From assembly GCF_014712225.1 (NCBI RefSeq), contig NZ_JACXBW010000001.1:62001-126000 (forward strand): 64,000 nt of DNA. Reading direction: 5' to 3'. The position numbers and the translations under genes were made by a program. The DNA comes from Pseudarthrobacter sulfonivorans. GTDB taxonomy: Bacteria; Actinomycetota; Actinomycetes; Actinomycetales; Micrococcaceae. Positions within the stretch are counted from its first letter, which is position 1. Every line of letters begins with the position of its first letter. The notes beneath the pieces were generated by a model. That model was not told the DNA's origin, searched no databases, and saw only the letters and a list, made by a program, of their open reading frames with translations. Below, one piece after another: positions 1 through 64,000 of this stretch.

Positions 1-344
1 AGACGATCCAGGAATTCCCACATGCGGTCTCCACGCAGAGTTGCGTGTGCGCCGATGGGCATGCCTTCGCGCAGCTTGAACTGTGCGATCGACTTGCGGG
101 CCTTGGTTACCTGCGGCTTCTGGCCGGTGATCAGGGTCAGATCGCGGACAGCGCCGTCGATCAGCTTGGAGTCCTTAGCGGCATCTCCAACACCCATGTT
201 CACAACGACCTTCACCAGGCGGGGAACCTGGTTGACGTTGGTGTACTTGAATTCCTCAACGAGCGTGCTCTTGATGGAATCGGCGTACTTTGTCTTCAGA
301 CGAGGAACGATCTTCGCTGCCGGAGTCTCGAGAGTCTCAGTCAT
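1..344 (-). CDS. rplE: 50S ribosomal protein L5, N-terminal part (cut by window edge)
   Basis: The first ~114 residues of L5, which binds 5S rRNA in the central protuberance of the large subunit. The reading frame starts [17 protein letters not shown] and contains typical L5 stretches such as [14 protein letters not shown] and [15 protein letters not shown]. The ATG shares one base with the rplX stop (TAATG), so translation is probably coupled. It is the third gene of the spc operon after rplN and rplX. The C-terminal part lies outside the window. Confidence 0.97.
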
Positions 345-703
345 TAGATGTCCTTCCCGGAGCTCTTGGCCACGCGTACACGCACTTCGCGCTTCACGCC
401 ATCGCGCTCAACGGTCTCGGTGCGGAAACCGACGCGGGTGGGCTTCTTGGTGGACGGGTCAACCAGAGCCACGTTGGAGATGTGGATCGAGGCTTCGACG
501 ACCTCGATGCCACCGGTCTTGGTGCCGCGCTGCGACTGACCGACCTTGGTGTGCTTGGTTACGCGGTTAATGCCTTCAACCAACACGCGGTTGGTCTCGG
601 GGAATACGCGCAGAACCTTGCCCTGCTTACCCTTGTCGCCGCCGCGCTCAGCCTTGGCGCCAGTGATGACCTGAACGAGGTCACCCTTTTTGATCTTAGC
701 CAT
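344..703 (-). CDS. rplX: 50S ribosomal protein L24
   Basis: L24 is an assembly-initiating large-subunit protein that binds 23S rRNA. The 119-aa product begins [21 protein letters not shown] motif lies near residues 6-33 and is followed by the [15 protein letters not shown] segment typical of L24. Length is slightly above the bacterial norm (~103), as is common in actinobacteria. It lies 3 bp after rplN and overlaps the rplE start by one base, so rplN-rplX-rplE form one transcription unit. Confidence 0.98.
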
Positions 704-706
704 GGA

Positions 707-1075
707 CTAGAGCACCTCCGGAGCCAGAGAAACGATCTTCATGAACTTCTTGTCACGGAGTTCACGACCAACCGGTCCGAAGATACGGGTACCGCGGGGG
801 TCACCGTCAGCCTTCAGGATCACAGCTGCGTTCTCGTCAAACTTGATGTAGGAACCATCCGCACGGCGGCGTTCCTTCTTGGTACGGACGATGACTGCCT
901 TGACAACATCGCCCTTCTTTACGTTGCCGCCCGGAATTGCGTCCTTGACGGTAGCGACGATGACGTCGCCAATGCCTGCGTAGCGACGGCCAGATCCACC
1001 GAGAACGCGAATGGTAAGGATTTCCTTAGCACCCGTGTTGTCGGCGACCTTGAGTCGCGACTCCTGCTGAATCAC
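707..1075 (-). CDS. rplN: 50S ribosomal protein L14
   Basis: L14 lies at the subunit interface and contacts 16S rRNA (bridges B5/B8). The 122-aa protein starts with GTG ([17 protein letters not shown]) and carries the L14 signature around [18 protein letters not shown]. Length matches the family exactly. It is the first gene of the spc operon here. Upstream is a 935-bp gap holding its candidate promoter and tandem repeats rather than the usual short rpsQ-rplN spacer. An AAGGAG-type ribosome binding site lies just upstream. Confidence 0.98.
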
Positions 1076-1324
1076 TATTTACTCCTTGCGTCGCGCCGGT
1101 TCTCAGACCGAAAATCTTCCTACGGAATGAGCCTTGCGGAACGGTTGATCGGGGTGTCTCTTGACCTGCCTGGATTTTGCCAGACCAGGCCTAAACTCCC
1201 GTGCCAAAAACATTTGCTTCCCAGGCGGTTTCGGACAGGTCCGAAGCGCTAGGGGGCACTATGCCGTGGCACGATTGTTTACGAGGTTGATGTTGGCGCA
1301 CGAACGGCGCCATACAAACTCAAA
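1076..1324 (-). promoter_or_regulatory. Putative 5' leader of the rplN (spc) transcript
   Basis: About 245 nt separate the candidate -10 box at 1325-1330 from the rplN GTG and contain no reading frame. Two small hairpins are visible: a perfect 7-bp stem at 1230-1245 (TTCGGAC/GTCCGAA) and a 6-bp stem at 1168-1190 (GCCTGG/CCAGGC). An autoregulatory leader is possible for an r-protein operon, but I recognise no known family. Confidence 0.35.
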
Positions 1325-1330
1325 ATCTTA
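1325..1330 (-). promoter_or_regulatory. Candidate -10 box of the spc operon promoter
   Basis: On the minus strand the sequence reads TGC-TAAGAT, an extended -10 element. No good -35 is seen 16-18 bp upstream. The rpsL promoter has a closely similar TGC-TAGAAT. It lies downstream of the tandem repeats, so it would serve rplN alone. Confidence 0.4.
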
Positions 1331-1403
1331 GCACAGTTTGGGCCATCTCCCATATCACACCCCGGCAGTCCGTGCCCACTCCCCGGCTGCCTCACAGGGG
1401 AAC

Positions 1404-1925
1404 GCGCGACGGCGGCGCGCGCGGCACGCTTTCGGCCCGCCGCGGGTGCCGCTCCCCGTAAACCCGCGCCACCGCCGTCGGGCTCCTGCCCGCCCACCCT
1501 CCTCCCCCCGGACGCTCCCACTGCCGGACGCTCTATCACTTAATGCGGGTTTTCAACCAACGCTCTCTCACTCTCCTCAAGAAAGTGAGAGAGCGTACCC
1601 CGAAAACCTGCGTTAACTGAGAGAGCGTTCCAGACGGGGCGGACGACGGCGGCGCGCACGGCACGCTTTCGGCCCGCCGCGGGTGCCGCTCCCCACAAAC
1701 CCGCGCCACCGCCGTCGGGCTCCTGCCCGCCCACTCTCCGCCCCCCCGGACGTTCCCACTGCCGGACGCTCTATCACTTAATGCGGGTTTTCAACCGACG
1801 CTCTCTCACTCTCCTCAAGAAAGTGAGAGAGCGTACCCCGAAAACCTGCGTTAAGTGAGAGAGCGTTCCAGGCGGGGCGGACGACGGCGGCGCGCACGGC
1901 ACGCTTTCGGCCCACCGACGGTGCC
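1404..1925. repeat. Tandem repeat, about 2.2 copies of a ~237-bp unit with nested palindromes
   Basis: The string CACGCTTTCGG recurs at 1425, 1662 and 1900 (periods 237 and 238). Each complete unit contains a GC-rich part and a ~101-bp palindromic core (1528-1628 and 1766-1866). The core holds four copies of a 13-bp motif ACGCTCTMTCACT, two direct and two inverted. It can fold into one long hairpin: an outer stem of ~27 bp with two mismatches in the first copy, and an inner perfect 13-bp stem. The second copy repairs one of the outer-stem mismatches. There are no reading frames of note. It fills the gap between the S10 and spc operons. Confidence 0.95.
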
Positions 1926-1942
1926 ACTCCCCCGCAATGCGA

Positions 1943-1979
1943 GGAAACCCCCGCTCCCAAAAAGGGAACGGGGGTTTCC
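1943..1979 (-). terminator. Terminator of the S10 operon
   Basis: A 16-position stem with one mismatch (GGAAACCCCCG.../...CGGGGGTTTCC) and a 5-nt loop lies 31 bp downstream of the rpsQ stop. There is no long T tract, but the stem is very strong. It separates the S10 operon from the spc operon. Confidence 0.75.
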
Positions 1980-2010
1980 AGGGCAGGACCTGCAAGCAGG
2001 CTGCGGGGTG

Positions 2011-2319
2011 TTACTTGGCCTTTTCGAGGATCTCGACCAGGCGCCACCGCTTAGTAGCGGACAGCGGGCGGGTCTCGGCGAGGAGAACGAGGTCGCCGAT
2101 GCCGGCGCTGTTCTCTTCGTCGTGAGCCTTGATCTTGGTGTTGCGGCGGATGACCTTGCCGTAAAGGGCGTGCTTCACGCGGTCCTCAACCTGGACAACG
2201 ATGGTCTTTTCCATCTTGTCCGAGACCACGTAGCCGCGCTTCGTCTTACGGTCACCGCGCTCGGCAGCGGTAGCTGCCGCGGAAACAGTTTCCGTCACGT
2301 TCTCGTCCTTTTCAGTCAC
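2011..2319 (-). CDS. rpsQ: 30S ribosomal protein S17
   Basis: S17 is a primary 16S rRNA-binding protein. The 102-aa product has a ~20-residue N-terminal extension ([20 protein letters not shown]) before the conserved [16 protein letters not shown] core. The start is a GTG whose last bases overlap the rpmC stop (GTGA, 4 bp), which fixes the frame and suggests coupling. It is the last gene of the S10 operon and is followed by a strong terminator hairpin. Confidence 0.97.
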
Positions 2320-2645
2320 TTGGCATCCTCCTCGGTCTCAACCGTTTCAGCCTTTTCGGCCTTCTTGGTTGCAGCCTTCTTGGACTTCTTCTCTTCCTTG
2401 GCTTCCACAACCGGTGCGGCAACCTCGGCACGAATGCCCAGCTCGCGCTCACGGAGAACGGTGTAGATGCGTGCGATGTCCTTCTTTACCGCGCGCAGAC
2501 GACCGTGGTTCTCCAGCTGACCGGTGGCGGACTGGAAACGCAGGTTGAACAGCTCTTCCTTAGCCTTACGGAGTTCTTCAACGAGGCGCTCGTTGTCGAA
2601 CGTGTCCAGCTGTGCGGATGCAAGTTCCTTGGATCCTACTGCCAT
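2316..2645 (-). CDS. rpmC: 50S ribosomal protein L29, with long charged C-terminal tail
   Basis: L29 sits near the polypeptide exit tunnel and contacts trigger factor and SRP. The core is residues 1 to ~75 ([20 protein letters not shown] is the family signature region). At 109 aa it is about 40 residues longer than typical L29. The excess is a Lys/Glu/Ala-rich C-terminal tail ([20 protein letters not shown]), probably disordered. It overlaps rpsQ by 4 bp and follows rplP by 2 bp. Confidence 0.97.
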
Positions 2646-2647
2646 TT

Positions 2648-3064
2648 CTATTCACCACCTTCGCGACGCAAAATGCGTGCCTTCAACGGGAGCTTGTGGA
2701 TTGCCAGGCGCAGGGCCTCGCGAGCTACCGATTCTTCGACGCCGGAGATCTCAAAGAGAACCCGTCCCGGCTTGACGTTAGCGACCCACCACTCCGGCGA
2801 ACCCTTACCGGAACCCATGCGGGTTTCGGCAGGCTTCTTCGTGATCGGACGGTCCGGGTAAATGTTGATCCAGACCTTGCCGCCACGCTTGATGTGGCGG
2901 GTCATCGCGATACGGGCAGACTCGATCTGACGGTTGGTTACGTATGCCGGGCTCAGGGCCTGGATACCGTACTCACCGAAGGAGACCTTGGTGCCGCCCG
3001 TAGCAGCGCCGGAACGACCCGGGTGGTGCTGCTTACGGTGCTTGACTCGACGTGGGATAAGCAT
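2648..3064 (-). CDS. rplP: 50S ribosomal protein L16
   Basis: L16 supports the A-site region of the 23S rRNA. The 138-aa protein starts [16 protein letters not shown] and has the family motif [19 protein letters not shown]. Length is normal. It lies directly after rpsC (no spacer) and 2 bp before rpmC in the S10 operon. Confidence 0.98.
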
Positions 3065-3898
3065 TTAAGCCTGTCCTCCTTCTACTGCAGCGGGTGCAGC
3101 CTCAACTGCCGGAGCCTCGGCAGCCGGAGCTGCCTCTGCTGCCGGACGGTCGGTACGACGACGGCGGTCACCACGGTCAGCGCCACCCGGGCGGCCCGGG
3201 CGATCGCTGGGGCCGCGGCCGCGGGACGGAGCAGCAGCTGCCTGCTGAGCCAGTTCCTTGGCGGTGACGTCACCCTTGTAGATCCAGACCTTCACGCCGA
3301 TGCGGCCGAAGGTGGTCTTGGCCTCGTAGAAGCCGTAGTCGATGTTCGCGCGGAGGGTGTGCAGGGGCACACGGCCTTCGCGGTAGAACTCCGAGCGGGA
3401 CATTTCAGCGCCGCCCAGTCGACCGGAGCAGGCGATACGGATGCCCTTGGCACCTGCACGCTGCGCGGACTGCATGGCCTTCTTCATCGCACGGCGGAAA
3501 GCCACGCGGGAAGTCAGCTGCTCAGCAACGCCCTGGGCAACAAGCTGAGCTTCCATCTCGGGGTTCTTGACCTCGAGGATGTTCAGCTGAACCTGCTTGC
3601 CCGTGAGCTTCTCAAGCTCGCCGCGGATGCGGTCTGCTTCAGCGCCGCGGCGGCCGATAACGATGCCGGGACGTGCCGTGTGGATATCCACGCGGACACG
3701 GTCACGGGTGCGCTCGATCTCAACCTTGGCGATGCCGGCGCGCTCCATGCCCGTGGACATGAGCTGGCGGATACGGATGTCTTCGCGAACGAAGTCCTTG
3801 TACCGCTGTCCGGCCTTGGTGCTGTCAGCAAACCAGTGCGATACGTGATCGGTGGTGATGCCGAGTCGGAACCCGTGCGGGTTAACTTTCTGTCCCAC
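3065..3898 (-). CDS. rpsC: 30S ribosomal protein S3
   Basis: S3 lines the mRNA entry tunnel. The 277-aa protein starts [13 protein letters not shown], has a type-2 KH domain at roughly residues 39-107 ([19 protein letters not shown]) and the S3 C-terminal domain to about residue 210. The last ~60 residues are an Arg/Gly/Asp-rich then Ala/Pro/Glu-rich tail that is absent from E. coli S3 (233 aa) and is probably disordered. It abuts both rplV and rplP. Confidence 0.98.
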
Positions 3899-4264
3899 TT
3901 AGCGAGCCTCCTCTTTCTCCGGGGTAGCGACTACCACGGTGATGTGGCTCGTGCGCTTCTTGATCTGAAATGCACGACCCTGGGCGCGCGGCTGGAACCG
4001 CTTCATGGTCGGGCCTTCATCAACAAACGCTTCGCTGATGATGAGGTCACCTTCGTCAAACGCAACGCCGTCGCGGTCCGCGAGGACCCGGGCGTTGGAG
4101 ATTGCCGACTGAACTACCTTGAATACCGGCTCTGAAGCTGCCTGCGGGGCAAACTTCAGAATTGCCAGAGCCTCATTCGCTTGCTTACCACGAACAAGGT
4201 TGACGACGCGCCGGGCCTTCATAGGCGTTACGCGGATGTGACGCGCAATTGCCTTGGCTTCCAT
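3899..4264 (-). CDS. rplV: 50S ribosomal protein L22
   Basis: L22 has a globular part and a beta-hairpin that lines the exit tunnel. The 121-aa product starts [26 protein letters not shown] and ends with the hairpin and [16 protein letters not shown], as expected for the family. It sits between rpsS and rpsC in the usual order. Confidence 0.98.
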
Positions 4265-4302
4265 TGCTTTCCTTCTCTCGTCTTTGACGTAAGTGCAGGC
4301 GC

Positions 4303-4584
4303 CTAGCGGCGCTTGCCCTTACGGTCGTCCTTGACATGGCCGCGGAATGTCCGCGTGGGAGCGAATTCGCCGAGCTTGTGCCCGACCATCGACTCAGTGA
4401 CAAACACCGGAATGTGCTTGCGTCCGTCGTGTACGGCGATCGTGTGCCCGAGCATGTCGGGGATGATCATCGAACGGCGGGACCAGGTCTTAATGACGTT
4501 CTTGGTGCCCTTTTCGTTTTCCCTGTCCACCTTCACAAAGAGGTGCTGGTCAACGAAAGGACCTTTTTTCAGGCTGCGTGGCAT
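4303..4584 (-). CDS. rpsS: 30S ribosomal protein S19
   Basis: S19 forms a complex with S13 in the 30S head. The 93-aa product starts [15 protein letters not shown] and has the conserved [16 protein letters not shown] and [16 protein letters not shown] segments. Its start is 12 bp after the rplB stop, and 38 bp separate it from rplV. Confidence 0.98.
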
Positions 4585-4596
4585 GTGTCCAGGCTC

Positions 4597-5436
4597 CTAT
4601 CGCTTGTTCTTGCCAGTACGACGACGACGCACAATAAGCTTGTCGCTCTCTTTGTTCGGGCGGCGGGTGCGGCCCTCACGCTTACCGTTCGGGTTGACGG
4701 GGTGACGTCCACCGGACGTCTTACCCTCGCCACCACCGTGCGGGTGGTCAACCGGGTTCATGGCGACACCACGGACGGTCGGGCGAACGCCCTTCCACCG
4801 CATACGGCCGGCCTTGCCCCAGTTGATGTTCGACTGCTCGGCGTTGCCGACCTCGCCGATGGTTGCGCGGCAGCGCACATCAACGTTGCGGATTTCGCCG
4901 GAAGGCAGACGCAGCTGGGCGAAGCGGCCTTCCTTGGCAACAAGCTGGATCGATGCGCCGGCGGAGCGGCCCATCTTGGCGCCGCCACCCGGGCGCAGTT
5001 CGACTGCGTGGATTACGGTACCGACCGGGATGTTGAGCAGGGGCAGGTTGTTACCGGGCTTGATGTCAGCACCGGCACCTGCCTCTACGACGTCACCCTG
5101 GGACAGCTTGTTCGGGGCGATGATGTAACGCTTGGTGCCATCAACGTAGTGCAGGAGGGCGATGCGAGCCGTGCGGTTCGGATCGTACTCGATTTCGGCA
5201 ACGCGGGCGTTGACGCCGTCCTTGTCGTGGCGACGGAAGTCGATCAGACGGTACTGGCGCTTGTGGCCACCACCCTTGTGACGGGTCGTGATCTTACCGG
5301 TGTTGTTACGGCCGCCCTTTTTGGGCAACGGACGTACCAACGACTTTTCCGGAGTCGACCGCGTGATTTCGGTGAAGTCCGCTACGCTCGAGCCACGACG
5401 GCCCGGGGTAGTCGGCTTGTATTTACGGATTCCCAT
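4597..5436 (-). CDS. rplB: 50S ribosomal protein L2
   Basis: L2 is needed for subunit association and peptidyl transfer. The 279-aa protein has [13 protein letters not shown] ([13 protein letters not shown]) and [11 protein letters not shown] motifs; the latter contains the His essential for peptidyl transferase in E. coli L2. Length is normal. It is the fifth gene of the S10 operon. Confidence 0.98.
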
Positions 5437-5465
5437 AATTTATTTCCTCGTTAAAGTGGTCTCCG

Positions 5466-5771
5466 CTACGAGAGCGGACCGCCGAAGATGTCGATGGTGC
5501 CTTCTTTGAGGCTCACAATTGCACGCTTGGTGTTCTTGCGGGTACCCCATCCGAATTTGGTGCGCTTGCGCTTACCGGCACGGTTGATGGTGTTGATCGA
5601 TTCGACCTTGACGGAGAAAATCTTCTCCACGGCCAGCTTGATCTCGGTCTTGTTCGAGCGGGGGTCCACCAGGAAGGTGTACTTGCCCTCATCGATCAGG
5701 CCGTAGCTTTTTTCCGATACGACGGGTGCAAGCACGACGTCGCGCGGGTCTTTGATGGTGGCTGCACTCAC
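5466..5771 (-). CDS. rplW: 50S ribosomal protein L23
   Basis: L23 is the trigger-factor and SRP docking site at the tunnel exit. The 101-aa product has [21 protein letters not shown] near the N-terminus, typical of L23. It starts at a GTG that overlaps the rplD stop by 4 bp (GTGA), indicating coupling. Confidence 0.98.
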
Positions 5772-6391
5772 TTGGCATCCTCCTCGTTCTTTGCCACTGC
5801 CTTGTCAGCAACGAATGCTTCGTAGGCAGCCTTGGTGAAGACAACGTCGTCAGAGACGAGTACGTCGTAGGTGTTCAGCTGGTCTGCGTACAGAACGTGA
5901 ACTCCGGCGAGGTTGCGCACGGAAAGTGCTGCAACATCGTTGGCGCGCTCGATGACAACCAGCAGGTTCTTGCGCTCGGAAACTCCGCGCAGCGTTGCCA
6001 GTGCGGTCTTGACGGACGGCTTGGTGCCCTCCACCAGTTCAGCAACAACGTGGATGCGACCGTTGCGTGCCCGGTCAGACAGTGCGCCGCGCAGTGCAGC
6101 AGCAATCATCTTCTTGGGGGTGCGCTGGCTGTAGTCACGCGGTGTGGGACCGTGGACAACGCCACCACCGGTCATGTGAGGAGCACGGATTGAACCCTGA
6201 CGGGCGCGGCCGGTGCCCTTCTGCTTGAACGGCTTGCGACCTGCACCGGAAACCTCGGCGCGGGTCTTGGTCTTGTGGGTACCCTGGCGAGCAGCAGCGA
6301 GCTGGGCAACGACGACCTGGTGCAGCAGCGGCACGTTGGTCTGAACGTCGAAGATCTCTGCGGGCAGGTCAACCTTGACAGTGCTAGTCAT
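5768..6391 (-). CDS. rplD: 50S ribosomal protein L4
   Basis: L4 has a globular body and a loop into the exit tunnel. In E. coli it also represses the S10 operon. The 207-aa product has the extended loop region [15 protein letters not shown] typical of the family. It lies 4 bp after rplC and overlaps rplW by 4 bp. Confidence 0.98.
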
Positions 6392-6395
6392 TGAA

Positions 6396-7046
6396 CTAGG
6401 CTCCCTTCACGGCGGTGCGTACGAGTACGACCTGGCCGCGGGCGCCGGGGACGGCACCCTTGATCAGGAGCAGCGACTTCTCGACGTCAACTGCGTGAAC
6501 CGTGAGGTTCAGCGTGGTGTGACGAACGGCGCCCATGCGGCCGGCCATTTTCATGCCCTTGAAGACGCGGCTCGGGGTGGATGCGCCACCGATTGAACCG
6601 GGCTTACGGTGGTTCTTGTGGGCACCGTGGGAAGCTCCAACGCCGTGGAAGCCGTGACGCTTCATAACACCGGCGAAGCCCTTACCCTTGGTGGTGCCAA
6701 TAACGTCGATCTTCTGGCCGGCTTCGAAGAGCTCAACAGAAAGCTCCTGGCCCAGCTCGTAAGTGTCAGCATCTGCAGTGCGCAGTTCGACGACGTGGCG
6801 GCGAGGCGTGACGCCTGCCTTTTCAAAGTGACCAGCCAGCGGCTTGGTGACCTTGCGGGGATCGATCTGGCCGTAGCCGATCTGTACAGCGACGTAGCCA
6901 TCAGTGTCTGCGTTGCGCAGCTGGGTGATGACATTCGAATCTGCCTGGACCACAGTGACGGGGATGAGCTTGTTGTTCTCGTCCCAGACCTGGGTCATGC
7001 CGAGCTTCGTGCCCAGCAGGCCCTTTACGTTACGGGTTGCGGTCAT
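6396..7046 (-). CDS. rplC: 50S ribosomal protein L3
   Basis: L3 is an early-assembling protein near the peptidyl transferase centre. The 216-aa product starts [21 protein letters not shown] and includes the L3 signature around [14 protein letters not shown] and [15 protein letters not shown]. It follows rpsJ by 17 bp. Confidence 0.98.
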
Positions 7047-7063
7047 AGTCTCTCAGCACCTCC

Positions 7064-7372
7064 CTACAGCTTGATTTCGATGTTCACGTCGGCCGGCAGG
7101 TCGAGACGCATAAGCGAATCAACAGCCTTCGGCGTGGGATCGATGATGTCGATAAGACGCTTGTGCGTGCGCATTTCAAAGTGCTCGCGGCTGTCCTTGT
7201 ACTTGTGCGGAGAGCGGATTACGCAGTAGATGTTCTTCTCCGTAGGCAGCGGCACAGGGCCAACTACCGTTGCGCCTGCGCGCGTGACCGTCTCAACGAT
7301 CTTCCGGGCTGAAACGTCAATGACCTCGTGGTCGTATGACTTCAGCCGGATGCGGATTTTTTGTCCCGCCAT
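7064..7372 (-). CDS. rpsJ: 30S ribosomal protein S10
   Basis: S10 (NusE) is a 30S head protein and an antitermination factor. The ATG at 7372 gives the canonical start [19 protein letters not shown] and a 102-aa product of normal length. The frame is open further upstream, but those residues are unrelated to S10. It is the first gene of the S10 operon. AGAGAGTCAGGCGAC precedes the ATG as a modest ribosome binding site. Confidence 0.98.
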
Positions 7373-7492
7373 GTCGCCTGACTCTCTTTCGTTAGTGCTG
7401 CTCTGAGTAGGGCTGCTCTGTTCACTATTCGTGTTGCATGTGGCTGCCGAAGCATTTGAAGTCTGAACTACCACCCGCCGCACAAGCTGAAT

Positions 7493-7697
7493 CCGGATAA
7501 ATCCGGGTTCCTCAACCTGCCGACGTAACCGACCCCCGCGGTCGGGCGTGTCGCGCTTAGCACGCATACAAATCCGCAGTTCCATGGGGAGTGGGTTATG
7601 TTTGGTCTTCCACTTGGACCCTGACACCCGGCATTATCCGGATCGGGACACGAAGAAGCGCTTGAACAACTCATCTAGTATGCCGGATATTATCCGG
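7493..7697. promoter_or_regulatory. Three CCGG-AT-CCGG palindromes between rpsJ and bgl
   Basis: This divergent gap of about 455 bp (7373-7827) contains no gene. It holds a 14-bp palindrome CCGGATAAATCCGG at 7493-7506, an imperfect version at 7628-7641, and a perfect 15-bp version CCGGATATTATCCGG at 7683-7697. They look like operator sites for either the glycosidase gene or rpsJ. A weak TGC-TAAGCG element at 7554-7559 on the minus strand could be part of the rpsJ promoter. Confidence 0.4.
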
Positions 7698-7722
7698 AGA
7701 AGCGAATCTGCCGGCCGCTCCC

Positions 7723-7786
7723 CCAACTGGGTAGCAGCAGATGCCGGTTTGAGGGTCCATAACGACATCTGCTGCTACCCAGTTGG
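7723..7786. repeat. Palindromic element, GTAGCAG family, copy 1
   Basis: A perfect 21-bp inverted repeat (7723-7743 and 7766-7786, arm CCAACTGGGTAGCAGCAGATG) surrounds a 22-bp loop. The loop still contains CATAACGA, which matches the inner arm of a second, almost perfect copy at 29126-29197. It lies just upstream of bgl. Confidence 0.9.
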
Positions 7787-7827
7787 AAGTCATTGCCTTC
7801 GTCAACTTCCGAATGGATGATGGGGGG

Positions 7828-9264
7828 ATGACCGTCGAAAATGACGTTTCCATTCAGGATTTGGCAGGTCGGCTGCCCCGCACCTTCACCCTGGGAGTAG
7901 CAGCCGCCGCTTTCCAGATCGAGGGCGGTCTGGCCGCCGGCGGCCGGGGCCCCTCCGGCTGGGATGCCTTCGTGGAGAAGCCGGGCGCCATCTGGGACGG
8001 CCACTCACCTGCGGTGGCCTGCGACCACTACCACCGCTCGGCCGAAGATGTCACGCTCATGCGGGAACTCGGCGTCGACTCCTACCGCTTTTCCATTTCC
8101 TGGCCGCGGATCCAGCCGGAGGGCCGCGGCGCGTTCAACACGCAGGGCCTGGACTTCTACGACCGCCTGATCGACCAGCTCCTTGAAGCGGGCATCTCCC
8201 CCATGGCCACTTTGTACCACTGGGATACGCCGCTGCCCCTAGAGCACGGCGGCGGCTGGATGAACAGGGTCACCGCGGAGCGGTTTGCTGAATACTCGGC
8301 CGCGGCCGGCAGGCGATTTGGTGACCGGGTGGACCAGTGGGTCACGCTCAATGAGCCGGCCTCGGTGGTGTTGAACGGCTACGCCCTAGGCACGCATGCG
8401 CCCGGACGTTACCTCCTCTTTGACGCCTTCCCCGCGGTGCACCACCAACTGCTTGCCCACGGCTTGGCCACTCAGGCGCTGCGTGCGGAGGGCGTCCGGG
8501 GCGGCATCGGTGTAACCAACCTACACTCCCCCGTCCGGCCGGCCTCCAGACGAATCAGGGACAGGGTTGTCGCCAAAGTATTCGACCTGATGTTGAACCG
8601 GATCTATGCCGATCCGATTCTCCTGGGCCGGTACCCCTCCTCGCTGAGGCTCGCGAAGCCGTGGCTGCGTTCCCTGCCCAGGATTTCCGACGCCGATCTG
8701 CGCACCATCCACCAGCCCGTGGACTTCTACGGCGTGAACTATTACCAGCCGGTAAAGGTGGCTGCCGGCCAGGGCACCGGCGACGACCTCACGGTGCCGG
8801 CAGAAGCGATGATCCGGATCCCGGCCCATCAGGTGCCGTTCGACGAGTACGGGACGACGGGCTTCGGCTGGCCAGTGGCTCCTGACCACCTGGGAATTTT
8901 GCTGCGCGAACTGAAGGACCGCTACCGGGACGCCTTGCCGCCGCTCTACATCACTGAAAGCGGCGCCAGCTTCCCGGAGCCGGAGCACGTGACGGGCCCC
9001 ATTGATGACCGTCAGCGGATCGACTACCTCGCGGGCCATCTGCACCACGCGCTGGAGGCAACAGCCCCCGGCGGCATCGCCGAAGATGTCGATCTTCGCG
9101 GCTACTATGTGTGGACTTTGATGGACAACTTTGAATGGGCTGCCGGATACTCACAGCGCTTCGGCCTGGTGCACGTGGATTTTGACACCCTGGAACGCAC
9201 CCCGAAGGAGTCGTTCTATTGGTACAGGGCGCTCAGCCGGGCCCGGAAACCGTTGGCTGACTGA
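7828..9264 (+). CDS. GH1 family beta-glucosidase
   Basis: Predicted to hydrolyse terminal beta-glucosides or related beta-glycosides in the cytoplasm; no signal peptide is seen. The product (~478 aa) has the GH1 N-terminal motif FTLGVAAAAFQIEGG, the acid/base motif TLNEP near residue 172 and the nucleophile motif YITESG (usually TENG). Length fits GH1. The ATG at 7828 was chosen because frames further upstream run into a palindromic repeat. A GATGAT hexamer ends 6 nt before this ATG, so a leaderless transcript is possible. It stands alone, divergent from rpsJ. Substrate cannot be told from sequence. Confidence 0.93.
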   Translation: MTVENDVSIQDLAGRLPRTFTLGVAAAAFQIEGGLAAGGRGPSGWDAFVEKPGAIWDGHSPAVACDHYHRSAEDVTLMRELGVDSYRFSISWPRIQPEGRGAFNTQGLDFYDRLIDQLLEAGISPMATLYHWDTPLPLEHGGGWMNRVTAERFAEYSAAAGRRFGDRVDQWVTLNEPASVVLNGYALGTHAPGRYLLFDAFPAVHHQLLAHGLATQALRAEGVRGGIGVTNLHSPVRPASRRIRDRVVAKVFDLMLNRIYADPILLGRYPSSLRLAKPWLRSLPRISDADLRTIHQPVDFYGVNYYQPVKVAAGQGTGDDLTVPAEAMIRIPAHQVPFDEYGTTGFGWPVAPDHLGILLRELKDRYRDALPPLYITESGASFPEPEHVTGPIDDRQRIDYLAGHLHHALEATAPGGIAEDVDLRGYYVWTLMDNFEWAAGYSQRFGLVHVDFDTLERTPKESFYWYRALSRARKPLAD

Positions 9265-9271
9265 GGCCCGG

Positions 9272-9397
9272 TTACTGGTTCTTGTTGGCGCGGTTAATGC
9301 GCTTGGCGCGGTCGATCTCGTTGCGGAAATACTTCTTGGCCCAGAACCCTCCGGCGACCACGGCAGCCACGATGATCAGAAAAATCAGCCATTCCAT
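9272..9397 (-). CDS. Small single-pass membrane peptide, 41 aa
   Basis: The frame begins MEWLIFLIIVAAVVAGGFW and continues with a basic tail (KKYFRNEIDRAKRINRANK). It has one transmembrane helix at residues 3-19. A strong GAGAGGAG ribosome binding site lies 7 nt before the ATG. The gene sits between bgl (convergent) and the stop of the large membrane protein gene on the same strand, 31 bp downstream of it. Function unknown; it may be an accessory peptide of that protein. Confidence 0.7.
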   Translation of the reverse strand: MEWLIFLIIVAAVVAGGFWAKKYFRNEIDRAKRINRANKNQ

Positions 9398-9427
9398 GAT
9401 GTACTCCTCTCGCTGTTAGCAACAGTA

Positions 9428-12400
9428 TCAGTGCCTTCGGGGCGGTTTCCTGTCACCGCGGAACTCTCCCCCTCTCGCCGGCCGCCTGTCCCCTGTTTCC
9501 GTCGACTGCTCCCTGTCACTGCCAAGCCAGAGGCCGGTCGAGGGGTCCGGCCCACGTGCCGGACCGTCTGCCGGTCCAGCGATCGGCCCGGTCCCGGGCC
9601 CGGTCGCGGGCGCGGTCGCGGGCGCGTCGGGTCCCGCGCCGGCCGGGCCGCGGTTCAAGCGCCAGACCGCAAAGGCGATCAGCCCCACAGCTATCACCGC
9701 AAGGAGCAGGAACGTGTAATTCCTCATCGCCCACAGAATGCAGGCCGCCACACCGGCCGCGCCCCACCAGACAAACATCCGCTCGCCCGCAACAAGGCCA
9801 GCCACCAGCAGCAGCGCCAGCAGGACCAGCACCCACAACTGTTGCGCACCGGTTCCGCCGAACACGACACCCAGAGCACCCAGCGACAACAGCCCGGCAG
9901 CGGCACCCACCAGGAACCGTCCGGCCTGCTGATGGCCGGAGACGTAGCGGCACCCGCCGAGGACAGCGCCCAGGACTACGTACCATTGAGCCACCCAGAA
10001 CGGATCGGGAAGGCCAGCGAACACCCGGCCATTCAGCCTGACCGGCACATCCAGGGCAAAGATGGCGGCGCGCTGGACCGCTGCCGTAAGAGCCAGGGCA
10101 CCCACCTCCAGGGCAATCCGCCGCGCCTTTGCAGGGGCCTCCCGGTAGGCGATTCCGACGGCGGCGGCCAGGACCGCTGCGGCCGTCCAGGAGGTGACGT
10201 CATGCCTAACTCCCGCCATGGCCACCAGGAGCAGACCCAGGAAGGCGCCGCCCGCAAGCGACCAGCGACGCACCGGATCGCCTTCCAGCGGGCCGGCGTC
10301 CACGCGGCCCACGTCCACCCGGCCCACGTCCAGGCGGCTGGCGTCCAACGCGTCACCGCGAATCAGCCGCCCAGCATAGAGTGCAACCGAGGCCGGGGCC
10401 GCGCCTGCCAACCATGGCAAGAAACCGCCCCAGGCTCCGGCAGTATCCGGGAGCGCCTCCCCCGCCAGTGCAATGGCACCCCAGAGCGTTGCCAATGCTG
10501 CCGGTGGGTACAGCAGCGCCTGGTCCTCGACGTGCGAAGCCGCAAACAACACCACGGCCAGAACCAGAACAGCAGCACCCGTCACCCAGCCTGCCGCCAA
10601 CGGGGAGACGACCAGGCCCGCGCCAGCGAAGGAGCCGGCGGTCACCAACCAGAGCCAATGCTCAATATCTCCAGCGTCCACGTTGCGGCTGCGTCGAAGG
10701 GCTCCGGCCGCAACGGCGAGCAACGCTACGGTCAGCAGCACCGCAGCGGTCCCGGTGTGGCTGAACACCGCGGAGACCAGGAACGTCCCGCCGAAAGTGA
10801 CCAGCGGCCCCAGCGCGAGAACTCCGAACAGTGCCGCATACACAGCAAAGTAAAGGGAACCCCGGGCTGTGAACAGTTTGCGGGCCACGGCTGCAGAGAC
10901 AAGAAGCAGGAGCAGCTCGAACAGCACCACCCAGCGGCCGCCGTCGTCATGCTGTGCCGGCAGCCTGGCGGCACTTTGTCCCGCCAGATACACGAGAGGC
11001 AGGATGGCCTGCCCCGCCAGCGTGATCCAGACTGCAGCCTGCTGGTACGGGACCTCGGCCAGCCGTGCGCGCATCGCCCAACGGACTCCATGCTGGGCGG
11101 CCAGCACCAGGGCAAAGGTCACGGAAACCACGGTGGCTGAAGCGGTGATGTCATAGCTCAGTACCAACGCCAGGCCTGCGGTCAGAACCCGGGCGGCGAC
11201 GAAGTACCAGCCCTTCCAGGCACGCTGCGGCTCCGCCACCACCATCAGCGTGCTGTAGACGGCGAAGATACCCAGGACCAGTTCAACGATCAGGAGGCTG
11301 CCGTTACTGAAGGCCAGCAGTGAGCCGAACGCGAACGGCGCCAACCAGAGGGCACCTGCCTCGCGGCGGAGGAAGTAGCCTGACGCAGCGCCGCCCAGGG
11401 CCGCAAGTACCGTAGCGGAGGTGTGCTGCCATCCTGCGGAATCGGCCTGCGCCAGAAGGGCAGTGGCCACCAGCTGAACGAGGATCACTGCGGCAGCGTC
11501 TGCGGCAATCCCGCGGGGAGCACGACGGCGTGCTGCCGCCACCAGCGGCAGGCACAGCTGGAGTGCCAGTACCGTGACGAGGACCAAGGCGGGGCGCACC
11601 GCCTCATCCCCGATGACCACGGCGCCGGCGTCCCGCTGCAGCTGGTCAAAGGCCGTCATGGTGAGGACCGTTGCTGCCGCCCGGGCGAACCACCAGTAGG
11701 CCCAGCGGTGTTGGCGCAGCGGCAGGCGCTTCGCCGTGATCACCAGATAGGCGACCACGAAGAGCAGCGCCACGTTTCCGGCACCCTGCGAGACCGCCTG
11801 GAAAGCCACGGCAACAGCACCCACGGACAAGGCCAGCGGCACCGCTTCCCACACAGTCGCGGACCAGTCCTTCTCCGCAGCAGGCCGCGGAAGCAGCATC
11901 GCCCCGACCCCGAGGGCCGCCAGCAGTTGAATCATCAGGGCCACGGCCGTCAGGGCGTGGTCCGGTGCGGCCTCGAGGAACGGCAGCGCGACCAGAACCA
12001 AGGCTCCCGCGGACCCGAATGCTCCCAGCGTGGCCTGCGGGGCAAAAGCGGACACCCCGGAACGCTGCAGGGCGGCGGTAAGGAGTTGCTGGCACACCAG
12101 TGCTAGCAAAAGTGCGAACGCCGAGGCTTCATCCCGCCCTGGCCCCTGCCCCATCACGGCCGCCACAGTCACGGGCACAGCGAGCGTGAGTGCTGCCCGG
12201 GCTCCCAAAACATGCCGTCCACGGGCTGTTCCTGCCGAGAAGGCTCCGCGGACAGCCCAATAACCGGAGCCCAGAAGAAGCATCACGGCCAAGGGCCACT
12301 CGCCCATGGGCCCACTTGCCAGCCCCGCCATGGCAAGGGCAGCTACCGGCCCCCACTCGGTGCGGCCACGCCATCTGGCAGCCAGCACCATGCCAGCGGC

Positions 12401-13873
12401 GAGCGAGCAGGCCACCGGAATCCACAGCGGCACTGCCAGCTCCCTGTCCGCCAGACCCTCCCTGACAAATAACTGGACGAACCTGGCGACTTCCTGGGCA
12501 GCCCCAAAGGCCACCGTGGCCGCCAGCTGCACCGCAAAGGTGACCACGGCATCAGTCTGCCAGCGGGCACCGGCACCACTGCGGGAAGCGCCGGCGGCAG
12601 GACCGTGGGAAGCCCTCTGAGGACCTCCGGCACGCCGGCCGGGAAGCTGCGGGCCGACAAATACGTCCGCCAGCCGGGCGGACAACAGCGCCACGCCCAG
12701 CACCTGGACAGCGAGCAGGACGCTGGCCGTCAGCAGGGCATCGCTCCCCCGGCCGGTCAAGTCCCAGATCGCGACGGCGGCCGCTACAGTCAGGGCAGCC
12801 CGGGCGGCGTAGAAGTTGCGGAGCCGCCACGGCCCCGGGACAACAGACATCAATGCGAAATAGACCCCGCACAAAGCAATGATGAGCGCGTATTCGGCCT
12901 TGTCCAGGTACAGGGGCACGCAGGTGGCAGCGGCAGCCACCGCCGGAACCACGTAGGGGTGCAGGACCATCAGCGGCCGGACATAGACGGGCGGCAGCCA
13001 GCCGGGCCGAGCCAGGGCAAGGACGGTCAGCAATGCAGCCACACCGATCAGCGACGCGAAATACCAAACCAAGGCGCCGCCGAGGACGGAGACTCCGGAG
13101 AACGCCGTGGAAGCGAGGAAGGTCAGCGATAGGTAAACCAGCACCCGGCTCTCCAGCCGGACAGCCGCCGCGACGTAGGCCATGGTGCCCACTAACGACG
13201 TCAACAGCCAGGCTGTAGGACCGTTTGGCAGGGCAAAGTTGTACAGCGCCAGGCCCATCACCGGAACGAGGGCAAGTCCGGTGCCGGCGAACGCCACCGC
13301 GGCCGGCCGGAGCCGCGGCACCCGGGAATGGAGTACAAAACCCGCGCCGTAGAACAACGCGGTAACGGTGACGACCCCCGCGAACCGCATCATGGGCGGA
13401 AGGCTTGTGCCGATGAACAAGGCAGCGGCCGCCACCAGGAGAAGACTGGCTACGTAGAGGGTGATGTTGATGTTTTGGCGGTCCCGCTTTTCGCGTCGCG
13501 CCTGGCGCTCGGCCGGCGTCTCCGGGTACCTCTGGAAGGCAGCGGCCGGCGACGGCGACGGCGACGGCGCCTGGATGGTTACGCGTGCAGGCCATGCCTG
13601 CGGCGCTGCAGGCGGCAACGGCGACACTTCAGCCCAGGGTGATGGAGGTGTCAACGCAACCGGAACGTCGGCGACCGGAACCGGAGCCGGCGCAGGCACG
13701 CCGCCGCGTGCCGCCGTCGTACTTCCTGTTGCCGGCGGCACGTCGGGGAGCGGCTGGGACGGCGCGCCGCGGCCTGTACCCAGTTGCCCCGCTGCCTGGA
13801 GTTTGGCCACGGCATCAAGCCATCCCTGGAGATGACCGGCGCGGTATCCCGCCTCATAAGATTCGTTCCTCAA
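9428..13873 (-). CDS. Very large polytopic membrane protein, 1481 aa
   Basis: Function unknown. The TTG at 13873 was chosen because GGAGG lies 7 nt upstream, giving MRNESYEAGYRAGHLQGWLD. Residues 1 to ~130 are soluble and Pro/Ala-rich, ending in a charged segment (ERQARREKRDRQN). From ~135 to ~1430 the protein is a near-continuous array of hydrophobic helices (several dozen), often in pairs with short Arg-containing loops. The C-terminal tail is Gly/Pro-rich. It resembles very large actinobacterial membrane proteins (SCO7613-like) known only from annotation. It is flanked by tuf upstream and a 41-aa membrane peptide downstream. Confidence 0.85.
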   Translation of the reverse strand: MRNESYEAGYRAGHLQGWLDAVAKLQAAGQLGTGRGAPSQPLPDVPPATGSTTAARGGVPAPAPVPVADVPVALTPPSPWAEVSPLPPAAPQAWPARVTIQAPSPSPSPAAAFQRYPETPAERQARREKRDRQNINITLYVASLLLVAAAALFIGTSLPPMMRFAGVVTVTALFYGAGFVLHSRVPRLRPAAVAFAGTGLALVPVMGLALYNFALPNGPTAWLLTSLVGTMAYVAAAVRLESRVLVYLSLTFLASTAFSGVSVLGGALVWYFASLIGVAALLTVLALARPGWLPPVYVRPLMVLHPYVVPAVAAAATCVPLYLDKAEYALIIALCGVYFALMSVVPGPWRLRNFYAARAALTVAAAVAIWDLTGRGSDALLTASVLLAVQVLGVALLSARLADVFVGPQLPGRRAGGPQRASHGPAAGASRSGAGARWQTDAVVTFAVQLAATVAFGAAQEVARFVQLFVREGLADRELAVPLWIPVACSLAAGMVLAARWRGRTEWGPVAALAMAGLASGPMGEWPLAVMLLLGSGYWAVRGAFSAGTARGRHVLGARAALTLAVPVTVAAVMGQGPGRDEASAFALLLALVCQQLLTAALQRSGVSAFAPQATLGAFGSAGALVLVALPFLEAAPDHALTAVALMIQLLAALGVGAMLLPRPAAEKDWSATVWEAVPLALSVGAVAVAFQAVSQGAGNVALLFVVAYLVITAKRLPLRQHRWAYWWFARAAATVLTMTAFDQLQRDAGAVVIGDEAVRPALVLVTVLALQLCLPLVAAARRRAPRGIAADAAAVILVQLVATALLAQADSAGWQHTSATVLAALGGAASGYFLRREAGALWLAPFAFGSLLAFSNGSLLIVELVLGIFAVYSTLMVVAEPQRAWKGWYFVAARVLTAGLALVLSYDITASATVVSVTFALVLAAQHGVRWAMRARLAEVPYQQAAVWITLAGQAILPLVYLAGQSAARLPAQHDDGGRWVVLFELLLLLVSAAVARKLFTARGSLYFAVYAALFGVLALGPLVTFGGTFLVSAVFSHTGTAAVLLTVALLAVAAGALRRSRNVDAGDIEHWLWLVTAGSFAGAGLVVSPLAAGWVTGAAVLVLAVVLFAASHVEDQALLYPPAALATLWGAIALAGEALPDTAGAWGGFLPWLAGAAPASVALYAGRLIRGDALDASRLDVGRVDVGRVDAGPLEGDPVRRWSLAGGAFLGLLLVAMAGVRHDVTSWTAAAVLAAAVGIAYREAPAKARRIALEVGALALTAAVQRAAIFALDVPVRLNGRVFAGLPDPFWVAQWYVVLGAVLGGCRYVSGHQQAGRFLVGAAAGLLSLGALGVVFGGTGAQQLWVLVLLALLLVAGLVAGERMFVWWGAAGVAACILWAMRNYTFLLLAVIAVGLIAFAVWRLNRGPAGAGPDAPATAPATGPGTGPIAGPADGPARGPDPSTGLWLGSDREQSTETGDRRPARGGEFRGDRKPPRRH

Positions 13874-13937
13874 CGTGATACCTCCGGCGCAGATCAGTCC
13901 GCACAATTAATCCAGTGATTGGATTAACGATAGCAAA

Positions 13938-13975
13938 CAACAGCCCCGCCGCGTAGATACGCAGCGGGGCTGTTG
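13938..13975 (-). terminator. Terminator downstream of tuf
   Basis: A perfect 12-bp stem CAACAGCCCCGC/GCGGGGCTGTTG with a 14-nt loop lies 52 bp after the tuf stop. On the minus strand it is followed by TTTGCTATCG, so it is a plausible intrinsic terminator of the str operon. Confidence 0.85.
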
Positions 13976-14026
13976 ATAAGTGTCAGCGGACCGTCATGCG
14001 GCCTGCCAACATCAGATCAGCAAGTA

Positions 14027-15217
14027 TTACTTGATGATCTTGGTAACGCGTCCTGAACCAACGGTGCGGCCGCCTTCGCGGATAGCGAAGCCGAGGCCCT
14101 CTTCCATGGCGATGGGCTGGATGAGCGCAACGGTCATCTCAGTGTTGTCGCCAGGCATAACCATTTCCGTGCCTTCCGGCAGGGTGATAACGCCGGTTAC
14201 GTCCGTGGTGCGGAAGTAGAACTGCGGGCGGTAGTTCGAGTAGAACGGGTTGTGACGTCCGCCTTCGTCCTTGGAAAGGATGTAGACGTTGGCCTCGAAG
14301 TCGGTGTGCGGGGTGATGGAACCCGGCTTGACGACAACCTGGCCACGCTCTACGTCATCACGCTTCAGACCGCGGAGCAGGAGGCCACAGTTCTCGCCGG
14401 CCCATGCTTCGTCGAGCTGCTTGTGGAACATCTCGATACCGGTAACCGTGGTCTTCTGGATCGGGCGGATGCCGACGATCTCGACCTCGGAGTTGATGGC
14501 GAGGGTTCCACGCTCGGCGCGGCCCGTAACAACGGTGCCACGGCCGGTGATCGTGAAGACGTCTTCGATCGGCATCAGGAAGGGCTTGTCGCGGTCGCGG
14601 ATGGGGTCCGGAACAGAGTTGTCGACAGCTTCCATGAGCTCCTCGACGGACTTGACCCACTCCGGGTCGCCTTCCAGAGCCTTCAGGCCGGAAACGCGGA
14701 CAACCGGTGCTTCGTCGCCATCGAAGCCCTGCGAGCTCAGGAGCTCACGAACTTCCATTTCAACGAGGTCCAGCAGTTCCTCATCGTCAACCATGTCGGA
14801 CTTGTTCAGCGCGACCAGCAGGTAGGGAACGCCAACCTGGCGGGCGAGCAGAACGTGCTCGCGGGTCTGTGCCATCGGGCCGTCAGTGGCGGCAACCACG
14901 AGGATTGCACCGTCCATCTGTGCAGCACCGGTGATCATGTTCTTGATGTAGTCAGCGTGACCCGGGGCGTCTACGTGTGCGTAGTGGCGCTTCTCGGTCT
15001 GGTACTCAACGTGGGAGATGTTGATGGTAATGCCGCGCTGACGCTCTTCGGGAGCAGAGTCAATGGACGCGAAGTCACGCTTCTCGTTGAGAGTCGGGTA
15101 CTTGTCGTACAGCACCTTGGAAATGGCGGCAGTCAGCGTCGTCTTACCGTGGTCAACGTGACCAATGGTGCCGATGTTGACGTGCGGCTTAGTCCGCTCG
15201 AACTTTGCCTTTGCCAC
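14027..15217 (-). CDS. tuf: Elongation factor Tu
   Basis: EF-Tu delivers aminoacyl-tRNA to the ribosome with GTP. The 396-aa product starts at GTG with AGGAGG upstream. G motifs are visible: GHVDHGKT (about residues 19-26), DAPGHADY (about 81-88), NKSD (about 136-139). Length is normal. It is the last gene of the str operon, 260 bp after fusA, so it may also have its own promoter. It ends at a strong terminator. Confidence 0.99.
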
Positions 15218-15477
15218 AGGTTCCTCCTAGAACGTTTTCAAATGACTTACCCTTCAACCGCGCTTGTCGCGGCAGAAACTCAAGCAAGTCTACTTGGGGG
15301 GCTTTGGATTGGTGAAATTGCAGATTCAGGAACTAATACTAGTGCCTAGAGCCTGTTCGTGCAGATGGCCGCGGCCCGGCTTGACCGGACTGCATCCGAC
15401 CGGGACCCGGCCACCTGCACCAGGTGGCTTCCGTCAACCGGAAACGCACCCGAGTTTTTGCTGCGAAGCCGTAAAGA
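15218..15477 (-). promoter_or_regulatory. fusA-tuf spacer with hairpin
   Basis: This 260-bp gap has no reading frame. A perfect 8-bp stem with a 3-nt loop (GCCACCTG/CAGGTGGC, 15410-15428) lies 49 bp after the fusA stop and could attenuate or process the transcript. A TAGTAT hexamer on the minus strand near 15336-15341 is a possible -10 box for a separate tuf promoter, but no convincing -35 is visible. Confidence 0.3.
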
Positions 15478-17592
15478 CTACTCGCCGCGGTTCTTCTGGA
15501 TGATCTCGTCGGCAAATGCCTTCGGGACCTCGGCGTAGCTGTGGAACGTCATGGAGTACACAGCGCGGCCCTGGGTCTTTGAACGCAGGTCACCGATGTA
15601 GCCGAACATGCCGGACAGCGGGACGTGCGCACGGATGACCTTGACACCCTGTGCATCTTCCATGGACTGCATCTGGCCACGGCGGGAGTTGATGTCGCCG
15701 ATAACTTCACCCATGTATTCCTCAGGGGTGCGGACCTCGACATCCATCAGCGGTTCAAGCAGGACAGGGTTCGCCTTGCGTGCGGCTTCCTTGAAAGCCA
15801 TACGGCCGGCGATCTTGAACGCCATTTCCGAGGAGTCAACATCGTGGTAAGCGCCGTCAATCAGCGTCGCCTTGATGCCAACAACCGGGTAGCCGGCCAG
15901 GACGCCGTCGTTCAGTGCATCCTGGATACCAGCGTCAACCGAAGGGATGTATTCGCGAGGAATACGGCCACCGGTCACCTTGTTCTCGAACTCGTACAGC
16001 TCGCCCTCGGAAGTGTCCAGCGGCCCAATGGCAATCTGGATCTTCGCGAACTGGCCCGAACCACCGGTCTGCTTCTTGTGCGTGTAATCGTGACGCGCAA
16101 CAACATTCTTGATGGTTTCGCGGTACGCGACCTGCGGCTTGCCGACGTTGGCCTCGACCTTGAATTCGCGGCGCATGCGGTCCACCAGGATGTCCAGGTG
16201 GAGCTCGCCCATGCCGGCGATGATGGTCTGACCGGTGTCTTCGTTGAGGGAGACCTGGAAGGTCGGGTCCTCAGCGGAGAGCTTCTGGATGGCCGTGGAG
16301 AGCTTCTCCTGGTCACCCTTGGTGTTCGGCTCGATGGCAACAGAGATCACGGGCTCCGGGAAGCTCATGGACTCGAGAACGATCTGGTTGGCGGAGTCGC
16401 ACAGGGTGTCGCCCGTGGTGGTGTCCTTCAGACCGATCGCTGCGTAGATGTGGCCGGCGGTAGCGCCGTCAACGGGCATTTCCTTGTTGGCGTGCATCTG
16501 GAACAGCTTGCCGATGCGCTCCTTCTTGCCCTTGGTGGAGTTGACCACCTGTGCGCCTGCTTCCACGTGACCGGAGTACACGCGGATGAAGGTGAGCTGG
16601 CCGAAGAACGGGTGCGCGGCAATCTTGAACGCCAGAGCCGAGAACGGCTCCTCAGAGGAAGGCGCGCGGACGATCTCCTTCTCTTCGTCGCGGGGATCGT
16701 GACCGATCATCGGCGGGACGTCGAGCGGGTTCGGCAGGTAGTCGATGACAGCATCGAGCATCGGCTGAACGCCACGGTTCTTGAACGCGGAACCACAGAA
16801 GACCGGGTAGAGCTCGGAGTTGATGGTCATCTTGCGGATGCCAGCCTTGAGTTCCTCGACGGAAATCTCTTCGCCTTCGAGGTACTTCTCCATGAGCTCC
16901 TCGGAGGACTCTGCAACGGTCTCAACGAGCGCTGCGCGGTACTCTTCGGCCTTTTCCTTGAGGTCAGCCGGGATCTCCTGGACCTCGTACTTGGCACCCA
17001 TGGTGACGTCACCCTTGGAGTCGCCCGGCCAGACCAGCGCGCGCATTTCCAGGATGTCGACGACGCCGATGAAGTCGTTCTCGGCTCCGATCGGCAGCTG
17101 CATAACGAGCGGCTTGGCACCGAGGCGGCCAATGATGGTGTCGACGGTGAAGTAGAAGTCAGCGCCGAGCTTGTCCATCTTGTTGACGAAGCAGATGCGC
17201 GGGACGTTGTACTTGTCAGCCTGGCGCCACACAGTCTCGGACTGCGGCTCCACGCCTTCCTTGCCATCGAAGACGGCGACAGCGCCATCGAGGACGCGCA
17301 GTGAGCGCTCAACCTCAACGGTAAAGTCAACGTGGCCGGGGGTGTCGATGATGTTGATCTGGTTGTTTTCCCAGAAGCAGGTCACGGCGGCAGACGTGAT
17401 GGTGATGCCGCGTTCCTTCTCCTGTTCCATCCAGTCAGTGGTCGAAGCGCCGTCGTGCGTTTCGCCGATCTTGTGGTTCACACCCGTGTAAAACAGGATG
17501 CGCTCGGTGGTGGTGGTCTTGCCGGCATCGATGTGAGCCATGATGCCGATGTTGCGGACCTTACTAAGGTCGGTAAGCACGTCCTGTGCCAC
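15478..17592 (-). CDS. fusA: Elongation factor G
   Basis: EF-G catalyses ribosomal translocation using GTP. The 704-aa product starts [20 protein letters not shown]. The P-loop AHIDAGKT lies near residues 19-26 and DTPGHVDF near 83-90. The RGITI effector region is intact. It has all five EF-G domains by length. It lies between rpsG and tuf, in the standard str order. Confidence 0.99.
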
Positions 17593-17661
17593 GGTGTCTC
17601 CCTTTCGGATGGACTACACGTTCGCCGCCGGCTCAGGTGAGCCGGCGGCGTCCGGGAGTTA

Positions 17662-18132
17662 TTACCAGCGGTAGTGTGCGAAGGCCTTGTTGGATTCGGC
17701 CATCTTGTGGGTGTCTTCGCGACGCTTCACAGCGGCACCGAGACCGTTGGAGGCATCCAGGATTTCGTTCTGGAGGCGCTCGGTCATGGTCTTCTCGCGG
17801 CGGGCCTTCGAGTAGCCAACCAGCCAGCGCAGTGCGAGGGCGGTAGAGCGACCTGGCTTGACCTCAACCGGAACCTGGTAGGTGGCGCCACCGACGCGGC
17901 GTGAGCGGACCTCGAGGGAAGGCTTGACGTTCTCCATGGCCTTCTTGAGGGCTGCTACGGGGTCGCCGCCGGACTTGGCGCGGGCGCCTTCGAGGGCACC
18001 GTAAACGATGCGTTCTGCGGTGGACTTCTTGCCGTCAACCAGCACCTTGTTGATCAGCTGCGTGACCAAGGGGGAGCCGTAAACGGGATCTAGTACGAGC
18101 GGCCGCTTCGGGGCCGGACCCTTGCGAGGCAT
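17662..18132 (-). CDS. rpsG: 30S ribosomal protein S7
   Basis: S7 organises the 3' major domain of 16S rRNA; in E. coli it represses the str operon. The 156-aa product starts [21 protein letters not shown] and includes [19 protein letters not shown]. It starts directly after the rpsL stop (1-bp gap), so translation is probably coupled. Confidence 0.99.
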
Positions 18133-18133
18133 A

Positions 18134-18508
18134 TTACTTCTTCTCCATCTTTGCGCCGTAGCGGCTGCGTGCCTGCTTACGGTTCTTCACACCCTGGGTA
18201 TCGAGGGCGCCACGGACGATCTTGTAGCGGACACCCGGAAGGTCCTTAACACGACCGCCGCGAACGAGCACAATGGAGTGCTCCTGCAGGTTGTGGCCTA
18301 CGCCGGGGATGTAAGCGGTAACTTCAACGCCACCGTTGAGGCGCACACGTGCGACCTTACGCAGAGCCGAGTTCGGCTTCTTGGGGGTGGTGGTGTAAAC
18401 GCGGGTGCAAACACCGCGGCGCATCGGGCTGCCGTTCAGGGCAGGAGCCTTGGTCTTTTTGACCTTAGGCGTGCGGCCCTTGCGGACCAGCTGGTTAATC
18501 GTAGGCAC
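18134..18508 (-). CDS. rpsL: 30S ribosomal protein S12
   Basis: S12 controls decoding accuracy at the A site. The GTG at 18508 gives the canonical [12 protein letters not shown] start and a 124-aa protein, with GGAGA 8 nt upstream; upstream extension of the frame is not S12. The streptomycin-relevant lysines are wild type ([12 protein letters not shown] and GGRVKDLPG). It is the first gene of the str operon. Confidence 0.98.
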
Positions 18509-18851
18509 TCTCGTGTTCTCCGTTGGTTTGATCTCTACCGGCACATTCAGGCGTCAGCCGTGCTTGCATCGGTTTTGGCGTTGTCCCTGCAGCCTTGGCG
18601 TCTCGAATCTTGCTTAGGCGTGCAAAAGAGTGGCATTCGTCGCGCACCTAGCCCGCAACCCGGAAACAAGCTCACACCCAGCATCATGAGAACAAAACCA
18701 AAATGATGCTGCGGCGGCCTTCATCCACTGCCACACAGAACAATTACCAAAATTCTAGCACGGCTTGATCCTGAGCCTTAATCGGGTGTATGGCGGACGA
18801 CGGCGGAAGCCGGGTGCCGCCGTCGGCCTTCCTCAGAGTCTTCCAGCACTT
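18509..18851 (-). promoter_or_regulatory. rpsL (str operon) promoter and leader
   Basis: This gene-free gap contains a good extended -10 on the minus strand, TGC-TAGAAT, with the hexamer at 18752-18757; the -35 is weak. The ~240-nt leader holds a perfect 9-bp hairpin (18679-18687 with 18703-18711, arm CAGCATCAT) with a 15-nt loop. The leader may take part in r-protein feedback, but this is inference. Confidence 0.5.
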
Positions 18852-18855
18852 AAAC

Positions 18856-18922
18856 AGCAACGCGGGGTCACTTTGAGCCCGATCCAGGGTGTGGACCGGG
18901 CCGTAAGTGACCCCGCGTTGCT
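18856..18922 (-). terminator. Long palindrome and terminator downstream of rpoC
   Basis: A perfect 18-bp inverted repeat (arm AGCAACGCGGGGTCACTT, 18856-18873 and 18905-18922) begins 8 bp after the rpoC stop. It continues inward, after three mismatches, as a further ~9-bp stem. It is long enough to be a dispersed repeat element used as a terminator rather than a simple terminator. Confidence 0.85.
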
Positions 18923-18929
18923 TTAGGCG

Positions 18930-22829
<3,900 letters not shown>

Positions 22830-22890
22830 ATGGTCCCTGTTCTCTCTTGTTCTCTAAATTCTGAAGTCTTGGGTTGCGGGAGGAGGGAGG

Positions 22891-22930
22891 TGACATCCGA
22901 CGGCGGGTGGTCACCCGCCGTCGGACATCA
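22891..22930 (-). terminator. Hairpin in the rpoB-rpoC spacer
   Basis: A perfect 14-bp stem with a 2-nt tip (TCCGACGGCGGGTG/CACCCGCCGTCGGA, 22896-22925), with further pairing outside, begins 6 bp after the rpoB stop. No T tract follows on the minus strand. It could be a partial terminator or an RNA-processing site that tunes rpoC relative to rpoB. Confidence 0.55.
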
Positions 22931-22935
22931 GCCTG

Positions 22936-26445
<3,510 letters not shown>

Positions 26446-26661
26446 GAGGGATCCTTCCACAGACCTTCAGGCGTTTTCAGATCTCCCCCGCTGTGCACCC
26501 TGCGAAATGACTCCGCAGTGCTACCATCCGGTTCCGCTATATGACCCGGGGCCGGGGCTGACCATACAATGACGTTGTTGACGGCACGTTGATGGTCAGC
26601 TGCCAGGCAAAGCCCACCGCTATATGAAGGCTGAAGGTAAACAGGGAAGACGCAAATATCT

Positions 26662-26690
26662 ACGATACGGCAAAACCAATTACGTGTCTA
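26662..26690 (-). promoter_or_regulatory. Candidate rpoB promoter
   Basis: On the minus strand, TAGACA (26685-26690), a 17-bp spacer and TATCGT (26662-26667) form a near-consensus sigma-A-type promoter about 217 bp before the rpoB start. Within the 200-nt leader the sequence TCATATAGCGG occurs twice. The 26446-26742 gap holds no gene. Confidence 0.6.
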
Positions 26691-26713
26691 CCCCACAACC
26701 GCACGTTTTGCAA

Positions 26714-26732
26714 GCACCGATTTTTTCGGTGC
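26714..26732 (-). terminator. Terminator of the lipoprotein gene
   Basis: A 7-bp stem GCACCGA/TCGGTGC with a 5-nt loop lies 11 bp after the lipoprotein stop and would end its transcript before the rpoB promoter. Confidence 0.6.
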
Positions 26733-26742
26733 AGATCCGTCA

Positions 26743-27210
26743 TCAGAGCGTGAGCGTCACGCCCTCGGCCGTGCAGGCTCCGGCGTTCGCAAAGACCGCG
26801 TCACGCACGGCGTCCTTGGTGACCTGGTCCGGTTGGCCGCCGTTCCCGACGACGGCAGAGTGGCTGATGGTCAAGGCGCTCAGCGACGAAAATAATCCCC
26901 TCAGGTTTCCCGTGTACCCGTCCTTGGCTTTCCATGCCTTCGAGTAGATCTCCTCGTAGGCGTTGGACGTCGGCTCGCTGGCTCTGTACTCGGCGAAGAG
27001 CGAATTGAACAGCTCGCAGCCTTCCTTTACCTTTCCGGCCTGGGGAGCGGATGCGCCGGTAGGGCGCGACGGCGAAGCCTGGGAAGGTGCGGCGCTGGAT
27101 GTTATGGAAGTAGTCGTCGCAGTAGCGCCCTCCGGAGCGCGCGTGGTTACGCTGCAGGCCGTGAGTCCGGCGAGGCAGACGAAGGCCGCCGCGGCGAGGA
27201 TTTTCTTCAA
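26743..27210 (-). CDS. Putative lipoprotein, 155 aa
   Basis: Function not recognised. A TTG at 27210 with GGGAG 7 nt upstream gives MKKILAAAAFVCLAGLTACS, a lipoprotein signal peptide with an LTAC lipobox (Cys at about residue 19). A Thr/Ser/Pro/Ala-rich linker follows to about residue 65, then a small domain with two Cys (EGCELF and NAGACTAEG) that could form a disulphide. It would be anchored on the outer face of the membrane. It is a single-gene unit between rpoB and the divergent thiolase gene. Confidence 0.75.
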   Translation of the reverse strand: MKKILAAAAFVCLAGLTACSVTTRAPEGATATTTSITSSAAPSQASPSRPTGASAPQAGKVKEGCELFNSLFAEYRASEPTSNAYEEIYSKAWKAKDGYTGNLRGLFSSLSALTISHSAVVGNGGQPDQVTKDAVRDAVFANAGACTAEGVTLTL

Positions 27211-27431
27211 GATTCTGCTCCCTGTTTTTGCGCTGCCGTGAGGCTTTGCGTTCGTCGTCCACCCTACGCACCGTGCCGGGGCGGTGCACACTGCGGAGAT
27301 GGGTAGTTCTCCCCTATCCCCCCGCGCGGACGCCCGGCGGAATCCCCGGGGCCGTTTCTGCGTTTGGATTAATGTGTGAAGAGGCTCACGATAGCCTTTG
27401 GCCTACACGTTACAGAGCGGAAGAGATCACA

Positions 27432-28631
27432 ATGGGCAACACCATGAACAACACCGACGTTGTCATCCTGGCAGCAGCGCGGACCCCGCAGGGCCGCCTC
27501 AACGGGCAACTGGCGAGCTTTACCGCCGTCGAACTTGGTGCGCACGCCATCAAGGCCGCGCTCACCGCGAGCGGCGTGGATGCAGGCAAGGTGGGTGCGG
27601 TCATCATGGGCCAGGTGCTGCAGGCCGGTGCAGGGCAGAACCCGGCACGGCAGAGTGCCATTGGTGCCGGCATCGGCTGGAACGTCCCCAGTGTCACCAT
27701 CAACAAGGTGTGCCTGTCCGGCCTGACCGCCGTGATTGACGCCGCCCGCATGATCCGCAGCGGCGACGCCACTGTGGTGGTTGCCGGCGGCCAGGAGTCC
27801 ATGACCCGCGCACCCCACCTGCTTCCCGGCTCCCGCCAGGGCTGGACCTACGGCGCCATCCAGGCTTTGGATGTTGCCGCGCACGACGGCCTCACGGACG
27901 CCTTCGACGGCCAGTCCATGGGCCTTTCCACCGAGACCAGGAACCTCACCCTCGGCATCGACAGGACTTCGCAGGACAACGTGGCAGCCCAATCGCACCA
28001 GCGTGCCGCGCTGGCTGCGAAAGACGGAATCTTCGACGACGAGATTGCGCCGATCAGCGTCAAGCAGCGCAAGGGCGATCCCCTGGCTGTCGGCACCGAC
28101 GAAGGCGTCCGGCCCAACACGTCCATCGAGACCCTGGCGGGCCTCCGGGCCGCGTTCGTCACGGACGGGACCATCACCGCCGGGAACTCCTCTCCCCTGT
28201 CCGACGGCGCCGCCGCACTGGTGCTTGCCTCCCGCCAGTTCGCCGAGGAAAACGGGCTGGAATACCTGGCCGTGGTGGGCAAGCCGGGCCAGGTCGCAGG
28301 CCCGGACAACTCCCTGCATTCCCAGCCGTCGAACGCGATCATGAACGCCCTGGAGCGCGCGGGGTGGAGCACCAGGGATCTGGACTTCATCGAAATCAAC
28401 GAAGCATTTGGTTCAGTGGCGGTGCAGTCCTTGAAGGACCTGGACTATCCCCTGGAGCAGTGCAACATCCACGGCGGCGCCATCGCCCTGGGCCACCCCA
28501 TCGGGGCCTCCGGTGCCAGGCTTGCCCTGCACGCCGCCCACGAACTCAAGCGGCGGGGCAGCGGCAAGGCCGCGGTCTCCCTGTGCGGCGGCGGCGGCCA
28601 GGGCGAGGCCCTCCTGCTGTACCGCGACTGA
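27432..28631 (+). CDS. Acetyl-CoA acetyltransferase (thiolase)
   Basis: Predicted to condense or cleave acetoacetyl-CoA in short-chain acyl-CoA metabolism. The 399-aa product has the nucleophile region NKVCLSGL (about residue 93), the NEAFGSVAV motif, GGAIALGHPIGASGAR with the catalytic His, and C-terminal SLCGGGGQGEA with the second Cys. The ATG at 27432 has GGAAGAGA upstream; a second ATG 12 bp later is possible. The stop overlaps the ybaK start (TGATG). It lies inside the usual rif region, between rpoB and rplL. Confidence 0.93.
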   Translation: MGNTMNNTDVVILAAARTPQGRLNGQLASFTAVELGAHAIKAALTASGVDAGKVGAVIMGQVLQAGAGQNPARQSAIGAGIGWNVPSVTINKVCLSGLTAVIDAARMIRSGDATVVVAGGQESMTRAPHLLPGSRQGWTYGAIQALDVAAHDGLTDAFDGQSMGLSTETRNLTLGIDRTSQDNVAAQSHQRAALAAKDGIFDDEIAPISVKQRKGDPLAVGTDEGVRPNTSIETLAGLRAAFVTDGTITAGNSSPLSDGAAALVLASRQFAEENGLEYLAVVGKPGQVAGPDNSLHSQPSNAIMNALERAGWSTRDLDFIEINEAFGSVAVQSLKDLDYPLEQCNIHGGAIALGHPIGASGARLALHAAHELKRRGSGKAAVSLCGGGGQGEALLLYRD

Positions 28632-29128
28632 TGGTGGGGCAAATCGAAAACGGAGGCGCCGCCGTCGGACGTCAGCGCTTCCTGGCTGACGCGGCAGCGC
28701 GCGGCCTGGACGTGCAGATTGTGGAGCGGTTGGCGGCCCGGAGCCTGGAGGAGGCTGCCGGGATCCTGGGCATCACGCCGGCCGACATCGTGAAGTCGCT
28801 GGTGGTCAAACACAAGGACGGGACATTCCTGTTTGCGCTGATTCCGGGTGACCGGCAGATCTCCTGGCCCAAACTGCGGGCTCTGGTGGGCGTGAACAAG
28901 CTGTCGCTGCCGCCGGCCGACGTGGCCCTCGACGCCACCGGGTACGAGCGCGGCACCATCACACCGCTCGGCAGCACCACGGCCTGGCCGGTGTACGCGG
29001 ACGCCACGATCACGGGCCGGCGGATCTCCATGGGGGCCGGCGAGCACGGCTACAGCGCCTTCGTTGAGGCGGACGAGCTCACCTCGGCCCTCGGCGCCGT
29101 CGTCGCTGACATCTCGGAACCCAACTAA
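28631..29128 (+). CDS. ybaK: YbaK/EbsC-type Cys-tRNA(Pro) deacylase
   Basis: The family hydrolyses misacylated tRNA, typically Cys-tRNA(Pro). The 165-aa protein has the YbaK fold features IVKSLVVKHKDG with the conserved Lys, and the late motif YERGTITPLG. Length is typical. It is translationally coupled to the thiolase gene (TGATG overlap), an unusual partner for a tRNA-editing enzyme. A 72-bp palindrome follows its stop immediately. Confidence 0.88.
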   Translation: MVGQIENGGAAVGRQRFLADAAARGLDVQIVERLAARSLEEAAGILGITPADIVKSLVVKHKDGTFLFALIPGDRQISWPKLRALVGVNKLSLPPADVALDATGYERGTITPLGSTTAWPVYADATITGRRISMGAGEHGYSAFVEADELTSALGAVVADISEPN

Positions 29129-29197
29129 CCCAACTAAGTAGCAGTACATGTCGTTATGAGCGCTCATAACGACATGTACTGCTACTTACTTGGGTTA
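29126..29197. repeat. 72-bp nearly perfect palindrome, GTAGCAG family, copy 2
   Basis: Positions 29126-29161 and 29162-29197 are reverse complements at 35 of 36 positions, with no loop. The centre is GAGCGCTC and each arm contains GTAGCAGTACATGTCGTTAT. It shares the arm order CCAACT-GTAGCAG-ATG-(CGTTATGAG) with the copy at 7723-7786. It sits between convergent ybaK and rplL and may terminate both ways. Confidence 0.95.
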
Positions 29198-29203
29198 AAC
29201 GCA

Positions 29204-29239
29204 GGAAAACCCCGCCCACCGAAGTGGACGGGGTTTTCC
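29204..29239 (-). terminator. Terminator of rplJ-rplL
   Basis: A ~16-bp stem with one internal mismatch (GGAAAACCCCG/CGGGGTTTTCC) and a small CGAA-type loop lies 16 bp after the rplL stop. It resembles the S10-operon terminator in style. Confidence 0.85.
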
Positions 29240-29254
29240 GTGAAGCAGCGTGAG

Positions 29255-29632
29255 TTACTTGAGGGTAACGGTGGCGCCGGCAGCCTCGAGCTGCTCCTTT
29301 GCCTTCTCGGCAGCTTCCTTGGTGACGCCTTCGAGAACAGCCTTCGGAGCGCTGTCAACAACGTCCTTAGCTTCCTTGAGACCGAGGGAAGTGATGGCGC
29401 GAACTTCCTTGATCACTGCGATCTTCTTTTCGCCGGCAGATTCGAGAACGACGTCGAATTCGGTCTTCTCTTCAGCTTCTTCAGCAGCGCCGCCACCGGC
29501 GGGGCCTGCAACAGCAACAGCAGCTGCAGTTACTTCGAAGGTCTCTTCGAAGAGCTTGACGAACTCGGAGAGCTCGATGATGGTCAGTTCCTTGAAAGCT
29601 TCAATGAGCTCTTCGTTGGTGAGCTTCGCCAT
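29255..29632 (-). CDS. rplL: 50S ribosomal protein L7/L12
   Basis: This is the multi-copy stalk protein that recruits translation factors. The 125-aa product has an N-terminal dimerisation domain (to ~33), an Ala/Gly hinge ([18 protein letters not shown]) and a C-terminal domain with [22 protein letters not shown] sequence. It lies 80 bp after rplJ and ends at a strong terminator. Confidence 0.98.
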
Positions 29633-29712
29633 GGTGTGGCGTCCTTCCTATAGGTGGTGCTTGGCGGCCTGGGCCGTTGCCTTCGCACCGGAGTCTGGTG
29701 GGTAAAGAGAAA

Positions 29713-30312
29713 CTAGTTCTCTTCGGCAGCGGGTGCTTCGGCGGGGGCCTCTGCAGCTGCTTCGGGGGCTTCTTCAGCTGCAGGAGCTTCTTCAGCGGCG
29801 GGAGCCTCGGCAGCTGCCGGTGCACCGTTCTCTTCTTCAAGCTTGAGGCGCAGTGCGTCAATGATGCGTGCAGCGGCGGCAGCAGGAGCCTTGAGGATGC
29901 CTGCAACCTTGGCGAGCTGCAGCTCGCGGGACTCGAGTGCTGCCAGGGCAGCAACTTCGCTGGCGTTCAGTGCCTTGCCCTCGAAGTAACCGGTCTTGAT
30001 GACCAGCTGCTTGTTGGCCTTGGCAAAATCCGTCAGGCTCTTGGCAGCGGCAACTGCGTCACCCTTGATGAACGCGATCGCAGTGGGGCCGGAAAGCTCG
30101 CCGTCGAATGCTGCGACGCCTGCTTCCTTGGCTGCAATAGCGGTCAGGGTGTTCTTGACGACCGAGAACTTGGTGTCCTGGCCGAGAGAAACACGCAGCT
30201 GCTTGAGCTGTGCAACGGTGAGCCCACGGTATTCGGTCAGGACAGCGGCGTTCGATTCCTTGAAATCGTTAGTGATCTCAGCTACTGCTGAAACCTTTGT
30301 AGGCGTTGCCAT
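29713..30312 (-). CDS. rplJ: 50S ribosomal protein L10
   Basis: L10 anchors L7/L12 dimers to the ribosome and autoregulates its mRNA in many bacteria. The ATG at 30312 gives MATPTKVSAVAEITNDFK (199 aa), with AAGGAGG a few bases upstream. The C-terminal ~35 residues are an Ala/Glu/Pro-rich tail. An attenuator-like hairpin lies ~68 nt before the start. Confidence 0.98.
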   Translation of the reverse strand: MATPTKVSAVAEITNDFKESNAAVLTEYRGLTVAQLKQLRVSLGQDTKFSVVKNTLTAIAAKEAGVAAFDGELSGPTAIAFIKGDAVAAAKSLTDFAKANKQLVIKTGYFEGKALNASEVAALAALESRELQLAKVAGILKAPAAAAARIIDALRLKLEEENGAPAAAEAPAAEEAPAAEEAPEAAAEAPAEAPAAEEN

Positions 30313-30595
30313 AACCCTCCTTCCGGGGATAGTGCCGGTATGCGACGGTCCCCGCTCAAGGTGAGCTAAAACTAAAAACGCCCCGCGCAGATGCACGGGG
30401 CTTGGCTCAACATGGCTAATGCCTTGGAGCGTTTGCTTCGTTCACCTGCGCCGGCCGCCCTATGTCAGGGTCCTTCGTCCAGAAACCCATTTTGGCCTCC
30501 CGCGCACAACTGCAGAGTTGAGCTGAGTACAGGAGAATGGATTTCCAACAACCGACGGTCTTTGGTAGTCCAAGCTTACGGGACGCGCCGCCCCT
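30313..30595 (-). promoter_or_regulatory. Putative ribosomal L10 leader of rplJ-rplL
   Basis: This gene-free gap of ~306 bp precedes rplJ. On the minus strand it has an 8-bp stem TTTGGTAG/CTACCAAA, an AAAGACCGTCGGTTG segment and CGCAGGTGAACGAAGC, which resemble L10-binding leaders as I remember them, and ends with a terminator hairpin. The match to the Rfam L10 leader family was not tested. Confidence 0.5.
30376..30401 (-). terminator. Intrinsic terminator or attenuator before rplJ
   Basis: On the minus strand GCCCCG...CGGGGC (30380-30401) is followed directly by GTTTTTAGTTTT. It lies on the same strand as rplJ and 68 nt before its ATG, so it probably acts as an attenuator controlled by the leader. 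It could alternatively just end the upstream GNAT transcript. Confidence 0.75.
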
Positions 30596-30618
30596 CTACC
30601 AAATCGGGCAAACTCGCC

Positions 30619-31737
30619 TCAGCTCTTGCTGGTACCCAGGTACGGCAGCTCCTTCTGCCAGATGCCTGTCACGCCGGCCGTTGTGAAACCGAGCTGCTGG
30701 TTGACCGTCAGCAGGTACCTGTTCTCCGGCGCGTTCCAGGTGTAGATGACGCGGGCGTCGGGGAACTGCTCGGTGAGCCGCTCCATATTGGCCACCTTGA
30801 TCAGCAGGCCCAGTTTGTTTCCGCGGTGCTCCTGCAGGACCAGCGTGTCATCCTGGAACACGACGTCCGGCCGGTGGGCCAGGACGCTGATCGTGGTAAG
30901 GCCCACGAGGGATCCGCTGGCGAGATGCTCGACGGCGGTAACCACCGTTCGCCGTCCCTGCGCGATGGTGACCTCTTCCGCTTCCCGGAGGATCCCGCCG
31001 TCGAACACCATGCCCTGCTCGATGGGAGTCTCCAGGGAAGGGTCGACGTCGGCGCCCGCCTGGTTCTCGAGCGCAGCCACCGCTTCCAGCCACTCGTCCG
31101 GGCACCTGTCCGTCCAATGGTGGAGCCGGTAGCGGCCGTTGTTTGCCGCATCGGCCTCGGCCTGCAGATCGGCCACGAGCTTGGTATCCAGCGGAAGCAT
31201 GCACGAACTGAACTGCTCGATGTGCTGGAGGGTGTACCCGGTTTTGCGGGCAAACTCGACTTCCCGGCTTTCCAGCGGCACAAACCCCTGCCCCGAACCC
31301 GGTACCAGTTGCGCCTTCTCGAACTCGTGCAGCGACGCCCCGGGGTGGTTGGTGTCCACCAGGATCAGCGTGCGGCCCTCGCTTCGGGCAAGGTGTTCGG
31401 CGGCCTGGAGGAGCTTGCGGCCCACACCCTGCCGCTGGATTTCAGGCAGGATGTCCAGCGTGAATTCCGCAAGGTCGAGGTTGTCCGTCAGCGGCAGGGC
31501 GATGTCCACTGCGCCCACGATCTCGCCGTCAACCTTGGCCACCAAAATGACCTGGCGCTCGTAAGGGTCGGCCAGCTCAAGCAGTTTTTCCAGCGGCGTG
31601 TACGCGAGGTCATCGCTGCCCCACGTCTGCATCCTGACCTTCCGGCCCACCTCCACTGCCGCCAGGAAGTCCGCTGCGTCCGGCGCGTCAAGGGAGTCCG
31701 GGATCCATAGCTGCTCGATCCGCACGTCTTTAGCCAT
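30619..31737 (-). CDS. Tandem-GNAT-domain acetyltransferase, gene 2 of a pair
   Basis: Substrate unknown. The ~372-aa protein contains two GNAT folds. The first (about residues 50-165) has the acetyl-CoA loop RQGVGRKLL; the second (about 210-372) has HRGNKLGLLIK and ends FTTAGVTGIWQKEL. Start is uncertain: MAKDVRIEQL at 31737, or an ATG at 31746 that overlaps the upstream stop as TGATG. It is a clear paralogue of the upstream gene and probably co-transcribed with it. Confidence 0.85.
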   Translation of the reverse strand: MAKDVRIEQLWIPDSLDAPDAADFLAAVEVGRKVRMQTWGSDDLAYTPLEKLLELADPYERQVILVAKVDGEIVGAVDIALPLTDNLDLAEFTLDILPEIQRQGVGRKLLQAAEHLARSEGRTLILVDTNHPGASLHEFEKAQLVPGSGQGFVPLESREVEFARKTGYTLQHIEQFSSCMLPLDTKLVADLQAEADAANNGRYRLHHWTDRCPDEWLEAVAALENQAGADVDPSLETPIEQGMVFDGGILREAEEVTIAQGRRTVVTAVEHLASGSLVGLTTISVLAHRPDVVFQDDTLVLQEHRGNKLGLLIKVANMERLTEQFPDARVIYTWNAPENRYLLTVNQQLGFTTAGVTGIWQKELPYLGTSKS

Positions 31738-31745
31738 AAAGGGCA

Positions 31746-32861
31746 TCATCCCAGCCGTTTCTGCCATTCACCCTCATAACCAGCAGGCTTGAATCCAAGC
31801 GATGTATTGATCGCCAGCATATGCTGGTTTTCCACGGCGTTCCACGTGAGCACCGAACGCGCCGCCGGCCACCGTTCCTGGGCAGCCCGCAGGTTCGCGG
31901 CCTTAGTCAGCAATCCAAGTTTCTTCCCGCGATGTTCGGCGGTGACCAAGGTGTCCTGCTGGATGATGCTCGCCGGAACGCCGGCCCGCCAGGTCAGGAC
32001 CGTGTAAGCCACGAGCCGGCCCGTGCTCTCGTGCAAGGCTGCTGCGACCTGCGCCTGGATCCCGCCGCGGCCGTTTGCCCGCTCTTCATGCCGAACCCTG
32101 GCAGGGTCCCAATCCTCCGCCTCCCAGTTCAATCCGGCGGTGGGCACATCGATGGTCATGCGGTTCCTGAGGATCGCGTACTCGCCCACGAGCCACTCCG
32201 GGCATTTGTCAGCCCAAGCCACCACGGCGTAACCGCCGCCGGCCCGCCGGCGCGCGGCGCTCTCCAGTTCCTCAAGCTGGTCAGCCGGGACCGGAAGCGC
32301 CAAGCGGCTGGCCCGCTCCACCTGTTCCAGTTCATAACCGCAGCCGGCGGCAAAGGCCACGCTGGGATCATCTGCGGGAAGTCCCCCGGCCCCCGATTTG
32401 GCGGGAACAAGCCGCCCGGCCCGCTCCACCGTGTCGGCGGGCAACTCACAGTAGGCGTCCAGCGAGGTCCTGGCACGCGCCGTTGCCACGGCTTCCGCAT
32501 ACTCCAACAGCCTCCGCCCCCGGCCCTGCCGCCGGTAGCCAGTCGACACCAGGACGTTGATGCCCGCTGTAGTCGTGTTTTCACGCAATGGCAGCGTCAC
32601 CGAACACATGCCCACGGCGTCGCCGCCCTGCCGCGCCATGAACAGGTGCCGTTCCTCGTACTCGCTTCCTCGCCAATACTCCAGGTCTTCAAGGAGAGTG
32701 GGGCAGCGGTCCAGGTTGCCCCACTTCTCCAGTTCGTGCGCTTCCAGCAGCGCGTGGCACTCCTGGAACTCCGTGGCACTGTCCGGGCTTCCGTCGAGGA
32801 CGTAGGTGCCGGCGTCGGGCGTTGGCGGGATCTTTACCGGAGTGATGGCCAGCGCTGTCAT
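31746..32861 (-). CDS. Tandem-GNAT-domain acetyltransferase, gene 1 of a pair
   Basis: Substrate unknown. The 371-aa product has two GNAT folds: loop RRQGRGRRLLEYAE in the N-terminal half and EHRGKKLGLLTK in the C-terminal half, with the shared ending GFKPAGYEGEWQKRL. The ATG at 32861 was chosen because TAGGCT (32868-32873) ends exactly 6 nt before it, a leaderless arrangement; a GTG 3 bp upstream would then be outside the message. It lies between rplA and rplJ. Confidence 0.85.
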   Translation of the reverse strand: MTALAITPVKIPPTPDAGTYVLDGSPDSATEFQECHALLEAHELEKWGNLDRCPTLLEDLEYWRGSEYEERHLFMARQGGDAVGMCSVTLPLRENTTTAGINVLVSTGYRRQGRGRRLLEYAEAVATARARTSLDAYCELPADTVERAGRLVPAKSGAGGLPADDPSVAFAAGCGYELEQVERASRLALPVPADQLEELESAARRRAGGGYAVVAWADKCPEWLVGEYAILRNRMTIDVPTAGLNWEAEDWDPARVRHEERANGRGGIQAQVAAALHESTGRLVAYTVLTWRAGVPASIIQQDTLVTAEHRGKKLGLLTKAANLRAAQERWPAARSVLTWNAVENQHMLAINTSLGFKPAGYEGEWQKRLG

Positions 32862-32867
32862 CACCCC

Positions 32868-32873
32868 AGCCTA
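32868..32873 (-). promoter_or_regulatory. Leaderless -10 box of the GNAT pair
   Basis: TAGGCT on the minus strand, followed by 6 nt and ATG. It decides the start codon of the gene at 31746-32861. Confidence 0.6.
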
Positions 32874-32910
32874 GCCATCCGGACTGTTCAGTCGAGTGAC
32901 GGGTAAAAAA

Positions 32911-32945
32911 CAAAGACCGCCCGGCGACATGCCGGACGGTCTTTG
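32911..32945 (-). terminator. Terminator of rplK-rplA
   Basis: A 15-position stem with one mismatch (CAAAGACCGCCCGGC/GCCGGACGGTCTTTG) and a GACAT loop, followed on the minus strand by TTTTTTACCC. A textbook intrinsic terminator 39 bp after rplA. Confidence 0.95.
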
Positions 32946-32983
32946 GTGTGCCGGACAGGTCCGGCGGGGAGTCGCTGTGAGGA

Positions 32984-33691
32984 TTAGACCTCGGTCAGGA
33001 CCTTCGTGACGTTGGGGTCAACGGAGATGCCGGGACCGAACGTGGTGGCCACGGTGGCCTTCTGGATGTAGCGGCCCTTGGAAGCGGACGGCTTCAGGCG
33101 AAGGACCTCTTCCAGTGCTGCCGCGTAGTTCTCGGCAAGCTTGAGGGCGTCGAAGGAGACCTTGCCGATGATGAAGTGCAGGTTCGAGTGCTTGTCGACG
33201 CGGAAGTCGATCTTGCCGCCCTTGATGTCGTTGACAGCCTTGGCGACGTCAGCGGTCACGGTGCCGGTCTTCGGGTTCGGCATCAGGTTACGCGGACCCA
33301 GGACCTTACCGAGGCGGCCAACCTTGCCCATGAGGTCAGGGGTGGCAACGGCGGCGTCGAAGTCGGTCCAGCCGCCCTGGATCTTTTCGATCAGGTCATC
33401 GGAACCAACGAAGTCGGCGCCGGCAGCGATTGCTGCCTCAGCCTTGTCGCCCGTTGCGAAAACCAGGACGCGGGAGACCTTACCGGTGCCGTGGGGCAGG
33501 ATAACGGTGCCGCGGACCATCTGGTCAGCCTTGCGAGGGTCAACGCCCAGGCGGAAGGCAACCTCAACGGTGGCGTCGAACTTGGACGGGTTGGTGTCCT
33601 TGGCGAGCGTTACTGCCTCGAACGGCGCGTAGAACTTCTCCGCGTCGATCTTGGCGGCTGCTGCCTCATATGCTTTGCTGCGCTTTGCCAT
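32984..33691 (-). CDS. rplA: 50S ribosomal protein L1
   Basis: L1 forms the mobile L1 stalk. The 235-aa product starts [19 protein letters not shown] and includes the L1 signature near [21 protein letters not shown]. It follows rplK after 183 bp; that spacer contains two CCCAACATTT repeats but no convincing promoter or gene. Confidence 0.98.
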
Positions 33692-33874
33692 GCTGCTTAT
33701 TTCTCCTTGTGCAGTTGTGGTCTGCGGACCGCGCTGGGCCCTGCCACAGTTGGTGAACGGGCTCGTTATCCGTGCCCGGTTCCCAACATTTCAATTTCGG
33801 TGGTGCCGGTTCCCCGGCGGTGCCGCCCGTCGTCGTGATCGGTTTCCCGAACCCAACATTTGGCAGCGAGGGAA

Positions 33875-34306
33875 TTAACCCTCGACGGTGATACCCATGG
33901 AGCGGGCGGTGCCGGCGATGATCTTCGCTGCGCCTTCGAGGCTTGTGGCGTTGAGGTCTTCCATCTTGGTGGAGGCGATCTCGTTGACCTGGGCCTGGGT
34001 CAGCTTTGCAACCTTGACGGTGTGCGGGGTGGGTGAACCCTTGGCAACGCCTGCAGCCTTCTTGATGAGCTCTGCAGCCGGCGGGGTCTTGGTGATGAAC
34101 GTGAAGGAACGGTCTTCGTAGACCGTGATTTCCACGGGGATAACGTTTCCGCGCTGGGCTTCTGTGGCAGCGTTGTACGCCTTGCAGAATTCCATGATGT
34201 TGACACCGTGCTGGCCAAGCGCAGGACCGATCGGCGGAGCCGGGTTAGCGGCGCCTGCCTGGATCTGCAGCTTGATGAGGCCGGTGACCTTCTTCTTGGG
34301 AGCCAA
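33875..34306 (-). CDS. rplK: 50S ribosomal protein L11
   Basis: L11 is the GTPase-centre protein that senses uncharged tRNA together with RelA. The 143-aa product starts [20 protein letters not shown] and has the conserved [17 protein letters not shown] and the C-terminal signature region. It lies between nusG and rplA in the standard order. Confidence 0.98.
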
Positions 34307-34436
34307 TGTAAGGTCCTTCTCTCAATATCTTCCTGGGACACAGGAGCGTGCCTCAGGTTGTTGGCCGCCATGGCGAGGCGGCCGGCCGTTCCGGGGCTGC
34401 TAAGCGGGCAGTCCGGAACGAATTCTGTGCGGGTTG

Positions 34437-35318
34437 CTAGATCTTGCTGACCTGGTTGAACGCCAGGGTGACAGGAGTCTCACGTTCGAAGATCGACACG
34501 AGGACCACGAGCGTCTGGGATTCAACCTTGATCTCGGAGATCGTGGCGGGGAGGGTCTCGAACGGACCTTCCTTGACGATGACCGACTCGCCGACCTCGA
34601 AGTCGACGTCAACCGGGGTCTGCGACTGCTTGTTGACCGGCTTGCCCTTTTCGGCCTGCTCTTCTTCAAAGACCGGCGCGAGCATGGAGAAGACTTCGTC
34701 GAGGCGCAGCGGCACCGGGTTGTGGGCGTTGCCCACGAAGCCGGTCACACCGGGAGTGTGGCGGACGGCGCCCCAGGAGGCATCCGTCAGGTCCATGCGG
34801 ACAAGCACGTAGCCGGGAATGCGGACGCGGTTGATGACCTTGCGCTGGGCGTTCTTGATCTCCACGACTTCTTCCATGGGCACCTGGATTTCGAAGATGT
34901 AATCTTCCATGTCCAGGGTCTGGATGCGGGTCTCAAGGTTGGCCTTGACGCGGTTTTCGTAACCGGCGTAGGAGTGGATGACGTACCAGTCACCCTCCTG
35001 GCGGCGCAGCTTGGCTTTGAATTCGTCGGCGGGGTCGACCTCGGCCTTGGCGGCTGCAGCTGCCAGGGCGTCTGCCTCAGCGTCGTCGCCTTCTGAATCG
35101 CCTTCTGAATCGGCGTCGTCGCCTTCGGAGTCGCCGTCTGAATCGGCGTCCTCTGCAGCGGAATCGTCGGCAACATCAGAATCGTTGTCGGCGTCGGCAG
35201 ATTCGGGCGCAGCGGACTCGACCTCGGACTCTTCACCGGCTTCGACCGTGGGGGCCGCCGTGTTGTCCGTGGACTCTTCCAGCTCAGTCTCGGTTACCTC
35301 GAGCTCCTGCTCAGACAC
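34437..35318 (-). CDS. nusG: Transcription termination/antitermination factor NusG with acidic N-terminal extension
   Basis: NusG binds RNA polymerase and couples it to the ribosome or Rho. A GTG at 35318 with AGGAG 6 nt upstream gives [10 protein letters not shown] and 293 aa; an upstream ATG at 35348 is less likely. Residues 1 to ~105 are a highly acidic low-complexity tract with near-repeats of DSEGDDAD. The NGN domain follows ([19 protein letters not shown]), then a KOW domain near the C-terminus ([14 protein letters not shown]). Long acidic extensions are known in actinobacterial NusG. Confidence 0.97.
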
Positions 35319-35434
35319 TTGGTCTCCTGCTTCCTCATTGCCTAACATGCCTATTTAAATGGCTCAATTCCGCACACCCCGTGGATTCTTACCGGTTACC
35401 CGGTCAGTGCCACGCGGCCTGCGGACGGTGCGCC

Positions 35435-35719
35435 TTAGCGGTCCCCGGGAGCGATCCCGCCGAAGACCCAGCTGACCGCGGTTCCAAAACCGAGATCCAG
35501 AATGCTAACGATCACCATCATGATGGCGACGAACACCAGCACCACGAGCGTGTAATTGATCAGTTCCTTGCGGGTTGGTGCAACAACCTTCTTCAGCTCG
35601 CCGATGACCTGGCGGACGAAGAGTGCAATACGGGCGAAGAAGCTTGCCTTGGCGGCCTTCTTAGCTGGGCGGCCCTTGGAGCTGCTGGCAGCTGTTTCGG
35701 TCACCTGGTCCTCGCTCAT
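35435..35719 (-). CDS. secE: Preprotein translocase subunit SecE
   Basis: SecE clamps SecY in the SecYEG translocon. The 94-aa protein has a polar N-terminus and an amphipathic segment (FVRQVIGELKKVVAPTRKELINY), the classic SecE motif. One transmembrane helix follows (about residues 58-78, LVVLVFVAIMMVIVSILDL). It lies between tRNA-Trp and nusG, as in most bacteria. Confidence 0.97.
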   Translation of the reverse strand: MSEDQVTETAASSSKGRPAKKAAKASFFARIALFVRQVIGELKKVVAPTRKELINYTLVVLVFVAIMMVIVSILDLGFGTAVSWVFGGIAPGDR

Positions 35720-35800
35720 CTTTGCAATGTTGGATTACCCGGTCCAGATCAGAACCATGGTTACTGCGCGTGCTCCGGCATTACGCCGGAACAGCTTGCG

Positions 35801-35873
35801 CAGGGCAGACAGGACTCGAACCTGCAACCTGCGGTTTTGGAGACCGCTGCGCTACCAATTGCGCCACTACCCT
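35801..35873 (-). tRNA. trnW: tRNA-Trp (CCA anticodon)
   Basis: The 73-nt sequence has a 7-bp acceptor stem (AGGGTAG/CTGCCCT, one G-T pair), an anticodon loop CTCCAAA with CCA, and a T-arm with GGTTCGAGTCC. The discriminator is G and no 3' CCA is encoded. It is just upstream of secE, a common location for tRNA-Trp. Confidence 0.97.
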
Positions 35874-35956
35874 TTGGGAGGAAAACGAAATCCTGCCGTG
35901 ATCGCCAGCTTTCACTGGGGCGCACGTCATCATCCGTGTTTCAACACCGGAGAACA

Positions 35957-35985
35957 AGTCTACGCAACAACTTCGTCTACGTCGA
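35957..35985 (-). promoter_or_regulatory. Promoter of tRNA-Trp
   Basis: On the minus strand TCGACG (35980-35985), a 17-bp spacer and TAGACT (35957-35962) form a good promoter ~84 bp before the tRNA. Transcription may run on into secE-nusG. Confidence 0.6.
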
Positions 35986-36143
35986 ACCAGCCTCGTTCCG
36001 GACCTCCGTTTCGCCGTCATATGTGCCCCTGGCCTGCAGTCACATCCACGCCGGCAATCCGAACGATCCGGTGAACAGCATAGAGTAGATCTCGTCGAAT
36101 TCCACCATCAGCCCTCGGGCTGCAAGCGAAGAACGGACCCGCC

Positions 36144-37361
36144 ATGTCTTCCGCCCGCGTTTCCCAGCGCATATCCGCCATTGCCGAATCCGCAACCCTG
36201 GCCGTTGACGCCAAGGCCAAGGCGCTGAAGGCAGCCGGCCGGCCGGTCATTGGCTTCGGCGCGGGCGAACCGGACTTTCCCACCCCGGACTACATCGTAA
36301 AGGCGTCCATCGAGGCAGCCGGCCAGCCCAAATACCACCGCTACTCTCCCGCCAGTGGCTTGCCGGAACTGAAGAAGGCCATTGCGGAAAAGACCCTGCG
36401 CGATTCCGGCTACACCGTTGACCCGTCCCAGGTGCTGGTGACCAACGGCGGCAAGCAGGCCGTTTACAACACCTTCGCCACGCTCGTGGATCCGGGCGAC
36501 GAAGTGATTGTGCCCACGCCGTTCTGGACCACCTACCCGGAGGCCATCCGGCTCGCTGGCGGCGTTCCCGTAGAGGTTTTCGCCGGCCCGGAGCAGGACT
36601 ACCTGGTCACAGTGGATCAGCTTGAGGCGGCCCTCACGGAGAAGTCCAAAATCCTGCTGTTTGTGTCGCCGTCGAACCCCACCGGCGCGGTGTACTCCCC
36701 CGAGCAGGTCGCTGAAATCGGTAAGTGGGCCGCGTCCAAGGGCCTGTGGGTCGTCACCGACGAGATCTACGAGCACCTGACCTACGACGGCGTTCCGTTC
36801 ACTTCCATCGCCACCGCGGCCCCGGAACTCGGCGACAAAGTGGTCATCCTCAACGGTGTGGCCAAGACCTACGCGATGACCGGATGGCGTGTCGGCTGGA
36901 TGATCGGCCCGGCCGATGTCATCAAGGCCGCCACCAACCTGCAGTCCCACGCGACCTCCAATGTCTCCAACATCATGCAGATCGCCGCCCTCGCCGCCGT
37001 TTCCGGACCGCTGACCGCCGTCGACGAGATGAAGGTGGCCTTTGACCGCCGCCGCAAGGCGATCGTCGCGGGCCTGAACGCCATCGACGGGGTGGAATGC
37101 CCGACGCCGAAGGGCGCCTTCTACGTGTACGCGGACGTCCGCGGGCTGCTGGGGAAGGAATTCCCGACGGCGGCAGGCACCGCGACGCCGTCGACCTCCG
37201 CGGAACTGGCTGCCTTGATCCTGGACGAGGTCGAGGTTGCTGTCGTGCCGGGTGAGGCCTTCGGCCCCTCCGGCTTCCTGCGTCTCTCCTACGCCCTCGG
37301 CGACGAGGACCTGGCCACCGGCGTCGCCCGGCTCCAGGACTTCCTGGGCAAGGCCAAGTAG
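36144..37361 (+). CDS. Class I PLP-dependent aminotransferase, probable aspartate aminotransferase
   Basis: Predicted to transfer amino groups between aspartate and 2-oxoglutarate. The 405-aa product has the N-terminal [15 protein letters not shown] motif, [12 protein letters not shown], and the PLP-lysine motif [16 protein letters not shown] (Lys near residue 241), followed by the conserved Arg late in the protein ([10 protein letters not shown]). This is the Ib-type bacterial AspAT family. Other amino acid substrates cannot be excluded. A TAGAGT at 36081-36086 is a possible -10. Confidence 0.92.
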
Positions 37362-37362
37362 G

Positions 37363-37497
37363 GACGCTCTCTCACTTATTGCAGGAAAAACCGGAACGCT
37401 CTATCACTTTCTTTAGGAGAGTGATAGAGCGTTCCGGTTTAAACCGCATCAAGTGAGAGACCGATTGCGTATGAGCCGCATTAAGTGATAGAGCGTT
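37363..37497. repeat. Palindromic element, GCTCTMTCACT family, third locus
   Basis: Five copies of the 13-bp motif ACGCTCTMTCACT occur: direct at 37364 and 37396, inverted at 37420, 37452 (partial) and 37484. The middle part is a perfect 20-bp stem (37388-37407 with 37421-37440). The same motif builds the tandem repeat at 1404-1925. It begins 2 bp after the aminotransferase stop and ends 12 bp before the stop of the convergent response regulator gene, so it can act as a two-way terminator. Confidence 0.92.
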
Positions 37498-37509
37498 TTG
37501 GGGGCGGGG

Positions 37510-38193
37510 CTAGAGGAGGCGGCGCTCCGCAGCCCACTTGGTCAGCTCGTGGCGGCTTGAAAGCTGGAGCTTGCGCAGCACCGCGGACACGTGGGTCTCC
37601 ACGGTCTTGATGCTGATGAACAGCTCCTTGGCGACTTCCTTGTAGCTGTAACCGCGGGCGATCAGCCGCATCACTTCCAGTTCGCGGGCGGAGAGCTTGT
37701 CGAGTTCATTGTCGGCGATGTCGGCCGGCGCGGTGCCGAATGCATCCAGCACAAAGCCGGCCAGCCGGGGCGAGAACACGGCGTCGCCGCCCGCAACGCG
37801 GAACACGGCATCCGTGATCTCGGCGCCGGAAATGGTTTTGGTGACATAGCCGCGTGCCCCGGCCCGGATGACCGCCACCACGTCCTCGGCTGCGTCGGAG
37901 ACACTGAGGGCCAGGAACTTTGTGGTCCCCAAGAGCGCTGCGGAGCCTGCGATGACCTCGCGTCCGCCGCCGCCCAGGCCGCCCGGCAGGTGCACGTCCA
38001 GCAGCACCACCTCGGGCCGTTCCCGGGCGATCACCGCAATGGCCTGCTCCACGGTGGCGGCCTCACCCACCACCTGGATGCTGGCGTCGAGGTCGGCTTT
38101 GAGGCCTGACCGGAAAATCCCGTGGTCGTCCACGATCACTACCCTGACGGACTGTGCCGGGCGATTGGGTGCGGTGCCCTGTGCGTTGTTCAT
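37510..38193 (-). CDS. LuxR/NarL-family response regulator
   Basis: Predicted output partner of the adjacent PspC-domain kinase. The 227-aa protein has a receiver domain (phospho-Asp in EVVLLDVHLPG, about residue 62) and a C-terminal LuxR-type helix-turn-helix (LSARELEVMRLIARG through VETHVSAVLRKL). It overlaps the kinase stop by 4 bp (ATGA), so the two are co-translated. Target genes probably include the divergent PspC operon, by analogy with Psp/Lia systems. Confidence 0.93.
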   Translation of the reverse strand: MNNAQGTAPNRPAQSVRVVIVDDHGIFRSGLKADLDASIQVVGEAATVEQAIAVIARERPEVVLLDVHLPGGLGGGGREVIAGSAALLGTTKFLALSVSDAAEDVVAVIRAGARGYVTKTISGAEITDAVFRVAGGDAVFSPRLAGFVLDAFGTAPADIADNELDKLSARELEVMRLIARGYSYKEVAKELFISIKTVETHVSAVLRKLQLSSRHELTKWAAERRLL

Positions 38194-39638
38194 AATCTTC
38201 CTTCTGCGTTATCCGGATGGCGCGCGGGCAGGCCCAAACGCACCTCGGTGCCGTTAGGGGTGCTGGTGATGGCGGCCGTCCCCCCGTGGCGCTTCATGCG
38301 TCCGATGATGGATTCCCGGACGCCCAGCCGGTCCTCGGGAACATCGTCCAGGTCGAAGCCCGGGCCCCGGTCCTTAACGAAGACTTCGACGCGGCCATCC
38401 GAGACCTCCAGGTACACGGAGACGGTTCCGCCGCCGTGCCGGGAGGCGTTCAGCATCGCCTCGCGGCTGGCCTGGACCAGGGCTTCATGGGCTTCGGTCA
38501 TGGCGGTGTCCCCGACGCTGACCACCTCTACGGCGTTGCCCAGGAAATCCTCCACCTCGGCGGCCGCGGCCTTGATCCGGTCCGAAAGCTGGCCGGCTTC
38601 CTTGCCCGGGTCCTGGAACAGCCAGCCCCGCAGTTCACGCTCCTGCGCCCTGGCCAGGCGCACCACATCGTGTTCACTGCCGGCGCGCCGCTGGATCAGG
38701 GCCAGGGTCTGCAGCACGGAGTCGTGCAGGTGTGCTGCGATCTCGGCCCGCTCCGTTTCGCGGATCCTGCCCGAGCGCTCCGCTTCCAGGTCCCGCCAGA
38801 ATTTCAGCGCCCACGGCAGCAGCACCAGCATCACCCCGCCCAGGACCGCCACCGATGCCAGCAGCGCCAGCCAGGTCTGTTCCCAGGAGCCGGAACCGGA
38901 CACCATCACCAGCACACCGGCTACCACCAGCGCCAGGCCGGCAGCGAGACGCCCCCACCCGCCCGCCTGGTCTGCCTTGGTTTTGTCCACCAGTCCGGCG
39001 CGGCGGTTTTCGTCGAGCTGCATCCAGGCGATGGCTGCCCCGCCAAGCACGGCGGCAGCGGGGATGAGGGTCCCCAGCGGCACGTCCACGCCCAGGAGCT
39101 GGGCGATCATGATGCCCGCCACCAGCAGCAGACCGGTTCCCAGCAGGATCTCCTTGCCGTACCGCACACCGCGGACGCTGAACCACGGCGCAGTGGGGGC
39201 AGCGCCGTCACCGGCGCCGGGGAGGACAGCCAGGGGCGGGACAGCAGCGGGCGGAACAGCAGCACCGGAAGCACCCGCGCTGGAGCGCACCCCCGCAGCG
39301 GAGGCACCGGCGTCGGGCATTCCCCACAGCGGGGCCGACGGCGCGTGGCCGGTAAAGTGCGCCGCCGTTACGGGCGCCGGCGTGAGGCTCACGGCCGGGG
39401 CAATGGGCGACGCCGGACGCCGGGCGTTGCGCCGGGCGCTTTCGTCTGCCGTGGGGACCATGATCCACAGCCACGCGTAGAAAGCCAGCCCCGCACCACC
39501 CGCGAGTGTTGCGAGCGCCATGCCGGTCCTGACGTTTCGCACGGGCCAGCCCAGATGGGCCGCCAGGCCGGCACACACGCCCGCGATGACGCGGTCGGTG
39601 CTGCGGACCAGCGGGGGGCGGGTAAGTGCGGTGGTCAT
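38190..39638 (-). CDS. PspC-domain sensor histidine kinase
   Basis: The 482-aa membrane kinase starts with a PspC domain (about residues 8-62, STDRVIAGVCAGLAAHLGWPVRNV), then several transmembrane helices, a DHp helix of the NarL-kinase type (EIAAHLHDSVLQTL, His near residue 303) and an HATPase domain (NASRHGGG, DRGPGFDLDD). It would sense envelope stress through PspC and the membrane part. The ATG lies 6 nt after TTGGAT, so a leaderless message is likely. It is divergent from three PspC-related genes. Confidence 0.93.
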   Translation of the reverse strand: MTTALTRPPLVRSTDRVIAGVCAGLAAHLGWPVRNVRTGMALATLAGGAGLAFYAWLWIMVPTADESARRNARRPASPIAPAVSLTPAPVTAAHFTGHAPSAPLWGMPDAGASAAGVRSSAGASGAAVPPAAVPPLAVLPGAGDGAAPTAPWFSVRGVRYGKEILLGTGLLLVAGIMIAQLLGVDVPLGTLIPAAAVLGGAAIAWMQLDENRRAGLVDKTKADQAGGWGRLAAGLALVVAGVLVMVSGSGSWEQTWLALLASVAVLGGVMLVLLPWALKFWRDLEAERSGRIRETERAEIAAHLHDSVLQTLALIQRRAGSEHDVVRLARAQERELRGWLFQDPGKEAGQLSDRIKAAAAEVEDFLGNAVEVVSVGDTAMTEAHEALVQASREAMLNASRHGGGTVSVYLEVSDGRVEVFVKDRGPGFDLDDVPEDRLGVRESIIGRMKRHGGTAAITSTPNGTEVRLGLPARHPDNAEGRL

Positions 39639-39644
39639 GAGTCA

Positions 39645-39756
39645 ATCCAAGCACGGATCAGGGTCTCCCGGACCCGGTTGCGGCCGGAACCGGGGGTGAC
39701 TCAGGGACGAGTCAGGGTGTTCCCCAATAGTGCCCGGCCGCCGCTGACGGCAGGAT
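39645..39756. promoter_or_regulatory. Divergent, probably leaderless promoters of the PspC module
   Basis: On the minus strand TTGGAT (39645-39650) lies 6 nt before the kinase ATG at 39638. On the plus strand CAGGAT (39751-39756) lies 6 nt before the ATG at 39763. Both fit the -10/leaderless spacing seen elsewhere in the window, each with one deviation from TANNNT. The 124-bp gap probably also holds the response regulator's binding site. Confidence 0.45.
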
Positions 39757-39762
39757 CGAAGT

Positions 39763-41334
39763 ATGAACTCGCAGACCCCTATCCCCGACGACGGCCAGCC
39801 CACCGAACCCGTTCCACCGGGCGGTCAGGACCAGCCCACTGAGCCTCTTCCGCCCCGCGGACAGGACCAGCCCACCGAACCCCTCCTGCCGCCGCCCCCG
39901 GCCGCAGGCCAGCATCCCGGCCCGCAGGCGCCCGGGCAGCCGACTGACTTCTTCCCCTGGATCCGGAGCCACGGCATCTACCGTGGACGCGACCGGTGGA
40001 TCGGCGGCGTTTCCAGCGGCATCGCACACCGGATGGGCATCGATCCGCTGATCGTCCGGGGCATCTTCATCGTCCTGACCCTGTTCGCCGGAATCGGCGT
40101 CCTGCTTTACGGCTTGGCCTGGGCCCTCCTGCCAGAGCCCGACGGGCGCATCCACGTCCAGGAGGCCGGCGCCGGCCGGTGGTCAAGCGGCATGACCGGC
40201 GCGCTGATCACCACAGTGCTCGGACTCACCGGCCTCGGCGGCGGATTCTGGGGCTGGAGCCACAACGGCTTCGGCGGATTCCTCTGGACCGTCTTCTGGG
40301 TGGGCGGTGCCATCTACGTCATCTACTACCTCACCCAACGGAACAAGGCCCGGAACGGAGCCCCCATGAACGCCACACCCCGGCCCGCCGGGGCCGGCGG
40401 CAACGCCGCCTTCGCAGCCCCCTATGCCACGCAATACCCCACGGCCCCCTACACGTCGCCCTACGCCGGGACGGATACCGGCTCCGCCGCAATTCCTCCC
40501 TACACCCCGACGCCGTCCGCAGGCTCCACGCCGCCCTCCGGCGGTGCGTTCCCGGGCGGTGACAAGTACGGTGGCGGCAGCTACGGTGGCGGCAGCTACG
40601 GCAGCGGGGGCTACGGCGGGAGCAATTACGACGGCGGCAGCTCGGGCGGCGGTAACTATGGCGGCGGCTACCAGGCAAAGGGCCCCGCCCAGGCACCACA
40701 TGCCCGCCCCTCCGGCCCCGGCGCCCCTGCCGTGGCCGTCACCGCCGGCGTAGCGCTGCTGGTGGGCGGCGGACTGAAGGCCCTCGACGCCTTCAACGTG
40801 ATCGATCTCGGCCAGTCCGCCAACGCCGTCGTATGGGCCAGCGGCGCAGCCGTGGTTGGCCTGGGCATCCTCATTGCAGGCCTCCGCGGTAAGACGGCGG
40901 GCATCCTCAGCCTCTTCGCCGTAGTAGCCCTGATCACGGGCGGTATCTACAACGTGGTGGGCAACAGCGACAGGGTCCGCTTCACTGACGTCAACTGGAC
41001 GCCGGTAAGTATTGAACAGGCCCGGGACGGCTACAACGTCACCGCAGGTCGCGGCACTCTTGACCTCACCGACCTGAACGTCACCGCACCGCTGACGTCC
41101 GACGTCGTGGTTCCCCTTGACGTCACAGCCAGCAACGTCACGGTCGTGATCCCGGCGGACGTCCCCGTGACGGTCAGGGCCGATATGACCATGGGCAACA
41201 TTCACGAAGGCGCCGACAGCCGCAGCGGAATCACCACCCGCGAAAGCAAGTACAACACCGACAAACGCGGAGCCAGCCTGATCGTGCAGATTGACGGCAC
41301 CTTCAGCAACGTCACCATTCAGGAAGGAAACTGA
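39763..41334 (+). CDS. PspC protein with LiaF-like C-terminal domain
   Basis: The 523-aa membrane protein has a Pro/Gln-rich N-terminus with near-repeats (GQDQPTEP), a PspC domain at about 67-125 (RWIGGVSSGIAHRMGIDPLIV), and further transmembrane helices. A striking Gly/Tyr/Ser-rich linker near 265-305 (YGGGSYGGGSYGSGGYGG) is followed by more helices and an all-beta, Thr/Val/Asp-rich domain (about 415-523) like LiaF/DUF2154 'toast-rack' domains. Such PspC-plus-beta-domain proteins accompany Lia/Psp envelope-stress kinases. Confidence 0.85.
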   Translation: MNSQTPIPDDGQPTEPVPPGGQDQPTEPLPPRGQDQPTEPLLPPPPAAGQHPGPQAPGQPTDFFPWIRSHGIYRGRDRWIGGVSSGIAHRMGIDPLIVRGIFIVLTLFAGIGVLLYGLAWALLPEPDGRIHVQEAGAGRWSSGMTGALITTVLGLTGLGGGFWGWSHNGFGGFLWTVFWVGGAIYVIYYLTQRNKARNGAPMNATPRPAGAGGNAAFAAPYATQYPTAPYTSPYAGTDTGSAAIPPYTPTPSAGSTPPSGGAFPGGDKYGGGSYGGGSYGSGGYGGSNYDGGSSGGGNYGGGYQAKGPAQAPHARPSGPGAPAVAVTAGVALLVGGGLKALDAFNVIDLGQSANAVVWASGAAVVGLGILIAGLRGKTAGILSLFAVVALITGGIYNVVGNSDRVRFTDVNWTPVSIEQARDGYNVTAGRGTLDLTDLNVTAPLTSDVVVPLDVTASNVTVVIPADVPVTVRADMTMGNIHEGADSRSGITTRESKYNTDKRGASLIVQIDGTFSNVTIQEGN

Positions 41335-41335
41335 C

Positions 41336-41629
41336 ATGAGCAGCTTTGATCCGGCACCGGATTCATCCAAGTCGGAAAGCACGACGCCGGCAACGCCGTC
41401 CGGAACCGACGCACCGCAGCAGCCATCCGCCCGCGTCGGCACCATAGTCTGGAGCCTCATCGTCCTGGCACTGGCCGCACTCATCATCGTCGCCCAGCTG
41501 GGCGTCGTGACGCTGAACGGCACCTATGTGCTGATCGGGCTCATGATCGGGGCCGGCGCGGCACTCGTCATCGGCGGCCTGCTCTCGGCCCGGAAACGTG
41601 ACAACAAACCTACAACAGGGAAGTCTTGA
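41336..41629 (+). CDS. Small membrane protein of the PspC operon, 97 aa
   Basis: Function unknown. The ATG at 41336 is preceded by AGGAAGGA, 1 bp after the upstream stop. Residues 1-35 are Ser/Pro/Thr-rich. Two transmembrane helices follow (about 38-58 and 62-82), then a short basic tail (ARKRDNKPTTGKS). It is sandwiched between two PspC genes and so is probably part of the same stress module. Confidence 0.8.
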   Translation: MSSFDPAPDSSKSESTTPATPSGTDAPQQPSARVGTIVWSLIVLALAALIIVAQLGVVTLNGTYVLIGLMIGAGAALVIGGLLSARKRDNKPTTGKS

Positions 41630-41632
41630 ACC

Positions 41633-41884
41633 ATGGACAAGTTCTTCAGCATCGTCAGGGGCTTCGGCCTGAAACGCGGTCCCGAACGCTGGCTGGGAGG
41701 CGTGTGCGGCGGCATCGCAGCCAGGCTCAATGTGGATGTGGCCTTTGTGCGGATCGCTTTCCTGGTCTTCTGCCTCCTCCCGGGCCCCGCCGTTGTGATC
41801 TACCTCGCGGCGTGGCTGGTCCTTCCGGACCAGCGCAACTCCATCCCCCTGCAGAACTTCCTGGACCGCCGCGCAATCAGCTGA
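41633..41884 (+). CDS. Small PspC domain protein, 83 aa
   Basis: A nearly minimal PspC protein: ERWLGGVCGGIAARLNVDV followed by a hydrophobic helix (AFLVFCLLPGPAVVIYLAAWLVL). It starts 3 bp after the preceding stop, so the three genes 39763-41884 form an operon. It may regulate or localise the PspC-domain kinase encoded divergently. Confidence 0.9.
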   Translation: MDKFFSIVRGFGLKRGPERWLGGVCGGIAARLNVDVAFVRIAFLVFCLLPGPAVVIYLAAWLVLPDQRNSIPLQNFLDRRAIS

Positions 41885-41905
41885 TCAGGGCACCAGGCAG
41901 GACCC

Positions 41906-41966
41906 GGCGAGACAGGCCCCCGCACCGGAGAACCCCTTCGGACCGGGGGCCTTTTGCTGTCTCGCC
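41906..41966 (+). terminator. Terminator of the PspC operon
   Basis: An inner GGCCCCC/GGGGGCC stem followed by TTTT is nested inside an outer GGCGAGACAG/CTGTCTCGCC stem. It lies 21 bp after the last PspC gene. Confidence 0.8.
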
Positions 41967-42015
41967 TGAAAGGTGCCCTTTGTCACCGGTTTGTGTCGTA
42001 ACGCACACGGCCGAC

Positions 42016-42021
42016 TACAAT
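42016..42021 (+). promoter_or_regulatory. Candidate -10 box of pfkA
   Basis: TACAAT is a near-perfect -10, 63 bp before the pfkA ATG. TTGTGT upstream (41991) would give a long 19-bp spacer, so the -35 is uncertain. Confidence 0.5.
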
Positions 42022-42084
42022 CTAGGTGAGCTCAGCGTGGCGCTCTGCCCCTAACCCCCTTCACATCAGGATTTGAGCAGAGAC

Positions 42085-43110
42085 ATGAAAATTGGAATTC
42101 TCACCAGCGGTGGGGACTGCCCGGGACTGAATGCCGTGATCCGCGGAGCGGTCCTCAAAGGCATCGCCATCCACGGCCACGAATTCGTCGGCTTCCTGGA
42201 CGGCTGGCGCGGTGTGGTCGAAGGCGACATCATCGACATCCCCCGCACCATGGTCCGCGGCATCGCCAAGCAGGGCGGCACCATCCTGGGCACCTCCCGC
42301 ACCAACCCCTTCGAAAACGGCGGCGGCCCCGAAGTCATCAAGGCCCACATGGACCGCCTCGGCATCGACGCCATCATCGCGATCGGCGGCGAAGGGACCC
42401 TGGCAGCAGCAAAACGCCTCACCGACGCCGGCCTCAAAATCGTGGGCGTCCCCAAGACCGTGGACAACGACCTCGACGCCACCGACTACACCTTCGGCTT
42501 TGACACCGCAGTCCAGATTGCCACCGAGGCCATCGACCGCCTCCGCACCACCGGCGAGTCCCACCACCGGTGCATGATCGCCGAGGTCATGGGCCGCCAC
42601 GTGGGCTGGATCGCCCTCCACGCCGGCATGGCAGCCGGCGCCCACGCCATCCTGATCCCGGAGCAGAAAGTCAGCATCGAACAGATCACCGAGTGGGTCC
42701 AGGAAGCCCATGACCGCGGCCGCGCGCCGCTGGTGGTGGTGGCCGAAGGCTTCGTGCCGGAACACATGGAAACCCCGCACTCCGAGCGCGGCCTGGACAC
42801 CTTCGGACGCCCCCGCCTGGGCGGCATCGCGGACCAGCTGGCGCCCGAGATCGAGGCGCGGACCGGCATCGAAACCCGCGCCACCATCCTCGGCCACATC
42901 CAGCGCGGCGGCGTACCCTCAGCCTTCGACCGCGTCCTGGCCACCCGCCTGGGCATGGCCGCCATCGACTCGGTGGTGGAGGGATACTGGGGCACCATGG
43001 TGGCGCTCAAGGGCACCGACATCGAACACGTCGGCTTCGAGAAGGCCCTGGGCCAGCTCAAGACGGTTCCGCAGAAGCGCTACGACGAAGCGGCCGTCCT
43101 GTTCGGCTGA
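42085..43110 (+). CDS. pfkA: 6-phosphofructokinase
   Basis: Phosphorylates fructose 6-phosphate in glycolysis. The 341-aa product starts MKIGILTSGGDCPGLNAVIRG. The GGEGT motif (near residue 103) has Gly where PPi-dependent enzymes have Asp, so ATP is the likely donor. The catalytic loop reads PKTVDND. The ATG at 42085 gives the family-standard start; an in-frame TTG 12 bp upstream is less likely. Length is typical of actinobacterial enzymes of this group. Confidence 0.95.
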   Translation: MKIGILTSGGDCPGLNAVIRGAVLKGIAIHGHEFVGFLDGWRGVVEGDIIDIPRTMVRGIAKQGGTILGTSRTNPFENGGGPEVIKAHMDRLGIDAIIAIGGEGTLAAAKRLTDAGLKIVGVPKTVDNDLDATDYTFGFDTAVQIATEAIDRLRTTGESHHRCMIAEVMGRHVGWIALHAGMAAGAHAILIPEQKVSIEQITEWVQEAHDRGRAPLVVVAEGFVPEHMETPHSERGLDTFGRPRLGGIADQLAPEIEARTGIETRATILGHIQRGGVPSAFDRVLATRLGMAAIDSVVEGYWGTMVALKGTDIEHVGFEKALGQLKTVPQKRYDEAAVLFG

Positions 43111-43125
43111 GCCGCGCATTCCCCC

Positions 43126-43131
43126 TAGGCT
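43126..43131 (+). promoter_or_regulatory. Leaderless -10 box of the GNAT gene at 43138
   Basis: TAGGCT followed by exactly 6 nt and the ATG. The gene has little room for a ribosome binding site after pfkA, in line with a leaderless message. Confidence 0.6.
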
Positions 43132-43137
43132 GGGGAT

Positions 43138-43854
43138 ATGACTCTTGACCCCGGTTCCGCCGCCATCGTCCAGCTCGCGTGGGCCCGGCACCTGGGGCTC
43201 GACGACGACGCTTTCGGTTCGTCCCTGGCGTCCGGCGAGCGGGTGGTCAGGGCCGACGAAACGGCCAAGACAGTGGAGTTCGTCAGGCTTTTCGGGAGCT
43301 CCGCCCTGGTGGGTCCGCAGTGGCTGATCCACGCCGCGGCCGGCATCCCGGATGACGAGATGGCCCACCACGTGACCCTCCTGACCCTGACCCGGTCCCA
43401 CGGAGGCCACGGCCTCGGCGCTGCCGCACTGTTCTTCGCGGATGACCTTCCGCTCCGCCAGCCGGCCGAGGAGCTGACCGTGTCCCACGGCAACCCCGCG
43501 GCGATCGAGCTGGAAGGGCTTTGCCCGCCGGATGACGTCAACGAGGTGGGCCTGTCCGAGCTCGAAAACCGGTACACCATCGTGCATGAGGTGGACGGCC
43601 GGCAGGTGCCGGTGGCGTGCGGTGCATACGCGGAATGGGAGGGCCTGCTGGGCCACCTCGGAGTTCTGGTGGACCCCGAGTGGCGGCGGCGAGGACTGGG
43701 TTCCCTGGCAGCGTCGATCGCGGCCCACGAAGCACTCGCTGCCGGCCTGACTGTCCAGTGGCGGGCCGAAGTCAGCAACACCGGGGCCGTTGCCCTGGCG
43801 CGGCAGCTGGGCCTGACCGCGGGCGGGATCCAGACCAGCGTGCAGCTGGGCTGA
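43138..43854 (+). CDS. GNAT family acetyltransferase
   Basis: Substrate unknown. The 238-aa protein has an N-terminal segment of about 110 residues without recognised features and a C-terminal GNAT domain. The acetyl-CoA loop is WRRRGLGSLAASIAAHE preceded by the beta-strand LGVLVDPE. The end (GAVALARQLGLTAGG) is typical of GNATs. It lies 27 bp after pfkA but appears to have its own promoter. Confidence 0.87.
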   Translation: MTLDPGSAAIVQLAWARHLGLDDDAFGSSLASGERVVRADETAKTVEFVRLFGSSALVGPQWLIHAAAGIPDDEMAHHVTLLTLTRSHGGHGLGAAALFFADDLPLRQPAEELTVSHGNPAAIELEGLCPPDDVNEVGLSELENRYTIVHEVDGRQVPVACGAYAEWEGLLGHLGVLVDPEWRRRGLGSLAASIAAHEALAAGLTVQWRAEVSNTGAVALARQLGLTAGGIQTSVQLG

Positions 43855-43873
43855 GGCTCCTGCCGGCCCGCGC

Positions 43874-45397
43874 CTACGCGGGCCGGGAAGCGCCTTCCGG
43901 GGCCTCCCCGGCCACCGCAGGCGCCGGTCCTGCACCCCAGCCGTCAACGGCCTTTGGCTTGGCGAAGAACAGTGCCACAGCCGCGCCGAGCAGGATGACG
44001 GCCGCCGGCAGCATGATGGACTGGCCCATCGCCGTCGAGAATCCTTCATGGAGGGCCTCAGGCAGGGCTCCCCCGAACGACATGGGACTGGCGCCCTCTG
44101 CACCCCCGGGCGCGGCGGGCAGTTCGGCAGCCAGCCTGGATTGGATCAGCACGGCGATTGCGGCACTGCCCAGCACCGCGCCGATCTGCCGGGTGGTGTT
44201 GTAGACGCCTGACCCGGCACCGGCCTGGCGCGGCGGGAGGTTCCGCGTCGCGGTGGTACTCAGCGGAGCCCAGATCCCGGCGTTGGCGAACCCCAGCACG
44301 GCGCTGGGGAGCAGGAAGAGCCAGATGGGGGTGTCCGGGTGCATCAGTGCCGAGTTCCAGAAGAGGGCCACGGCCATCAGGACCAGACCGGTGGCAGTGA
44401 TGTACTTCGGATTGACGCGGTCAATGATCTTGCCCACGACCGGCGCAAGACCGCCGGAAATCACGGCCATGGGAACCATCATGAGTGCCGACTGGGTAGG
44501 CGTCAGGCCGCGGACCACCTGGTAATAGAAAATCAGGGGCAGGCTAAAGGCTGTGACCGTGAAACCCACGGTGGTGATGCCAATATTCGCGAGCGAGAAA
44601 TTGCGGTCCCTGAAGAGTGCCAGGGGCAGTAGCGGCTCACCCTTGTTGAACCGCTGCCAAAGAACGAACACCACGAGTACGGCAAGGCCAGCAATGATGA
44701 GTCCCCACACCGTGATAGGCCCGCTGATGGTCCCCCAGTTGTAGGTCTCGCCTTCCTGGATTCCGAAAACCAGCAGAAAGAGGCCGACGGCGCTGAGTAG
44801 GACGCCGGGGATGTCGAATTTGTGCGGGTGGGTGCTGAGGGACGGCACGAACCGCCACGCAAGGATGAACCCGACGACGCCCACCGGTATGTTGATGAAG
44901 AAGATCCACTCCCAGCCCAGGCCATCCACCAGGACGCCGCCCAGGATTGGGCCCACTAAAGTGGCCACACCCGCTGTGGCGCCCCAGATGCCCATCGCGG
45001 CACCGCGCCTGTCCGGTGGAAAGATCCGCGTGATGACGGCCATGGTTTGCGGGGTCATGATGGCGGCACCGAGGCCTTGGAGTACCCGGGCCATGATGAG
45101 CGTCTGGACGTCACCGGAGAGTCCGCACCACAGCGAGGCCAGGGTGAAGACCACCAGGCCGGCAAGGTACAGGCGCTTCGGCCCGAAGCGGTCGCCCAGC
45201 CTGCCCGTGATGAGCAGCGGGACCGCGTAGGCAAGCAGGTACGCGCTGGTCACCCAGATCACCGAATTGATGTCGGTGTTCAGGCCTTCCATGATCCGGG
45301 GATTGGCCACGGAGACGATGGTGGTGTCGATCAGGATCATGAAGAACCCGATCACGAGGGACCAAAGGGCGGGCCAGGGCCTTGCGACATTCTCCAA
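43874..45397 (-). CDS. MFS drug-efflux transporter, DHA2 (EmrB/QacA) type
   Basis: The 507-aa integral membrane protein has about 14 transmembrane helices. Motifs typical of the 14-helix family are present: GRLGDRFGPKRLYLAG (motif A) and ARVLQGLGAAIMTPQTM (motif B). It would export drugs or metabolites with proton antiport. It starts at a TTG 2 bp after the ankyrin gene stop, so it is the third gene of a YgfZ-ankyrin-MFS operon. Confidence 0.9.
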   Translation of the reverse strand: MENVARPWPALWSLVIGFFMILIDTTIVSVANPRIMEGLNTDINSVIWVTSAYLLAYAVPLLITGRLGDRFGPKRLYLAGLVVFTLASLWCGLSGDVQTLIMARVLQGLGAAIMTPQTMAVITRIFPPDRRGAAMGIWGATAGVATLVGPILGGVLVDGLGWEWIFFINIPVGVVGFILAWRFVPSLSTHPHKFDIPGVLLSAVGLFLLVFGIQEGETYNWGTISGPITVWGLIIAGLAVLVVFVLWQRFNKGEPLLPLALFRDRNFSLANIGITTVGFTVTAFSLPLIFYYQVVRGLTPTQSALMMVPMAVISGGLAPVVGKIIDRVNPKYITATGLVLMAVALFWNSALMHPDTPIWLFLLPSAVLGFANAGIWAPLSTTATRNLPPRQAGAGSGVYNTTRQIGAVLGSAAIAVLIQSRLAAELPAAPGGAEGASPMSFGGALPEALHEGFSTAMGQSIMLPAAVILLGAAVALFFAKPKAVDGWGAGPAPAVAGEAPEGASRPA

Positions 45398-45399
45398 GT

Positions 45400-45849
45400 T
45401 CAGTTTCCCAACAGTTCGAGGATTTCGGTGCGGGCGAACATCTGCGCCGCCGCGCGCGCCGAGGGTGTGCCGGCGTCCGGATCAGCACCGGCCTCCAGCA
45501 GGGCTTTGGCGACGTCCGTGTACCCCTTGAAGGCGGCGCCGGCCAGCGGCGTCTGGCCGCGGTCGTTTGCCTTGCCGGCCTCCGCCCCGTGCTGGAGGAT
45601 CAGCCGCACCGTTTCGGCGTGGCCATGGTAGGCGGCCAGCATCAGGAGGGAGTCCCCGGCGGCGTTGGTCATGGAAGCCGGGGCGCCGGCGTCCAGGTAC
45701 GCCCGCAGCAGCCCGGTATCTCCGTCCCGGGCGGCCTGGAAGAGTTTCGCTGCCAACGCGAGGGTTTCCTCGTCCGGCGCTTGGGTGCCGGGCGGTGTGG
45801 AGGTCGTGGAGCCAGGCGTCGTGGAGCCAGGCGCGGAGTTTTCGGTCAT
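45400..45849 (-). CDS. Ankyrin-repeat protein, 149 aa
   Basis: Likely a protein-interaction module in the cytoplasm. After a Thr/Ser/Pro-rich N-terminus (~35 aa), three ankyrin repeats are visible: DGDTGLLRAYLDAGAPA, GDSLLMLAAYHGHAETVRLILQHGA and GQTPLAGAAFKGYTDVAKALLEAGADP. Its ATG shares a base with the ygfZ stop (TGATG), so it is translationally coupled. Bacterial ankyrin proteins of this size often protect against oxidative stress, but no specific role can be assigned. Confidence 0.9.
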   Translation of the reverse strand: MTENSAPGSTTPGSTTSTPPGTQAPDEETLALAAKLFQAARDGDTGLLRAYLDAGAPASMTNAAGDSLLMLAAYHGHAETVRLILQHGAEAGKANDRGQTPLAGAAFKGYTDVAKALLEAGADPDAGTPSARAAAQMFARTEILELLGN

Positions 45850-46931
45850 CAGCGGGTCCCCCTGAGGAATCCTGTCTGGCGCCCGACTACCTGACCGGCG
45901 TCGGGGGCAACAATCACTTCCTGGGCGGCGGTGTAGGGTTCCTCGCCGTCCAGCACGGTCAGCATTTCATCCGGCGCCACGGACCGCTTGATGACAGCCA
46001 GGGCAACGGGACCCATTTCGTAGTGCTGTGCCACGGAGGTGACTGTCCCTACTTTCCGCTCGCCGAGCAGGACCTGGCTGCCCGGTGCAGGCATGGTGTG
46101 CTGGGACCCGTCCAGCTGCAGGAAGACCAGGCGCCGCGGCGGGTGCCCCAGGTTGTGCACCCGCGCGATGGTCTCCTGGCCCTTGTAGCAGCCCTTCGCC
46201 AGGTGCACGGCGGTGCGGAGGAGGTCCAGTTCGTGCGGAATGGTTTTGTCGTCGGTTTCAGCGCCCAGCCGGGGGCGCCAGGCGGCGATGCGGAGGGCTT
46301 CGGCGGCCATCATCCCGGCCAGCGGCCGGTCCCCCACCGTCTGTTCCAGTTCGGCGGCAGGCACCAGGTACTCGATCCACGGCCGTTCCAGGCCGGGGTG
46401 TCCTTCTTCGGGGACCACCGCATACGAGTAACCCCCGGCACCCACGTGCGGCCACGGATCGCGCCAGGCGAGCAGCCCGGCCCAGTCCGCTACTTCCTTG
46501 GTGGACCCGAGCACTGCCCAGTCGCCGGAGACGTCGCTGATTTCCACCCGGAGCGTGAACTTCATCTTGTTCAGCCACTCGGCCAGCGGGCCAGCCTCTG
46601 CGGCCTCGACGATCAGCCAGGTGGTCCCGCCGTCGTCCACTACCCGGGCGTCAAACTCTATCCGGCCCTGGACGCTGAGCAGGAGCAGCTCGCTCGATTC
46701 CCGCGGCTGCAGGCCGGTGACCTGCTGGGAGGACAGGGTGTTCAGCCATGTCAGCCGGTCCGGACCGCTGACGGTCACCACGCCGCGGTGGGAAAGGTCG
46801 ACGACGGCGGTTCCGGCTGCGAGCGCGCGCTGCTCGCGCAGCGGCTCACCGTAGTGGGCGGCGACGCCGGCGTCCGCGCCGGCGGCCTCGACGGCGCCAG
46901 GGCGCGACAGGAGTGGGCTAGGGGTAGTCAT
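45849..46931 (-). CDS. ygfZ: YgfZ/GcvT-like folate-binding protein
   Basis: YgfZ proteins bind tetrahydrofolate and help Fe-S cluster assembly or repair. The 360-aa protein has the diagnostic KGCYKGQET motif (about residue 240; consensus KGCYxGQE) and an N-terminal GcvT-like fold (GVVTVSGPDRLTWLNTLSSQ). It is the first gene of an operon with the ankyrin and MFS genes. Confidence 0.92.
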   Translation of the reverse strand: MTTPSPLLSRPGAVEAAGADAGVAAHYGEPLREQRALAAGTAVVDLSHRGVVTVSGPDRLTWLNTLSSQQVTGLQPRESSELLLLSVQGRIEFDARVVDDGGTTWLIVEAAEAGPLAEWLNKMKFTLRVEISDVSGDWAVLGSTKEVADWAGLLAWRDPWPHVGAGGYSYAVVPEEGHPGLERPWIEYLVPAAELEQTVGDRPLAGMMAAEALRIAAWRPRLGAETDDKTIPHELDLLRTAVHLAKGCYKGQETIARVHNLGHPPRRLVFLQLDGSQHTMPAPGSQVLLGERKVGTVTSVAQHYEMGPVALAVIKRSVAPDEMLTVLDGEEPYTAAQEVIVAPDAGQVVGRQTGFLRGTR

Positions 46932-47027
46932 ACAGGCGGCAACGTCCTTTAGTCAGTGAGTATTCCGTTGGGGCCACCCCCGCCGGGTTCCCTGGCCGAG
47001 CTTGCGAGGTCAGGGTGCGGGTGGGGA

Positions 47028-47750
47028 TTAGCGGTATTCCGGGTTTTCGAAATCGAAGCGCGTGCCGGCTTTCCATTCTTCGGGAAGGTTTCCGTACGCG
47101 GGAATCCCGCCGGCGTCCTTGAGCATCCGGGCAAGGTGCAGCAGGTTCCAGGTCATGAAGGTGGTGTTGCGGTTCGTGAAGTCGGACTCCGGGCCGCCGG
47201 AGCCCTCGTCCAGGTAGCTCGGCCCCGGGCCCACGGGCCCGATCCAGCCGGCGTCCGCCTGGGGCGGGATGGTGAAGCCGATGTGCTGCAGGCTGTACAG
47301 GACGTTCATGGAGCAGTGCTTGATGCCGTCTTCGTTGCCGGTGATGAGGCAGCCGCCCGCTTTGGGGTAGAACGCCCACTGGCCTCTGCTGTTGAGTTGG
47401 CCCGAGTGGGCATAGAGCCGCTCAATGAGCTTCTTGGTCTGTGAGGAGTTGTCGCCAAGCCAGATCGGACCGGCCACCACCACAATGTCCGCTTCGTCAA
47501 CAGCCGGGTACAGTGCCGGCCACTCATCGGTTGTCCAGCCGTGCTCGGTCATGTCCGGATACACGCCGCTGGCGATGTCATGATCCACTGTCCTGATCAC
47601 CCGCGTGCTGACGCCCTGTTTTTCCATGATGAGGCGGCTGACCTCAATGAGACCCCCGGTGTTGCTGGATTCCGGGGACCTCTTCAGCGTCCCGTTGAAA
47701 TACAGCGCCTTCAGGTCGCTGTAGTCGGTGGTGTTCTGCGGTGCCGCCAT
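47028..47750 (-). CDS. Flavodoxin-fold NAD(P)H oxidoreductase
   Basis: Predicted FMN-binding reductase of the flavodoxin/NADPH-dependent FMN reductase superfamily. The 240-aa product has an N-terminal strand-loop KALYFNGTLKRSPESSNT that fits the FMN phosphate loop, and AGPIWLGDNSSQTKKLIERL as the second FMN loop. ATG at 47750 was chosen for GGGGAG 4 nt upstream. Physiological substrate unknown. It is a stand-alone gene. Confidence 0.85.
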   Translation of the reverse strand: MAAPQNTTDYSDLKALYFNGTLKRSPESSNTGGLIEVSRLIMEKQGVSTRVIRTVDHDIASGVYPDMTEHGWTTDEWPALYPAVDEADIVVVAGPIWLGDNSSQTKKLIERLYAHSGQLNSRGQWAFYPKAGGCLITGNEDGIKHCSMNVLYSLQHIGFTIPPQADAGWIGPVGPGPSYLDEGSGGPESDFTNRNTTFMTWNLLHLARMLKDAGGIPAYGNLPEEWKAGTRFDFENPEYR

Positions 47751-47789
47751 GATGCTCCCCTGGTTCACTGGCGCGGGCTGACCCGTGCG

Positions 47790-47812
47790 GACTGGGCTGT
47801 GGAAGCCCAGTC
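47790..47812 (-). terminator. Hairpin downstream of the nitrobindin-like gene
   Basis: A perfect 9-bp stem GACTGGGCT/AGCCCAGTC with a GTGGA loop lies 30 bp after the stop at 47842. No T tract is present. Confidence 0.5.
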
Positions 47813-47841
47813 TACTGATGGTCAGTGAAACAGGAGCCGGG

Positions 47842-48456
47842 TCAGGAGACTTTCTTCAGGAAGGCAGACGCGTGCGCTTCAAGGCCGCTGCCGGGCGTCG
47901 AGGCGCCACCCGTGGCGACGTCCCAGCGCCAGAGCAGGTTGCCGTCCACCAGGCCGAAGATGCGCGTGGCGGCGCTGTAGTCCTTCGAATGGCTTCCGCG
48001 CATCACCATATCGGTGGTGAGCTGGATCTGGGGGCCCTTGATCTGCCCGTAATAGAGCTCGGAGATGCCGCCGGGGTGCGCGATGGACACCGAGATGTCG
48101 AAGCCGCCGTCCTTGTTGCGCAGGGCTTCGACCTCGTCGGCGCTCTTGAGCGCCGGCACAATGTCGGCCGGGATCAGGCCCGGGCCGCCGTCGGCGTCCA
48201 GCTGTTTGCGTTCAAGCGCCCAGAAACCGGTCTCAACCGTGAGCGGCCTAAGGCGCGTTCCGTCGTCGTCCGTCAACCAGCTCTCCGCACGGTACTGCAG
48301 GTACGGCAGGCCGTTGTGTGTGAAGGAGACGTGCTGGACGAAGTGTTCCGAATCCTCATCCCCGCTGCCGAGCCGGCCGCTGCCCTCCCACTCACCAATG
48401 AGCCAGGAAAGCGGAACAAGTTCCGGTGTCAGGTCTGTAGGAATCTCTATCGGCAC
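47842..48456 (-). CDS. FABP-family nitrobindin-like protein
   Basis: Nitrobindins are heme beta-barrels that bind NO or isomerise peroxynitrite. The 204-aa product has the signature LIGEWEGSGRL (consensus GxWxGxG) near residue 20 and a C-terminal His in LEAHASAFLKKV that fits the proximal heme ligand. It starts at a GTG with TGAGG upstream. It is longer than minimal nitrobindins (~165). Confidence 0.88.
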   Translation of the reverse strand: MPIEIPTDLTPELVPLSWLIGEWEGSGRLGSGDEDSEHFVQHVSFTHNGLPYLQYRAESWLTDDDGTRLRPLTVETGFWALERKQLDADGGPGLIPADIVPALKSADEVEALRNKDGGFDISVSIAHPGGISELYYGQIKGPQIQLTTDMVMRGSHSKDYSAATRIFGLVDGNLLWRWDVATGGASTPGSGLEAHASAFLKKVS

Positions 48457-48494
48457 AACAATTACCTCAGGAAATCGCTAGCTGCGGGACGGGT

Positions 48495-48608
48495 TTACTT
48501 CTGGCCTTTGAAGAGGCGGTAAACCACAAAGCCGGCAAACCAGGCCATGGAAAGGCTGGCGACGCCGAGCAGGACAAGGAAGAAGATTTCAAATGCAAGT
48601 ACGGACAT
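48495..48608 (-). CDS. Small membrane peptide, 37 aa
   Basis: The frame encodes MSVLAFEIFFLVLLGVASL and continues with a second half-hydrophobic segment and a basic end (VVYRLFKGQK). One or two membrane helices are expected. Support for a real gene: TAGGAT (48615-48620) lies exactly 6 nt before its ATG, the same leaderless spacing as neighbouring genes. Function unknown. Confidence 0.7.
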   Translation of the reverse strand: MSVLAFEIFFLVLLGVASLSMAWFAGFVVYRLFKGQK

Positions 48609-48614
48609 GATGCC

Positions 48615-48620
48615 ATCCTA
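48615..48620 (-). promoter_or_regulatory. Leaderless -10 box of the 37-aa peptide gene
   Basis: TAGGAT on the minus strand, 6 nt before the ATG. Confidence 0.55.
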
Positions 48621-48624
48621 ACCG

Positions 48625-49437
48625 TTAGTAGATGAGTAGTTTGTCTATGAAGTAGGCGAGGGAACCCACAGCGGACACGGGTGCCAGACCCATGCTAAGG
48701 GCCGCGGCGAGATTCAGCGGAGCCCCGCGGAGTGTGACGAGCCGGCGGAAGCTGACCAGGACAGCGCCAACCACCACGCCGAAGATCGCGGCGGGCAACA
48801 CGGCAAGGTCGGAGAAGACCAGCCCTGCGAGCGGTCCCGCAAGACCCGCCAGGACGATGCCCAGCGGAGCAACCACCCTGTCCGGCCAGCGGATGAGCCC
48901 GGCGAACAGAGCCACGGCGGCACTGATGGCTGCCACCAGCATCATTTCGCGGACCCCGTTGAACCGGGCACCGGCTATCCATCCGGCGCCGAGGCAGGAG
49001 AGGAGCACCCCGGCGCAGCAGCCCAGCGTGGATTCCAGCCGCTGGGCCTGGCCGGTGCCGCGAATGAGCTGCACCACAAAGACGGCCATCATCCCCAGCG
49101 CCATGAAGGCGGGTGTCCAGTCCAGGAAACCCGGCGCCGGGACCAGGCCGGCGGCGATTGCGGATCCGACGCCAGGCAGGGCAATGACAGCGGCAAGCGT
49201 CTTCTTCGCCGGAATGCGGAGGAAATGGGGCCAGCCGACGCCTACCGCCACAGCAATGGCACTGGCGACGCCAACGAGTGCCTCCGGCGAGACGTACACG
49301 CCAACAATGATGGCTACGAGCCCCGCCACGCCTATCAGGCCAATGACCCAGGAGCCCAGCGACCGCGCCGGGGCCCGTTCTTCCCCGCTCACGCTGATCC
49401 CAGCCCTTCCGGTCCGCCGTTTCGACACTGCACTCAA
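48625..49437 (-). CDS. Polytopic membrane protein, 270 aa
   Basis: Function not recognised. After ~27 polar residues ([21 protein letters not shown]) there are about eight hydrophobic helices. Start is a TTG (49437) or a GTG 9 bp later (MSKRRTG). A TATAGC on the minus strand at 49458-49463 is a possible -10. The 37-aa peptide gene follows within 17 bp, but has its own -10 inside this gap. Confidence 0.8.
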
Positions 49438-49569
49438 TTCGCTGCATTCCCATTCTGGCTATAGCCCGGCGGCTTGCCCTCCGCGGGAGGGCATTCTGCC
49501 CCACGGCTCAATCCTGCCTTATATGACTCGGATATGTCGCAAAACGAAGGTCCGCAGCGGCGGAATCCC

Positions 49570-49597
49570 TGTTCGCGGGAACACCGTTCGGTATACT
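49570..49597 (+). promoter_or_regulatory. Candidate glnR promoter with overlapping palindrome
   Basis: TATACT (49592-49597) is a good -10. Upstream, TGTTC-GCGG-GAACA (49570-49583) is a perfect 5+5 inverted repeat overlapping the -35 position, so it could be an operator. A ~140-nt leader without a reading frame precedes the glnR ATG. Nothing else is seen in the 49438-49738 gap. Confidence 0.45.
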
Positions 49598-49738
49598 CAA
49601 AGTTCAGCTATGCTTCCTGCAACGGTTGCCGGCCGGACAGATGTTTTGCCGGCCCAAGATCGTGGCAGTGAGCTGGTTCCAGCCGGTGAAAACCCGGTTC
49701 AGTCGCCCGAAGATGCGCGGACGCCCCTTGGAGGAACA

Positions 49739-50437
49739 ATGTCGCACATCCTGCTATTGACGAACAGCACCGGGTCATCGGTGGACATTCTGCCTGCCCT
49801 CGAATTACTGAATCATCGCGTGCACATCCTCGCCGCTGAGCCCACCGCCCTGCTGGAGACTGATCCGTGCGACATCGTGCTGCTGGATGCCCGCAAGGAC
49901 CTGGTGGGCGCCCGTTCCCTCACGCAGTTGCTGAAGGCAACCGGGTTGAGCGCACCGCTTGTCCTGATCCTGACCGAAGGCGGCATGGCTGCCGTTTCTT
50001 CGGCCTGGGCTGTGGACGATATTGTGCTCGACTCCGCTGGTCCGGCCGAGGTGGAAGCACGCATCAGGCTCTCGGTGGCAAGGGCAGTTCCCGAACAGGA
50101 CGATGCTCCCACGGAGATCCGGGCAGCCGGGGTGGTTATCGACGAGGCCAGTTACACGGCCCGCGTCAACGGCGCACCGCTGAACCTGACATTCAAGGAG
50201 TTCGAACTCCTCAAGTACCTGGCCCAGCACCCCGGCCGCGTCTTCACCCGCCAGCAACTGCTCACCGAGGTTTGGGGCTATGACTACTACGGCGGCACCC
50301 GGACCGTTGATGTCCATGTCCGCCGCCTCAGGGCCAAACTCGGGGCGGACCACGAAAACCTGATCAGCACGGTCCGCAACGTCGGCTACCGCCTCACCCT
50401 GGTGCGGCAGCAGGAGGACGAGCTGACGGAAGCCTGA
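49739..50437 (+). CDS. glnR: GlnR-type nitrogen regulator (orphan OmpR-family response regulator)
   Basis: GlnR controls nitrogen assimilation genes in actinobacteria. The 232-aa protein starts [21 protein letters not shown] and closely follows the layout of Streptomyces GlnR, including [29 protein letters not shown] and [19 protein letters not shown]. The winged helix ends [12 protein letters not shown]...TVRNVGYR. A receiver Asp is present ([10 protein letters not shown]) although GlnR is atypical and has no adjacent kinase. GGAGGAACA precedes the ATG. mshD follows, as in mycobacteria. Confidence 0.92.
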
Positions 50438-50458
50438 CAGCCGGCATCCGGAATTAAC

Positions 50459-50499
50459 ACAACAGCCCCGGACCACCTCAAGTGGTCCGGGGCTGTTGT
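50459..50499. terminator. Strong two-way terminator between glnR and mshD
   Basis: A perfect 18-bp stem (arm ACAACAGCCCCGGACCAC; loop CTCAA) lies 21 bp after the glnR stop. It would end glnR on the plus strand and the candidate small RNA on the minus strand. Confidence 0.93.
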
Positions 50500-50593
50500 T
50501 GCATATTTCGTGGAGGACATACGGGTCGAACGTATCGAGGCCACCCCACTGGTGGATCCCCCTCGCTCCCGCCAGTCTCCTGCCGGGTGAGGT
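50459..50593 (-). ncRNA. Candidate structured small RNA
   Basis: On the minus strand a consensus-like promoter (-35 TTGATG 50621-50626, 17-bp spacer, -10 TATAGT 50598-50603) precedes ~133 nt with no reading frame, ending at the strong hairpin 50459-50499. The body can form a tidy three-way junction: P1 GGAGAC (50575-50580) with GTCCTCC (50512-50518); P2 CGAGG (50561-50565) with CCTCG (50536-50540), capped by CCACC/GGTGG; P3 ATACG/CGTAT (50519-50523 with 50531-50535) with the 7-nt loop TTCGACC. P2/P3 and P3/P1 abut with no unpaired bases. I do not recognise the family. Start and end are inferred. Confidence 0.55.
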
Positions 50594-50597
50594 ACCG

Positions 50598-50626
50598 ACT
50601 ATACGTAACTGCCGGGGCACCATCAA
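50598..50626 (-). promoter_or_regulatory. Promoter of the candidate small RNA
   Basis: TTGATG, 17 bp, TATAGT on the minus strand: one of the best sigma-A-type matches in the window. No protein gene lies downstream on that strand before the terminator. Confidence 0.7.
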
Positions 50627-50653
50627 ATCGGGGCACGTTCCAGTCCGGACGTA

Positions 50654-50659
50654 TAGCCT
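50654..50659 (+). promoter_or_regulatory. Leaderless -10 box of mshD
   Basis: TAGCCT ends exactly 6 nt before the mshD ATG at 50666. No ribosome binding site is visible there. Confidence 0.6.
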
Positions 50660-50665
50660 AGCCTC

Positions 50666-51637
50666 ATGAGTCCTGCGCACCCGGAAAAATGGCCCGTCCT
50701 CGTTGTCCACGGCGGTGTGGACGAGCAATTGCAGAAGGATTGCCTGGGGCTCCTCGCCGCCGCCGAGGAATCCGACGGCAACCCTTCGCTTTCCGAGCAG
50801 ACAGTGGTAACACTCCGCGCCGGGGATTCCGCCGAGCACTCGCTCCTGACCCTGGCCCTTTACGCCCCGGACGAGGACTCAGACCCTTCCTCCGGCCAGG
50901 ACCTGGCCGGGTTCGCGGTGGTGGTGGAGGAAGCCGACGGCAGCGGCGTGCTGGAGATTGCAGTCCACCCCAGCTACCGCAACCAGGGCGTGGCGGACCG
51001 TCTGGTAGGTGCATTGAAGTCCGAGCGGGGTTTGGACGGCCTGAAGGCGTGGTCGCACGGCAACCACGAGGCGGCAGCGGACCTTGCCGCCCGTTACGGC
51101 TACGGTCCGGTGCGGGAGCTCTGGAAGATGAGGCTGACCACCGCCACCGCTGAACTGCCCGACGTCGGCCTTCCGGACGGCGTTACGCTCCGCGCCTTCG
51201 TGCCGGGCAGGGATGAGGACGGATGGCTTGCAGCGAACCGCACCGCCTTCGCCCATCACCCGGAACAGGGTTCGCTGACCCGTGCGGACCTCGATGCCCG
51301 GATGGCCGAGGACTGGTTTGATCCCGCCGGCTTCCTGCTTGCCGTGGACGCGGAGGGCCAACTGCTGGGTTTCCACTGGACCAAGGTCCACCCACGGCAC
51401 GGCGCGCACCCGGCGATCGGTGAAGTGTATGCGGTGGGAGTCACCCCGGCCGCGCAGGGCAGGGGCCTGGGCAAAGCGCTCACTGTTGCCGGGATCAGGT
51501 ACCTGCAGGGCCTGGGGCTGCACGCCGTCATGCTGTACACGGACGCGGACAACGCGCCGGCCGTCGCCCTCTACCGTGGCCTGGGTTTCACGCGCTGGGA
51601 CATGGACGTCCAGTACGGGCCTCTGACCACGGCTTAG
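50666..51637 (+). CDS. mshD: Mycothiol synthase (mycothiol acetyltransferase)
   Basis: MshD acetylates Cys-GlcN-Ins in the last step of mycothiol synthesis. The 323-aa protein has two GNAT domains. The first has HPSYRNQGVADRLVGAL; the second has the diagnostic NRTAFAHHPEQGSLT, WFDPAGFLLA, LGFHWTKVHP and the acetyl-CoA loop AAQGRGLGKALTVAG. Length is typical. Its presence supports actinobacterial origin. It is downstream of glnR, with a candidate small RNA gene between. Confidence 0.95.
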   Translation: MSPAHPEKWPVLVVHGGVDEQLQKDCLGLLAAAEESDGNPSLSEQTVVTLRAGDSAEHSLLTLALYAPDEDSDPSSGQDLAGFAVVVEEADGSGVLEIAVHPSYRNQGVADRLVGALKSERGLDGLKAWSHGNHEAAADLAARYGYGPVRELWKMRLTTATAELPDVGLPDGVTLRAFVPGRDEDGWLAANRTAFAHHPEQGSLTRADLDARMAEDWFDPAGFLLAVDAEGQLLGFHWTKVHPRHGAHPAIGEVYAVGVTPAAQGRGLGKALTVAGIRYLQGLGLHAVMLYTDADNAPAVALYRGLGFTRWDMDVQYGPLTTA

Positions 51638-51695
51638 GTTCGCCTCGGGTGAGTTATCCCACTCGCCGGACGAAAGGCCCCCGCTTGCCGTAAGT

Positions 51696-51715
51696 ACAGG
51701 GTCCGCGGACCCTGT
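51696..51715. promoter_or_regulatory. Perfect 20-bp palindrome upstream of ppk
   Basis: ACAGGGTCCGCGGACCCTGT, 59 bp after mshD and 72 bp before ppk. It could be an mshD terminator (8-bp stem, CGCG loop, then TTTGATTGT) or an operator for ppk. Confidence 0.5.
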
Positions 51716-51786
51716 TTGATTGTAAGGTTGGTAGGGAACCGCGCCGGCCGTGGGCCAGCATCAAGCGCCAGGTAAGAGGAGACACC

Positions 51787-54036
51787 ATGAAACCGGAACC
51801 CGCGGGAACAGCCACGTCCAAGGGCGCTTCAGCGCCCGCGCGGGCCCGTTTCGGCTCATCCGAAGTACCGGCTTCGCGCGCCACGCAGGACCGGATCGAC
51901 ATTCCGGAGTTTGCGCCCAACCTCGTGCCCGAAGGCGACATCCGGCCCGACCGTTTCCTTGACCGCGAGCTGAGCTGGCTTGCCTTCAACTCCCGGGTCC
52001 TGGAGTTGGCCGAAGACCCGAACCTCCACCTGCTGGAGCGCGTCGCCTTCCTCTCCATCTTCGCGTCCAACCTGGACGAATTCTTCATGGTCCGGGTGGC
52101 CGGGCTCAAGCGGCGTATCGCCACCGGCCTCGCGGTGCCCTCCCCCGCCGGCCTCAGCCCGGTGGAGGTCCTCGAAAAGATTGGCGACGAAGCCCACCGC
52201 CTCCAGCAGCGCCATGCCCAGGTCTACGCCGAACAGATCCGGCCGGCACTGGCCTACGAGCACATCCACCTGATGCACTGGGACGAACTGGACGATGCCG
52301 CCAAGCAGCAGCTCAGCGCGATGTTCGCCGAAAAGGTCTTCCCCATCCTGACGCCGCTTGCCGTCGATCCGGCGCATCCCTTCCCTTACATCTCGGGACT
52401 CTCGCTGAACCTCGCCGTGGTGGTGCGCAACCCCGTCAGCGACAAGGAACTCTTTGCCCGCCTTAAGGTTCCGGACCAGCTTCCCCGCCTGATTTCCATC
52501 GACGGTCCCCGCGCCGGTGCCATTGCCGGGCGCGTGGCACGCTTCATCGCGCTCGAAGAGGTCATCGCCGTCCACCTGGACAAGCTTTTCGCCGGCATGG
52601 AGGTCCTCGAGCACCATATCTTCCGCGTTACCCGCAACGAGGACCTGGAAGTCGAAGAGGACGACGCCGAGAACCTGCTGCAGGCGCTCGAAAAGGAACT
52701 GCTGCGCCGCCGTTTCGGCCCGCCCGTCCGCCTTGAGGTCAGCAATGACATCAACCCGAACATCCGAGCGCTGCTGATCCGCGAACTCGGAGTGGAGGAG
52801 TCCGAGGTCTATTCGCTTCCCGCGCCGCTTGACCTCCGCGGGCTGTCCGTCATTGCCGGCATCGACCGTGCAGACCTCCATTATCCGAAGCACATGCCGC
52901 ACACGTCCCGGTTCCTCAACGAGTCCGAGACATCCAAGGCCGCCAACGTTTTCTCGGCCATGCGCCGCCGCGACATCCTGCTCCACCACCCCTATGACTC
53001 CTTCTCCACATCGGTGCAGGCGTTCCTGGAACAGGCCGCAGCGGACCCCAAGGTCCAGGCGATCAAGCAGACCCTGTACCGGACTTCGGGAGACTCCCCC
53101 ATTGTTGACGCCCTGATCGACGCGGCCGAGTCGGGCAAGCAGGTGCTGGCGCTGGTGGAGATCAAGGCCCGTTTCGATGAGCAGGCCAACATTTCCTGGG
53201 CCCGCAAGCTCGAGCAGGCCGGCGTCCACGTGGTGTACGGCATTGTGGGATTGAAAACGCACTGCAAGCTGTCGCTCGTGGTACGGCAGGAAGTGGACGG
53301 GCTCCGCCGCTACTGCCACATCGGCACCGGCAACTACCACCCCCGCACCGCCCGCTACTACGAGGATCTTGGCCTGCTGACCGCCAACGAGCAGGTGGGC
53401 GAGGACCTGTCCAAGCTGTTCAACCAGCTTTCCGGCTACGCGCCCAAATCCACGTTCAAGCGCCTGCTTGTGGCTCCCCGCTCTGTCCGGTCCGGCCTGA
53501 TTGACCGGATCGAGACCGAAATCCGCAACGCCCGTGCCGGGCTGGCCGCAAGGGTGCAGATCAAGGTCAACTCTATGGTGGATGAGGCCATCATCGATTC
53601 CCTCTACCGCGCCTCCCAGGCAGGCGTGAAGGTGGACGTCATTGTGCGCGGCATCTGCTCGCTGCGTCCGGGGGTGCCCGGCCTCAGCGAGAACATCACG
53701 GTTCGTTCCGTGCTGGGCCGCTTCCTTGAGCACTCCCGGGTATTCGCCTTCGCCAACGGCGGGGACCCCGTGGTCTACATCGGCTCGGCCGACATGATGC
53801 ACCGCAACCTGGACCGCAGGGTCGAGGCCCTGGTCCAACTGGCCAACCCGGACGACATCACCTACGTCCTTGACCTGCTGCGGCGGTACATGGACCCGGA
53901 GACTGCCAGCTGGCACCTGGACAACGAGGGCCTGTGGAACCGCCACCACATATCCGACGACGGCACGCCCCTTGAGGACATCCAGTCGTGGCTGTTGGCA
54001 TCGCGTTACCGCCAGCGCAGCCTGAGCCGGCGGTAG
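51787..54036 (+). CDS. ppk1: Polyphosphate kinase 1
   Basis: Makes inorganic polyphosphate from ATP reversibly. The 749-aa product starts after GAGGAG ([15 protein letters not shown]) with a ~50-aa N-terminal extension. Next comes the PPK1 N-domain ([19 protein letters not shown]), the catalytic autophosphorylated-His segment [14 protein letters not shown], and the second conserved motif [19 protein letters not shown]. It is followed closely by mutT1, as in mycobacteria. Confidence 0.96.
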
Positions 54037-54044
54037 GGCCGGCG

Positions 54045-55013
54045 TTGTCGAGCGACATCCTCGTAGCAGACCAGACAGACCACCCCGGCGAAGCGGTCGC
54101 GGTGGTTGCTGCCGGGGCCATTCCCTGGCGGGTCAACTCGAACGGCCTTGAGGTCCTCCTGATCCACCGGCCCCAGTACGACGACTGGTCCTGGCCCAAA
54201 GGCAAAATCGACGCCGGCGAGACGATTCCCGAGTGCGCCGCACGTGAGGTGCGCGAGGAGATCGGGCTGTCAGCGCCCCTGGGCATTCCCTTGCCGCCCA
54301 TCCATTACCACGTGGCCTCCGGCCTCAAGGTGGTCCATTACTGGGCGGTCAAAGTCAACGGGGCCAAGCTCGTTCCGGACGGCAAGGAAGTGGACCGGGT
54401 AGTCTGGTGCGCCCCCCAAACCGCCGCCGGGCTGCTGACCAACCCGTCCGACGTCGTCCCTTTGGATCATCTGCGGGCCGCCCACAAAAACGACCAGCTC
54501 GACACGTGGCCGCTCATTGTGGTGCGCCACGCAAAGGCGAAGCCCCGCTCGTCCTGGACGAAGGCGGAGGGAGAGCGGCCCCTGGCGGCCACCGGCATGC
54601 GGCAGGCGCAGGCCGTCGGCCGGCTGCTGCAGGCCTGGCAGCCACCGCGTGTGGTCACGAGTCCCTGGCGGCGCTGCGTGTCCACGGTGGCGCCCTATTT
54701 GAGGGCGTCCGGTGCCAAGGTCAAGCTTGTCGATGCGCTGACGGAACACCGGCACGCCCGCACCCCCAAGAAAACGGCTGCCGTCATCGAGTCCCTCCTG
54801 GACAAGCAGCGGCCCGTGGCCCTGTGCACGCACCGGCCGGCGCTCCCCACCGTCCTGGCCCAGCTGGGCAAGAACATGCCGGGCCGCCTGCGGGCCCTCC
54901 TGCCGGACGCCGACCCGTACCTTTCCCCCGGGGAACTGGTGGTGTGCCACGTCGCCCTGGGCGACAAAAACCGCATCGTGGCAGTGGAACAGTTCAAGCC
55001 TTTTGACGACTAG
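54045..55013 (+). CDS. mutT1: MutT1-type Nudix hydrolase fused to a histidine phosphatase
   Basis: MutT1 proteins sanitise 8-oxo-GTP/dGTP and cleave dinucleoside polyphosphates. The ~322-aa product has an N-terminal Nudix domain with the full Nudix box (GKIDAGETI...REVREEIG) and a C-terminal SixA-like phosphatase domain beginning IVVRHAKAKPRSSW with the catalytic RHAK motif. A TTG at 54045 with AGGG upstream is the likely start; other starts nearby are possible. It is 8 bp after ppk1, an arrangement shared with Mycobacterium. Confidence 0.9.
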   Translation: MSSDILVADQTDHPGEAVAVVAAGAIPWRVNSNGLEVLLIHRPQYDDWSWPKGKIDAGETIPECAAREVREEIGLSAPLGIPLPPIHYHVASGLKVVHYWAVKVNGAKLVPDGKEVDRVVWCAPQTAAGLLTNPSDVVPLDHLRAAHKNDQLDTWPLIVVRHAKAKPRSSWTKAEGERPLAATGMRQAQAVGRLLQAWQPPRVVTSPWRRCVSTVAPYLRASGAKVKLVDALTEHRHARTPKKTAAVIESLLDKQRPVALCTHRPALPTVLAQLGKNMPGRLRALLPDADPYLSPGELVVCHVALGDKNRIVAVEQFKPFDD

Positions 55014-55123
55014 TGGCACTGAGCCGGCGGACGTGGTTTGTGACACGGAGGCCGGCAAGAAGGTGATCGCCGGGATAGCTCCGGGCGTGGCAGTGCTTCG
55101 CCGCGCGCATCCGGCCGTCCCGG

Positions 55124-55129
55124 TAGACT
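55124..55129 (+). promoter_or_regulatory. Leaderless -10 box of thyA
   Basis: TAGACT followed by TTAGCC and the GTG at 55136. The preceding 55014-55123 gap shows nothing else. Confidence 0.6.
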
Positions 55130-55135
55130 TTAGCC

Positions 55136-55939
55136 GTGAGCATCCCGACGCCCTATGAAGACCTCCTGCGCGATGTCCTGGCCCATGGCACGCACAAATC
55201 CGACCGTACGGGCACCGGAACCACCAGTGTTTTCGGCCGCCAGATCCGCTTCGACCTGGCCAAAAGCTTCCCGCTGATCACCACCAAGCGGGTGCATTTC
55301 AAGTCCGTGGCGGTTGAACTCCTGTGGTTCCTGCGGGGCGAATCGAACGTGAAATGGATGCAGGACCAGGGTGTGACCATCTGGAACGAGTGGGCCGACG
55401 CCGAAGGCGAACTCGGCCCGGTTTACGGCGTCCAGTGGCGCAGCTGGCCCACCCCTGATGGCGGCCACATTGACCAGATCGCCGAGCTGGTGGAGAACCT
55501 GAAGTCCAACCCGGATTCGCGCCGGCACATCGTCTCCGCCTGGAACGTCTCCGAGCTTAAGGACATGGCGCTGCCTCCGTGCCACGCGTTCTTCCAGTTC
55601 TACGTGGCGGACGGCAAACTGTCCTGCCAGCTGTACCAGCGCTCGGCCGACATGTTCCTGGGCGTGCCCTTCAACATTGCCTCCTACGCCCTGTTGACCT
55701 GCATGATCGCGCAGCAGGTTGGGCTCGAGCCCGGCGAGTTCGTTTGGACCGGAGGCGACGTCCACATTTACGAGAACCACATGGACCAGGTCCTCAAGCA
55801 GCTGGACCGGGAGCCGTATGAGTACCCGCAGCTGAAGATCACCCGGAAGCCGGCGTCGATCTTCGACTACACACTGGACGACTTCGACGTGGTGGGCTAC
55901 CAGCACCACCCCACGATTAAGGCACCGATCGCCGTATGA
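55136..55939 (+). CDS. thyA: Thymidylate synthase
   Basis: Converts dUMP to dTMP using methylene-THF. The 267-aa product starts at GTG ([18 protein letters not shown]). Conserved motifs: DRTGTGT, the active-site Cys in [31 protein letters not shown] and [12 protein letters not shown] at the end. It overlaps folA by 4 bp, the classic thyA-folA pair. Confidence 0.98.
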
Positions 55940-56520
55940 GCACCGAAAACACTGCAGACCCGCAATCCTTCACCGAGGACCTCGCCGGTACCGTCAGCGG
56001 CGTCGGCCTGGTGTGGGCGCAAACCTCCGGCGGCGTGATCGGCAAAGACGGCGACATGCCGTGGGACCTGCCCGAAGACATGAAGCACTTCACCCGGCTC
56101 ACCACGGGGCACCCGGTGATCATGGGCCGCAAGACATGGCTGTCTTTCCCGGAGAAGTACCGTCCGCTGCCTGGCCGCACGAACATTGTGATCACCCGGC
56201 AGAAAAACTGGGGCGGATCACCAGAGGCGGAGGGCGCCGTCGTGGTTCCTTCCCTTGATGACGCGCTCCTGGAGTCCCAGTTTGTCGACGGCGGCGAGAC
56301 CGTCTGGATCCTGGGCGGCGGCGAAGTGTTCCGGCAGTCCACTGAACTCGCCAACGTTGCGGTGGTCACCACCATCGATGTGGAGGCCGACGGCGACACG
56401 TACGCTCCCGAGCTCGACGAGACCTGGGAGGCGGCCGCCGCTGTCCCGCCGGACGGGTGGCTGACGGCAGCGAACGGGACACGCTACAGATTTACCAAAT
56501 GGGTGAGGACGCAGGGCTGA
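55936..56520 (+). CDS. folA: Dihydrofolate reductase
   Basis: Regenerates THF consumed by ThyA. The 194-aa product has a ~20-residue N-terminal extension ([20 protein letters not shown]) before the DHFR core: [27 protein letters not shown] with the catalytic Asp, then [11 protein letters not shown] and [10 protein letters not shown]. It overlaps thyA by ATGA, showing coupled translation. Confidence 0.97.
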
Positions 56521-56521
56521 G

Positions 56522-56740
56522 ATGTTGAAAAAACCGGAAACACTGTTTGTGCTGGGCTACATGCTCCTGCCGCTGCTCGCGCTGCTCTCTGCCATTGTTG
56601 GCCTCACCATGATCCTGGGCGGCAACAAGATCGCCGGTGCCATCGTGCTGGTCGTGGTGACGCAGGCCTTCGCGTTTGGTGCCTTCTTCGCGCTGCGCGC
56701 CCGGAAGGCTGCCGTGCTGGAGGAAAACAACCGGAGTTGA
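56522..56740 (+). CDS. Small two-helix membrane protein, 72 aa
   Basis: Function unknown. The protein has two membrane helices (about residues 8-30 and 37-60) and a short charged C-terminus (RARKAAVLEENN). It starts 1 bp after the folA stop, so it is the third gene of the thyA-folA operon. Confidence 0.8.
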   Translation: MLKKPETLFVLGYMLLPLLALLSAIVGLTMILGGNKIAGAIVLVVVTQAFAFGAFFALRARKAAVLEENNRS

Positions 56741-56816
56741 CGGAAGTTTGTCCGGGGGAATCAGCGCGAACCGGTAGCCGTGACGTAACCGACTGCGCAG
56801 GGCCGGTTCCGAAGTC

Positions 56817-56822
56817 TAAACT
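56817..56822 (+). promoter_or_regulatory. Leaderless -10 box of asd
   Basis: TAAACT, 6 nt before the asd ATG at 56829. Confidence 0.6.
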
Positions 56823-56828
56823 GTACGA

Positions 56829-57959
56829 ATGACTACAGCAGCTACCCCCTCCGTCGGCCTGGTCGGATGGCGCGGCATGGTCGGCTCCGTCCTGATGCAG
56901 CGCATGCAGGACGAGGGCGACTTCGCCAACCTCAACCCGGTGTTCTTCTCCACCTCCAACGCAGGAGGTGCCGCCCCGTCGTTCGCTGACGGTGCCGGCA
57001 AGCTCGAGGACGCGTTCGACGTCGATACCCTGGCGAAGCTGCCCATTATTGTCACCGCCCAGGGCGGCGACTACACCAAGCGCGTGCACACCGAGCTGCG
57101 CGGCCGCGGCTGGGACGGCCTCTGGATTGACGCCGCCTCCACGCTGCGCATGAACGACGACTCGATCATCGTGCTGGACCCGATCAACCGCGACGTCATC
57201 GACAAGGGCCTGGTCAACGGCACCAAGGACTTCATCGGCGGCAACTGCACCGTGTCCTGCATGCTGATGGGCCTGGGCGGGCTGTTCAAGAACGGCCTCG
57301 TCGAATGGGGCACCTCCATGACCTACCAGGCGGCCTCCGGCGGCGGCGCCCGGCACATGCGCGAGCTGCTCAGCCAGTTCGGCACGCTCAACGCCGAGGT
57401 CAGCTCGGAACTGGACGACCCGGCGTCGGCCATCCTCGAAATCGACCGCAAGGTCCTGGCCCACCAGCGTACGGACATCGACGCCACCCAGTTCGGCGTG
57501 CCGCTGGCAGGCTCCCTGATCCCCTGGATCGACGCGGACCTGGGCAACGGACAGTCCAAGGAAGAGTGGAAGGCCGGGGTTGAGACCAACAAGATCCTGG
57601 GCACCTCGGATGAAAACCGGATCATCATGGACGGCCTGTGCATCCGCATCGGTGCCATGCGCTCCCACTCGCAGGCTCTGACGCTCAAGCTCCGCGAGGA
57701 GCTCTCCGTGGCCGAGATCGAAACCCTCCTTGCCGATGACAACGAGTGGGCCAAGGTCATCCCCAACACCAAGGAGGACTCCATGGCCGGCCTGACCCCG
57801 GTGGCCGCTTCCGGCACGCTGGAGATCCCGGTGGGCCGTATCCGGAAGATGGAAATGGGTCCGGAGTACATCAGCGCGTTCACCGTGGGCGACCAGCTCC
57901 TCTGGGGCGCCGCCGAGCCGCTGCGCCGCATGCTCAACATCGCCACCGGGAACCTGTAG
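56829..57959 (+). CDS. asd: Aspartate-semialdehyde dehydrogenase, E. coli-like subtype
   Basis: Reduces aspartyl phosphate to the semialdehyde for lysine, DAP, Thr and Met. The 376-aa product has the NADP loop [18 protein letters not shown], the catalytic Cys in [12 protein letters not shown] (about residue 140) and the late His in [15 protein letters not shown]. The sequence and length match the longer, E. coli-type enzymes rather than the ~345-aa form of many actinobacteria. Confidence 0.95.
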
Positions 57960-57976
57960 CCTTCCCGCCCCCTGAG

Positions 57977-58036
57977 AGCGGCCCTGACCCGCAGGAGCGG
58001 TGCTACCCAGCACCGCCCGTGCGGGTCGGGGCCGCT
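57977..58036. repeat. Palindromic element, GCGGCCCTG family, copy 1
   Basis: A 16-bp stem with one wobble (57977-57992 with 58021-58036) encloses a second perfect stem GCGGTGCT/AGCACCGC (57997-58016). It lies between convergent asd and the AbiEi-like gene and probably terminates both. A related copy lies at 59126-59201. Confidence 0.88.
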
Positions 58037-58043
58037 TTCGCGT

Positions 58044-59021
58044 CTAACGAGCAAGAACTTGGCCACGCAGAATCCGGGACCGGTCCATTATGGTCGCGAT
58101 GCGCCGGCACAGTTCTCCAGGATGGGCCAGGTGATTCCATTCAACGCGGAGTACCAGCCATCCTTCTTCGATCAGCGCATTCTCACGGCTTCGCTCGGCG
58201 AGTAGCACCTCGTCGGTCGGTTTGTAATCGGTGTACTTCCCCCTGCCATCAAACTCGATCACCACTCGGGACTCAGGATCCGCGAAGTCTGCCCTGAAGC
58301 GGCCCAGGGCGGTCGGGATCTCAAATTGTGGAATGAACATGGTCAGCCCAAGAGACCGGAGCAATAGCCGCGTGCGGGTCTCCCCCACCGATTCTGACCG
58401 ACCATCGAGGACCGCCAGGAGATCCAGCGCCCGGCGGCTGCCGCGCTTGACCGGGCTCTCTTCCAACAGACGGCGCATACTGTCAATCCGGGCACCCTTG
58501 CACAGTGCGTGGTCGCCGATCACCGCGGCCTGTTCCAGCGGAAGGATACGAGCGCAATCCAGGACTGTGCGTTCGATGCTGGTGGTCAGGATCTCTCTGC
58601 CGTCCGGGCCCCACAGCGTTGAAAGGTCCCCGGGCTGCAGGTCCATCCGATGCGTCCGCACGTTCCTGCCTGAGCTCTTCCTTGTGTTGGCATAGTCGGT
58701 GGTGACGTGGACCAGTGGCCCTACGTCCCAGACGTGACAGCTGTGCAATCTGGCCGCGCTGACGTGGCTGTAACGGGAGAGCCCGCCGGTCGACAGGAAA
58801 TGGGCTTGGATCTTCAAGGCGTCCCTAGTCCAGGGCTTGGCGACTTTCCAGTCGGTAGTCCGGATATAGGCTCCGCGGCGAAGCCTCAAGAGGATCCCGC
58901 TTCGGATGGCTGCCGTCAGCACCCGTTCTTCCAGTCCGGCCGCGCCCAACTGTCGGGTGGAGGCCATTGGGAACACCGGCCACCGTGCGTCCAAGAGCAA
59001 TTGCAGCTTGTCGCTATTCAT
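58044..59021 (-). CDS. AbiEi-like winged-helix protein with C-terminal DUF559/Vsr-like nuclease domain
   Basis: The ~325-aa protein has an N-terminal region resembling AbiEi antitoxins (ERVLTAAIRSGILLRLRRGAYIRT) and a C-terminal DUF559-type endonuclease fold: RFRADFADPESRVVIEFDGRGKY, then ENALIEEGWLVLRVEWNHL. The acidic residues of EFDG fit a metal-binding active site. Start is ATG 59021; an upstream TTG is possible. There is no AbiEii toxin partner nearby. Palindromic repeats of one family flank it on both sides. A defence or DNA-repair role is inference. Confidence 0.75.
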   Translation of the reverse strand: MNSDKLQLLLDARWPVFPMASTRQLGAAGLEERVLTAAIRSGILLRLRRGAYIRTTDWKVAKPWTRDALKIQAHFLSTGGLSRYSHVSAARLHSCHVWDVGPLVHVTTDYANTRKSSGRNVRTHRMDLQPGDLSTLWGPDGREILTTSIERTVLDCARILPLEQAAVIGDHALCKGARIDSMRRLLEESPVKRGSRRALDLLAVLDGRSESVGETRTRLLLRSLGLTMFIPQFEIPTALGRFRADFADPESRVVIEFDGRGKYTDYKPTDEVLLAERSRENALIEEGWLVLRVEWNHLAHPGELCRRIATIMDRSRILRGQVLAR

Positions 59022-59125
59022 GATCCAAGGCTCTCGGACCAGCCACAACAACGGCAGGTTCCGGCAACGTTATGTGGACAACTCTGCGGCCGGCGTACGC
59101 CCGCCTCCGCTTCCGGCTGGCTTCT

Positions 59126-59201
59126 GCGGCCCTGGCCCGCAAAAGCGTTGCTGGCCAGCACCGCTCAAGCGGGGCCGGGCCGCTCTTGCGGGTCCGGGGC
59201 C
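59126..59201. repeat. Palindromic element, GCGGCCCTG family, copy 2
   Basis: Begins GCGGCCCTGGCCCGC and includes AGCACCGCT and GGGCCGCT, matching copy 1 at most positions. It can pair in two ways (59126-59140 with 59169-59183, or 59128-59147 with 59181-59201). It lies 20 bp after the stop of the AlkZ-like gene. Confidence 0.8.
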
Positions 59202-59220
59202 GGATGAGGCGCGCGCGGCC

Positions 59221-60318
59221 TCAGTGATCCAGGAAGCTGAGGTACTGTTCGGCGGCCTTGTCGAACGCCGCCTGCGCGCCGGCACCGAGGGACCGGGTTC
59301 CGTCGAAGAATTCGGGCACGACGGCGGCGCTCCGGCTGGTCCCGGCACGCGCCCAGGTGCCAACCACCTCTCCCCCGGCCACGATGGTCTTCTTGAATAC
59401 ACCGTTGCCGCCGGGAACGATTCTGTTGGCATGCTCCGGCGCCAGCACCAGGCTCCGGTCCTGGTAGCCCAGCAGGAACTCGTCAAAACCGGGCAGAAGG
59501 AGCACCGACCGCTGCCCGGGCACACCGTCGTCGAGCAGTGATGCGGTCTTCGGCGACATCCAATAGCTGGCATGGCCGAATTCCAGCTCGACCAGCTGGC
59601 CCCGGACCTGTTCAAAAGCTGACCGCACTTCGGTCAGCGGGATCTGGGTCCACCACGCAAAGTCGCGGAGCGTGGCCGGGCCGTGGCTGCGGAAGTAGCG
59701 AAGCATAAACTCGGCGATCGCGTCCTGCCGCTCAAGGACCCTCGATTCCGGGATCCACTCATCGAACGCCGCCAACAGCTGCTGGTTACCGGCGAGCGGA
59801 CCCTGGACCAGCCACGCATGCCGGCACAGCGTCCCCAGGATGTGGATCCCGCGCTGGCCGGTGGTGGGCTGCCCGGCAGCCTCAAACACTGAAAAAAGCT
59901 CGCTGCGGCTGAGAGATCCGCCCCCGACCACTCGTTCCAAGGCCACGTCGCGGCACTTTTCGATGTCCGCCCAAGTGATGTCCAGTTCCCGGTGCCGGCC
60001 GGCGACCACCCGGTGAAGCCGCTCCGCCGTGAGGCCCAGCATCCAGCGCAGGTCCTCCGGAGCCACCAGGTGGAGCGTGCCACGCATCGGCCAGGAGCGG
60101 ACCACGCTGCCATCCTCCAGGGCGGCCCGGACATCCGCGAGCCCTGCCCCGGGAACCCGGAGGCCGATGGCCATGAGTGACGCCTGCAGGTCCTGCGCCT
60201 GGGTGGCCGTCATCCAGCGGACAGCCGCCGGGACTGAGGCCAGCCCGGGACCGAGCAGCCCTTGGGAAGCAAGCCGGAGCCGGCCCATGACGTTGCGGGT
60301 GACGCGGGTGGCGGCCAT
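59221..60318 (-). CDS. Winged-helix DNA-binding protein, AlkZ-like (HTH_42 family)
   Basis: The 365-aa protein belongs by appearance to the HTH_42/AlkZ family of DNA glycosylases. Support: the TQAQDLQASL segment near residue 40, which contains a Q-x-Q motif (QAQ), RSWPMRGTLHLVAPEDLRWML, and FDEFLLGYQDRS. Members remove cross-linked or alkylated bases; the exact lesion is unknown. TAGGAT lies 6 nt before its ATG. It is divergent from a 170-aa membrane protein. Confidence 0.82.
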   Translation of the reverse strand: MAATRVTRNVMGRLRLASQGLLGPGLASVPAAVRWMTATQAQDLQASLMAIGLRVPGAGLADVRAALEDGSVVRSWPMRGTLHLVAPEDLRWMLGLTAERLHRVVAGRHRELDITWADIEKCRDVALERVVGGGSLSRSELFSVFEAAGQPTTGQRGIHILGTLCRHAWLVQGPLAGNQQLLAAFDEWIPESRVLERQDAIAEFMLRYFRSHGPATLRDFAWWTQIPLTEVRSAFEQVRGQLVELEFGHASYWMSPKTASLLDDGVPGQRSVLLLPGFDEFLLGYQDRSLVLAPEHANRIVPGGNGVFKKTIVAGGEVVGTWARAGTSRSAAVVPEFFDGTRSLGAGAQAAFDKAAEQYLSFLDH

Positions 60319-60324
60319 GCCCTC

Positions 60325-60349
60325 ATCCTAGATGCTGTCCAGATAGGGT
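60325..60349. promoter_or_regulatory. Back-to-back leaderless -10 boxes
   Basis: Minus strand TAGGAT (60325-60330) is 6 nt before the ATG at 60318; plus strand TAGGGT (60344-60349) is 6 nt before the ATG at 60356. The whole divergent intergenic region is 37 bp, so any -35 elements must overlap the opposite promoter. Confidence 0.65.
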
Positions 60350-60355
60350 AGGACC

Positions 60356-60868
60356 ATGACTTTGGGGAGTTTGTGGCAGTTGTTCGAACGTGAAACAAAG
60401 GGCTGGATGGTGGGAGGGACCGTCGCGGTCCTGGCGGGCGTGACCATCGGGCTCGCCCCAACTCTGGGACTCGGGGAGGGCGGATTCGCGGACGCCGGGT
60501 CCCCGGCCCAAGGCAGCATGGAACTCCTTTTGCCCTCGCTGTTCCTGTCGTTGGGTGGAGGGTACGCCGTCCTGTTTCCCGGGTTGCGGGCAGGCGGCGA
60601 TGTTCACCTTCTCCGCGATTGGAAGGTGTCGCCACTCAGTGGCAGGCTCCTCTGGGCCCTCTCCCTCGCCACCGCGACGGCGGGTCTGATGGCCTGCATC
60701 CTCGCCGCCGCGACGCATTCGGCCCTTCCAGTGGCGCTGGTCTGGCTGTTCATGGGCCCGTTCCTGGCGCTCAGCGGCTGGGCCGCCGCACTCATGGGGA
60801 CAGCGGCGGCCGTCCGGCGGACAGACGCTACAGACGCGCACGGAGCCCTGGCCACGCAGTCCTGCTGA
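60356..60868 (+). CDS. Membrane protein, 170 aa
   Basis: Function unknown. Three to four hydrophobic helices are seen (for example GGTVAVLAGVTIGLAPTLG and LFLSLGGGYAVLFPGL), with one charged cytoplasmic loop (HLLRDWKVSPLSG). It is divergent from the AlkZ-like gene and convergent with murB, 30 bp away. Confidence 0.75.
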   Translation: MTLGSLWQLFERETKGWMVGGTVAVLAGVTIGLAPTLGLGEGGFADAGSPAQGSMELLLPSLFLSLGGGYAVLFPGLRAGGDVHLLRDWKVSPLSGRLLWALSLATATAGLMACILAAATHSALPVALVWLFMGPFLALSGWAAALMGTAAAVRRTDATDAHGALATQSC

Positions 60869-60898
60869 CTTACCGCTCTGCCTGCTGTCCTGCTGACT

Positions 60899-61966
60899 TT
60901 AAAGCGTCAGCCCGATCAGCAGCGGTTCCGGGTGCAGTTCAATGCCAAAACGTTCGACGACGCCGTCCCGCACCTCGCGTGCGATGGCCAGCATGTCCTT
61001 GGCGCTGGCTGAGCCCCGGTTGGTGATGGCCAGCGTGTGCTTGGTGGACAGCGACGCGCGCCCGCCGGAGGCGCTGTCCGGTTCCAGGCCGTAGCCCTTG
61101 CCGAACCCGGCCTGTTCGATCAGCCAGGCAGCAGAGAGTTTGACCATGCCGTCCACACCGGCGGGGTACTGCGGCGCGTTGTCCGGCAGCCCTGCAGCCA
61201 CGTCCGCGGGAACAACCGGATTGGTGAAGAAGGAGCCGGTGGAATAGGTGTCCCGGTCCGCAGGGTCCAGCACCATGCCCTTGGACGCGCGCAGGCGGAG
61301 CACTTCGCGCCGGACGTCGTCGGAGTAGGCACGTTTGCCGGGTTCAACACCCAGGGAACGGGCCAGCTCCGCGTAGCGGATGGGCGCACTCATCCGGCCC
61401 AGAGGCAGCTGGAATTCGACGGTCAGCACGACGTAGCGGGGCGACCCCTCCACGGTGGTCTGCTTCAGGATGGAATCCCGGTAGCCGAACTTCAGCTCCG
61501 AGTTGGTGAAGGTCTGGACCGCGTTTCGATGCCGGTCCCAGGTGCGGACCGCGGCGATGGTCTGAGATACATCCGAACCGTAGGCGCCGACGTTCTGCAC
61601 AGGAGTGGCACCTGTTGCACCGGGGATGCCGGAGAGTGCCTCGATGCCGGACCAAGCGTGCAGTACGGCATGCTCAACCAGGGCATCCCAGTTGTGGCCC
61701 GCCTGGACCACCACGGCCACACCGCCGCAGGAGTCCTCCGCGCTGACGGTGAAACCCTCCGAGGCGATACTGACCACGGTGCCGGGGAACCCGTCGTCGG
61801 AAATCAGGAGGTTGGAGCCGCCCCCGATGATCAGGACCTGCTCCCCCGCGGCGTCGGCCGTGCGGACGGCGTCGATGATCTCCGCCTCGTTCCGGGCTTC
61901 AACATACTTGCCGGCGGGACCCCCGACGGCGGCCGTGGTTAGGGCAGAAAGCAATTTCAGGCTCAC
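60899..61966 (-). CDS. murB: UDP-N-acetylenolpyruvoylglucosamine reductase
   Basis: Reduces enolpyruvyl-UDP-GlcNAc in peptidoglycan precursor synthesis. The 355-aa product starts at GTG (MSLKLLSALTTAAVGGPAG). FAD-binding motifs: LIIGGGSNLLISDDGF, and GIPGATGATPVQNVGAYG. The catalytic Ser region is YSTGSFFTNPVV and the C-terminal Glu is in GIELHPEPLLIG. It is 10 bp after a MaoC gene and probably in its operon. Confidence 0.96.
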   Translation of the reverse strand: MSLKLLSALTTAAVGGPAGKYVEARNEAEIIDAVRTADAAGEQVLIIGGGSNLLISDDGFPGTVVSIASEGFTVSAEDSCGGVAVVVQAGHNWDALVEHAVLHAWSGIEALSGIPGATGATPVQNVGAYGSDVSQTIAAVRTWDRHRNAVQTFTNSELKFGYRDSILKQTTVEGSPRYVVLTVEFQLPLGRMSAPIRYAELARSLGVEPGKRAYSDDVRREVLRLRASKGMVLDPADRDTYSTGSFFTNPVVPADVAAGLPDNAPQYPAGVDGMVKLSAAWLIEQAGFGKGYGLEPDSASGGRASLSTKHTLAITNRGSASAKDMLAIAREVRDGVVERFGIELHPEPLLIGLTL

Positions 61967-61976
61967 AGCTTCACCC

Positions 61977-62414
61977 CTAGGACAGCCTGACGACGGCCTG
62001 GGCCTTCATCAGCACTTTTTGCCCTGCCGAAACCACGGTGAGGTCAACGCGTGCGGTGCCCGCCTCGGCGTCGAGCTTTCCGATGGCGCCGCTGACCTCG
62101 ATAGTGGCCCCGGGCTCGTCGGTTCCGGTGGTGTCCGTGACCAGGACCGGCTTGGTGAAGCGCGTCTGGAAGTCGACGACGGCGGCGGGGTCGCCTGCCC
62201 AGTCGGTTACGAGCTGCACTGCGGCACCCATGGTGAACATGCCGTGGGCGATCACGCCGGGCAGTTCCACGCCGGTGGCGAAGGCCTCGTTCCAGTGGAT
62301 GGGGTTGAAGTCGCCGGACGCGCCGGCGTACTTGACCAGGTCGGTGCGGGTGACCTCGATGGTACGGCTGCCGATGTCCTGGCCGGCGCTGAGTTCGTGG
62401 AAGCTGGGGCTCAT
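61977..62414 (-). CDS. MaoC-family (hot-dog) dehydratase
   Basis: The 145-aa protein has the hydratase-2 motif YAGASGDFNPIHWNEAFA, with the catalytic Asp and His of R-specific hydratases (D-x4-H). It then has GVIAHGMFTMG. It likely pairs with the upstream N-terminal MaoC-like protein, as HadA/HadB do. Micrococcaceae do not make mycolic acids, so the substrate is unknown; a fatty-acyl hydratase role is inferred. Confidence 0.88.
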   Translation of the reverse strand: MSPSFHELSAGQDIGSRTIEVTRTDLVKYAGASGDFNPIHWNEAFATGVELPGVIAHGMFTMGAAVQLVTDWAGDPAAVVDFQTRFTKPVLVTDTTGTDEPGATIEVSGAIGKLDAEAGTARVDLTVVSAGQKVLMKAQAVVRLS

Positions 62415-62416
62415 GG

Positions 62417-62884
62417 TTACTGTCCCTCTCCGCGGACGAGGATGGATGAGGTGGCGGTGGCGACGGGCTCGCGTGAATCGCTGCCGCCGTCGGTCAGGGC
62501 AAAAATTTCCTGGCGCGTGGTGATCATGGCACCGCCGCCCATGGCGCGGACGCCGTCAACGTGCAGTTCCGCCACCAGCCGGTCGCCGGCGACGATGGGG
62601 CGGTGGTGGATGAAGCGCTGGTCGGCGTGGACTACGCGGGTGAAATCGATGCCGGCATCCGGGTCCTCGATCAGCTGGGCGTCGGCGCGCTGGGCGATGA
62701 TGATGGCGAACGTGGGCGGCGCCACCAGGTCGGCGTGGCCCAGGGCCTTGGCGGCCTCGACGTCGAAGTGGGCGGGGTGCGTTGCCTTGACGGCGCGGGC
62801 GAACTCGCGGATTTTCTCGCGGCCGACGTCGTACACCTCTGCGGCAGGGTAGCTGCGGCCCTGCAGGTCCGGATTGATAGTCAT
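62417..62884 (-). CDS. MaoC-like N-terminal domain protein (HadA-type)
   Basis: The 155-aa protein has the FAS1/MaoC N-terminal domain features: GRSYPAAEVYDVGREKIREFA and FTRVVHADQRFIHHRPI (RFxHHRPV-like), with no catalytic D-x4-H. Such proteins act as the substrate-binding partner of a catalytic MaoC subunit. The stop is 2 bp before the next gene. TAGGCT (62892-62897) lies 7 nt before the ATG, a probably leaderless start. Confidence 0.87.
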   Translation of the reverse strand: MTINPDLQGRSYPAAEVYDVGREKIREFARAVKATHPAHFDVEAAKALGHADLVAPPTFAIIIAQRADAQLIEDPDAGIDFTRVVHADQRFIHHRPIVAGDRLVAELHVDGVRAMGGGAMITTRQEIFALTDGGSDSREPVATATSSILVRGEGQ

Positions 62885-62930
62885 GGCCTCAAGCCTATCG
62901 TTCCGGGCAGCCGTCGGGGTCTTGCCATCC

Positions 62931-62961
62931 CTTGATATGATGAATTCATCATTCCATCAAG
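62931..62961. promoter_or_regulatory. Putative ArsR operator
   Basis: CTTGATATGATGAATTCATC followed by ATTCCATCAAG: a perfect 12-bp core GATGAATTCATC inside a looser repeat with CTTGAT/ATCAAG ends. It lies 32 bp before the ArsR ATG and overlaps a TATGAT hexamer. Typical position for autoregulation. Confidence 0.6.
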
Positions 62962-62992
62962 TGACCTGCTTGCAGGATCAGGAGCGCTCCCG

Positions 62993-63373
62993 ATGTTGAC
63001 TCCCGCCCAGGCTCCGCTGTACGAGATCAAGGCCAACCTCTTCAAGGCATTGGCCCACCCCGCTCGGATCCGAATCCTCGAACTGCTGTCTGCCGCCCCG
63101 CAAAACACCGCACCCGTCAGCTACCTTCTTGCGGAGACAGGGCTGGAGGCCTCCCACCTCTCCCAGCACCTGTCGACGCTGCGCAGGCACAAAGTGGTGA
63201 CATCGGTGCGGAGCGCCAACGCAGTGACCTACAGCCTGGCCCACCCGGGCATTTCGCAGCTGTTGGCCATCGCGCGCACCTTCCTGCTGGACAGCCTCGC
63301 CGACTCCAACGAACAGCTCCGGCTGGCGCGGCAGCTGCCGGCCGGGCATTTGCCCGCGGAGTCCGCCTCGTGA
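62993..63373 (+). CDS. ArsR-family winged-helix regulator
   Basis: The 126-aa protein has a typical ArsR/SmtB fold: ALAHPARIRILELLSAA, LLAETGLEASHLSQHLSTLRRHKVV, RSANAVTYSLAHPG. No Cys residues are present, so a Cys-based metal sensor is unlikely; it may sense another ligand. Its stop overlaps the SulP start by 4 bp (GTGA), so it probably controls the transporter. Confidence 0.9.
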   Translation: MLTPAQAPLYEIKANLFKALAHPARIRILELLSAAPQNTAPVSYLLAETGLEASHLSQHLSTLRRHKVVTSVRSANAVTYSLAHPGISQLLAIARTFLLDSLADSNEQLRLARQLPAGHLPAESAS

Positions 63374-64000
63374 GCACCGGGCTGCGTTCCGGTTCTCTGG
63401 CACTTGCCCGCTTCCTGCCGTCCCGGGCGGACTACGCCGGGCTCCGGCACTCCTGGCGGACGGACGTATTCGCTGGTATCACGGTGGGCATCGTGGCTTT
63501 GCCGCTGGCACTGGCATTCGGGGTCAGCTCCGGGGTGGGCGCGGAGGCGGGACTCATTACAGCGATCGTGGCCGGACTGGTTGCCGCCGTCATGGGCGGC
63601 TCCCACGTCCAGGTCTCGGGACCAACAGGGGCCATGGTGGTGGTCCTCGCGCCGGTGGTGGCGGTGCACGGAACCGGCAGCGTAGCCCTGGTGTCACTGA
63701 TGGCCGGACTGATGGTCTGCGCGCTCGGCATTAGCGGCCTGGGGAAGACCGTGGCCTTCATTCCCTGGCCCGTGGTGGAAGGCTTCACCCTCGGAATCGC
63801 CGCCATCATCTTCCTCCAGCAGGTTCCCCTGGCCACCGGTACGGCCGGGACCCCGGGACACAACACGCTGCTCGCGGCCATCGAGGCGGCGTCCGGGGCA
63901 GCGGCGCCCACCGTCCTGCTGACCCTCGCGCTCGTGGCGGGGGTCGCCGTTGTGATGGTCCTGGTCCAGAAGTATTTCCCGGCACTGCCGGCGAGCCTGC
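63370..64000 (+). CDS. SulP-family anion transporter, N-terminal part (cut by window end)
   Basis: About 210 residues of a SulP/SLC26-type transporter. It begins MSTGLRSGSLALARFLPSR and shows the SulP features WRTDVFAGITVGIVALPLALAFG and GSHVQVSGPTGAMVVVLAP. Several transmembrane helices follow. Possible substrates are sulfate, bicarbonate or other anions. It is coupled to the arsR gene. The C-terminal part, including any STAS domain, is outside the window. Confidence 0.88.
   Translation, partial: MSTGLRSGSLALARFLPSRADYAGLRHSWRTDVFAGITVGIVALPLALAFGVSSGVGAEAGLITAIVAGLVAAVMGGSHVQVSGPTGAMVVVLAPVVAVHGTGSVALVSLMAGLMVCALGISGLGKTVAFIPWPVVEGFTLGIAAIIFLQQVPLATGTAGTPGHNTLLAAIEAASGAAAPTVLLTLALVAGVAVVMVLVQKYFPALPASL

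Follow-up and report, generated by a model that had tools for sequence, protein, structure and literature searches.

Staphylococcal cell-wall tRNA-Gly is a tRNA-type molecule that serves outside translation. The same has been described for the pseudo-tRNA tRNA-Other of Bacillus cereus (PMC3399842). Whereas these molecules are known as a tRNA gene and a pseudo-tRNA gene, the RNA considered here, for which a role of this kind is proposed, has no anticodon arm. The tRNA-like domain of tmRNA (SsrA) is described as the upper half of a tRNA without an anticodon, is charged with alanine, and has its 5′ end cut by RNase P (PMC3985003). Unlike tmRNA, the RNA considered here has no mRNA part, and outside the Micrococcaceae it is linked to lipid genes rather than to trans-translation. 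Among synthetases, the mini-AlaRS of Tupanvirus, described as having no editing or C-Ala parts, charges acceptor-stem RNA via G3:U70 (PMC10036535), and the AlaRS2 protein described below is likened to it; the microhelix of the Tupanvirus case is a laboratory substrate, whereas here a natural gene supplies the small acceptor. In Corynebacterium, AlaDAGS/pesT combines an MprF-type synthase with an esterase-type partner, the products being Ala-DAG and Ala-PG; the passages on this pair name no special RNA or second AlaRS (PMC10580965), both of which are found in the cassette carrying the RNA. How MprF-type enzymes divert aminoacyl-tRNAs from translation was called an open question in a 2023 review, according to which the affinity of these tRNAs for MprF seems to equal that for EF-Tu (PMC9976931).

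In the window, the whole 64,000-nucleotide stretch of Pseudarthrobacter sulfonivorans DNA that was analysed, the RNA is read from the minus strand in the spacer between glnR and mshD (Table 1). An earlier note on this DNA had proposed a promoter and a structured RNA at this place and the absence of a protein gene. A promoter scan confirmed the promoter, and TTGATG-17-TATAGT was the only promoter-like site between positions 50400 and 50700, where shuffled sequences averaged 0.1. The promoter is kept only partly across the family: of 174 distinct copies, 60 have TATAGT within 150 nt upstream of the RNA. Over these 174 copies the best promoter score averaged 7.9 of 12 versus 7.0 for shuffles. The absence of a protein gene was also borne out, no frame being preferentially open in the 174 distinct copies (the numbers of copies open throughout 129 nt were 88, 81, and 70 for the three frames). 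The perfect 18-bp terminator said to be shared with glnR was recovered as a hairpin, with 19 bp, but a terminator scan requiring a T-run found none. A terminator-like hairpin with a score of at least 12 was found for 136 of the 174 copies versus 2 of 174 shuffled sequences. The hairpin is likely a terminator for the RNA and perhaps also terminates glnR on the opposite strand. Folding energy by itself is no evidence for an RNA, because the z score of −5.46 obtained with the hairpin falls to −0.39 without it.

Table 1. Features of the RNA locus in window coordinates
Feature	Position	Strand	Basis
Promoter TTGATG-17-TATAGT, predicted	50598..50626	-	Promoter scan
5′ leader, predicted, ~30 nt	50563..50592	-	Start near 50592 inferred from promoter; alignment variable here
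tRNA-like core, conserved, 51 nt, no anticodon arm	50512..50562	-	Conservation and covariation
P1 acceptor-like stem, 5′ strand GGGGGAU, holds G2, G3, G4	50556..50562	-	Paired in 22/22 relatives
P2, D-arm-like hairpin CCACC-AGUGG-GGUGG	50541..50555	-	3/5 pairs change on both sides
Linker CCUCG at place of tRNA anticodon arm	50536..50540	-	5 nt in 172/174, 4 nt in 2/174
P3, T-arm AUACG-UUCGACC-CGUAU, canonical T-loop	50519..50535	-	Alignment, covariation; stems rewritten in divergent copies
P1 3′ strand GUCCUCC, holds U70	50512..50518	-	Covariation alignments
A and C, readable as discriminator A73 and C74	50510..50511	-	Sequence
Hairpin, 19 bp	50459..50499	-	Folding
glnR, convergent neighbour	49739..50437	+	PF21695 GlnR_1st, PF00486; synteny
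mshD (name from the earlier note), divergent neighbour	50666..51637	+	GNAT acetyltransferase domains

The three-way junction drawn in the earlier note was partly retained. Its P3 (ATACG/CGTAT with the T-loop TTCGACC) is paired in all 22 aligned relatives, but no relative forms its P1 (GGAGAC/GTCCTCC) in full, 40 of 132 cells being paired there. Its P2 (CGAGG/CCTCG) is complete in 17 of 22 (105 of 110 cells). The revised P1, GGGGGAU/GUCCUCC, and the revised P2, CCACC/GGUGG, are complete in 22 of 22. Of the two abutting pairs of stems that had been described, P3 and P1 do abut; P2 and P3 are separated by a 5-nt linker in the revised fold. P3 comprises 5 bp and a 7-nt loop (UUCRAYY) and joins P1 without a linker, as the T-arm of a tRNA adjoins the acceptor stem directly. 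P1 is an acceptor-type stem of 7 bp, a length kept in 22 of 22 relatives, and is followed by A and C. In each of the 174 distinct cores the loop of P2 closes with GG, ahead of which its length varies (AGUGG, AGUUGG, GGUUGG), much as in a tRNA D-loop. An anticodon arm is absent from the 174 distinct cores, a linker of 4 to 5 nt taking its place; these cores were picked by a pattern that requires the T-loop class, the P1 3′ strand, and the following A and C, so that the counts from them are not independent. The T-loop noticed earlier was the clue to the tRNA-like nature of the predicted molecule. A further CA, which would make up ACCA, follows in 74 of the 174 distinct copies but not in the window copy. 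The tRNA genes of this genome likewise have mixed tails in the ARAGORN calls, with several stopping at AC or ACC and others encoding the full CCA.

ARAGORN called two tRNAs in the window, neither at the RNA, and left the core uncalled. Rfam 15, including RF00005, gave no match for the core; on the locus as a whole it gave seven matches up to an E value of 10, none above its family threshold and five overlapping the hairpin. The description of the locus as no recognizable tRNA is therefore strictly correct, both programs being silent, but the predicted molecule is tRNA-like. The earlier statement that it is not 6S RNA or tmRNA agrees with the Rfam matches, which include none of these families. 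The lack of an Rfam match speaks against 6S RNA and Ms1 (Arthrobacter appears in a genus list within the Ms1 section of PMC9130861), and the lack of an Rfam tmRNA match, together with a core of just 51 nt, speaks against tmRNA.

A DNA search of 59 genomes matched 25, of which 23 carry the core; in L024 and L025 the match covers the hairpin only, and mshD was not found in either. Across the 23 core sequences, 47 of 62 alignment columns are invariant. A covariance model built for the RNA (R1), run with stricter filters under which weak matches may be lost, identified it in 145 of 395 Micrococcaceae genomes, representing 11 of 32 genera. An R1 search of 297 genomes of the order, also under stricter filters of this kind, identified 13 carriers, all of them Micrococcaceae.

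Covariation was assessed in alignments fitted to the model, which favours the structure. In 69 distinct sequences, 99.9% of cells were paired and 4 pairs showed two-sided changes; the paired cells, the two-sided changes, and the covariation score were each reached by 0 of 500 shuffles, and 52 of the 500 had at least as many pair types. Once copies from outside the family were added (55 distinct rows), the tally of two-sided pairs was attained by 4 of 500 shuffles and the tally of pair types by 209 of 500. When the divergent copies described below were included, the 17 pairs were paired in 99.7% of 984 cells, 6 of them (3 in P2 and 3 in P3) changed on both sides, and none of 500 shuffles reached any of five measures. 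No version of the fold slid along this alignment had more than 1 two-sided pair. The earlier note had called for an alignment across the Micrococcaceae, and compensatory changes were found in the revised P2 and P3. P1 hardly varies (six of seven pairs are invariant across the 69 distinct sequences, and the alignment with divergent copies adds one U·G to C-G change and one unpaired cell), so its pairing rests on complementarity. Conservation and covariation support the proposal of a new structured small RNA with a T-loop, and the 51-nt core is almost certainly a structured functional RNA.

Read as an acceptor stem, P1 consists of G1-C72, G2-C71, G3·U70, G4-C69, G5-C68, A6-U67, and U7·G66, followed by A73. 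The bacterial alanine identity set is given as A73, G2-C71, G3·U70, G4-C69, and G20 (PMC9976931). A73, G2-C71, G3·U70, and G4-C69 are all present in the RNA; G20 has no counterpart, the P2 loop ending with GG at the stem. G3·U70 is constant in 58 of 58 distinct rows, divergent copies included. Of 50 tRNA matches in this genome, 30 were obtained as loci and run through ARAGORN, giving 32 distinct tRNA sequences, some differing only in the tail; all 4 tRNA-Ala sequences have G3·U70, and none of the 28 other distinct tRNAs examined does. Leu, Ser, Tyr, His, and Gln tRNAs are absent from this set of 32. The tRNA-Ala(UGC) of this genome has GGGGGCA/UGCCUCC-ACCA where the RNA has GGGGGAU/GUCCUCC-AC, and G3·U70 and A73 are common to both. 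The RNA differs from tRNA-Ala in length (51 versus 76 nt) and in lacking both the anticodon arm and the two linker bases between P1 and the D-arm-like hairpin. Judged by these sequence marks, the RNA is very probably an alanine acceptor.

Within the Micrococcaceae the genomic setting is stable. In 142 of 166 distinct copies glnR lies downstream (convergent) and mshD upstream (divergent); the remainder comprise 8 with mshD only, 2 with glnR only (at stretch ends), and 14 with neither, namely 13 from other families and that of Arthrobacter cryoconiti. In this last member of the Micrococcaceae, which has the ordinary AlaRS only, the RNA precedes MprF-like and esterase genes on the same strand. 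The RNA was also found at a Micrococcaceae-type mshD locus in records labelled Vibrio cholerae 35D (L154), an Acidobacteria MAG (L201), and Sporosarcina beigongshangi (L224), which suggests that these assemblies are mislabelled or contaminated.

A pattern scan of named genomes returned at least 117 stretches. Among the matches listed, the Micrococcaceae were Arthrobacter, Pseudarthrobacter, Paenarthrobacter, Sinomonas, Tersicoccus, Acaricomes, Specibacter, Psychromicrobium, and a Renibacterium MAG; those outside the family were Williamsia, Gordonia, a Rhodococcus MAG, and a record labelled Kitasatospora arboriphila. In the carriers outside the family, the RNA lies beside genes for an MprF-like aminoacyl-lipid synthase (PF09924; E value, 1.4e−74), an esterase (PF00756; E value, 6.8e−15), and AlaRS2, a protein of 470 amino acids that matches only the aminoacylation half of AlaRS (PF01411; E value, 1.5e−110; TIGR00344 positions 1 to 431 of 847); this linkage was sought after the alanine idea had been noted. 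The PF09924 synthase is linked to the RNA in most outside loci and in A. cryoconiti. Some of the outside 8-kb stretches do not have all three genes, and those of Williamsia L220 and L240 have none. AlaRS2 and an ordinary AlaRS are both present in 11 of 11 non-Micrococcaceae carriers among the matches listed, the AlaRS2 of Gordonia hirsuta having one stop reported inside the match. No match to the RNA was found in IMG/VR, PLSDB plasmids, or phage records, which were searched for a mobile element.

Some genomes carry more than one copy. Two RNA copies were seen in Gordonia desulfuricans (L195:2694-2753 and 6357-6416), Arthrobacter sp. Br18, and several Williamsia, and the search with a second model, R2, gave two matches each in G692, G693, G699, G791, G697, and G888. 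The two copies in L209 are 746 bp apart. No cassette genes were present within the 8-kb stretch around the second Williamsia loci.

Among 201 genomes from the family of G. desulfuricans, the RNA (model R2) was identified in 13 and AlaRS2 in 17, using a cut of at least 658 bits (the next match scored 254). All 13 RNA carriers, 8 of them already known from the pattern scan together with their AlaRS2 and 5 new, have AlaRS2 on the same contig at a distance of 0.1 to 6.0 kb, a count uncorrected for kinship. The other 4 of the 17 AlaRS2 carriers (L349 to L352) had no RNA in the fetched flanks, that of L351 ending at a contig edge, and these flanks were also without a close MprF or esterase gene, two holding MprF matches of just 22 to 25% identity. 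A conserved stretch near RNA-less AlaRS2 looked coding by eye, and upstream of AlaRS2 in L350 lies a sequence resembling a cobalamin riboswitch followed by a cobN-like start.

In the 297 genomes drawn from the order, AlaRS2 (at least 549 bits) was present in 6, none of them Micrococcaceae, and in 0 of the 24 Micrococcaceae of this draw, 13 of which carry the RNA. AlaRS2 does occur in the Micrococcaceae, as a protein of this type, 66% identical, is named from Paenarthrobacter nicotinovorans. Proteins of ~470 amino acids annotated as alanine--tRNA ligase-related protein are seen in many actinobacteria, e.g., Agromyces, Microbacterium, Pseudonocardia, and Nakamurella. Of the flanks of the six AlaRS2 genes from the order draw, three contained divergent RNAs, ~85 to 115 bp upstream of the gene and on the opposite strand (E values, 1.7e−8, 3.3e−8, and 9e−7); no divergent RNA was found in the other three (L389, L393, and L394). 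The divergent RNAs keep GGGGGAY/GUCCUCC, G3·U70, and A73. Their T-arm stems are UCAGG/CCUGA and CCAGG/CCUGG, their T-loops are UGCGAUU or UGCGAAU, and they have neither the GG loop nor the UUC T-loop. A weak second R2 match in L391 (positions 1809-1860, read 1860-1809; E value, 7e−4), probably due to chance, was kept out of the alignment.

In E. coli AlaRS, N303 and D400 read G3:U70 (PMC10036535). The Williamsia AlaRS2 has N and D at the equivalent positions, as do the three AlaRS2 proteins encoded next to divergent RNAs and three others that have no RNA; the Rhodococcus MAG protein has A and E, and that of G. desulfuricans has G and D. The Tupanvirus mini-AlaRS is reported to be without both residues yet dependent on G3:U70, and to charge a microhelix about as well as tRNA, and E. 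coli AlaRS to prefer tRNA-Ala over an acceptor-stem microhelix about 68-fold (PMC10036535). On these grounds the evidence from the AlaRS2 residues is mixed.

The P. sulfonivorans genome itself has one AlaRS, no AlaRS2 being found, and a single PF09924 protein, which is encoded far from the RNA and is 42% identical over 833 amino acids to that of A. cryoconiti. Of the 395 Micrococcaceae genomes, 111 have both the RNA and PF09924, 34 the RNA only, 129 PF09924 only, and 121 neither (Fisher P = 8e−7, uncorrected for kinship). Of the 34 carriers without a PF09924 match, 28 fall in one genus. MprF as the only recipient of the alanine fails on these 34 of 145 Micrococcaceae carriers. In a survey of 80 genomes chosen from the 395, FemAB-type transferases (PF02388) were present in 48 of 48 RNA carriers, including all 34 without PF09924, and in 30 of 32 non-carriers; being present nearly everywhere, FemAB was rejected as a discriminator.

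Because of its fold, its alanine marks, and its linkage to AlaRS2, MprF-like, and esterase genes, the core is best explained as an alanine carrier. Transcription would start from the promoter-like site, RNase P would cut off the leader, and 3′ trimming and CCA completion would produce a molecule that begins with the first G of GGGGGAU and finishes with ...GUCCUCCACCA. Alanylation through G3·U70 and A73 would be performed by the ordinary AlaRS here and by AlaRS2 where present. The charged RNA would not enter decoding, because it has no anticodon. An MprF-like enzyme may then pass the alanine to lipid, a step suggested by the linkage, which is strongest outside the family, and the esterase may perform the reverse step of lipid alanylation; where an MprF-type enzyme is missing, a FemAB-type cell-wall transferase would be the next candidate recipient. 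From the comparisons made here, the core is probably a dedicated non-ribosomal carrier of alanine, likely for envelope-modifying transferases, and there is a reasonable likelihood that the recipient of the alanine lies in the envelope.

Arthrobacter-type peptidoglycan often has alanine bridges, and together with the presence of FemAB in every carrier tested this allows for a variant in which the Micrococcaceae recipient is the peptidoglycan interpeptide bridge, served by FemAB-type transferases, rather than lipid. This variant appears unlikely: the occurrence of FemAB in almost all non-carriers gives no discrimination, and outside the Micrococcaceae the RNA is tied to an aminoacyl-lipid synthase. 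It is also rather doubtful that the RNA is a tRNA-mimicking regulator, i.e., a decoy or sensor binding AlaRS, RNase P, or another tRNA-binding protein rather than an amino acid donor. The elbow marks of tRNA type (T-loop and GG loop), the near-invariant sequence, and the presence of the RNA without AlaRS2 and, in some genomes, without PF09924 agree with such a mimic. However, the whole acceptor end, with A73-C and the alanine marks, is retained even where the T-arm has been rewritten, and this, like the linkage to a synthetase and a transferase, fits a substrate better.

Several cassettes have the RNA and hairpin immediately 5′ of a co-oriented esterase or MprF gene, as would be expected of a leader or attenuator in which the tRNA-like fold and hairpin control read-through into these genes. 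This is quite improbable: in the Micrococcaceae, the gene downstream is glnR in opposite orientation for 142 of the 166 distinct copies, leaving nothing to attenuate, and in G. desulfuricans and at the divergent loci it is AlaRS2 that the RNA neighbours. The invariant CCUCC and the glnR synteny could point to a regulator that base-pairs with targets through an anti-Shine-Dalgarno seed (GUCCUCCAC) and may act in nitrogen control. In all 22 relatives, however, the CCUCC is tied up in P1 as part of its 3′ strand, and outside the family the linkage is to alanine genes, which makes this highly improbable. The role in nitrogen control that the earlier note had suggested found no support beyond the position beside glnR, since the RNA occupies other loci outside the Micrococcaceae, with AlaRS2, MprF-like, and esterase genes, so that only position speaks for it. 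The acceptor end shared with tRNA-Ala might also be the relic of a decaying tRNA-Ala gene or a stray fragment, but the chance of this is negligible: covariation contradicts it, and the RNA persists across several actinobacterial families, where its stems show compensatory changes and a hairpin follows it.

The preferred reading is thus that of an alanine carrier, and with some confidence we favour its fuller form: a half-size tRNA, encoded by a stand-alone, anticodon-less gene, that is unable to enter decoding and forms a delivery line for alanine beside translation, in some actinobacteria with its own AlaRS, lipid alanyl-transferase, and esterase. Among the matches listed in open-access full texts, no anticodon-less alanine tRNA-like RNA other than tmRNA was found. 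The RNA is regarded as a new variant within the tRNA-like kind and would deserve a class of its own if charging and transfer were shown. Its gene goes uncalled by ARAGORN and Rfam 15 although it is carried by more than a third of the sampled Micrococcaceae genomes. If the reading is true, a dedicated anticodon-less carrier, in some genomes served by a separate synthetase, would directly answer the question of how MprF-type enzymes divert aminoacyl-tRNAs, and would be a natural counterpart of the minihelices from origin-of-coding experiments.
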